Part shown: positions 1 through 31,079 of the stretch, piece by piece
Layout of the letters: each line of letters opens with the position of its first letter
Numbering within the stretch: the first letter of the stretch is position 1
Notes under the pieces: generated by a model
Told to the model about the DNA's origin: nothing
Database searches by the model: none
Seen by the model: the letters and a program-made list of their open reading frames with translations, nothing else
Translations under genes and position numbers: made by a program
Virus record (IMG/VR): IMGVR_UViG_3300010331_000030
Location: 1-31,079 of that record
Strand: one strand, 5' to 3'
DNA length: 31,079 bases
Origin: a virus

Positions 1-92
1 TTACCTGTTCTCTTATAAAAATCCTGTTTTTCTGACCGGGGAGTATATATATTTAATATAAATATATAAAAATATATTATTTATTAAATTAA
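1..92. other. AT-rich non-coding segment beside HNH; possible half of the cos region
   Basis: No gene is visible here. The segment is mostly A/T with one G/C-rich island (gaccggggag, 36-45) and two direct copies of CCTGTT about 19 bases apart. If the window is a circular map, this piece joins 31014-31079 and makes a gap of about 170 nt between HNH and terS. In many HK97-like phages of Gram-positive hosts the cohesive-end site lies in exactly this gap. That it is cos is inference. Confidence 0.35.
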
Positions 93-416
93 TTACCATC
101 TCTCTTGATTGGTAAACCCTTGAGACTCCTGTGCCTTTAGCTTGTCAGGATGCTGCATGTTGTGGCAATGCCTGCACACTGTCAGGAGATTGTCATCTGC
201 TAATGCAAGAGAGATATCAGCCTTGAGATGGATCTTGTGATGCACCTGCAAAGGATTGTCTTTTGTATTGACTGTTGTCTCTCCTCTTGCTCTGCATAGC
301 TGACACTCAGCATGATCTCTCTTTAAGATCTCAGCTCTCTTTAATCTCCACTCAGGACTCTTATAAAATTTAATCTCATTGCCTGAGATGATTGCTTTGA
401 TTAACTCAGTCCTCAT
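93..416 (-). CDS. HNH endonuclease, terminase-associated
   Basis: A 107-residue protein with the full treble-clef HNH layout: C38-x2-C41, the H59-H60 pair in QVHHK, N76 in DDNLLTVC, then C81-x2-C84-H-N and H89. The N-terminal W/R/K-rich stretch (EWRLKRAEILKRD) is typical of small phage HNH proteins. Such nucleases act with the terminase at DNA packaging in HK97-like phages, cutting near cos. A clear AAAGGAGATCAGC precedes the ATG and overlaps the stop of the upstream gene. If the window is circular, terS follows about 170 nt downstream, which fits the usual HNH-terS-terL order. Confidence 0.93.
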   Translation of the reverse strand: MRTELIKAIISGNEIKFYKSPEWRLKRAEILKRDHAECQLCRARGETTVNTKDNPLQVHHKIHLKADISLALADDNLLTVCRHCHNMQHPDKLKAQESQGFTNQERW

Positions 417-427
417 GCTGATCTCCT

Positions 428-622
428 TTATTGCATGTCATAGTCTCTATCAATTCGACTAAACCCCAATGACTCAATGGCATTGCAATATTTGATCAGT
501 CTGTCCTCCATTTTTTCTGCTCTCTCTTGTATTTCCATTAAATTGCTAAGTAGTTTTTTATCATCTGTCAAAGTGATTGACTCATTAATAATTTTGCAAA
601 TTGTCCTCTTTTTTTTATTCAT
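428..622 (-). CDS. small phage protein of unknown function
   Basis: A 64-residue charged protein (MNKKKRTICK start). Residues 15-45 look helical with heptad-like leucines and may form a short coiled coil. An AAGGAG site lies about 10 bases before the ATG. Its TAA is shared with the ribosome binding site of the HNH gene, so translation of the two is probably linked. I recognise no family; its place just before HNH suggests co-expression with packaging genes. Confidence 0.7.
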   Translation of the reverse strand: MNKKKRTICKIINESITLTDDKKLLSNLMEIQERAEKMEDRLIKYCNAIESLGFSRIDRDYDMQ

Positions 623-623
623 C

Positions 624-863
624 TCATCTGATCTCCTTGATTGCTCCTGATGCAGATCTCTTATATACTCTCTGCTCAGTCATGCATCTATTAAGATCAT
701 CAAACTCATCTATCTCCTTGAGCTTTGCATGTCTGCCATCATGAGCACATGTTATATATTTGCCTTGAGCCTGAGACTCAGCAATCTCATCCTTGATGAG
801 TATTGTTGTCTTATGACAGATCATGCACTTGTATGCAATATAATACTTTGATTGATTTGTCAT
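624..863 (-). CDS. small Cys/His protein, possible zinc ribbon
   Basis: A 79-residue protein with YKCMICHKT (C-x2-C-H) near the N-terminus and CAHDGRH about 20 residues later, resembling a degenerate zinc ribbon. The middle stretch EIDEFDDLNRCM is typical of small conserved phage proteins of Gram-positive hosts. Its start overlaps the stop of the upstream gene as ATGA, so the pair is translationally coupled. Function is unknown; metal binding is inferred from residue spacing only. Confidence 0.75.
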   Translation of the reverse strand: MTNQSKYYIAYKCMICHKTTILIKDEIAESQAQGKYITCAHDGRHAKLKEIDEFDDLNRCMTEQRVYKRSASGAIKEIR

Positions 864-1162
864 CTTGCTGACCTCCTCGGCATTTGATTTGGATTGATAT
901 ATCTATCTTTAGGATCTGCCATCTTTGCATCTATCATTGCAAGATAGACTGCATCTGTTGTGACTCTCCTTGCTGATGTCCTGAGTCTTTTATTGTGAGG
1001 CACTCTCTTTGCCTTGATCATCTTGATTAAGATGTGACAGATGTGCAGCTTGTTAAAATGTGCATGATTGCAGTATTGTCCTTTAGTATTAACAAGCACA
1101 AAAGACTCTGCTCCAATCTCTAATATTTTATATTGCCCATCATGATATATAACTCTTGCCAT
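860..1162 (-). CDS. conserved phage protein, first gene of the late unit
   Basis: A 100-residue basic protein starting MARVIYHDGQ. The frame is open further upstream, but GTGGAG lies correctly before this ATG, and the upstream extension would run through the terminator at 1182-1218. The C-terminal half is rich in Arg/Lys (KAKRVPHNKRLR, SARRVTTDAVY), a pattern I associate with small unnamed phage proteins near terminase genes. It is the first gene after the structured late leader. A nucleic-acid-binding role is possible but not shown. Confidence 0.75.
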   Translation of the reverse strand: MARVIYHDGQYKILEIGAESFVLVNTKGQYCNHAHFNKLHICHILIKMIKAKRVPHNKRLRTSARRVTTDAVYLAMIDAKMADPKDRYINPNQMPRRSAR

Positions 1163-1181
1163 CTCATCAACTCCACTCAAT

Positions 1182-1218
1182 AAAAAAAAGACAACCCTCA
1201 GATAATTAAATCTGAGAG
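1182..1218 (-). terminator. intrinsic terminator inside the late leader
   Basis: On the minus strand CTCTCAGAT, a 6-nt loop and ATCTGAGGG form a 9-bp stem (one G-T pair), followed by TTGTC and eight T. It ends only about 20 nt before the start of 860-1162. There is no room for a new promoter between them, so that gene must be reached by readthrough or antitermination. Confidence 0.85.
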
Positions 1219-1270
1219 TCATCTCCGAAAGGAGGAAAATATATATAATAGGAGTACCTAATTTAAAAGG

Positions 1271-1306
1271 GATAAGGCTCACATGTAACTCTCTGCAAAC
1301 CTTATC
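1271..1306 (-). ncRNA. structured leader hairpin upstream of the late genes
   Basis: The arms GATAAGG and CCTTATC pair perfectly over 7 bp around a 22-nt loop. Between this hairpin and the terminator lies a short CTCC-TTTC-GGAG stem (about 1224-1235) that includes an SD-like CCTCC. The stretch 1219-1386 holds no convincing gene. Hairpin, spacer and terminator before a gene are arranged like an attenuator or antitermination leader. I do not recognise it as a known riboswitch class. Confidence 0.45.
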
Positions 1307-1343
1307 TCTATCATGGAATATTTACAACTACATAATAACATGG

Positions 1344-1375
1344 ATTATACTGTCATTTGTGCCATGATTGTGCCA
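1344..1375 (-). promoter_or_regulatory. candidate activator-dependent late promoter
   Basis: On the minus strand a perfect TATAAT (1349-1344) lacks a good -35 at the usual distance. Instead, two copies of TGGCACAA (1375-1368 and 1364-1357), 11 bp apart and so on the same face of the helix, fill the -20 to -40 region. This is the look of a promoter that needs a bound activator. The RinA-like, HTH or sigma-like proteins of the early block are candidates. Downstream genes would be 860-1162, HNH and, across the ends, the structural genes. Confidence 0.5.
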
Positions 1376-1386
1376 ATGTTAATATA

Positions 1387-1770
1387 TTACTCTTTGACTG
1401 CTGTCAGACATTCAAAATCTAAATCGTCAAAGTCAAGCATCTCTGCAATCCTCTCCATGCTGAGATCTGCAAAATCAAGGATCTCATCAACGCTCATTGG
1501 CCTATCACTGATCATCTCATACAGTTTATGATACTGTCCATTGTCATTGTAATAAAGGACAGTCAGGCCTTTCCTATTTTTCTGAGCCTCCTCTGCATAA
1601 AATGTCAGCTTTGATGCAGTGTAAAATGTCATATTATCAATGGATGTTTTGCCTGTTGCAATGTCGCTGAGAGTCATCTGTGGGATGCCTGTTGCCTTGC
1701 TGATGCTATACTTTGAGAGTCCTGAGTCCTCCATCAGCCAATTGATTAATTTTTCATCTGCTTTTAACAT
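1387..1770 (-). CDS. HTH DNA-binding protein
   Basis: A 127-residue protein. Residues 8-60 read as an XRE/lambda-repressor-type helix-turn-helix (NWLMEDSGLSKYSISKATGI, then PQMTLSDIATGKTS). The acidic C-terminal half (SVDEILDFADLSMERIAEML) probably mediates oligomerisation or partner contact. AAAAGGAGGAGCTCAA precedes the ATG. It is the last gene of the unit that starts at the 2974-2999 promoter, and it sits just upstream of the late promoter candidate. A role in the middle-to-late switch is plausible but inferred. Confidence 0.75.
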   Translation of the reverse strand: MLKADEKLINWLMEDSGLSKYSISKATGIPQMTLSDIATGKTSIDNMTFYTASKLTFYAEEAQKNRKGLTVLYYNDNGQYHKLYEMISDRPMSVDEILDFADLSMERIAEMLDFDDLDFECLTAVKE

Positions 1771-1796
1771 TTGAGCTCCTCCTTTTAAAATAAAGT

Positions 1797-2057
1797 TTAA
1801 AGTTCTCTGAGTCCTTTTTGATATGCCAATTCAACCTGAGCTTTTATATTAACATCAATCTCATCCTGCACTTTTTGCTGATCTGCCTCAACTGCTTTCT
1901 TTTTTGCCCTATACTCATCATCCCTCTCATCATATGTCCTGCTCTTAAAGATCAGTTCTGTGAGATCATTCCATAGATCACTGAGGCCATCCCTTTTGTC
2001 TGTCAGCTCTGAGTATTCCTTATTAAGATTAAACTCTTTGATTGTCAGATTTTCCAT
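1797..2057 (-). CDS. small coiled-coil protein
   Basis: An 86-residue, highly charged protein predicted by eye to be mostly helical (residues 15-80 rich in E, K, D, R and heptad L/V/A). CAGGAGGAGAAAACA precedes the ATG. A GAGAGAG hairpin (2085-2106) lies immediately upstream of the ribosome binding site. No family recognised. Confidence 0.65.
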   Translation of the reverse strand: MENLTIKEFNLNKEYSELTDKRDGLSDLWNDLTELIFKSRTYDERDDEYRAKKKAVEADQQKVQDEIDVNIKAQVELAYQKGLREL

Positions 2058-2084
2058 TGTTTTCTCCTCCTGTTAATTTGTAAA

Positions 2085-2106
2085 GAGAGAGAGTGATCTC
2101 TCTCTC
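2085..2106 (-). repeat. intergenic GA/TC hairpin, copy 1
   Basis: Nine-bp perfect stem of alternating GA/TC around a 4-nt loop (TGAT on the plus strand), between the stop of 2110-2310 and the start of 1797-2057. It lacks a T-run, so it is not a standard terminator. It may act as an RNA processing or stability element. Confidence 0.6.
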
Positions 2107-2109
2107 GGC

Positions 2110-2310
2110 TTAATTTAAATTGTTTAACACTTGCTTTGTCTGATATATGAGTTTGTTATAATGCAGGATCATGCTGAGAGATGGCTTATAAGATCCATAC
2201 TCTTTGATGTAATCATAATCTGAGATCTGCTTTTGCATCTCAATCCTGTACTCTGTGATCAAGTGCCTCAGTGCTTTTTTAGTGATCTTGACCATTTTAT
2301 CATTTTCCAT
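2110..2310 (-). CDS. small basic protein of unknown function
   Basis: A 66-residue protein starting MENDKMVKITKK. An in-frame ATG two codons earlier (2316) lies only 2 nt after AGGAGGG, whereas this one has normal spacing of about 8, so I prefer it. Tyr-rich C-terminal half (YDYIKEYGSY). Flanked on both sides by the GA/TC hairpins. No family recognised. Confidence 0.6.
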   Translation of the reverse strand: MENDKMVKITKKALRHLITEYRIEMQKQISDYDYIKEYGSYKPSLSMILHYNKLIYQTKQVLNNLN

Positions 2311-2339
2311 TTTCATACCCTCCTGATTTTAATTTAGGA

Positions 2340-2357
2340 GAGAGAGTGATCTCTCTC
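2340..2357 (-). repeat. intergenic GA/TC hairpin, copy 2
   Basis: Second copy of the hairpin: GAGAGAG, TGAT loop, CTCTCTC, lying between 2370-2576 and 2110-2310. It has the same loop and the same placement upstream of the next ribosome binding site as the copy at 2085-2106. A weaker relative (GGGAGA/TCTCCC, about 2603-2621) lies before 2370-2576. Confidence 0.6.
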
Positions 2358-2369
2358 CTGCTGATTGGA

Positions 2370-2576
2370 TCAGTCCTGTCTGTATGCCTCCATTGTTAAA
2401 TATGAGAGAGCCATCATCAACTCATTGTACTCATCATTGTCAAGTCCCTCGGCTTTGCTTAAAGTCATCTCAGCAGTTTTCATCTCATCCAAATTGCTGC
2501 AACTGTTTACCATATGCCAATAATCCTCAATAGTTTTCTTTGGAATCTCTTGAGCCTGTGCATTGTTAGTTTTCAT
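2370..2576 (-). CDS. small acidic protein of unknown function
   Basis: A 68-residue protein starting MKTNNAQAQEIPKK. The frame is open further upstream to 2645, but AAGGAG sits 9 nt before this ATG and nothing comparable precedes the earlier codon. The body is helical and acidic (DEMKTAEMTLSKAEGLDNDE). No recognised domain. Confidence 0.6.
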   Translation of the reverse strand: MKTNNAQAQEIPKKTIEDYWHMVNSCSNLDEMKTAEMTLSKAEGLDNDEYNELMMALSYLTMEAYRQD

Positions 2577-2638
2577 TTTTCTGTACTCCTTAATAATTAT
2601 TTGGGAGATTGAGGCTCTCCCTGTGCCTATCTGCTGAT

Positions 2639-2920
2639 TTACCAATTAATCCTGATCTGCTTGATGTCTTGTCCTGAATACTCAAGAGAGGCTGTTGCAT
2701 TATTCCTGAGGATCATTGCCTTAAAATCTGAGTGATCCATTATTTCATTGGCAGTTTTGGCAGTGAGTCCCTGATCTTTTCTGTTGTAATCATAGCCACA
2801 ATTGACTGTCGCTGTATTATTTTTTTCTTGAGCAAATGTCATCATTGCCTTTGGGAAATTCCCATAACTCATGCTGTCTCTGAGAGCCTTGATTGTTTTT
2901 TGCAAATCTGATTTTTTCAT
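2639..2920 (-). CDS. unknown protein, first gene of the middle unit
   Basis: A 93-residue protein (MKKSDLQKTIKALRDSMSYG start) with AAAGGAGATTAGTAAA before the ATG. It is the first gene after the palindromic promoter/operator at 2974-2999. One Cys and no membrane segment. No family recognised. Confidence 0.65.
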   Translation of the reverse strand: MKKSDLQKTIKALRDSMSYGNFPKAMMTFAQEKNNTATVNCGYDYNRKDQGLTAKTANEIMDHSDFKAMILRNNATASLEYSGQDIKQIRINW

Positions 2921-2972
2921 TTTACTAATCTCCTTTAATATTTATTTGGTTACATGATGTTGTCTTGTCCTA

Positions 2973-2999
2973 ATTATACTATGGTATACCGTACTATAA
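2973..2999 (-). promoter_or_regulatory. promoter with 26-bp palindromic operator
   Basis: 2974-2999 is an imperfect palindrome centred on GGTATACC with arms TTATA...TATAA; 20 of 26 positions are symmetric. It contains a minus-strand TATAAT (2978-2973), the start of the unit 2920 to 1387. The preceding unit ends at the terminator 3032-3062, so a new promoter is needed here. The -35 is poor, which suggests control by a dimeric regulator binding the palindrome. Confidence 0.6.
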
Positions 3000-3031
3000 T
3001 AGAGTAATAATATTAATTATTTGTAAATAAT

Positions 3032-3062
3032 AAAAAAGAGCAACCACTGAAATGACTGCTCT
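3032..3062 (-). terminator. terminator of the long early operon
   Basis: Minus strand: AGAGCA and TGCTCT form the base of a roughly 10-bp stem (inner G-T pairs, loop TTTCAG), followed directly by TTTTTTATT. It starts 15 nt after the stop of 3077-3289 and closes the early transcript that begins near 12570. Confidence 0.88.
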
Positions 3063-3076
3063 CTGCTGATATCTAT

Positions 3077-3289
3077 TTAATTAAATAGCGTGATGATGAG
3101 AGCAATTGTCTCAGGCTCATGCTTGTGGCCATAATAAACTGTGCCTCTGATTGGATCAACCTGCCTTGACCATCCCTCATTGACAAGAGTCTGCTCTGCA
3201 TCCGTAAAATGTATAAATGGTAATTGTCTCTTTTTCCACCTGACTCCGTTGGCCTCATAATAAATCTGATATGATCTGTTACTGCCCAT
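3077..3289 (-). CDS. small unknown protein, last gene of the early operon
   Basis: A 70-residue protein starting MGSNRSYQIYYEANG. The frame is open far upstream, but that part overlaps the 3279-3680 gene and only here does AAGGAGGCAC sit in front of ATGATG. It is rich in aromatic residues (QLPFIHFTDAEQTL, GTVYYGHKH). It overlaps the upstream gene by 11 nt and is followed by the operon terminator. No known family. Confidence 0.65.
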   Translation of the reverse strand: MGSNRSYQIYYEANGVRWKKRQLPFIHFTDAEQTLVNEGWSRQVDPIRGTVYYGHKHEPETIALIITLFN

Positions 3290-3680
3290 CATGTGCCTCC
3301 TTGTACTCCTCCAATGACCAATTAAACTTTTTGCCACACTGATGACAAAATGCAATCTTGTCTGTTGGGACATCTGCAACCAACTGAGCAAATCTCTCAA
3401 CATCATCCAAATCCTGCCATGGCTCTATATGCCAAAATGCATTGTCACAATGTCCACATAATACAATGTGATAAAGCTCTCCATCACAGTCGCTCATCTC
3501 ATTTAATTTGGGCAGCACTGTCTCTCTCTGCCCACCATGAGCCTGCTCCATCTCGCTCCATGTCGCTGCTGCTGAGGCCTCAGTCTCTTGATCTGTCAAT
3601 CCCAATCTTCTGCCCTTTGCATAGTCAGGCACTACTTGTGCAATGAGATTTGTATCAATAATTGTTTTCATTGCTGTCAT
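3279..3680 (-). CDS. zinc-ribbon phage protein
   Basis: A 133-residue protein. The C-terminal 60 residues carry LCGHCDNAFWH and FCHQCGKKFNW, i.e. C-x2-C and C-x2-C about 35 residues apart, the classic four-Cys zinc ribbon. The N-terminal half (YAKGRRLGLTDQETEASAAA) is helical. GGAGGAGAGAG precedes the ATG. It belongs to the cluster of zinc-finger-like small proteins in 3.2-7.9 kb. Specific function unknown. Confidence 0.75.
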   Translation of the reverse strand: MTAMKTIIDTNLIAQVVPDYAKGRRLGLTDQETEASAAATWSEMEQAHGGQRETVLPKLNEMSDCDGELYHIVLCGHCDNAFWHIEPWQDLDDVERFAQLVADVPTDKIAFCHQCGKKFNWSLEEYKEAHDGQ

Positions 3681-3690
3681 CTCTCTCCTC

Positions 3691-3858
3691 CTATGTTTTT
3701 ATTAGCTTGATTATTTGGGCCTTGCTTAATCCTTGCTGTAATAAATATTTTGTTTTTCTCTCACAATCTTTGCAACCCCATACATCCATTGGACTTGTCC
3801 TCTTTAAATATAAATTATCTCCTTTGCAATACGGACATTTTCTGCTAAAAAAACTCAT
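3691..3858 (-). CDS. 55-residue zinc-finger protein
   Basis: Starts MSFFSRKCPYCKGD, with the second pair in WGCKDCERK, so C-x2-C ... C-x2-C within about 25 residues. This ATG is chosen because AAGGAGGAGAGAG precedes it and it overlaps the upstream stop as ATGA; an earlier in-frame codon lacks both. The C-terminal LSKAQIIKLIKT looks like a short helix that could bind nucleic acid. Function unknown. Confidence 0.72.
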   Translation of the reverse strand: MSFFSRKCPYCKGDNLYLKRTSPMDVWGCKDCERKTKYLLQQGLSKAQIIKLIKT

Positions 3859-4202
3859 CTCTCTCCTCCTTGAGATCTGCTCCACATATTTTTTTGATTG
3901 ATCAATGACTGTTTATATCCAATACAATAGCCATTGATTACATGTAATATTTCAGCATTGTCTCCTGATTTTGTGAGATGCACTATATTATCTAATACAT
4001 CAATCATGTCCTCTGAGCTGATGAGCAATGTGACTGATGTGCTGTCAGATCCCTCTGCACTGTCAATAAACTCTTTCATCAATTTATGCATTTTCCATCC
4101 TGTGCCTTTTGGCTCTTGCTGCTCAGGCTTTACTTTTGGAGGATTATCTTTTTTTAATTCTGATCCATCAGCTTTTGGCTGATATCCATTTCTCACTCTC
4201 AT
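3855..4202 (-). CDS. unknown protein, paralogue of the adjacent gene
   Basis: A 115-residue protein with a Pro/Lys-rich N-terminus (residues 8-35) and a conserved C-terminal part (SSEDMIDVLDNIVHLT and NGYCIGYKQSL). That C-terminal part matches the second half of the gene immediately upstream (KADDVIEILDHVLEIT, DGYCTGYKHAL). Start and stop overlap both neighbours by 4 nt, and ATAGGAGGAGCTAA precedes the ATG. The two genes look like a tandem duplication. Function unknown. Confidence 0.7.
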   Translation of the reverse strand: MRVRNGYQPKADGSELKKDNPPKVKPEQQEPKGTGWKMHKLMKEFIDSAEGSDSTSVTLLISSEDMIDVLDNIVHLTKSGDNAEILHVINGYCIGYKQSLINQKNMWSRSQGGER

Positions 4203-4690
4203 TTAGCTCCTCCTATCAGTAAATCATGCATCTCCTGCTTATCTTTTATTTGCTTTTGCAATGCATGTTTATATCCTGTGCAATATCCATCTATTAATGC
4301 AGCAGTCATGTCTGTATTATTAATCCTGAGCTTGATCTTTGTTATTTCCAATACATGATCTAATATTTCAATTACATCATCTGCCTTTATCAGCAATGTC
4401 AGATCTTTTTCCGGCCCATCAATAAAATATTTCATCCTGTCATGCTGCTGCTCTGCTGTGCTTTTTGGCCTTGTCCCATCTTTATTGTTGATCATGTTGT
4501 CTCCTCCTTTGAGTTTGCTTTTTGTTAAATCAAGATAGGCCTGCTTTGTCAGAAAATATCCATCATCATCCACTTTATCAATTGCATCCATAACAGACTT
4601 TTTCTCAATCAGATCTGATGCATATATCTCTGCACCATGCACATCTAAATTATTAATTTTTTGTTTTAATGTTTCTTTAAAATATTTCAT
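4199..4690 (-). CDS. two-part protein, possible fusion with an internal start at 4495
   Basis: A 163-residue frame starting MKYFKETLKQK after AAAAGGAGGATCAG. Half-way along, AAAGGAGGAGACAAC precedes an in-frame ATG at 4495 (MINNKDGTRPKSTAEQ) with ideal spacing; the SD codes for LKGGD. The second half alone (99 residues) is the paralogue of 3855-4202. Either a stop codon was lost between two tandem genes, or one frame makes a long and a short product. Function unknown. Confidence 0.65.
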   Translation of the reverse strand: MKYFKETLKQKINNLDVHGAEIYASDLIEKKSVMDAIDKVDDDGYFLTKQAYLDLTKSKLKGGDNMINNKDGTRPKSTAEQQHDRMKYFIDGPEKDLTLLIKADDVIEILDHVLEITKIKLRINNTDMTAALIDGYCTGYKHALQKQIKDKQEMHDLLIGGAK

Positions 4691-5084
4691 TTCTGATCCT
4701 CCTTTTAAGTTTATAACCAATTGTATAGCCATTTGGCTTGTGAGCCTTTAGATCATAGATTGCGAATAATAAAGATAAATCTGTTGTGATCTGAGCCATT
4801 GTAATAACTCCATCTGACTCTATAAATTCATCATGTATCTCTCTGCATGACTCCTTAAAATCATCTGTTGTGCATCCATTGTCATCAGGATCAACATATC
4901 CTGACAGCATAAGCTCCTGAGCTACCATGTCACAATGCTGATGACTTTTCCATGTATAGACCTCATTGTCATACCTCAGCACAGTCCTGCAATATTGCTC
5001 ACCCCTTGAGATTGGAGTCTCACAATAATTGCATATATGATTTTTGTTGGCTCTTGGCTTGTATTCTTTTATTACTTCAATCAT
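4677..5084 (-). CDS. Cys/His-rich phage protein
   Basis: A 135-residue protein. Residues 16-55 hold HICNYCETPISRGEQYCRT and then WKSHQHCD. This C-x2-C ... WK-x-H-x-x-C pattern is seen in a common small phage family in which a treble-clef-like metal site is probable. Its end, NGYTIGYK, resembles the GYCxGYK ends of the next two genes downstream. AAAGGAGGCAAAG precedes the ATG. Biochemical function is not known to me. Confidence 0.72.
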   Translation of the reverse strand: MIEVIKEYKPRANKNHICNYCETPISRGEQYCRTVLRYDNEVYTWKSHQHCDMVAQELMLSGYVDPDDNGCTTDDFKESCREIHDEFIESDGVITMAQITTDLSLLFAIYDLKAHKPNGYTIGYKLKRRIRNEIF

Positions 5085-5096
5085 CTTTGCCTCCTT

Positions 5097-5369
5097 TTAA
5101 AATATACTTAACTGATCATCAATGTGATCTGATGTGATCTTTTTGTCCGGCTCCTTGATTTTTGGGACAGGCTTATCTTTGGATAGATCTGCAATGATAT
5201 CCTCAAGTTTTTCCTGAGGATTATCCTCACGTATCTGCTCAATTTTTTTAAGAGCTGCCTCTGTTACAATGTCCATGATCTTAAAGCTCATCTTTTGTGT
5301 CTGCTCTTTAGTTTTGCAGTCTGAGAGCAATACTGATATCAACTCTTTTAAATCCTTAAACTGATCCAT
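5097..5369 (-). CDS. helical unknown protein
   Basis: A 90-residue protein starting MDQFKDLKELISVLL. The ATG overlaps the TGA of the upstream membrane protein (TGATG), so re-initiation is likely; only a weak AAAGGATGG precedes it. Charged helical body with a Lys/Asp-rich tail (SKDKPVPKIKEPDKK) and a C-terminal DDQLSIF. That last motif resembles a clamp-binding QLxxF peptide (QLSIF), so interaction with the DNA polymerase sliding clamp is a speculative possibility. Confidence 0.6.
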   Translation of the reverse strand: MDQFKDLKELISVLLSDCKTKEQTQKMSFKIMDIVTEAALKKIEQIREDNPQEKLEDIIADLSKDKPVPKIKEPDKKITSDHIDDQLSIF

Positions 5370-5518
5370 CAATATCCATCCTTTTTTTTAAAGAACCATA
5401 GCCAAATAAAAATCCCACAAATAACTGATTGTATTCGGCTAAATCCAAGAGAGTCTAATCCTGCATGTATTATGATTAAAATAATTAAACTGATAATATA
5501 ATCTAATGCTTTTCTCAT
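5369..5518 (-). CDS. 49-residue membrane protein
   Basis: Starts MRKALDYIISLIILIIIHAG after TGAGGAGGATAAA; the frame is open upstream but without a ribosome binding site. Two hydrophobic stretches (about 5-20 and 30-43) separated by GLDSLGFSRIQS suggest a small two-span inner-membrane protein with a basic KKKDGY tail. TGATG overlap with the next gene. Function unknown. Confidence 0.6.
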   Translation of the reverse strand: MRKALDYIISLIILIIIHAGLDSLGFSRIQSVICGIFIWLWFFKKKDGY

Positions 5519-5528
5519 TTTATCCTCC

Positions 5529-5942
5529 TCAGACTCTGCATCCCAACTGATAAGCAATCAGCTCAATGATCTCTCTCCTCCATCTGTAAAAAGTCCGTCT
5601 GCTGATATATAGCTCTTTGATGATGCCATAATCAGTCAGCCTCTTTTCAAAATACTTGAGCTTTACCAAATCATATTTTTTGGCCTCAGATCCTTGCTTG
5701 ATGATATCAATTGATGCATCAATAGCTCTGATCCTCCTCCTGCTCTCAATAAGCTCCTTGTGAGAGACAAGTCTCATTGCCTTGCTGCCTGTGATGTCTG
5801 AGATGTCAGTGCCTCTGATCTCAGCTCCTCCACCTGTACTATTGATGATTTCATCCTCTTTGTCTTTAATATATTTGATTGTGTCTTTATATGAGTAAAG
5901 CTCTGACTCTATCATTTTAAAATTAGCTGCCTCAATCCTCAT
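5529..5942 (-). CDS. RinA/DUF722-like phage transcriptional activator
   Basis: A 137-residue protein starting MRIEAANFKMIESEL (GGAGGGATAAA before ATG). The layout fits RinA-type late activators: N-terminal charged helix, a GGGAEIRG/SKAMRL segment, a helical RRRIRAIDASIDII stretch, a DLVKLKYFEKRL segment, then the C-terminal HTH IKELYISRRTFYRWRREIIELIA. RinA-family proteins switch on packaging and structural genes. Here it lies in the early block, so the late promoter candidate at 1344-1375 is a natural target. The family call is by motif memory. Confidence 0.75.
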   Translation of the reverse strand: MRIEAANFKMIESELYSYKDTIKYIKDKEDEIINSTGGGAEIRGTDISDITGSKAMRLVSHKELIESRRRIRAIDASIDIIKQGSEAKKYDLVKLKYFEKRLTDYGIIKELYISRRTFYRWRREIIELIAYQLGCRV

Positions 5943-5943
5943 T

Positions 5944-6300
5944 TTATCCCTCCAATCTTTTGCTATTATATATTTTAATCTTATCTGTGATTGTTGATGC
6001 ACTATAACCAACCAATTGAGCAATCTGATCTCTCCTGTACCCTTTGAGATAGAGATCAATGACTTTGGCCTCTGTTTTTTTAGGCATCCTTACTCTCCTC
6101 TTTATGTTGACTCTTTCAGTCTGTGGATCTTCTATGATATTAATAATGCTTGTGGTATACATGAGCCTCCAATGTCTATAAAACAGATCCGGACTTTTGA
6201 CTCCATGCCTTGCAAGTCTCTTGATGGCCTGATCAGGCTTGAGGCCCGGCATGAGATGCTCAATAAAATGCTTTAGCTCATTTCTTTGGCTCTTTGTCAT
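5944..6300 (-). CDS. homeodomain-like HTH protein
   Basis: A 118-residue protein. The C-terminal 45 residues (KVIDLYLKGYRRDQIAQLVG, then SASTITDKIKIY) form a resolvase/HTH_23-type helix-turn-helix; the N-terminal 60 residues are helical. Three consecutive ATG follow GGAGGG; I take the third (6300) for spacing. It is sandwiched between the RinA-like and the sigma-region-4-like genes, which suggests a regulatory cassette. A small-terminase-like role is less likely because a P27-type TerS is present. Confidence 0.65.
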   Translation of the reverse strand: MTKSQRNELKHFIEHLMPGLKPDQAIKRLARHGVKSPDLFYRHWRLMYTTSIINIIEDPQTERVNIKRRVRMPKKTEAKVIDLYLKGYRRDQIAQLVGYSASTITDKIKIYNSKRLEG

Positions 6301-6484
6301 CATCATCCCTCCTTATTTTTATACCCTCCACATATCCGATAAACACAAAATATTTACTCTTGCAATGAGGACATATCAATCCATCTGATGTCTCTGTTTT
6401 ATAGATTGATATCCTGTCACAATCTAAGCACTCAAATGCACTCTTGCCTCTCTTTGTGTCTGTAATTTTATACTCTGTAACCAT
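6278..6484 (-). CDS. small zinc-ribbon protein
   Basis: A 68-residue protein starting MVTEYKITDTKRGK after TTGGAGGCTTGAG. ECLDCDR and ICPHCKSK give C-x2-C ... C-x2-C about 20 residues apart, a rubredoxin-like knuckle pair. The acidic/basic tail RRDDDDKEPKK overlaps the start of the next gene by 23 nt. It sits among regulators, so a role in transcription is possible but unproven. Confidence 0.7.
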   Translation of the reverse strand: MVTEYKITDTKRGKSAFECLDCDRISIYKTETSDGLICPHCKSKYFVFIGYVEGIKIRRDDDDKEPKK

Positions 6485-6485
6485 C

Positions 6486-6839
6486 TCAAGCCTCCAACTC
6501 AATGAGCTCAATTGCTTTCCTGTGCAGCTCATTGATATATGTGCTATTGAGTGAGAGCTCCTGACCTATCATTTTAAAAGTCATACCCTCGACATATCTC
6601 AGGAGGAGGATCTCTCTCAGCCTTGGATCATCTAACTGATTAACTACTGCATCAATATTAATCCTGAGCTTTGTCAGCTTGTCAATCCTGAGTATTAGAT
6701 AACCCTCAAGCACCTTGGCTCTGTGTCCGGATGCCTTGCCCATTTCTTTTGCCTCTTTGAGCTCCTGCATTGATCTCTTGATGTCTCTCTTTAAAAATAT
6801 ATATTGAGATAGATATCTCATCTTTTTTGCTCTTGTCAT
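6486..6839 (-). CDS. sigma-70 region 4-like / ArpU-type regulator
   Basis: A 117-residue protein starting MTRAKKMRYLSQYIF (GAGGAGTGATCAC before ATG; the longer open frame overlaps the upstream gene). N-terminal two thirds: basic, helical (DIKRSMQELKEAKE, HRAKVLEGYLILRIDKLTKL). C-terminal third: DPRLREILLLRYVEGMTFKM followed by IGQELSLNSTYINELHRKA, a sigma region-4 HTH. Proteins of this build (DUF1492/ArpU group) regulate phage late genes. Together with 5529-5942 it gives two candidate late activators. Confidence 0.72.
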   Translation of the reverse strand: MTRAKKMRYLSQYIFLKRDIKRSMQELKEAKEMGKASGHRAKVLEGYLILRIDKLTKLRINIDAVVNQLDDPRLREILLLRYVEGMTFKMIGQELSLNSTYINELHRKAIELIELEA

Positions 6840-6843
6840 GTGA

Positions 6844-7035
6844 TCACTCCTCTCCAAAAAATTGCTCAATATCTGCAAGGGATGGATGGTCATTGATAAT
6901 GACATCCGGGATGATCTGCTCCTCCTGTGTCTGCCAATGAGGACATGCATCACCTTTGCAATAGTTATAAATCTGACATCTCTTGATGACTTTGAGGCCA
7001 TCATGGATCATATATTTGCATTGATTTTTATCCAT
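6844..7035 (-). CDS. 63-residue Cys-rich protein
   Basis: CKYMIHDGLKVIKRCQIYNY followed by CKGDACPHW: five Cys and several His in the first 33 residues, then an acidic tail ending DIEQFFGEE. A metal site is likely. The ribosome binding site is GGGGGATTAATAAG, with slightly long spacing. The gene ends 4 nt before the sigma-like gene starts. Function unknown. Confidence 0.65.
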   Translation of the reverse strand: MDKNQCKYMIHDGLKVIKRCQIYNYCKGDACPHWQTQEEQIIPDVIINDHPSLADIEQFFGEE

Positions 7036-7039
7036 CTTA

Positions 7040-7450
7040 TTAATCCCCCATTAATATTATTTTTACAAATGGCTCATCTGCATATCTCTTAATGACTCTG
7101 AGATCTATGACTTGCTTGTCATCTGCATAGGCAATGCCATTGAGTGCATCAAGGATAATCTTTGCAATATTATCAACATCAGGAGTTATTGCCGGATTGA
7201 TTATGCCTCTCCTCATCTGCTCTCTTTTTACCTCTGACTTGACTGAGGCCGGGATTTTGTAAAATGCCTCAATGATAGCAGTGATGTCACCTGTGAGCAT
7301 CTCTCCTCCTGAGCTGTACCTATAACATGACATAACCCATGACTCATAACCTTTTGTTTTATTTGGAGTAAAAATATTCCCTGATTTAGTATTCATTCTT
7401 GGTCTTTCCTTGCCTTTGATCTTTCCCTCAACAATAAATGTCTTTATCAT
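7040..7450 (-). CDS. rusA: RusA-type Holliday junction resolvase
   Basis: A 136-residue protein starting MIKTFIVEGKIKGKERPRMN after GGAGGAGATCAG. It has the RusA signature: PRMN near residue 18, TPDVDNIAKIILDALNG (D91, D93, K97) and YADDKQV (D111). These match the acidic triad and lysine of the RusA active site. The enzyme cuts four-way junctions in recombined or replicated DNA before packaging. Length is normal for the family. Confidence 0.93.
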   Translation of the reverse strand: MIKTFIVEGKIKGKERPRMNTKSGNIFTPNKTKGYESWVMSCYRYSSGGEMLTGDITAIIEAFYKIPASVKSEVKREQMRRGIINPAITPDVDNIAKIILDALNGIAYADDKQVIDLRVIKRYADEPFVKIILMGD

Positions 7451-7492
7451 CTGATCTCCTCCCATTTACTACTTTGTTAATAAGCCATCCCC

Positions 7493-7768
7493 CTAATAAT
7501 TACTTAGCTCGACACAATCATCATTTAAATCAAATGAGTGATAATTTTTGTTAATTATTTCATCTCTACCATTACCATTAATTACATAGGCTTGACCACA
7601 TGATTTGCATCTTATTTGATTGTCATATTCAGCCATGTCTTCATTATTTATTACTGTCTTTACCGGATTTTTATCCACTTTCCCATTTGGAGATATATTA
7701 TAAAATTCTGTGACTATAATTGTTGATTCGATATGGAAATCTGCACTTCCACAATTTTTACATTTCAC
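7493..7768 (-). CDS. zinc-ribbon protein with GTG start
   Basis: A 91-residue protein reading (V/M)KCKNCGSADFH ... IRCKSCGQAYVI: C-x2-C pairs about 48 residues apart, a typical zinc ribbon. Start is GTG at 7768, since AGGAGGATTAAAGA lies 8 nt upstream and the GTGA overlaps the upstream TGA. The long insert between the two knuckles contains DNQ/NPVKTV strands. The closing tail is acidic. Function unknown. Confidence 0.7.
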   Translation of the reverse strand: MKCKNCGSADFHIESTIIVTEFYNISPNGKVDKNPVKTVINNEDMAEYDNQIRCKSCGQAYVINGNGRDEIINKNYHSFDLNDDCVELSNY

Positions 7769-7929
7769 TCTTTAATCCTCCTCTTTTTTTTGCAATCAGG
7801 GCATAAAGATTGCTTTCCAATACTCCAACCTCTCGCCCTTACTTGTTTAATAACCTCTACTTTGCCCCGGTGAAAATTCCAATAAATTTCAATTCCACAT
7901 TTGTCACATATAACTCCTGTTGTAATCAT
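7765..7929 (-). CDS. 54-residue zinc-finger protein
   Basis: Starts MITTGVICDKCGIEIYW after TATGGAGGGGTTGGA. Second Cys pair in SLCPDCKKKRR, preceded by RGWSIGK. This CDKC ... LCPDCKKK arrangement recurs in small phage proteins next to replication genes. Basic C-terminus KKKRRIKE suggests nucleic-acid contact. Coupled to the following gene. Confidence 0.7.
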   Translation of the reverse strand: MITTGVICDKCGIEIYWNFHRGKVEVIKQVRARGWSIGKQSLCPDCKKKRRIKE

Positions 7930-7978
7930 TCCAACCCCTCCATACAATCCATATTGTAAAATTCTGTTAAATTCATTT

Positions 7979-8821
7979 TTATTTTTCCCATCCTAATAAT
8001 TTTTTTTCAAGATCATCAAAATCCTCTTTTTTGTACTGTCTCTCATCAAATCCCTTGTCCACAATCTTGCCCTTGATATATTGTGGCTTTGGAGCATCCT
8101 TGCCTTTACTTTTCCATGATTGCAGGATGCCCTTGACATATGACACTGTATAAAATCCCTGATTGACTGATTTCTGCATTGCCTCTATAAGCCATTGTGC
8201 TGAGTATTTTGACTCAAGCTCCTCAAGCTGCAACTTAAAATATGGAGTAATATTGCCAAATCCAAGACTCTGAAACTGATAAAATATATTTGACTCATCA
8301 GCCACAACAACTGACTTTATTTTTGTTGTTGTTTGTTTTTCTTTATTGTCTTTTCCTTTGTTGTCTTTTCCTTTACTTTCCTTGTTATCCATTGTTATAA
8401 CATTGTTATCTATTGTTATAACATCAGAGTCTGTCTGCTCCTCATTGCTATTGCTCCATCTGTTCAACATGCCTTTTTTACCTGCATCAGATCTCTTTTT
8501 TCTTTTATCATCTTTGATCTGCATCCTGTTTTTTAATGATCTGCTATAAAATACATCATCTGACTCATCAAAGAGCTCATATATATCAATACAGTCTCTG
8601 AGCCATTGCTCTGCCTCATCAGGCTGCATCTGAGCCTCTGCTGACAGAGCCTGATAAAAATACTTTTTGAGAGGCAGCTCATAATCTGATGTATCTCTCA
8701 GCATCTCTATGATTACCCAATACAGACCATATCCGGCCATTCCATATTGATTGACCATTGCCTTAATTTTGATGTCATGCCTTGCATTGCTGTCATGGCT
8801 AAAATAATAAGCATCTTTCAA
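7979..8821 (-). CDS. DnaD-like replication initiator / replisome organiser
   Basis: A 280-residue protein. Residues 1-105 match the Lin1244/Lin1753-type N-terminus (DAYYFSHDSNARHDIKIKAM, YGMAGYGLYWVIIEML). A low-complexity linker (about 120-165) holds the repeated NVIT-DN and KGKDNK motifs. Residues 185-240 are DnaD-like (ITPYFKLQLEELESKYSAQW, YTVSYVKGILQSW). Such proteins bind the phage origin and recruit host helicase. The start is TTG at 8821: AAAAGGAGG lies 7 nt upstream, and an ATG nine codons earlier would lie upstream of that site. The linker DNA carries iteron-like repeats (8382-8423). No helicase or loader gene follows, so host enzymes are presumably used. Confidence 0.85.
   Translation of the reverse strand: MKDAYYFSHDSNARHDIKIKAMVNQYGMAGYGLYWVIIEMLRDTSDYELPLKKYFYQALSAEAQMQPDEAEQWLRDCIDIYELFDESDDVFYSRSLKNRMQIKDDKRKKRSDAGKKGMLNRWSNSNEEQTDSDVITIDNNVITMDNKESKGKDNKGKDNKEKQTTTKIKSVVVADESNIFYQFQSLGFGNITPYFKLQLEELESKYSAQWLIEAMQKSVNQGFYTVSYVKGILQSWKSKGKDAPKPQYIKGKIVDKGFDERQYKKEDFDDLEKKLLGWEK
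8346..8374. repeat. 14-bp tandem repeat, 15-bp period
   Basis: TTGTCTTTTCCTTT occurs at 8346-8359 and 8361-8374 and encodes the KGKDNK-type repeats of the initiator linker. On the plus strand it is a pyrimidine-rich tract immediately beside the 21-bp repeats, like the AT/pyrimidine tracts near phage origins. Confidence 0.6.
8382..8423. repeat. two 21-bp tandem repeats, candidate origin iterons
   Basis: Two directly abutting 21-bp units (8382-8402 and 8403-8423) differ at one base. Each begins TTGTTATC and ends in the palindrome TGTTATAACA. They lie inside the initiator gene, in its linker. Phage origins are often placed as iterons within the initiator gene (lambda O is the model), so this is the best ori candidate in the window. 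Confidence 0.6.
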
Positions 8822-8843
8822 TTTTTTACCTCCTTTTAGGATC

Positions 8844-8886
8844 AGCATCTGCTGTTAAATTATGTAAACATTCCACAGCAGATGCT
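8844..8886. repeat. 12-bp perfect inverted repeat upstream of the initiator
   Basis: AGCATCTGCTGT at 8844-8855 and its exact complement at 8875-8886 enclose a 19-nt A/T-rich loop. No T-run follows on either strand. It lies between the 37-residue gene and the ribosome binding site of the replication initiator. It could be an RNA hairpin tuning initiator translation or a DNA site for a dimeric protein. Confidence 0.65.
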
Positions 8887-8900
8887 TTGCCCCTGACTGC

Positions 8901-9014
8901 TCAATCTGATTGGTCTTTTGTGTCTGTGGACTCTCTTGAGATGTATTTGATGTTATTATTTGGACTGCTCAGAGGCTCTATATTGATGCTTAAAAGCGTA
9001 TTACAGCAACTCAT
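8901..9014 (-). CDS. 37-residue peptide
   Basis: Starts MSCCNTLLSINIEPLSS with a strong CAAGGAGGCAAAGCA in front of the ATG. The ATG overlaps the stop of the preceding 40-residue gene (AATGA). Two adjacent Cys at positions 3-4, Ser/Asn-rich, acidic tail. The strong ribosome binding site is the main evidence that it is translated. Function unknown. Confidence 0.5.
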   Translation of the reverse strand: MSCCNTLLSINIEPLSSPNNNIKYISRESTDTKDQSD

Positions 9015-9133
9015 TGCTTTGCCTCCTTGTAACTGATGTAATCTCTATCCAAGGCTTTCCATTTTTGCCTTGAGTTTTGCCATGTCCTGTTGTGCCACAA
9101 CCATCTGATACAAAAAATATAATATCTGATCAT
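9011..9133 (-). CDS. 40-residue Trp-rich basic protein
   Basis: Reads MIRYYIFCIRWLWHNRTWQN then SRQKWKALDRDYISYKEAKQ. The ATG overlaps the upstream TGA (TGATG) with GAGG 7 nt before. The sequence WHNRTWQNSRQKWKALDRDY resembles very small phage proteins; four Trp and a basic helix are unusual for chance. The next gene starts on its stop codon. Function unknown. Confidence 0.55.
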   Translation of the reverse strand: MIRYYIFCIRWLWHNRTWQNSRQKWKALDRDYISYKEAKQ

Positions 9134-9363
9134 CAGAGGACCTCTTTGACAGTCTTTGACTGCTCCTCTGTCTTTTCAACTACTTTGACATAAGGCTCAT
9201 TTATCTCAATTGTCTCTGCAATGCCTACCATAAAATTACAGTTTGCAACCAAGTCCTCAACTAGTTCCATTTTTTCATATGTATTAATTGATTGATTATC
9301 TGAAACAACTTTTATCATGTCATATACTTTTGCCTTGATTTTTATCTGTAAACTATTTCCCAT
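9133..9363 (-). CDS. small unknown protein
   Basis: A 76-residue protein starting MGNSLQIKIKAKVYDM after GAGGAGGATAAAA. Probably beta-rich N-terminus, then an acidic region ending EKTEEQSKTVKEVL. It overlaps the upstream gene by 11 nt and shares one base with the next start. No recognised family. Confidence 0.6.
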   Translation of the reverse strand: MGNSLQIKIKAKVYDMIKVVSDNQSINTYEKMELVEDLVANCNFMVGIAETIEINEPYVKVVEKTEEQSKTVKEVL

Positions 9364-9745
9364 TTTTATCCTCCTCATTGATTAATATTTTCAGATCATA
9401 GCCTGACCGCACAAATTTTTCTGTCAATAGTCTATTTACGTTATTTCCTAATTTCTCATAGATTGCTCTCATGTCCTCAGTACTGAAATCAGTATCAAGA
9501 TAGTCATTGATGCCTCTGAGTATAAAATTTTTAAATTCTATGTTTTTTGTATTATTTTTAAATGGCTCTGTTTTGCAAGCATCTCTTGAGAGCCATTCCA
9601 ATACCTTATATTTCAATTCAATCTCTTTTTGGACATTTACCTTGAAATACACATTTACTGTTCTGTGGATTATAATCTCACTGAATTGATTAACAAAACT
9701 ATTTGGGAAACATCTCATCAATCTTAAAAGCTCATTATTTATCAT
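9353..9745 (-). CDS. unknown phage protein
   Basis: A 130-residue protein starting MINNELLRLMRCFPNSF after ATGAGGAGGAGTCAG. Helical C-terminal half (STEDMRAIYEKLGNNVNRLL). Visible features: RTVNVYFKVN strand, KYKVLEWLSRDAC. It is followed by 9133-9363 with overlap. I recognise no domain. Its place between an XRE regulator and the initiator suggests an early function. Confidence 0.62.
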   Translation of the reverse strand: MINNELLRLMRCFPNSFVNQFSEIIIHRTVNVYFKVNVQKEIELKYKVLEWLSRDACKTEPFKNNTKNIEFKNFILRGINDYLDTDFSTEDMRAIYEKLGNNVNRLLTEKFVRSGYDLKILINEEDKNGK

Positions 9746-9774
9746 CTGACTCCTCCTCATTTAAACTGCTGAAA

Positions 9775-10056
9775 TCATACATCTTTGGCTCTCCTCCACA
9801 GCTCCTGCAATAGCTCATCTGTATGAAATATTGAGAGATCCTGCTCCACATAGACATTTGTATAACCCAATAGATCAGGGACTGTGACATCCAATCTGTT
9901 TGCAATTGTTGCAAGTGTGCTGATACTTGGCTCTGTCTCATCCTGCTCATATTCAACTATGTCCAACTTTGACAGTCCTGTCACCTCTGCAAGCTCTGCC
10001 TGAGTCATTGCCTTGGCATTTCTGTGTTTCCAAATACTCACTCCAATGCTACTCAT
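9775..10056 (-). CDS. XRE-family HTH regulator
   Basis: A 93-residue protein starting MSSIGVSIWKHRNAKAMTQA after ATGAGGAGGAGTCAA. Residues 4-60 are a standard HTH_3 domain: MTQAELAEVTGLSKLDIVEY, DETEPSISTLATIANRLDVT. No protease domain, so it acts as a simple dimeric repressor or activator. Its position in the early operon, separate from the immunity region, suggests an internal early regulator rather than the immunity repressor. Confidence 0.85.
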   Translation of the reverse strand: MSSIGVSIWKHRNAKAMTQAELAEVTGLSKLDIVEYEQDETEPSISTLATIANRLDVTVPDLLGYTNVYVEQDLSIFHTDELLQELWRRAKDV

Positions 10057-10222
10057 TTGACTCCTCCTCATTAATTAATTTTGTTAGCTTTTTTTCAAGA
10101 AATCTGAGGCCATCTTTGACTCCTTGAGAGTATGTTGTGACCTCTCTGCCATGGTCCACATAGATCTCATCAATTTTCATAAGGATGTCCTTAAATCTGA
10201 TAGTCTTTTGATTGTCTGCCAT
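10049..10222 (-). CDS. 57-residue unknown protein
   Basis: Starts MADNQKTIRFKDILMKID with GAGGAGGCATGATC before the ATG. Contains YVDHGREVTTYSQGVKDGLR and ends NEEESNE. It overlaps the start of the XRE gene by 8 nt, and its ribosome binding site lies in the end of the preceding gene. Dense packing and a strong SD support it as real. Function unknown. Confidence 0.65.
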   Translation of the reverse strand: MADNQKTIRFKDILMKIDEIYVDHGREVTTYSQGVKDGLRFLEKKLTKLINEEESNE

Positions 10223-10224
10223 GA

Positions 10225-10506
10225 TCATGCCTCCTCTCTTGACTCAATAGAAATAAGCACATGTTTTGATTTTGATATTTGCTCCTGATAAGGCTCTAAA
10301 ATCTCAAATACTTTTTGAGCAATGTCTCTGCTCCCACATATGACTGCAAATGGTATGTCATAAATGTGCAGATTATCCTTTGTGACAGGAGTAAATGATG
10401 ACCTCAGCTCCTCAAGTGCCTCAATCTCATCAGGAGGCATGATGTCTGTCAGTCCTAATCTGTCAATAAAATCTGCTGCTGTCAGATCACCTGAATACAT
10501 ACCCAT
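10225..10506 (-). CDS. unknown protein
   Basis: A 93-residue acidic protein starting MGMYSGDLTAADFIDRLG after GGAGGTGATCTG; the ATG shares a base with the upstream stop (TGATG). An alpha/beta look: helix (PPDEIEALEELRSS), strand (IPFAVICGS), helix (RDIAQKVFEILEPY), strand (KHVLISIES). No recognised domain. Confidence 0.62.
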   Translation of the reverse strand: MGMYSGDLTAADFIDRLGLTDIMPPDEIEALEELRSSFTPVTKDNLHIYDIPFAVICGSRDIAQKVFEILEPYQEQISKSKHVLISIESREEA

Positions 10507-10808
10507 CAGATCACCTCCATCAGCTCTGCCTTGAGATCATCAAGCCATTTAATAGCATCATCTGATGTATTGTTGTATTTATTTTCTTTATATGGCAGAT
10601 CAATCTCCATAGATTTGATTATTTTGAGTGAGCCATCCGGATCTTTGCCAACATATCCAAACATAAATATTGATAGCAATTTTATTGATCCACAAAATTC
10701 CATTGTCAAATATTGCTTTTGAGGCAATATGAGCAGCATCTCATTGACTGTGATAATTTTTTCTGTCAGCTCCTTAATTACTGAAATCGTTTTTTGTGTA
10801 TTATTCAT
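10506..10808 (-). CDS. unknown protein
   Basis: A 100-residue protein starting MNNTQKTISVIKELTEK after AAGGAGTGGAAAATAT; the frame is open upstream but crosses a hairpin and lacks an SD. Contains a hydrophobic stretch (FCGSIKLLSIFMFGYVG) that could be a buried helix, and an acidic end (DDAIKWLDDLKAELMEVI). Function unknown. Confidence 0.62.
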   Translation of the reverse strand: MNNTQKTISVIKELTEKIITVNEMLLILPQKQYLTMEFCGSIKLLSIFMFGYVGKDPDGSLKIIKSMEIDLPYKENKYNNTSDDAIKWLDDLKAELMEVI

Positions 10809-10860
10809 ATATTTTCCACTCCTTATCTGATATAATTTAATCTGATAGACATCCCTAATC

Positions 10861-10893
10861 AAGACTGATCTCATTTCTGATGAGATTGGTCTT
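10861..10893. other. intergenic hairpin
   Basis: AAGAC, ATCTCAT, a 5-nt loop, ATGAGAT and GTCTT form two paired blocks (5 and 7 bp) separated by a symmetric 2-base internal loop. On the plus strand a TTTATTTTATTTT tract follows, so it would terminate plus-strand transcripts. On the minus strand it is a hairpin without a T-run in front of 10506-10808. Confidence 0.5.
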
Positions 10894-10897
10894 TATT

Positions 10898-11353
10898 TTA
10901 TTTTGCAAATTGTTTTGTTAATGTCTCATAGGCTCTCTTTTTTCTCTCTGCCTCCTTTTCTGCTTTTTTGACTGCATTGGCTGCTCTGCTGAGATGCCTC
11001 TCATTTGTCTCATGGATGTATCTCTGAGGATTGTGCATCATGTCCTCAAGTTTTCCCTCAGCCTGCAAACGATTATCAAATGAGCCTCCATAATAATTGA
11101 CTTTGTTAATGATTATGTATGGCCTGAATTTTTTAGATCTGATGTCCTGCATCACATTGCCTGAGACATCCAAAATCTTGACAGGCTTGACTGCTTTTAA
11201 TAATTTATCAGAGAGGATCTCCTCCATTGATATCTGATTGCTGTTATCCTCCTTTGTTTTTTTCTGTGGCTGAGTCTGTCTGATGTCAAGCTCCACAGTC
11301 ACCTCAACAAATCCAAGTGATTTTTTGCCAATGTATTCCATTACCTGATCCAT
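10898..11353 (-). CDS. unknown protein with basic helical C-terminus
   Basis: A 151-residue protein starting MDQVMEYIGKKSLGFVEVTV. The ATG follows the upstream TGA by 4 nt (TGACAACATG), so re-initiation is likely; the longer open frame overlaps the upstream gene by over 100 nt. The C-terminal 45 residues (RHLSRAANAVKKAEKEAERK) form a strongly charged helix. The middle has a beta-like YIIINKVNYYGGSF. No known family. Confidence 0.65.
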   Translation of the reverse strand: MDQVMEYIGKKSLGFVEVTVELDIRQTQPQKKTKEDNSNQISMEEILSDKLLKAVKPVKILDVSGNVMQDIRSKKFRPYIIINKVNYYGGSFDNRLQAEGKLEDMMHNPQRYIHETNERHLSRAANAVKKAEKEAERKKRAYETLTKQFAK

Positions 11354-11357
11354 GTTG

Positions 11358-11738
11358 TCAGCCTTGATTAAGATGCTTGTGATTTTTGTCACTGATACTG
11401 TCCTCCTCTTTGATAAATTTAGGGATTGTGTCCAATAATTTTTTATAGATATTGTCTGACTCATCTCTCATCATTTTTGTGATAATGATTGAGCCATCAC
11501 TGATCTTGAGTGCTTTTGCCTGAGCAATGTCCATTGAGTCATTAATGCTATGGATGAGCAGATCATCCTTTAATTTGTCATATACTGACACAACATAGAC
11601 ATAATTGACTGAGCCTCTTTTTGCTCTTGTCTTGAGAGCCTCCTCTCTGTCTCTCCTGAGTACCAACAACTTGAGCATCAACAATATGCCCATGATCACA
11701 AGGATTGAGATTGCTGTTGTATAAAATATTTTGTCCAT
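11358..11738 (-). CDS. single-span membrane protein
   Basis: A 126-residue protein. Residues 5-27 (FYTTAISILVIMGILLMLKL) form one membrane helix, followed by a basic stop-transfer (RRDREEALKTRAKRG) and a soluble domain of about 90 residues inside the cell. GAGGGTGTAAAAA precedes the ATG and overlaps the end of the previous gene. With 11906-12070 it is one of two early membrane proteins; exclusion or host takeover are possibilities, not shown. Confidence 0.68.
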   Translation of the reverse strand: MDKIFYTTAISILVIMGILLMLKLLVLRRDREEALKTRAKRGSVNYVYVVSVYDKLKDDLLIHSINDSMDIAQAKALKISDGSIIITKMMRDESDNIYKKLLDTIPKFIKEEDSISDKNHKHLNQG

Positions 11739-11741
11739 TTT

Positions 11742-11906
11742 TTACACCCTCTCTATATCAAATAGCATCAATGAGATGACATATGCTCCAATAGCTGTAT
11801 CAATCTTGATTCTGCCATCAGCCATAAGCTCTGAGACAGTGCCCTCAAATCTCACATAATTGAGCTTTGATTTTGCTCTGACATGATCTCCTATTTTAAA
11901 ATCCAT
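11742..11906 (-). CDS. 54-residue SH3/KOW-like small protein
   Basis: Starts MDFKIGDHVRAKSKLNYVRF with ATAGGAGGTGGATTTTA in front, and its ATG overlaps the upstream TAA (TAATG). The FKIGDHVRAKS ... FEGTVSEL ... GRIKIDT pattern of short strands around a G-D-x-V-R turn suggests a small SH3-like barrel. The fold call is by pattern only. Function unknown. Confidence 0.6.
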   Translation of the reverse strand: MDFKIGDHVRAKSKLNYVRFEGTVSELMADGRIKIDTAIGAYVISLMLFDIERV

Positions 11907-12070
11907 TAAAATCCACCTCCTATCAGTGAAATGAGATAAGCAAATGCAAATATGATGTATACGATTGCCAAAACAAATGGCATAGCCACAACCACAGCAG
12001 CAAACAATTTTATAAATTCTCTGTCTGACATCTCCTCTGCAAATAGCATCTTTTTAATCCATCTCATCAT
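11906..12070 (-). CDS. 54-residue membrane protein
   Basis: Starts MMRWIKKMLFAEEMSDREF after AATAGGAGGGACAA (the second ATG is also possible). Residues 21-50 (LFAAVVVAMPFVLAIVYIIF) form one long or two short membrane helices behind a basic N-terminus. The GGGF end carries the next gene's ribosome binding site. Function unknown. Confidence 0.6.
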   Translation of the reverse strand: MMRWIKKMLFAEEMSDREFIKLFAAVVVAMPFVLAIVYIIFAFAYLISLIGGGF

Positions 12071-12079
12071 TTGTCCCTC

Positions 12080-12268
12080 CTATTTTTTAATTACTCTGCC
12101 ATAATTCGATCTGAAATATTGATCCAAGTCCTGAGCCACAATCCGGACTGTCCTCCCATGCCTGATGGCCGGAAATCCTTTGGATCTGCTCATCTGATAT
12201 GCTTTGTATTCTGATAAGCCGTAAACCTGAGCAAACTCCTTGACTGTGATTGTCTTTGACATTGGCAT
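12080..12268 (-). CDS. excisionase-like HTH protein
   Basis: A 62-residue protein (MPMSKTITVKEFAQVYGLSE) with AAGGAGGAGAGG before the ATG; a second ATG two codons on is possible. The core ITVKEFAQVYGLSEYKAYQM ... GFPAIRHGRTVRIVAQDLDQ is a winged-helix HTH_17/excisionase domain. Being among the first early genes next to int, it may help excision by bending attachment DNA, or act as a small regulator. Confidence 0.8.
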   Translation of the reverse strand: MPMSKTITVKEFAQVYGLSEYKAYQMSRSKGFPAIRHGRTVRIVAQDLDQYFRSNYGRVIKK

Positions 12269-12323
12269 CCTCTCCTCCTTCACTGTTGCTCTTTGCACAC
12301 ATTTTGTAAATTATAATTGACAC

Positions 12324-12524
12324 TTATCTTAAAAAAAATGACTCCAATCTATCATTTGGAAATGCCTTGATTAAGCCTGCTGTAAACTTTGAGCCTGCTT
12401 TTTGCTTGTGATTGAGTATTTTCCACAAATATGATCTTGTAATATCCATCTTTGATGCAGTCTCTGTGATGCCATATCCATGCTTGTCCATGACATCCTC
12501 AAATACTTCTCTGTCAATATACAT
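12324..12524 (-). CDS. Cro-like HTH protein, first early gene
   Basis: A 66-residue protein starting MYIDREVFEDVMDKHGYG after AGAGGAGGGATTTATTTT. ITETASKMDITRSYLWKILN is a lambda-repressor-type HTH. It is the first gene of the rightward-named early unit, divergent from the repressor, as cro is. The strong promoter TTGACA-17-TATTAT lies just upstream. Role as Cro analogue is inferred from position. Confidence 0.72.
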   Translation of the reverse strand: MYIDREVFEDVMDKHGYGITETASKMDITRSYLWKILNHKQKAGSKFTAGLIKAFPNDRLESFFLR

Positions 12525-12575
12525 AAAATAAATCCCTCCTCTCTGATGTTGCTTATTGTTTACATCTTTATATTT

Positions 12576-12604
12576 ATAATAAGACAAGGTTTTCTAATTG
12601 TCAA
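12576..12604 (-). promoter_or_regulatory. early promoter
   Basis: Minus strand: perfect -35 TTGACA (12604-12599), a 17-nt spacer and -10 TATTAT (12581-12576). The -35 lies inside TTGACAATT, which differs by one base from the half-site TTGCCAATT of the palindrome at 12633-12646, so the repressor could block this promoter directly. Confidence 0.85.
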
Positions 12605-12632
12605 CATTAATTTAATATCATTTACAGTTTAA

Positions 12633-12663
12633 TTGCCAATTGGCAACAAATATATTGTATAAT
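12633..12663 (+). promoter_or_regulatory. repressor operator and lysogenic promoter
   Basis: TTGCCAATTGGCAA (12633-12646) is a perfect 14-bp palindrome in the divergent region between the Cro-like gene and the repressor. Its left half doubles as a -35 (TTGCCA) for TATAAT at 12658-12663 with a long 19-nt spacer. This is the likely promoter of repressor and integrase, self-regulated by the same palindrome. A second inverted repeat CATGTTT/AAACATG lies in the leader (12682-12700). Confidence 0.65.
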
Positions 12664-12741
12664 AGTCTCAACAATAATAAGCATGTTTGCGTGAAACATG
12701 ACAGACAGACGTGCAATTAAAAAAAGATTGGAGTTAAAAAA

Positions 12742-13392
12742 ATGAAAAGCATTGGAGCACACATCCGGGAAATGAGAGAGCTCAAAGGATGGAGTCAGCG
12801 GCAACTTGCAATCAAGGCTGATATATCCAATACTGCGATCTCAAGAATTGAGAGAGATAAATATAATCCATCCATTGATACCTTGACATCAATTGCATAT
12901 GCATTAAATGTAAATGTGACAAGTTTTTTGAATAAACATCAAGGAGAGGATCATCATGATAATTATTATCCATACAGTGCTTTTGACAAAATCAAGATTG
13001 TCAATATCCCAATTGTGGGCACTGTCAGAGCAGGCCATCCAATCACAGCAGAGGACAACATTGCAGGATATGTGCCCATGGATATGAGCAGATTACAAAG
13101 CGACAAAAATTATTATGCATTAAAAATCACAGGAGACAGCATGGATGAGGAGATTGAGCCGGGATCTCTTGTTATTTGTGAAAAGACATCAGATGTATAT
13201 GATGGAGATCTTGCAGTCATAGGCATCAATGGATCAGAGGCCACAATTAAAAAAATCCAATTTGTAGGACAGGATGACATTTTGCTGATGCCACTATCAA
13301 AAAATCCATCTTATAAACCTAGAGTCTACAACATCATAAAAGATGAGATCTTCATCCTTGGCAAAATAGTCATGAGCATCCGATCATATTAA
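12742..13392 (+). CDS. LexA-like immunity repressor (CI type)
   Basis: A 216-residue protein. Residues 4-62 are an HTH_3 domain (MRELKGWSQRQLAIKADISN). The C-terminus is an S24/LexA peptidase: cleavage site A97-G98 in VRAGHP, nucleophile S133 in GDSMDEE and lysine K170 in ATIKK. RecA-stimulated self-cleavage would therefore trigger induction. GATTGGAG lies 8 nt before the ATG. A 15-codon frame (12698-12745) overlaps the start as ATGA but has no SD. The integrase gene follows in the same transcript. Confidence 0.95.
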   Translation: MKSIGAHIREMRELKGWSQRQLAIKADISNTAISRIERDKYNPSIDTLTSIAYALNVNVTSFLNKHQGEDHHDNYYPYSAFDKIKIVNIPIVGTVRAGHPITAEDNIAGYVPMDMSRLQSDKNYYALKITGDSMDEEIEPGSLVICEKTSDVYDGDLAVIGINGSEATIKKIQFVGQDDILLMPLSKNPSYKPRVYNIIKDEIFILGKIVMSIRSY

Positions 13393-13406
13393 GGAGATGA
13401 TGAGTC

Positions 13407-14546
13407 ATGCCAAGGCAGCAAAAAAGAGCCTCAGGACAAGGCTCAATTTACCATGATAAAAAAAGAAAGTTATGGATTGCAAGATATACCTCAGGATATG
13501 ATGATCATGGAAATCAGCTCAGAAAATCTGTATCTGCAAAGACTCAGGCTCTGCTGCTTATCAAAATGAGAGAGTATGAGAGAGATTTAGGCCTCATCTC
13601 AGCAGATGCAGAGGCAGTCACTTTTGATGATTGGATCTATAAATTTATTTATAAAATCAAAAAAGGAGATCTCAAAAACAGATCATTTCAAAGATATGAC
13701 TCCATATATAGAAATTACCTTAAAGATGCCCCTTTTGCAGAGGATAAGATCCGGGATGTCTCCATGACAGACCTCAAATCCTATTATAATGATTTACAGG
13801 ATATTAATGGCAAATCTGTGCAGACTGTCAAATTTGTCAATCTCATCATCAGAGCTGCTCTTGCAGATGCCATGTCAGACAGACTGATCCTGAGTAATCC
13901 CACAGATAAGATCACCTTTAAAAGAGCGTTTGAAAAGACTGATATCAAGGCATGGACAAAAGAGGAGCAGGCTCTTGCAGTGCAGGCTCTTAAAAACAAA
14001 AAATCAAAGTACCTGAGAGAGCTTATAATTTTAGCTCTTGCATCCGGCCTCAGACTTGGAGAGCTCTCTGCCCTCAAATGGACAGATATTGACTTTGTGT
14101 CCGGCTCCATCTCTGTGACCAAGGCCATTGAGAGAGTCAAATTGCCTGATGGATCATACAGACAGCAGGTAGGACTGCCAAAAAATGAGACTAGCATCAG
14201 AGATGTCCCTCTCCCACCTAAAACTATTGAGCTATTAAAAGATATGAGCCTCTCTGCCACTGATCCAAATGATCTGCTATTTGTCCGGGATGATGACAAA
14301 TATTTATATGACAAGACTCCAAATAGACATGTGCAGAGACTCTGTAAAGAGCTTAACATCAGCATCATCACATTTCACAATCTGAGACATTGTTATGCTA
14401 CTCGACTATTTGAGGCAGGAGTGCCCATCAAAACTGTGCAGAAATTACTTGGCCATGCTGATATGCAGACAACTCAAAACATATATATACATGTCATGCC
14501 ATCTGCAAAGACAGATGCAGTCAACCTACTTGATGATCTTTTCTGA
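13407..14546 (+). CDS. int: tyrosine integrase
   Basis: A 379-residue integrase. N-terminal arm-binding domain (GSIYHDKKRKLWIARYTSG), core-binding domain about 73-165, catalytic domain from about 180. Catalytic residues visible: R216 (SGLRLGEL), K259 (LPKNETSIR), H324-x2-R327 (HNLRHCY), H350 (LLGHADM) and Y360 (NIYIHV). AAGGAG lies about 10 nt before the ATG, 14 nt after the repressor stop. The enzyme recombines the nearby attP with a host tRNA gene end. The last codon runs into the first arm repeat (14543-14567). Confidence 0.97.
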   Translation: MPRQQKRASGQGSIYHDKKRKLWIARYTSGYDDHGNQLRKSVSAKTQALLLIKMREYERDLGLISADAEAVTFDDWIYKFIYKIKKGDLKNRSFQRYDSIYRNYLKDAPFAEDKIRDVSMTDLKSYYNDLQDINGKSVQTVKFVNLIIRAALADAMSDRLILSNPTDKITFKRAFEKTDIKAWTKEEQALAVQALKNKKSKYLRELIILALASGLRLGELSALKWTDIDFVSGSISVTKAIERVKLPDGSYRQQVGLPKNETSIRDVPLPPKTIELLKDMSLSATDPNDLLFVRDDDKYLYDKTPNRHVQRLCKELNISIITFHNLRHCYATRLFEAGVPIKTVQKLLGHADMQTTQNIYIHVMPSAKTDAVNLLDDLF

Positions 14547-14567
14547 TAGGCACACAATAGGCACACT
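14543..14567. repeat. integrase arm site, copy 1
   Basis: A 25-bp repeat identical to 14753-14777. Internally it is a near tandem of ATAGGCACACA and ATAGGCACACT, 11 bp apart. It lies on one side of the att core and overlaps the integrase stop codon. Paired, phased repeats on both sides of the core are the typical layout of arm-type integrase sites. Confidence 0.75.
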
Positions 14568-14611
14568 GACCAATTAAGATTGGCTATATCAGCCACTTTG
14601 AGGACAATTGA

Positions 14612-14635
14612 GTCAAAATCCCTCGTTCTCCGCCA
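14612..14635 (+). other. attP core matching a tRNA-Ser 3' end
   Basis: The stretch reads TCAAAATCCCTC then GTTCTCCGCCA: the 3' part of a T-loop/T-stem, an acceptor strand, discriminator G and CCA, as at the end of bacterial tRNA-Ser genes. Only this 3' end is present, so it is not a tRNA gene. Integration here would rebuild the host tRNA. It is flanked by the two arm repeats and lies between integrase and the lysis module, undivided. Confidence 0.75.
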
Positions 14636-14657
14636 TATAAAATATATATAAACCCGG

Positions 14658-14704
14658 AAATGCCTCAGAGTGCTTGTTTATCAGTGCTTTGAGGCATTTT
14701 CTAT
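14658..14704 (+). terminator. terminator after integrase
   Basis: AAATGCCTCA (14658-14667) and TGAGGCATTT (14690-14699) form a perfect 10-bp stem with a 22-nt loop, followed by TTCTAT. It ends the repressor-integrase transcript. Because it lies just beyond the tRNA-like core, in a prophage it could also end transcription of the host tRNA. Confidence 0.8.
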
Positions 14705-14752
14705 GTCTCGCCTTGTGTCGTTAAATAGTGCCTTTTTTGGTCAAATATTGAG

Positions 14753-14777
14753 CTGATAGGCACACAATAGGCACACT
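14753..14777. repeat. integrase arm site, copy 2
   Basis: Exact second copy of the 25-bp element at 14543-14567, on the other side of the att core and in the same orientation. The two copies lie about 210 bp apart and bracket the core at distances of about 45 and 118 bp. Confidence 0.75.
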
Positions 14778-14800
14778 AAAATCAGATTAAGATCTAAAAA

Positions 14801-14837
14801 AAGACAAAAAAAAAGACATCCAATCAGGATGCCTTTT
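14801..14837 (-). terminator. terminator of the late operon
   Basis: Minus strand: AAAAGGCATCC, loop TGATT, GGATGTCTTTT form an 11-bp stem with one G-T pair, followed by further T. It begins 5 nt after the endolysin stop and closes the long structural and lysis transcript before the att region. Confidence 0.9.
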
Positions 14838-14842
14838 CTAAT

Positions 14843-15838
14843 TTATTCTATTATTATTTTTGTCCATGGAGTCTGTCCATTGACTTTGATTTCATTTTCT
14901 GTCAGCAGACTCTCCACAATTTTTGCTGTCTCCATTGCACCATTTTTATTGTCAAACACTCCAAACTGAGTGATCACCTTGAAAAATTTGCCCTCAGGTG
15001 CAAAGATATTATCATCCTTTATTGCTGCATCAAGCTCCTTAATCTGCTCTGCTATTTTTGATAGTGTCTGAGGCCCTGCTGAGCCATCCACTGTGAGCTT
15101 GTTATCTGTCTGATATTGTCTGATTATCCCATCAGTCTCAGGCCCAAATGAGCCATCTGTGTCCAATTTATAGCCTAATCTGACAAGATCTCTCTGCATC
15201 TTGAGGACTCCATCTCCTGAGTCTCCATCTTTATAATATATGACAGGACTTGCCTGCCCTGCTTTGAGCTTGAGTCCATAATGCTCTGCAATACATCTGA
15301 CCTTATTCCGGGCCAAGATCCTGAGATTGTCATCAACCATGAGCCAAGAGCAATGCTTTGCATTTGTGTGATATCCATGCTCAATGATCAGAGGCAGCTT
15401 GACTCCCAATTTAAGGCCATACCTGTGTATGCCATAATAGTCAGTGTCTGAGCTGTTTTTTCGTGTCAGCAGATCATACTCCTTGATGCCCATTGTGGCA
15501 GCAATTGTCTTGCCTAACTTATGAGACAGATCCTGATCATTGACTGTCAATGGCTCATAGATCAGCACCTTGTCAAAATCTGTCCTTGGTGCATTGGTAT
15601 GATCTGACAATATCAGATCATACCCTTGAAACATCTTAACCCGGTCATATACAGAGGGAAATGCCTTGAGAGATCTGCTGATCTTTGCAGAGACTCCATC
15701 ATATTTATCAAACTCTGCAAGCTCATACATTGAGAGCTTATGCATCTGAGTGCCCTCAAAATATCCCGGACATGTGCCTTTGTTATATCCCTCTGTATGC
15801 CCCGGATCAATTCCAACTGTTAAAATTTTAAGGCTCAT
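14843..15838 (-). CDS. endolysin: N-acetylmuramoyl-L-alanine amidase
   Basis: A 331-residue lysin. Residues 1-190 are an Amidase_3 domain with zinc ligands H14 (DPGHTEG), E28 and H80 (SDHTNA) and catalytic E153 (IIEHGYHTN). Residues 205-262 are a PG_binding_1 domain (GVLKMQRDLVRLGYKLDTDG). Residues 285-331 (FFKVITQFGVFDNKNGAMET) look like a SPOR-type or similar wall-binding domain. It cuts the amide bond between MurNAc and the stem peptide. No signal peptide, so release depends on the holin just upstream. Confidence 0.95.
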   Translation of the reverse strand: MSLKILTVGIDPGHTEGYNKGTCPGYFEGTQMHKLSMYELAEFDKYDGVSAKISRSLKAFPSVYDRVKMFQGYDLILSDHTNAPRTDFDKVLIYEPLTVNDQDLSHKLGKTIAATMGIKEYDLLTRKNSSDTDYYGIHRYGLKLGVKLPLIIEHGYHTNAKHCSWLMVDDNLRILARNKVRCIAEHYGLKLKAGQASPVIYYKDGDSGDGVLKMQRDLVRLGYKLDTDGSFGPETDGIIRQYQTDNKLTVDGSAGPQTLSKIAEQIKELDAAIKDDNIFAPEGKFFKVITQFGVFDNKNGAMETAKIVESLLTENEIKVNGQTPWTKIIIE

Positions 15839-15851
15839 CAGCTCACTCCTC

Positions 15852-16103
15852 TCATTTCCTTGCCTCTACCATGTTTTTTGTCCCACTAAATAAACCGGAT
15901 GCACTCAATCCAATTGCTATGCCCTGCCAAATGCCTGCCTTGATGTCTCCCTCTGAGATATAAAAAATGCCTATTGCAAGGCCTATAATAAGACTCACAA
16001 CAAGCAAGTATTTTGGATTGATCCACTCCAACCTCTTGACAACTTCTGTCAGGCCTATTGTCAAGGCCACTGCTACTGCAAAATTAACTGCTACATTATC
16101 CAT
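15852..16103 (-). CDS. holin, A118-like
   Basis: An 83-residue membrane protein with three hydrophobic segments (about 4-20, 32-49, 57-72) and a charged end NMVEARK. The motifs LTEVVKR, GIFYISEGDIKAGIWQGI and GLSASGLFSGTKN match the Listeria A118-type holin pattern closely. It would form the inner-membrane lesion that lets the amidase reach the wall. GAGAGGAGCAGTCAAA precedes the ATG; the endolysin follows after 13 nt. Confidence 0.88.
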   Translation of the reverse strand: MDNVAVNFAVAVALTIGLTEVVKRLEWINPKYLLVVSLIIGLAIGIFYISEGDIKAGIWQGIAIGLSASGLFSGTKNMVEARK

Positions 16104-16120
16104 TTTGACTGCTCCTCTCT

Positions 16121-16399
16121 TTATATATTATTTAATTTTTCTAATACTGTTATTCTTATTTCGTGCTTGTCCACAAATTTATCAAGTTCATCAAGCTGCA
16201 AATGGATCTCATGATGATCTTCTTTGTTGTCTGCTAAAAAAGTATTGAGAGACTGTATCTGATAAGTCACAGGAGACAGAGCCTGCTTGATGGCCCTCTC
16301 AAGTCTATCATTTTGATATTTGTTGATGTAAACCACTGCCCCAAAAACACTGCCACCAATACTGATAATGATTGATATCAACTGTAAAAAATCTATCAT
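16121..16399 (-). CDS. membrane-anchored coiled-coil protein of the lysis cassette
   Basis: A 92-residue protein with an N-terminal membrane helix (about 2-25, MIDFLQLISIIISIGGSVFG) and a long charged coiled coil (SLNTFLADNKEDHHEIHLQL). The build resembles XhlA-type or spanin-like accessory lysis proteins seen next to holins in Gram-positive phages. TGGAGGTGACAG precedes the ATG. Function inferred from position and shape. Confidence 0.65.
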   Translation of the reverse strand: MIDFLQLISIIISIGGSVFGAVVYINKYQNDRLERAIKQALSPVTYQIQSLNTFLADNKEDHHEIHLQLDELDKFVDKHEIRITVLEKLNNI

Positions 16400-16420
16400 C
16401 TGTCACCTCCATCAGTTTTG

Positions 16421-16879
16421 CTATACTGTTTCATATCCCATCCTCAGATTTGCCATGCCAAAATTTGAGCCTGTATACAATGTGCCTGAGCATCTAACTC
16501 TGTAATATCTATAATAAATTGAGCTCACAATGTCAAATGATACCTCTGTTATGACTTGTGGCCTTATAGCTGTCAAAATTGGTGTATATACTGTATTATC
16601 TTGACTGCCCTCAAAAACAAAGTCTTTTAATCTGTTCTGATTGTCTAGCAAATACAGCTTTTTCACATTGACAGCTTTTTTAAAATCAATCCCTATAAAT
16701 TGGCCAATAGATCCACTTGCTGACCATATTGATGACATAGAGTTATCAAATGCATTTTTGACAGGATATGTTGAGCTAAATTCTGATGATGCAAATGGAT
16801 TTGGTATCTCATCATATAATGAGCTGCTTTGAGTATCATCATAAATGATATTTGTGCCAATGCTTATCTTGCCCATCAT
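16421..16879 (-). CDS. discoidin (F5/8 type C) tail protein
   Basis: A 152-residue protein. Residues 30-150 read as an F5/8 type C domain: YPVKNAFDNSMSSIWSASGS, GQFIGIDFKKAVNVKKLYLL, DFVFEGSQDN, YYRYYRVRCSG. Such beta-sandwiches bind glycans or lipids. It starts on the stop of the upstream fibre gene (ATGA) after AGGAGTGTGAC. It is the second discoidin domain in the tail module, after the hub C-terminus. Likely a receptor- or mucus-binding tip protein. Confidence 0.78.
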   Translation of the reverse strand: MMGKISIGTNIIYDDTQSSSLYDEIPNPFASSEFSSTYPVKNAFDNSMSSIWSASGSIGQFIGIDFKKAVNVKKLYLLDNQNRLKDFVFEGSQDNTVYTPILTAIRPQVITEVSFDIVSSIYYRYYRVRCSGTLYTGSNFGMANLRMGYETV

Positions 16880-17511
16880 GTCACACTCCTGAAATATAAT
16901 ATATTTGGATCAGGAGATGCAATCTCTGCAAATTGGGCCTCTGTACCAACCCAAAAAAATAATCCTGTTGATGTCCTCTCATTATTTACTGATGCCCCGG
17001 ATGGCATTTGAACAAATAATTTTCCTGTTGATGGATCAATTACCACCTCAGCAGTCTCTGTTGTCTTTGCTTTGGCCTTAATCCCTCCAAGCTCTGTCTC
17101 TGTTGCCTGAGTCAAGGCAGCTCCTCCTGAGGAGGCCTCAGTCAACATAAACTGATCACCTATCTCATCATAGCTGAGGACATACCCATCTTTGCCTACA
17201 AAATCATCAATATTGATATCCTTGCCTCTGATTGTGCCTTTGATTGTGACTTTGCCATCCTCATCAGCATCACTGATAGAGATGTTTTCACCTGACAGGA
17301 TGCCCATGACAGCATTGATTGTCTTGTCATTGCCTGATATTGTTATTATTATATTTTTGCCTGCAAGGAGATTTTGACTGTATTCATTTGGATCTGAAAT
17401 AAAATTTTCACCTGAGACAGACTCTCTTATAATTGGAGCTGCATCCTGCTCAAGCAACCTGAGCTGTGCATCTGTTTTATTTTTAAGAGCTTTGCTGATG
17501 TTGTTGCTCAA
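16876..17511 (-). CDS. tail fibre / tail tip protein
   Basis: A 211-residue protein with a helical start and then repetitive beta motifs (GKDINIDDFVGKDGYVLSYD, EIGDQFMLTEASSGGAALTQ). The segment TQATETELGGIKAKAKTTET is typical of phage fibre shafts. The C-terminal SPDPNILYFRSVT resembles a short fibre knob. Start is TTG at 17511: GGAGG lies about 10 nt upstream and no ATG is near. It lies between hub and discoidin protein, so it probably joins them. Confidence 0.7.
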   Translation of the reverse strand: MSNNISKALKNKTDAQLRLLEQDAAPIIRESVSGENFISDPNEYSQNLLAGKNIIITISGNDKTINAVMGILSGENISISDADEDGKVTIKGTIRGKDINIDDFVGKDGYVLSYDEIGDQFMLTEASSGGAALTQATETELGGIKAKAKTTETAEVVIDPSTGKLFVQMPSGASVNNERTSTGLFFWVGTEAQFAEIASPDPNILYFRSVT

Positions 17512-17513
17512 AA

Positions 17514-20120
17514 TTAAGCACCTCCTCTATAATACATAGCCAATTGCTCAAGCTGCAATCTGTAAAATCCATTGTTTGCTGAGACATTGAGTCTGTATTT
17601 TGCATAGGCAATTGCATTTGTGAAATCAAATGATCTCTCCTCATGTATCTGCCATGCAGTCTGATTGCTCCTAGTATCAAGTACAATCCATTTCTCTCCA
17701 TCAAATCCTTCAAACTGCCAATTTTTAGGCATTGCTTTGTTATAATCAAGAGCCTGCCTTGCCTTGAGCATGTATTTGTCAATGATTGTCTTTTCATTAA
17801 ATGTATACTCTATCCACCCATATGAGCTGACAGCGTTCCAATACAGATCATCTGATGTTGAATTGAGAGCGTTCCATGGTCCATAATCGTTATCATATAG
17901 AGTGAGGACAGATGATGCCCTTGCCACTCCTGATGGTGCTGTGTTTGATGTCATTTCAGGGATCAGATTGAGTGCTGCATTGCCTGCCTGTGTCGCTGTG
18001 TCCTCAGGCAGAGTGCCCACATCAACTGAGTCTCCATAATAATAGCATTGGAGATCCATTGTAAAATCCTTGTCAGTCATCTTGAGATTGAGTGAGCTGA
18101 TCCTGTAAATCCCTGCACTCATGGAGGATGACTCATTGACTTGAATAAAATCACCAACTTGCAGCCAAGGCACTGCCACTGCTGCAAAATTGACAATTGC
18201 TGTCCTGCTGTTCATGAGATAGATTGATCTGTCTGCAATTTTTTGGAGTTCTGCAATTGTTGATGCCTCTGTTGCATCAACCTTGAGTATTTTCTGAGGC
18301 AGGATGTTGTATTTTGCAGCATCCGGAAATAAAGCAGTGTATGAGATCACATTGTCTCCTAACTTGCCATAGACAATAACCATATAATAAAGATCTTTGT
18401 CCTCAAGCTGATAGCTGAGAGATGTGATGTCAAGTCCCTCCTCAAAAGTGTATGCAATAAAAATCTCATCAGGCTGATAATCTCTTTTAAAATAGATTTT
18501 GCCATACTCATCAGCACCATAATCAAAGGATGCAAGATCTGCCAAAAATTGAAATGCATCAGCATATGTCTGCCAACTAAATTCCTTGGAGATGCTGATC
18601 CCTGTTGTGTCAATCTCACCTGTCTCAATGCCTGCCAAATAGCACAAATATCCAAATATATGCTCTATTGGCTGAGACTCAAAATTGACAGTGTGAGCTC
18701 CTGCCTCTGTGATAGTCTGATCAAGAGCCTTTTTGAGATTATCTCTGCAAGATATCTCCATAGTATGAGGCCATGATTTCATGCTGAAACTGTCAATCAT
18801 GCCTGTAAATGTCTCAATCAGATCTGATCCATATCCCTGCTTTACAATTAATTGCTTATTGAGGCCTACAATCCCGAATAAAGGACTTTCGTGATTTTTA
18901 GGATTGATTGCTCCATTACTATTGTCCACTGATAAGCTCAGGCTGTTTGCTCCACCTTTGCCTTTTGATATTGAGATGCTTGATGCCTTTAAAGGTGCAG
19001 AGTATTTTTCTCTTGTAAATCCATAAAAAGCTGATGTTTTCCCATCTGTGTGCCCAACTGCTGTTATTGTCCCATTTGGAGTAAATATCAATATTAACCC
19101 GGCATAAAATTGCCTTTCTAATTGTGCAACTGCCTGCCAATTTTCAGGCCTGTAATAATCTAAATCGGTCATAGTATCTGATGTTTTTTTTCTGTATAAA
19201 ACTGCACTATCAAGCATGGACTGCCAAATCATGTAATTATACCCATCATTTCCATAAGATAAAAAAGAGAATAGGCCATATCCTGATGTTATTACAGGAT
19301 CATCAATATTCCCTATATATGACCAATTTGCTCCCTCATCCATTGACTCATAAATGTAACATCTGCCTGTCCCTGTAATACTTGTGATCATGATTGCTAT
19401 TTTACCATTATCAAACACTGCAAATCCTTGTATTCTATCCCCGGCATAATTCATCTCTTGTTTTATTGGCTTAAATGCCCAATTTTCTATATCATCTGAG
19501 TAAAAAATGCAGGACTGTTTAAAATAATAGCCTTGATATAACCAAGGGATGACAGCAGGCAAAATGACTCTCCCTGAATTAAGCTGTATAGGTTTACCAA
19601 GTCCATTATCATTGATAGAAACAGTATTCCCAATTGTATTAATTGAGCTGATTGTCTGATTGAGCACGAAATCATTTCCTAGTCCATTATCTGAAATATA
19701 GAGTTTTATAAAATGATTTGCTGTTGTCTGATTTCCTCTCTCATACACAAAGAGCAGTATTTTCCCATTTTTCAGCTTGAGCAATACTGATGATCTTTCA
19801 TAACCTGATACAAATGTTATTGTTGTAAATTCCTGCTCATTGGCAATAACTGCATCATTTGATGACAGCAGCTCATCCTCAGTGTCAACAACTGATAGCA
19901 TGATCTTATTGTCAATTCTGTATGTTGCTAAGATTTTGCCATCTGCTCTGATGCAGAAATCTCCATAAAATCCACCTGATCTGAATGTCCTCACAATACT
20001 CTCTTTGATGTCTGAATAACCCTCAAATCCCTCAATGTCCAACTCATAGCTGAATTTGTCCTGTCCAATCATTTTCTGACTCTTTAAAATCTCTTGTGTC
20101 TCCTGACTGATCTCTCTCAT
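17514..20120 (-). CDS. tail hub protein with sialidase-like propeller and discoidin domain
   Basis: An 868-residue protein starting MREISQETQEILKSQKMIGQ; GGAGGCATGATGAT precedes this ATG and the longer frame overlaps the upstream gene. Residues 1-40 look like the usual hub start. About 50-370 is a BNR/sialidase-like region with repeated NGKI-type strands, a perfect Asp-box SMDEGANW (259-266) and a weaker one (SDDIENW, 208-214). About 375-720 is the baseplate hub/tail-associated part (SISKGKGGANSLSLSVDNSN). About 735-868 is a discoidin domain (WNALNSTSDDLYWNAVSSYG, WIEYTF, KNWQFEGFDG). I see no FRIP motif, so the propeller may bind rather than cut sialic acid. Confidence 0.78.
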   Translation of the reverse strand: MREISQETQEILKSQKMIGQDKFSYELDIEGFEGYSDIKESIVRTFRSGGFYGDFCIRADGKILATYRIDNKIMLSVVDTEDELLSSNDAVIANEQEFTTITFVSGYERSSVLLKLKNGKILLFVYERGNQTTANHFIKLYISDNGLGNDFVLNQTISSINTIGNTVSINDNGLGKPIQLNSGRVILPAVIPWLYQGYYFKQSCIFYSDDIENWAFKPIKQEMNYAGDRIQGFAVFDNGKIAIMITSITGTGRCYIYESMDEGANWSYIGNIDDPVITSGYGLFSFLSYGNDGYNYMIWQSMLDSAVLYRKKTSDTMTDLDYYRPENWQAVAQLERQFYAGLILIFTPNGTITAVGHTDGKTSAFYGFTREKYSAPLKASSISISKGKGGANSLSLSVDNSNGAINPKNHESPLFGIVGLNKQLIVKQGYGSDLIETFTGMIDSFSMKSWPHTMEISCRDNLKKALDQTITEAGAHTVNFESQPIEHIFGYLCYLAGIETGEIDTTGISISKEFSWQTYADAFQFLADLASFDYGADEYGKIYFKRDYQPDEIFIAYTFEEGLDITSLSYQLEDKDLYYMVIVYGKLGDNVISYTALFPDAAKYNILPQKILKVDATEASTIAELQKIADRSIYLMNSRTAIVNFAAVAVPWLQVGDFIQVNESSSMSAGIYRISSLNLKMTDKDFTMDLQCYYYGDSVDVGTLPEDTATQAGNAALNLIPEMTSNTAPSGVARASSVLTLYDNDYGPWNALNSTSDDLYWNAVSSYGWIEYTFNEKTIIDKYMLKARQALDYNKAMPKNWQFEGFDGEKWIVLDTRSNQTAWQIHEERSFDFTNAIAYAKYRLNVSANNGFYRLQLEQLAMYYRGGA

Positions 20121-20124
20121 ATCA

Positions 20125-20481
20125 TCATGCCTCCAATAAAGAGACAGAGCACTCAAAGATCTGCCCATGTCTCCATGTATCAATTTTAAACTCCTGCATG
20201 ATCATATCCATGCTGAGGCCATAAGCATCAGTAAATAGCTTGATCTCTTTTGTCAGATCATCTGTCTGTAATATATTGAGCTCCTCAAAGTCATAGACAA
20301 TGATTTTGAAATTGACAGAGACTCTCTCTCTGCCTCCTTGCTGCAAGATGCTATTTGGCATTGTATTGTCCTGACTTGGGATCAGTCTCATCTCATTGAG
20401 ATCTGCCTTTTTGTGAGGAGGCAGATATGATCCATCTAATACATCAAGATCTTTATTGCCCCATGTAAATGCTGCCATCAT
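20125..20481 (-). CDS. small tail protein, between tape measure and hub
   Basis: A 118-residue protein starting M(M)AAFTWGNKDLDVLDGSY after AAAAAGGAGGCACA. Beta-rich with RVSVNFKIIVYDFEELN and an acidic end. Position (tape measure, then this, then hub) is that of a distal tail protein, but it is much shorter than typical Dit (over 200 residues). It could correspond to the ring-forming domain only. Role inferred from position. Confidence 0.62.
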   Translation of the reverse strand: MMAAFTWGNKDLDVLDGSYLPPHKKADLNEMRLIPSQDNTMPNSILQQGGRERVSVNFKIIVYDFEELNILQTDDLTKEIKLFTDAYGLSMDMIMQEFKIDTWRHGQIFECSVSLLEA

Positions 20482-20493
20482 TGTGCCTCCTTT

Positions 20494-22566
20494 TTAATAT
20501 GAAAATGGCAGCATACTCATCCTGTTGGGGATGGATCTGTTGCCTTTTGATATGTTGTCAAGCACTAAATCAAGCACCTGATCAGCAATTGCCTGAGTAT
20601 TGAGTGCCCCTGCATTTGCTCCTGATAGATTAAGATTGAGATTGCCTCCCACCTCATGCACAACTCTGCCTGAGGATGTTGATGCATAGGCATCCGGCAT
20701 CATCTCTCTCATCAGTCCTGCAAGTTTGCTCAGAGGCAGTATTGCCTCAGGCCCGGCCTCTCCTACTCCTTGCAATCCCTGTGATGAATTTAAAATTGTT
20801 GGCTTTGTGAATATACCTCCATCAGCGTTCCATTTGACTCCAATTGTAGGAATACTTGGAGGCTTGAGGCTGAATTTTCCTTTTAAGCTAAATGTTGGCA
20901 TCTTCAAAGATGGCAGACTCCACTTGAAATCAAAAAATCCTTTGATCTTTTCAATGGCTTTTCTGACTGCCTCCTTTGCATCCTCAATCTTGTCTGTTAT
21001 GGCTGTCTTGATGTTTTCAAATGTTGTGGATATGCTTGACCATAGCTCAGAGGCTTTGGCCTTAACAGTGTCCCAATTTTTATATAATAGGATGCCCACA
21101 GCAATCAATGCTGCCACAATGGCAATGATGATGCCCACAGGACTTGCAATAAATGCAATGATTGGAGCAATTGCACTGAATAATCCCATCAGAGCAGAGA
21201 TGCCTGTTGCAACCTTGCCCACAATGATCAATAAAGGTGCTAGTCCTGCCACAATTGCAAGGATTGTCATGATCATTGTCAGAGACTTTTCATCAAGGCC
21301 TCCAAGCCAATCAACAACTCCTGAGATGGCATCTCCTACTGTCTGAAACAATGGCACTAAAATTGGAGCTAATTCAGCACCTAGTTTCATCAGGCCCTGC
21401 ATTGTTTCAGCTTTCATTGTGTCAAGCGTGTCATTGAGTGCATTTGCAGTGTCAAGCTCCTCCTGAGTCAAGATGAGGCCTTTGTCCTCTGCTGCCTGTC
21501 CCATTTCTCTGAGTGCATCTGCTCCTCCAAGGATCAGAGGATTGAGATCTGTTGCTGATTTGCCAAAAATCTGCATTGCAATTGCATCTCTCTCTGTCTG
21601 ATTTTCAATCAATCCAAGAGCCTCTATTGAGTCAAAAAATACATCTTCATTGTCTCTGAGATTACCTGAGCTATCAACAACTGAGACTCCAAGAGTCTTA
21701 AATGCCTCTGCTGATCCTTTTAGTGCAGCAGGAGTCTGATCCTGTAAATCTTTGAGCTTGAGATTTGCCTCTCTTGCCTCAAGACTGTCCTCTCCATTTT
21801 TTTTGACTGCATCATTATATTTAATCTGTGCTTTTTCGATTGAGATGGCCTGTTTTTCCTGATCAGCAAGGCTCATAGTCATGCCTGATGCACTGTCTCT
21901 TGCTGCTGACATGGATTTTGTTGTCTTTGACAGTGCTCCTGTGAGAGCCTCCATGCTGACATCTATGACATCAGATGCCATGCTAAATTTTTGCAGAGTC
22001 TCTACTGAGAGGCCTGATGTCTTTGACAGTGTATTGATCTCATCTGCTGCCTCACCTGACTTGACTGCAACTCCCACAAGTGCTGTCAATGCTCCTGCTG
22101 CTGCTGCTGATACAGGTGCTAATTTTTTCCCTGCATTGTCAGCTTTACTGCCAAAATCATCAAGGCCCTTTTGTGCTTTTTTCCATTTGTCAGTCTGATC
22201 ATTTAATTTGTCGGATGTTGCATCAATCTGAGTGCCTACCTTTTCATAGGCTAGTTTTGCATCAAGCAGCTTATTTTCAAGGATCTCAACCTCTTTGGAG
22301 TTTTCTCCATATGTCGCTTTTGCTTTTTGGAGTTGATCCTCTGTTGCTTTGACAGCTTTGCCTGCAATCTCCTGCTTTTTGCTGAGATAGTCCATCCTTG
22401 ACTCTAATTTCTGAGCCTCTGTCCCTGTCTTTTTGAGCTGCTCCTGCTCAAGTGCAAACTCTTTATTTAATTTTGTTGTCTCATCCTTTAGACCTTTGAT
22501 CTCCTTGTTAAACTCAGCAGCCTCAGCCTTAAATAATATTTTTATCTCATTTTTTGCACTTGCCAA
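20494..22566 (-). CDS. tape measure protein
   Basis: A 690-residue protein. Residues 1-140 are a coiled coil (KDETTKLNKEFALEQEQLKK). Residues 150-420 are Ala-rich helical with a TP901-type core (SGEAADEINTLSKTSGLSVE). Residues 430-500 contain several membrane-like helices (MIMTILAIVAGLAPLLIIVG). The C-terminal GVGEAGPEAILPLSKL is a very common tape-measure ending. It sets tail length and helps DNA entry. The start is TTG at 22566 with GAGGAGG about 11 nt upstream. It is relatively short, so the tail should be short for a siphovirus. Confidence 0.93.
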   Translation of the reverse strand: MASAKNEIKILFKAEAAEFNKEIKGLKDETTKLNKEFALEQEQLKKTGTEAQKLESRMDYLSKKQEIAGKAVKATEDQLQKAKATYGENSKEVEILENKLLDAKLAYEKVGTQIDATSDKLNDQTDKWKKAQKGLDDFGSKADNAGKKLAPVSAAAAGALTALVGVAVKSGEAADEINTLSKTSGLSVETLQKFSMASDVIDVSMEALTGALSKTTKSMSAARDSASGMTMSLADQEKQAISIEKAQIKYNDAVKKNGEDSLEAREANLKLKDLQDQTPAALKGSAEAFKTLGVSVVDSSGNLRDNEDVFFDSIEALGLIENQTERDAIAMQIFGKSATDLNPLILGGADALREMGQAAEDKGLILTQEELDTANALNDTLDTMKAETMQGLMKLGAELAPILVPLFQTVGDAISGVVDWLGGLDEKSLTMIMTILAIVAGLAPLLIIVGKVATGISALMGLFSAIAPIIAFIASPVGIIIAIVAALIAVGILLYKNWDTVKAKASELWSSISTTFENIKTAITDKIEDAKEAVRKAIEKIKGFFDFKWSLPSLKMPTFSLKGKFSLKPPSIPTIGVKWNADGGIFTKPTILNSSQGLQGVGEAGPEAILPLSKLAGLMREMMPDAYASTSSGRVVHEVGGNLNLNLSGANAGALNTQAIADQVLDLVLDNISKGNRSIPNRMSMLPFSY

Positions 22567-22584
22567 GCTGATCAGCCTCCTCTT

Positions 22585-22752
22585 TTATTTTGGACTGTTT
22601 TTCCATGAGTCCATTGCTTGCTTATTTTCTGCAACTCTCCTAAATTCCACTATTGGGAAATGCCAAAAAATATCCGGATCAATATCTAAAAAAAGGACAT
22701 AATAGGCATAATAGTCCATCATGTCCTCAAATATTAATCTTGGTGCAATTAC
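22585..22752 (-). CDS. T extension of the tail chaperone, made by -1 frameshift
   Basis: In the -1 frame after the slip site, GTA ATT GCA ... gives a 55-residue segment (VIAPRLIFEDMMDYYAYYVL, DIDPDIFWHFPIVEFRRVAE, ending WKNSPK) before TAA. It has no start codon or SD of its own near its beginning. IDPDIFWHFPIVE and AENKQAMDSWKNSPK match the style of GT tails in Gram-positive phages. The fused product would be about 218 residues. It ends just before the tape-measure ribosome binding site. Confidence 0.85.
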   Translation of the reverse strand, partial: VIAPRLIFEDMMDYYAYYVLFLDIDPDIFWHFPIVEFRRVAENKQAMDSWKNSPK

Positions 22753-23240
22753 TTTTTTTTTGAGTCTGCCTTTGTCAGTCTTTTAAATTCCTGAGCAAAT
22801 GCATTTTTGTCTTGACCTTGCAGACCAACCATCAAATTAACATAAGTCTGCAATTTTTCCTGTAATTCTGCATTGTACTGCATTAAAAAATCATCATAGC
22901 TCAAGTCAAATTTAGGATTTGCTCCAATGCATCCCATGTAAACCACTGCTGAGATTTTGCTCTCATCCACAAAATTGCCAATGTCCATGACAACCTCAGG
23001 AGGCAGCTCCTCCATTTTACCTGACAGGAGATCAGCATTGCCTGATCCTTTGATTGAGCTATATATTGCAAAGAGCTCAGAGATGAGAGATGTCTTGAGG
23101 AGTCCTCTCCTCTTGCCCTGCTCCACTGCATAATTTGTCAGCATTGCCGGGACTGTCCTCTCATTTCTTTTGAGCTGTTTATATTCTCCCTCGATTTCAA
23201 CCACTTCAACCTCACAGAGATTGATTTTTTCGATCATCAT
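22749..23240 (-). CDS. tail assembly chaperone (gpG type)
   Basis: A 163-residue protein, start ATG at 23240 (AAAGGAG 9 nt before; GTG at 23243 less likely). Helical body (VEQGKRRGLLKTSLISELFA) and end FKRLTKADSKKK. The last codons are TCA AAA AAA AAG TAA, containing the -1 slip heptamer A-AAA-AAG (22758-22752). As with lambda G/GT, the short and the frameshifted products together would wrap the tape measure during tail assembly. It lies directly between major tail and tape measure genes. Confidence 0.88.
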   Translation of the reverse strand: MMIEKINLCEVEVVEIEGEYKQLKRNERTVPAMLTNYAVEQGKRRGLLKTSLISELFAIYSSIKGSGNADLLSGKMEELPPEVVMDIGNFVDESKISAVVYMGCIGANPKFDLSYDDFLMQYNAELQEKLQTYVNLMVGLQGQDKNAFAQEFKRLTKADSKKK

Positions 23241-23255
23241 CACATCTGTCTCCTT

Positions 23256-24056
23256 TTATATCCACTGAGCATAAAGAGTAACATCAGCATTTGCCATCTC
23301 AAAGACTGCTGCTGCTGCATAGTCTGTGCCTGTTCCATCTGCTTTTGTATTCCATCCATCAAAAATCATATCAGTGAGCAGCAGAGTGCCCTGAGCTTTG
23401 ACTGTGACATCATCTCCAACTTTGTATGCTATTACATCCACAGGAGGCTCTCCTGCATCAGATCCATTGCCATTATAAATGACATTGTAGGCCTCGACTA
23501 AGGATGGAGCAAAATCTGCCCATGCATTTGATACTGCCTCAGCAACATCTCCAACAAAAGTCTCAACATAAAATCTTGGGACTCCTCCAATCATGACTGC
23601 ATTTGCTACAATTTCAAGCTCTGCATATCCATACTCATCAGCCTCATTATCTATCTCATAAGATAGGCCTTTGATATTTGTGCATTTTGGATATGCAACT
23701 TTTTTGACAACATTCTCAAATTCATCCACAAGATCTGCTGTCAAAATGAAATTTTTGCCTTTGGATGTTGGCCCATAACCATAAACCCCTGCAATAAGTC
23801 CCTTATTGTCAAGTCCATTGACTTCTCTTATGATTTCAACCGGAAATCTGCCTGCTAATGTGACAGTGTGCTTTATAGGGATTGCTTTTGACTCAGATGA
23901 TCCATCCTCAGGACATTTTTTGATGATTTCTCTCATCTCTGTCTCTCCTGATAAATTTGCCATACATGCAAATTTTTTGGATGCTCCTGCCACATCTCCT
24001 GTCAGAGCCTGCATACTTGCATTGCCCACTCTACCTACATCAAATGTTTCAATCAT
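23256..24056 (-). CDS. major tail tube protein with InlB B-repeat-like domain
   Basis: A 266-residue protein. Residues 1-185 are the tail-tube part (FDVGRVGNASMQALTGDVAG, a phi13/TP901-type major tail start, and GLIAGVYGYGPTSKGKNFIL). Residues 190-266 (YNVIYNGNGSDAGEP, FDGWNTKADGTGTDY, ADVTLYAQW) match the Listeria-Bacteroides/InlB B-repeat consensus and form a surface domain. Each tube ring would thus carry a decoration. ATTGGAGGTATTAAA precedes the ATG. No frameshift is needed here; the domain is a direct fusion. Confidence 0.9.
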   Translation of the reverse strand: MIETFDVGRVGNASMQALTGDVAGASKKFACMANLSGETEMREIIKKCPEDGSSESKAIPIKHTVTLAGRFPVEIIREVNGLDNKGLIAGVYGYGPTSKGKNFILTADLVDEFENVVKKVAYPKCTNIKGLSYEIDNEADEYGYAELEIVANAVMIGGVPRFYVETFVGDVAEAVSNAWADFAPSLVEAYNVIYNGNGSDAGEPPVDVIAYKVGDDVTVKAQGTLLLTDMIFDGWNTKADGTGTDYAAAAVFEMANADVTLYAQWI

Positions 24057-24475
24057 TTTAATACCTCCAATATTTTTTTATTTATTTCTGCATTTAGTAT
24101 CTCCATAATTTTTGGAGTCGATTGCTCCAAGCCTTTGCCTGTAAAATCATGAGCCTTTGGATTTTTAGATCCTCTGCCCTCATCCGGAAATATTAAATAT
24201 CCAAAACTGTTTTTATTATTTGCAGCTCCACCTCTTGAAATGATTTCAAATCCAAGATTGAATTTAGTTGATTTGCTCCAATTGGCATCTGCTGCATGTT
24301 TTTTCTTTTTGTTTGATGTTGGGATAAACCTTGTGATATCATCTGTCAAAATAGATATACCATCAAGATACATCACTCTGTTGATGATCTCCTCACCTTT
24401 TCCGGGGATCTGAGACAGTTTTTCCTGCAAATCAGTGACAGATGTATAATCAATTTCATATTTTACATTTGACAT
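24053..24475 (-). CDS. HK97 gp10-like neck protein
   Basis: A 140-residue protein starting MSNVKYEIDYTSVTDLQEKL (AGGAGCTGCTGATC before ATG). Central basic stretch TSNKKKKHAADANWSKSTKF, then SFGYLIFPDEGRGSKNPKAH and FTGKGLEQSTPKIMEIL, the usual gp10-like end. It belongs to the head-tail junction set. In many relatives this gene precedes the tail terminator, whereas here it follows it. Confidence 0.72.
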   Translation of the reverse strand: MSNVKYEIDYTSVTDLQEKLSQIPGKGEEIINRVMYLDGISILTDDITRFIPTSNKKKKHAADANWSKSTKFNLGFEIISRGGAANNKNSFGYLIFPDEGRGSKNPKAHDFTGKGLEQSTPKIMEILNAEINKKILEVLK

Positions 24476-24477
24476 GA

Positions 24478-24843
24478 TCAGCAGCTCCTTTTGATGAGCC
24501 TTATAAATGGATATGCCACAACATTGATCCATTTGTCAGTATCAGCAATCTGATATCTGTTGTATTGTGCAGCAGATCCCTGCTGCATCTTGATTGAGTC
24601 CATCAGCTCAATGATCTGCATCTCCTTGTCTAAATCTGACAGAGTGCTGACAAGATAGACCATCACAGTCTGTCTAAAAGTATTGATGCTGTTTTTTTCA
24701 ATCTGCATTGGCCTGTAATAAATAAAATTATAGTCATTGAGATTATCTTTAACTGTTGCCTCTCCAAAAAATACAGGGAGAGCAAGAGTGCTGAGAGTCG
24801 CTGCTATCTGCTCATCTGTTGCTGTAATTTTATACTCAGCCAT
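24478..24843 (-). CDS. probable tail terminator / completion protein
   Basis: A 121-residue protein starting MAEYKITATDEQIAATLS. Alpha/beta build with YYRPMQIEKNSINTFRQTVM and VYLVSTLSDLDKEMQIIELM, and VVAYPFIRLIKRSC at the end, in the size range and place of gpU-like tail terminators, which cap the tube before it joins the head. CAGGGGTGAGAA precedes the ATG; it overlaps the upstream gene by 8 nt. Assignment rests mostly on position. Confidence 0.62.
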   Translation of the reverse strand: MAEYKITATDEQIAATLSTLALPVFFGEATVKDNLNDYNFIYYRPMQIEKNSINTFRQTVMVYLVSTLSDLDKEMQIIELMDSIKMQQGSAAQYNRYQIADTDKWINVVAYPFIRLIKRSC

Positions 24844-25177
24844 TTCTCACCCCTGCCTTTTGGAGATGGATAAAATTGTCTGTCTCATTAAAATCAAGAT
24901 ACTTTATCTCATAGAGATCCTCAGATCCTCTGAGTTTTACCTTGTGAGATCTGTCAATATTCTGCCTCTTTGGAGTCCTGATTTTTAGATCTATACTGTA
25001 CCCCAATTGAGATGCAAGCATATAATCTGACTCTCTTGCTGACATGATATTGAAATAAAGAGATCCGATTGCCTCAAAAGTCTCTCCTGTCTTTTCCCTT
25101 TTGGCATTATATACAGCTTTGATGTCTCCAAACTGCAAGAGGCCATCATTAAATGCCTGATGATTTAATTTGATCAT
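24836..25177 (-). CDS. head closure protein (SPP1 gp16-like)
   Basis: A 113-residue beta-rich protein: FGDIKAVYNAKREKTGETFE, SLYFNIMSARESDYMLASQL, KVKLRGSEDLYEIKYLDF. The RxxD ... V-x-x-x-G ... YEI pattern fits the head-tail joining/stopper family. It starts on the stop of the connector gene (ATGA) with GAGG about 10 nt upstream. It would seal the connector after DNA packaging. Confidence 0.75.
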   Translation of the reverse strand: MIKLNHQAFNDGLLQFGDIKAVYNAKREKTGETFEAIGSLYFNIMSARESDYMLASQLGYSIDLKIRTPKRQNIDRSHKVKLRGSEDLYEIKYLDFNETDNFIHLQKAGVRNG

Positions 25178-25464
25178 AAAACATCAGCCTCCTCAGCCAT
25201 TATTGCTGCACCATGCATCAAGGATAGAGATGTGATGTCATCCCGGAAATTTACCCGGAAAAATTCTATTGCATTATTTCTGCTATACCTGACATAAGCA
25301 AAGAGCAGGCCTTGTGCCTCATCCTCTGCCAAATAGTCAAGATCAGCACCTATGAGCCTATTTAATGTCTTTGAGCCTCTTTCAAGTAGTCTGACAAGCT
25401 CCTCATCCTCATCTGCCCATGTAATATGCAGCTCAGACTTGAGATCCTCAAGCAATGTAATCAT
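25174..25464 (-). CDS. gp6-like head-tail connector
   Basis: A 96-residue helical protein starting MITLLEDLKSELHITWADED after GGAGGTGAGCTGC. The first motif (LKxxLxIxxxDEDEEL) and LLFAYVRYSRNNAIEFF fit the phage gp6/QLRG connector family that binds under the portal. It is the first gene after the terminator that separates it from the capsid gene. Confidence 0.85.
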   Translation of the reverse strand: MITLLEDLKSELHITWADEDEELVRLLERGSKTLNRLIGADLDYLAEDEAQGLLFAYVRYSRNNAIEFFRVNFRDDITSLSLMHGAAIMAEEADVL

Positions 25465-25481
25465 GCAGCTCACCTCCTCAT

Positions 25482-25512
25482 TAAAAAAATAAAGGAGGCA
25501 TCTCAGCCTCCT
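25482..25512 (-). terminator. terminator between the capsid and connector genes
   Basis: Minus strand: AGGAGGC, loop TGAGAT, GCCTCCT, then TTATTTTTTT. A 7-bp GC-rich stem with a good T-run, 12 nt after the Ig-domain stop. It lies inside the structural operon with no visible promoter after it, so it probably reduces downstream transcription and leaves capsid mRNA in excess, or is overridden by antitermination. Confidence 0.85.
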
Positions 25513-25524
25513 ATTTTGTTTTAT

Positions 25525-25800
25525 TTATACTGTCTTTGTGACTAAAATTGTATATACCTGAGAGGCTGTGCCCTCAGTCACTGTGATCTCAATCTCATTA
25601 ACCCCTGCCTGCCATGTGGCAGCAGTACCATTGAGATGAGGGACTCCATTGACCAAAATTGCAACCTCAGCAGACTCATCAGCAGTCACTGTGATCATAT
25701 TTGTTGCATTGACTGTCTCTGCTGTGTAGTTTAATACATCCGGATCAAAGTCCGGGATCAGTGTGAGAGAGCCAAGGCTCAAACTGCTGAGATGATTTAG
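25525..25800 (-). CDS. cadherin-like Ig domain, in-frame extension of the capsid gene
   Basis: After the capsid UGA the same frame continues for 91 codons: LNHLSSLSLGSLTLIPDFDP, ... LNYTAETVNA, ... VYTILVTKTV. This is a full cadherin-like beta-sandwich; the family starts with an LSSLxL...LxPxF motif. The first possible start, TTG at 25782, would remove LNHLSS and has no SD upstream. So the domain is best explained as a capsid tail made by UGA readthrough (total about 474 residues). A separate small decoration protein from the TTG is the alternative. Confidence 0.8.
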   Translation of the reverse strand, partial: LNHLSSLSLGSLTLIPDFDPDVLNYTAETVNATNMITVTADESAEVAILVNGVPHLNGTAATWQAGVNEIEITVTEGTASQVYTILVTKTV

Positions 25801-26949
25801 TCAGGCCTGAGGCACAAGTCCTGAGATATCAAGCAGTATAAATGCATTGTTATCTTTTGGAGTACCATTGCCATATAATTTGACAAGATAAACTCTCTCA
25901 TCCTCTAAAAATCTGTATTCATCTGAATACTCAATTTTTCCGGATTTTGCAGTGCCAAGTCCCATAAAATATTTATTTGGCAGTCCAAGGACAGCATTGC
26001 CTGCTGCAAGTGCTGAGGACTGAATGATTGTTGTCTCAATTGGAAATACATCTTTGATGTATCTGCCATCAAGTGTCAATCTGATTGTTGCAGGCATAAC
26101 TTTTGATAGATAGTCAATAGGATTAACTATCAGGATCAGCTCTGTGATTGCTCTGTTGACTCCATTGACTCCAACTGCAAGCTGAGCTGCAAGGCCTCCA
26201 TATGTGTCAGGATCAAAGTCAGTCACAACCTGTGCAACTTTTGCAGCATATCCGGTCACAGGATCAATTGCTGCTGCAAGATTCCTGATCATTCCCACAG
26301 GCTCAGTCAGGCCATCTCCTGAGATGATGCCATCTTCTAACCCATTGTAAAGAGCCTCCCCTAAAATGGATCTGACATATCTATCTAACCATGCAGGCCC
26401 AAGATCAAGCATTGCTTTGCAAACAGGCAGAAATGCTGAGAGCTTTTTGTGTCCAAGATCAATTTTTTTAAATCCTCCAACTGCCTCAGTCACGATCTCA
26501 GCACATAAAGTGTCCCATGTTGCCAAATTGCCTGATCCATTGTTAACTAAAAATTCAACCATACCGGATGTATTGACAAAATCAACTGCCTCAAGCAATG
26601 GATGCCCTGCCTCAAGATCCTCAAAGACAGCCTCAATGACTGTGAGAGGCATTGTGATTGAGACATCTGTCAGAGCCTGCCTTGGATTGCTTGATTTCAT
26701 TGCATCAATAACTGCCTGATAGTATTTGCTCTCCTCGGATGTCAGAGATCTGACTCCTCTGCCTGCAAGGATTGTGCTGTCCTGAGCAGAGATCATTCCC
26801 TTGGCCTCAGCCATGACTGCCTGCTGAATATTCTCAGCAAATTCATCCCATGCTCCCATGAGTCCCTCCTCATTGTTGTCTGCAATTGCCTTGCTCATCT
26901 TTGCCATGATTTCAGCCTTTTCATTTTTCATAGTGTCCAAATTAATCAT
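25801..26949 (-). CDS. major capsid protein, HK97 fold
   Basis: A 382-residue protein. Residues 1-70 form a helical N-terminal delta domain (MKNEKAEIMAKMSKAIADNN). Then the HK97-type shell: ALTDVSITMPLTVIEAVFED, GHKKLSAFLPVCKAMLDLGP, the DGIISGDGLTEPVGM loop, YRFLEDERVYLVKLYGNGTP. ATG at 26949 follows GGAGGG at long spacing (about 11); ATG at 26967 overlaps the protease stop but lacks an SD. The frame ends CAG GCC UGA CUA and continues open (see 25525-25800). Confidence 0.93.
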   Translation of the reverse strand: MINLDTMKNEKAEIMAKMSKAIADNNEEGLMGAWDEFAENIQQAVMAEAKGMISAQDSTILAGRGVRSLTSEESKYYQAVIDAMKSSNPRQALTDVSITMPLTVIEAVFEDLEAGHPLLEAVDFVNTSGMVEFLVNNGSGNLATWDTLCAEIVTEAVGGFKKIDLGHKKLSAFLPVCKAMLDLGPAWLDRYVRSILGEALYNGLEDGIISGDGLTEPVGMIRNLAAAIDPVTGYAAKVAQVVTDFDPDTYGGLAAQLAVGVNGVNRAITELILIVNPIDYLSKVMPATIRLTLDGRYIKDVFPIETTIIQSSALAAGNAVLGLPNKYFMGLGTAKSGKIEYSDEYRFLEDERVYLVKLYGNGTPKDNNAFILLDISGLVPQA

Positions 26950-26966
26950 AATTTTTTTACCCTCCA

Positions 26967-27794
26967 TTAATTATTATTTTTTGATATGTTTGTGAATAGT
27001 GCTTTGATTGTATGCTTAACAGGCTCAGGAACCGGATCAAAATCAGGCTCAGGAGTCTGCTCAGTATCTGTGATTGTTTGCTCTTGCTTTTGCTCAGGAG
27101 ACTCTCTCATCTCTCTTATCTGTGCAGCAATGGCCTTGTTATAATTGATTTTTGATGTCAGGGACTGATTGACTTTTTGCAGCATCTCCTCTGCCTTTGT
27201 CAGATCTGCATCCTGTCCTGAGATCTCATCACATAGACCAATCTCAAGGCACTGCTTTGCAGTCAGCCATGTCTCATCCTCAAGCATCTGCATCAGAGTC
27301 TCCTCTGAGAGCTTGTCTCCTGCCTTGGAGATATATGCTTGTCTGTTGCCCTCCATCAGCACATCCAAATCATCAGCAGCTTTTCTCAGCTCTTTGCTGT
27401 TGCCCAATGTCATAACCCATGCATTATGGATCATCATCATTGCATTGGATGGCATGATGATCTTGTCTCCTGCCATGGCAATTATTGATGCCACTGAGCA
27501 GGCAAATCCATCAATATGCACAATAACATTTGCAGGATGTCTCTTGAGCTGATTATAAATTGCTGTGCCCTCAAAGACTGATCCTCCATAGCTGTTGATG
27601 TATAAATTGATTTGCTTTGTATTTGGATATTTTGCAAGCTCAGTCCGGAAATAATTTGCTGATGTCTCTGAGTCAATAGTCTCTCCTGACCACCAATCAT
27701 ATCCATCTCCCTCGACATCACCATAAATAAACATGTCAAGCACATCCGGATTTGTTATTGATTGCTTGAGCTCCCAAATTTTTGACTTTTTCAA
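26967..27794 (-). CDS. ClpP-type prohead protease
   Basis: A 275-residue protein with the ClpP-like catalytic set: S100 in GFACSVAS, H123 in MMIHNAW and D173 in LEDETWLTA. YINSYGGSVFEGTAIYNQLK is the oxyanion-side motif. The C-terminal 70 residues are Pro/Glu/Gln-rich and may act as scaffold. It cleaves the capsid delta domain during maturation. The start is TTG at 27794, overlapping the portal stop as TTGA, with AAGGAGG about 9 nt upstream. Confidence 0.93.
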   Translation of the reverse strand: MKKSKIWELKQSITNPDVLDMFIYGDVEGDGYDWWSGETIDSETSANYFRTELAKYPNTKQINLYINSYGGSVFEGTAIYNQLKRHPANVIVHIDGFACSVASIIAMAGDKIIMPSNAMMMIHNAWVMTLGNSKELRKAADDLDVLMEGNRQAYISKAGDKLSEETLMQMLEDETWLTAKQCLEIGLCDEISGQDADLTKAEEMLQKVNQSLTSKINYNKAIAAQIREMRESPEQKQEQTITDTEQTPEPDFDPVPEPVKHTIKALFTNISKNNN

Positions 27795-28966
27795 ATTGCT
27801 CCACCTCCTTGATCATTCTGATCTCTTAAAAAACTTTCAGCATCTGTGTAATTTTTGGTTATAAATCTCTTGTCTGCAATTGGATCAGCAATTGGCTCTC
27901 TGCCTAAAAATTTGAGATTGTCATTGATTGTGTTAACTCCAATTCTAAACATGACATCCAATGCATTTGCAATATCTTTGATATCTGCAACTTTAATCAG
28001 GCTTGTGTCTAACTTGACATAAGTCCTCTCAAGATACTCTTTTTTTGTATAGTATTTTCTGTTAATCTCATCAGTGATCAGCTCTGCAATTGGATTGACA
28101 CAAAAAGCCAAAAAATTATTGACTGCCTTTTCAGTGTCTGCCACATTGCCCAATAGCAATGATGGAGGGATCTGAAATCCTATGGCCACAAATTGAAACA
28201 CATCATCAATGAGCTGCTTGACATCTCTGCTGTCAGATCCTGACTTATAGCCGGATGTTGACAAATCCTGATATTTGATGCCATTTGTCAAAGGGATCAC
28301 TGCACCTGACTCAGCCTCAAAAAATCTCCTGATCCTCTCATTTAGCAGCTTTTCAAGGCTTGCCTGAGCCTGATCTGTCTGAGGATATGAGGCCGGGATC
28401 TCAAGAGCTCCTCTTTTTGCATTGGATCTCTTATAATTGCTCTCACTGTACCCAATCAGCTCGCCATATCCCTGATATAGAGAGTCAATGATTGTCTTGA
28501 TTTTCTGATCATGCAGCTCAAAGTGAAACACATCTTTTTCTTTGAGATTTTCCCTGAGTATATAATCATTGATTTTGATGTTTTTATACTCATTATCCTT
28601 GAGAGCAAACTCACTCTTGTCAAAGCTATCAGCAACATATAACCCTGCCATGCCTTTTGGCATTACCACAAGACACTCATTGTCATACACAAGTTTATGC
28701 ACAACATCTCTCCAAAATTTAGAGGCTGATTTGTTTTGATTGGCTTGCACATTAAATAAATAATAATTATCCTGTCGCACAGGATTGCCTTTTTGATATG
28801 TGACAAATTCTGATCTGCTGACTGCATTTGCAATCAGATTGACTGATGCCTGTATTGCAAGCTCTTTATAAAATATCCCTGCACTCAGATTGCCTGCCTC
28901 CACAGCACTCAGATCAAGAGTCCCATCAGCACTAAAAAGACTGATAAAAAAATCCTTTATGCCCAT
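27791..28966 (-). CDS. portal protein
   Basis: A 391-residue HK97-family portal. Features: N-terminal ELAIQASVNLIANAVSRSEF, wing strands, and the crown/stem motif AIGFQIPPSLLLGNVADTEK followed by NNFLAFCVNPIAELITDEIN. It forms the dodecameric ring for DNA entry and exit. TAAGGAGGGACAG precedes the ATG; terminase ends 14 nt upstream and the protease start overlaps its stop. Confidence 0.95.
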   Translation of the reverse strand: MGIKDFFISLFSADGTLDLSAVEAGNLSAGIFYKELAIQASVNLIANAVSRSEFVTYQKGNPVRQDNYYLFNVQANQNKSASKFWRDVVHKLVYDNECLVVMPKGMAGLYVADSFDKSEFALKDNEYKNIKINDYILRENLKEKDVFHFELHDQKIKTIIDSLYQGYGELIGYSESNYKRSNAKRGALEIPASYPQTDQAQASLEKLLNERIRRFFEAESGAVIPLTNGIKYQDLSTSGYKSGSDSRDVKQLIDDVFQFVAIGFQIPPSLLLGNVADTEKAVNNFLAFCVNPIAELITDEINRKYYTKKEYLERTYVKLDTSLIKVADIKDIANALDVMFRIGVNTINDNLKFLGREPIADPIADKRFITKNYTDAESFLRDQNDQGGGAI

Positions 28967-28980
28967 CTGTCCCTCCTTAA

Positions 28981-30654
28981 TTAATAAAATCTGACATCAA
29001 GATCCATGATGCTTGTCTGCATCTCAGGCAGATCTGACTCTATGACCATGCTATGCACAAGAGCCATGAACGGATCATTTTTCCGGGCCCTTGGCTCAAT
29101 TTTGCCATACTTAAAATTGCCAATGTCCTGCCCTTGACTCTTGCCCACTCTGATCATCTTTGTGTTATTTGCTGCCCATCTCAGCATAGGTGCATCACCC
29201 CAAATAAAATATTGATTGACAAATGCACTGTCTATGACCGGGACAACTCTCATGATGTCTGATGGCCGGACAAGTTTTATATTTTTGGCCTCATAATCAA
29301 ATCCAATTGTCTTGAGTGCCCCTGCTAAAAGTGCATATCGGAAATCATCAAGAGCAATCTTGCTGATCTGATACTTTTTGCCAAGCCTTGTAATATATTC
29401 AATGATGAGATCCGGATTGATCTCCACATCATTGACAAGAGTTAGCTTGCCCTCCTTTGCCCATTGTGCATAAGGCACTTTTAGATATGAGAGATGCTTG
29501 CTCTTGAGGCAGAGCCATGAGTGACTGATGTCAAATCTCTTGTCACCCTGTTTAAAATGGAAATTTACTGATGTGATGTCTGTGAGCTTTGAATAATCTA
29601 TACCTACCACACAAGGCTTGCCTGATAAGTCAGGCAGCTCTTTTTCTGTTGCTTTGATGTTTTCCCAATCTGTCACTTGCATCTCAGGATCACCCTCAGG
29701 CAAATTCATCCGTTTGGTCATAAATGCAGTAAATTGTCCGGGATTACGTATATAATCCCTGTACTCTTTTAGCATCTCATCCATCAGATGAGGCAAATAA
29801 GGGAGACTTGGATTTGATTTCTGCCAATTTTCGGCATCATGCACCTCATCCTTTGCATCAAGTCTGCAAATAAATGGCAGCATCCCATTGTCAGGGATCT
29901 CTCCCTTTAAAATCTCAAGGCTCTGCTCAAGCAGGCTGTCAAGAGGACCATCTCTGACATCTCCATTTGTTGTTGTATATGCTCTCCTTGGATGAGGCTT
30001 TTTGCCAAGGCCTGTTGTGAATACATTAATATTTTTATAATCCTGATACTGATGGATCTCATTAAAATAGACAATTCCGGATCTCAGTCCATCCTTGCCT
30101 TTTGGATTATTTGTCCTAAATTTTATTGTACTTTTTGTTTTTTGGGAGACAATCTGCTCCTTTGTCCAATAAAAATGACCTCTCATTTTTGCATTATATT
30201 GAGGATCTTCAAGCACATCCCAAATATCCACAAATGGAGCCATTGCTTGATCCTCACTATTTGCACAGATATCAACATCATACTTTTTGATGCCATTGTA
30301 AGGACTGACAAAGCACCATGACTCAAATGCTATAAATCCATCTTTGCCTGCTCCTCTGCCTATGAGCAAAAACAGATCCGGCCATCTTGGCCTATTGTCT
30401 TTTTTATAATAGGTGCAGGCATGGAGTCCAAGCACAAATTTTTCCCATGTAAATAATTGACCATAAGGGAAATATTGCACCTGCTTGAGATATTTCTCAA
30501 GCTGCTCTTTGTTTATATAAATATCCTCTTTGGCAAATGCCTCCATCACCATCTTCATGAGATCATGCTGCTCTTGGCAGGCTCTGATCTTTCCTGATGT
30601 GACCTGATCCATATATTCCCTGATTTGAGGATGTATCTCTTTATAATTCATCAT
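28981..30654 (-). CDS. terL: terminase large subunit
   Basis: About 557 residues. ATPase: Walker A IGRGAGKDG (about 98-106), Walker B GIVYFNEIH (193-201). Nuclease: acidic residues D353 (VVGIDYSKLTD), D436/D437 (IALDDFRYA) and D527 (KNDPFMALVHSMV). It pumps and cuts phage DNA. There is no clear SD; two in-frame ATG (30654, 30651) lie inside the end of terS, so translation is probably coupled. Terminase_1/HK97-like length and order suggest cos packaging. Confidence 0.96.
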   Translation of the reverse strand: MMNYKEIHPQIREYMDQVTSGKIRACQEQHDLMKMVMEAFAKEDIYINKEQLEKYLKQVQYFPYGQLFTWEKFVLGLHACTYYKKDNRPRWPDLFLLIGRGAGKDGFIAFESWCFVSPYNGIKKYDVDICANSEDQAMAPFVDIWDVLEDPQYNAKMRGHFYWTKEQIVSQKTKSTIKFRTNNPKGKDGLRSGIVYFNEIHQYQDYKNINVFTTGLGKKPHPRRAYTTTNGDVRDGPLDSLLEQSLEILKGEIPDNGMLPFICRLDAKDEVHDAENWQKSNPSLPYLPHLMDEMLKEYRDYIRNPGQFTAFMTKRMNLPEGDPEMQVTDWENIKATEKELPDLSGKPCVVGIDYSKLTDITSVNFHFKQGDKRFDISHSWLCLKSKHLSYLKVPYAQWAKEGKLTLVNDVEINPDLIIEYITRLGKKYQISKIALDDFRYALLAGALKTIGFDYEAKNIKLVRPSDIMRVVPVIDSAFVNQYFIWGDAPMLRWAANNTKMIRVGKSQGQDIGNFKYGKIEPRARKNDPFMALVHSMVIESDLPEMQTSIMDLDVRFY

Positions 30655-30997
30655 CAAAATCAACTCTGTCTATTGGCACAGGCTTGAGGCCAAGCTCACT
30701 GAGTATTTTAAGCATCTGCCCATTTGTTTTATTGAGCTCTGACACAGAGTCATTTTTTTTATGTCCGGATTGACTTGGCCCATTTTCCCAAAATACATTG
30801 ACTCCTCTGATCATCACATCAGCAATAAGCTGATTTTTAATGTCCCATAGTGCCATATAATCCTCAATAAGATCCTCAAAGTGCCTCCCAAATGTGCCAT
30901 TGTCTGTCAATTGCATCAGCAGATCTCTCCTGATGCTCTCTCTATTCTCCACTTGAGACTCATTGCCCATAATTATGACTTTTGCCTTTTTCACCAT
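30641..30997 (-). CDS. terS: terminase small subunit, P27 family
   Basis: A 118-residue protein. The core FEDLIEDYMALWDIKNQLIA, ... GHKKNDSVSELNKTNGQMLK, ILSELGLKP is the P27-type (Terminase_4) small terminase pattern. It binds the packaging site and feeds DNA to TerL. An exceptionally strong SD (31001-31013) precedes the ATG, and the gene overlaps terL by 11-14 nt. HNH (93-416) would lie directly upstream on a circular map. Confidence 0.9.
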   Translation of the reverse strand: MVKKAKVIIMGNESQVENRESIRRDLLMQLTDNGTFGRHFEDLIEDYMALWDIKNQLIADVMIRGVNVFWENGPSQSGHKKNDSVSELNKTNGQMLKILSELGLKPVPIDRVDFDDEL

Positions 30998-31000
30998 TAT

Positions 31001-31013
31001 GGATCACCTCCTT
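31001..31013 (-). promoter_or_regulatory. full-length anti-SD complement before terS
   Basis: Minus strand AAGGAGGTGATCC, 3 nt before the ATG (9 nt from GGAGG). It is complementary over 13 positions to the conserved 3' end of bacterial 16S rRNA (GGATCACCTCCTT), the longest SD in the window. Confidence 0.85.
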
Positions 31014-31079
31014 GCAAATTTAGAGATTTTTCATGCCCCTCCCATCATGAGAGATTTTAAATATTTCTCTCTTGGCTAA
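31014..31079. other. non-coding end segment, possible half of the cos region
   Basis: No gene. AGAGATTTT occurs twice on the plus strand (about 31021 and 31051), 30 bp apart, flanking a G/C-rich GCCCCTCCC. Short direct repeats near terS are typical terminase-binding sites, so with 1-92 this is the cos candidate region. Inference only. Confidence 0.35.

Follow-up and report, generated by a model that had tools for sequence, protein, structure and literature searches.

A capsid gene in the IMG/VR virus record IMGVR_UViG_3300010331_000030 closes at a UGA codon, beyond which the same frame continues into an Ig-like domain, and this raises the question of whether some ribosomes pass the stop and thereby place the domain on a fraction of the capsid subunits. 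The stretch of DNA analyzed, referred to here as the window, covers positions 1 to 31,079 of that record, and every feature given with window coordinates below lies on the minus strand. At the joint, the capsid frame reads CTT GTG CCT CAG GCC TGA CTA AAT CAT CTC AGC AGT TTG. The UGA, the proposed readthrough codon, occupies 25801..25803 and is followed by a C (UGA-C). The extension downstream of it comprises 91 codons (25528..25800), and a TAA at 25525..25527 would be the last stop of the readthrough product.

The gene ending at this UGA (25801..26949) encodes a major capsid protein of the HK97 fold with the C-terminus ...SGLVPQA. A profile search matched it to PF05065 (E=3e-11, 43.6 bits against a cut-off of 24.2), protease and portal genes adjoin it, and the capsid protein (Cps) of Listeria phage PSA is a homologue at 42% identity. 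The ATG at 26949 is preceded by the Shine-Dalgarno (SD) sequence GGAGGG (26960..26965), with an energy of -9.8 kcal/mol to the anti-SD; a second in-frame ATG upstream, at 26967, has no SD, and the true start is probably the former. Starting at ATG 26949, the capsid protein has 382 aa, and together with the UGA codon and the 91 further codons it gives a readthrough product of 474 aa, in line with the roughly 474 residues of the original prediction. Terminase, portal, and ClpP-type protease genes are located upstream of the capsid gene and a head-tail module downstream. This head and tail gene order, combined with integrase and S24-type repressor genes elsewhere in the window, points to a temperate siphovirus-like genome. 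The phage host is likely clostridial, as the capsid relatives stem from clostridial and other Bacillota genomes.

The extension had been described from the sequence as an unbroken continuation of the capsid frame that forms a complete cadherin-like beta-sandwich, and both parts of this description hold. After a 3-residue lead, the translated extension matched PF12733 (Cadherin-like) with an E of 2.9e-8 and 34.5 bits (gathering score 24.2) over positions 3-88 of the 89 in the profile. An AlphaFold model of the 91 residues returned a beta-sandwich with a pLDDT of 96.6 and strands from E4-9 to E79-89. The model of the full-length capsid-Ig fusion was of modest confidence (pLDDT 74.6, pTM 0.56), and it was left out of any placing of the Ig domain on the shell. 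Among the other ORFs of the window, at all but a few of which a further stop came within 50 codons, no capsid-like extension of this length was seen, and the frame stayed open past the stop for 33 codons at most. A long in-frame run was nonetheless rejected as evidence by itself; in relatives lacking the Ig domain, the frame can stay open for 80-149 codons and reach into the following gene. Chance does not account for a complete, conserved domain after the stop that has neither a start codon nor a ribosome-binding site of its own.

The joint was compared with its relatives in a scan of viral contigs, genomes, and phage records that covered about 194 distinct capsid loci. Of these loci, 63 are stopless fusions, 121 lack an Ig domain, and 6 were too short to judge. 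An in-frame stop precedes the domain in 2, the domain lies in the -1 frame in 1, and the last is a chimera. Both in-frame stops are UGA: one is in the window and the other in L003 (IMGVR_UViG_3300010331_000063), a lineage known from one contig. The joint of L003 reads GTT UGA AAG, its capsid is 70% identical to that of the window, and its Ig domain 52-53%. In both phages the UGA lies exactly 3 codons before Leu4, a residue invariant in the domain. An alignment of relatives had been proposed as a check on the original prediction, and it revealed the arrangement a second time, in this divergent lineage, with an in-frame UGA equally far from the domain. Among the 121 Ig-less relatives, only 12 use UGA as the capsid stop.

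This result bears on the idea that a sequencing or assembly error replaced a sense codon in what is really an ordinary fusion gene. A single wrong base would suffice, and the contigs are metagenomic; however, the same situation recurs in a separate and divergent contig with a different linker. In addition, a second record, IMGVR_UViG_3300025147_000104, is identical to the window over 7,751 b, although the two may share reads. We consider such an error scarcely credible.

The extension has another form at L118 (= L174), from a Ruminococcus sp. MAG, where the Ig domain is in the -1 frame and a canonical slippery heptamer, A_AAC_CCT, directly precedes the UGA stop of the capsid gene. This combination was found only at L118/L174, whereas in the window and L003 the domain stays in the capsid frame and only the UGA intervenes. 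Since the frame is unchanged, an event joining the two parts in the window would have to be UGA readthrough. Stopless fusions, UGA, the -1 frame, and the +1 frameshift of PSA all occur at homologous capsid ends; by this comparison of sequences, C-terminal modules have been added repeatedly at this end of the capsid gene, through decoding routes that differ. An Ig domain in the +1 frame was also encountered, at L241, and was rejected; the capsid C-terminal segment there is repeated and frame-shifted, probably as an assembly or strain chimera.

A search of all viral contigs for the DNA pattern of TGA plus the Ig start returned the window-identical contig, L003, and six other matches; on scanning, the six yielded no capsid-Ig joint. 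When any codon was allowed at the stop position, the patterns turned up no variant with a sense codon there. Searches of genomes translated through stops pointed to L206, L213, and L221, and these candidates were discarded because no Ig domain follows the capsid; in L206 a TGA lies near the match start and L221 has internal TAAs. Two further variations were observed among the relatives. In L049 and L257, the capsid-Ig linker is enlarged by a short repeat (ELGVNV...) to 73 codons, the longest seen, and in L056 and L057 the capsid-Ig fusion is followed, some way downstream, by a second Ig-like domain in a different frame.

The Ig domain could instead be made separately, by reinitiation at a TTG (25780..25782) located 18 nt past the UGA, to yield an 85-aa decoration protein. 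No ATG or GTG is present at the beginning of the domain, and this Leu codon is the sole conceivable start of a free Ig protein. The TTG is close to the stop and is found at the same place in L003, where the product would also have 85 aa. Its energy to the anti-SD is -0.1 kcal/mol in the window and -4.9 kcal/mol in L003, where random sequence has a median of -3.2, so that the value in the window falls short even of that median; 27 of the 40 listed starts fall between -7 and -17.5 kcal/mol. The lack of an SD at the TTG, as originally claimed, is thus borne out. The position of the TTG is also informative. Counted from the UGA, strand A of the AlphaFold model spans residues 4-9 and residue 7 is encoded by the TTG, so that a protein started there would lack half of strand A together with Leu4, which lies between UGA and TTG and is invariant in 30 of 30 aligned Ig domains. 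This agrees with the earlier statement that the domain begins before the TTG. A lack of conservation between the two codons had been named as grounds for refuting readthrough, and with Leu4 conserved, readthrough is not refuted on these grounds. Finally, 14 of 54 stopless fusions, which need no start there, also encode the equivalent Leu by TTG; it is therefore an ordinary codon, and we dismissed it as a conserved start. A free Ig protein made in this way is improbable.

UGA can be the codon for selenocysteine and is the codon of the commonest stop reassignments, and we considered whether special decoding operates here through selenocysteine, suppression by a tRNA, or a host in which UGA is a sense codon. 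Stop usage among the 54 listed ORFs in the window is 25 UGA, 26 UAA, and 3 UAG, the Trp codon TGG occurs 103 times, and no tRNA gene, suppressor tRNAs included, was found in the window. The genetic code is taken as standard because UGA ends 25 of the 54 ORFs and no such tRNA is present; a recoded genome is ruled out, and UGA is an ordinary stop in other genes, as had been proposed. Bacterial selenoproteins carry a SECIS hairpin directly 3' of the UGA. No hairpin within 63 nt 3' of the UGA was more stable than those of shuffled sequences in either the window or L003, and no Rfam element matched around the UGA of the window, which led us to reject selenocysteine. Folding z-scores in the two UGA phages are near 0 for 63 nt and -1.3 and -2.9 for 103 nt. 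The folds are weak and unlike each other, with no shared stimulatory RNA structure 3' of the UGA, and the next base differs as well, being C in the window and A in L003. Special decoding of any of these kinds is very improbable.

Selection on the domain was evaluated by comparing the window with L003. The pN/pS of the Ig domain is 0.45 (95% CI 0.34-0.60; 0 of 2000 bootstraps reach 1) and that of the capsid is 0.30, with pS at about 0.67-0.69 and synonymous sites near saturation. When neutral decay was simulated to the same amino-acid divergence, a pN/pS of 0.45 or less was never obtained, and the frame remained stop-free in 9% of runs. Neither phage has lost any of the nine Ig positions that are invariant. 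As judged from these substitutions, the Ig domain has been constrained for most of its history, and the pN/pS gives no date for the UGA.

In the capsid tree, L084, a stopless fusion, joins the window and L003 in one clade (100/99) with no supported branching order among the three, and the UGA may therefore have had one or two origins. The Ig domain evolves faster in the UGA lineages, both of which have long end branches. This could reflect relaxed constraint, either as weaker constraint on a minor product or as decay. Linkers were measured from DI to the first Leu of the domain, stop included, and those at the UGA joints are 13 and 15 codons, the shortest of 46; all 44 fusions measured have at least 21. 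Such short linkers argue that the UGA joints are a single distinct type of joint and did not arise by chance twice.

These data weigh on the possibility that the frame is a remnant, in which an ancestral Ig fusion gained a UGA recently and independently in both lineages and any readthrough is incidental. The stopless fusion is the common state, with 63 loci, and L084 of the same clade is one of them; the trees do not show that the UGA lineages are monophyletic, and the long Ig end branches would fit. However, this scenario needs two separate events, each producing a UGA at an identical distance from the domain. Each UGA would also have to be too recent for other lesions to have arisen, yet the lineages are at synonymous saturation. 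Moreover, the two joints share a short linker unlike that of any fusion, and the constraint on the domain described above argues against a remnant. We regard a dead fusion as rather unlikely, although it is the main rival to readthrough.

Other features of these phages concern the genes around the joint. A terminator-like hairpin, AGGAGGC-TGAGAT-GCCTCCT then TTATTTTTTT, is located 3' of the Ig stop (25483..25512), a pattern that is no more frequent than in shuffled sequences. Hairpins of this kind stand after the Ig stop in all 3 phages of the clade, namely the window, L003 (about 4443-4475), and L084, and may cause the head-tail genes that come next to be expressed less than the capsid gene. 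After the head-tail connectors, a probable major tail protein gene (23256-24056) carries a C-terminal PF09479 (Flg_new, a Listeria-Bacteroides repeat) as an in-frame fusion, and the C-terminal end of its L003 counterpart looks similar.

We consider low-level readthrough of the UGA, yielding a minority of 474-aa capsid subunits that bear the Ig domain, to be the best explanation of this locus and a reasonably probable one. One capsid gene would thus give two proteins. Most ribosomes would end at the UGA and release the 382-aa capsid protein, while a minority would insert an amino acid, most likely Trp via near-cognate tRNA-Trp, and pass a short linker into the Ig-like domain of about 88 residues. 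The long form would be built into the shell together with the short one and expose the domain on the outside at low copy number, where it could have an adhesive or decorative role; the share of 474-aa subunits would be low and possibly growth-dependent. UGA is the leakiest stop in Escherichia coli and is decoded mostly as Trp (PMC11126739), and in-frame stops under purifying selection are reportedly widespread in bacteria (PMC7918605). The unchanged frame, the UGA of L003, and the fusion and -1 counterparts are consistent with the readthrough route that was originally suggested. They make it the best explanation and not a proof, because we infer both the act and the level of readthrough, and two recent parallel nonsense mutations are possible.

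In tailed phages, Ig-like domains are reportedly added to capsid or tail proteins via -1 or +1 frameshifts, in T3, Lactobacillus phage A2, and Listeria phages A118/A500 (described by Fraser et al. in 2006). As proposed for the window, a fraction of a major structural protein gains a C-terminal extension by recoding in these phages, and the extension is Ig-like in T3 and A2; readthrough of an in-frame stop, in contrast, is a route that was not listed for them. The closest relative among the recoded capsids is PSA Cps (major capsid a/b), which is made by a programmed +1 frameshift (PMC5009743). PSA shares with the window the homologous capsid, the protease-capsid order, and a short and a C-terminally extended capsid obtained by recoding near the stop. 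It differs in that the ribosome shifts frame, at a Pro codon (ACA_CCC) and in the presence of a pseudoknot, and in that the extension annotated in L203 is shorter, with cps a ending at 2673 and cps b at 2815. Such extensions have been noted to be indifferent to whether decoding is +1, -1, or in-frame (PMC5009743). The stopless fusions of clostridial phages and prophages (L265, L089, L084, L106) have the same capsid family and PF12733, with capsids up to 68% identical, but place the domain on every subunit through a linker of at least 21 codons.

For stop readthrough in tailed-phage capsid decoration, no case was found in the open-licence papers searched. The resemblance is to phage Q-beta, whose coat gene has a leaky UGA at which about 1 in 15 ribosomes insert Trp, giving the extended minor coat A1 at about 12 copies (PMC8067240). 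Both systems have a coat gene that ends in UGA with an in-frame extension. Q-beta, however, is a ssRNA phage with other coat and extension folds, whereas the phage of the window is tailed, has dsDNA, and combines a capsid of the HK97 fold with an Ig-like domain. As to upkeep by selection of the Q-beta type, the extension is found in two divergent lineages with an Ig pN/pS of 0.45, and the UGA is not shown by the trees to be monophyletic. We lean, somewhat more cautiously, towards a broader reading in which programmed UGA readthrough, and not frameshifting, doses the Ig domain on the capsid. Fusion, -1 frameshift, and UGA would then be interchangeable in the family, with the +1 frameshift of PSA as a fourth extension route, and the linker length would follow the route.

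If true, stop-codon readthrough would join the recoding routes that place Ig-like domains on a fraction of the shell proteins of tailed phages, as a DNA-phage match to the A1 strategy of Q-beta. The relatives that use fusion or frameshifting for the same domain and capsid would offer a natural comparison on why Ig copy number is controlled. Readthrough varies with growth conditions, which would raise the question of an environment-dependent Ig dose.
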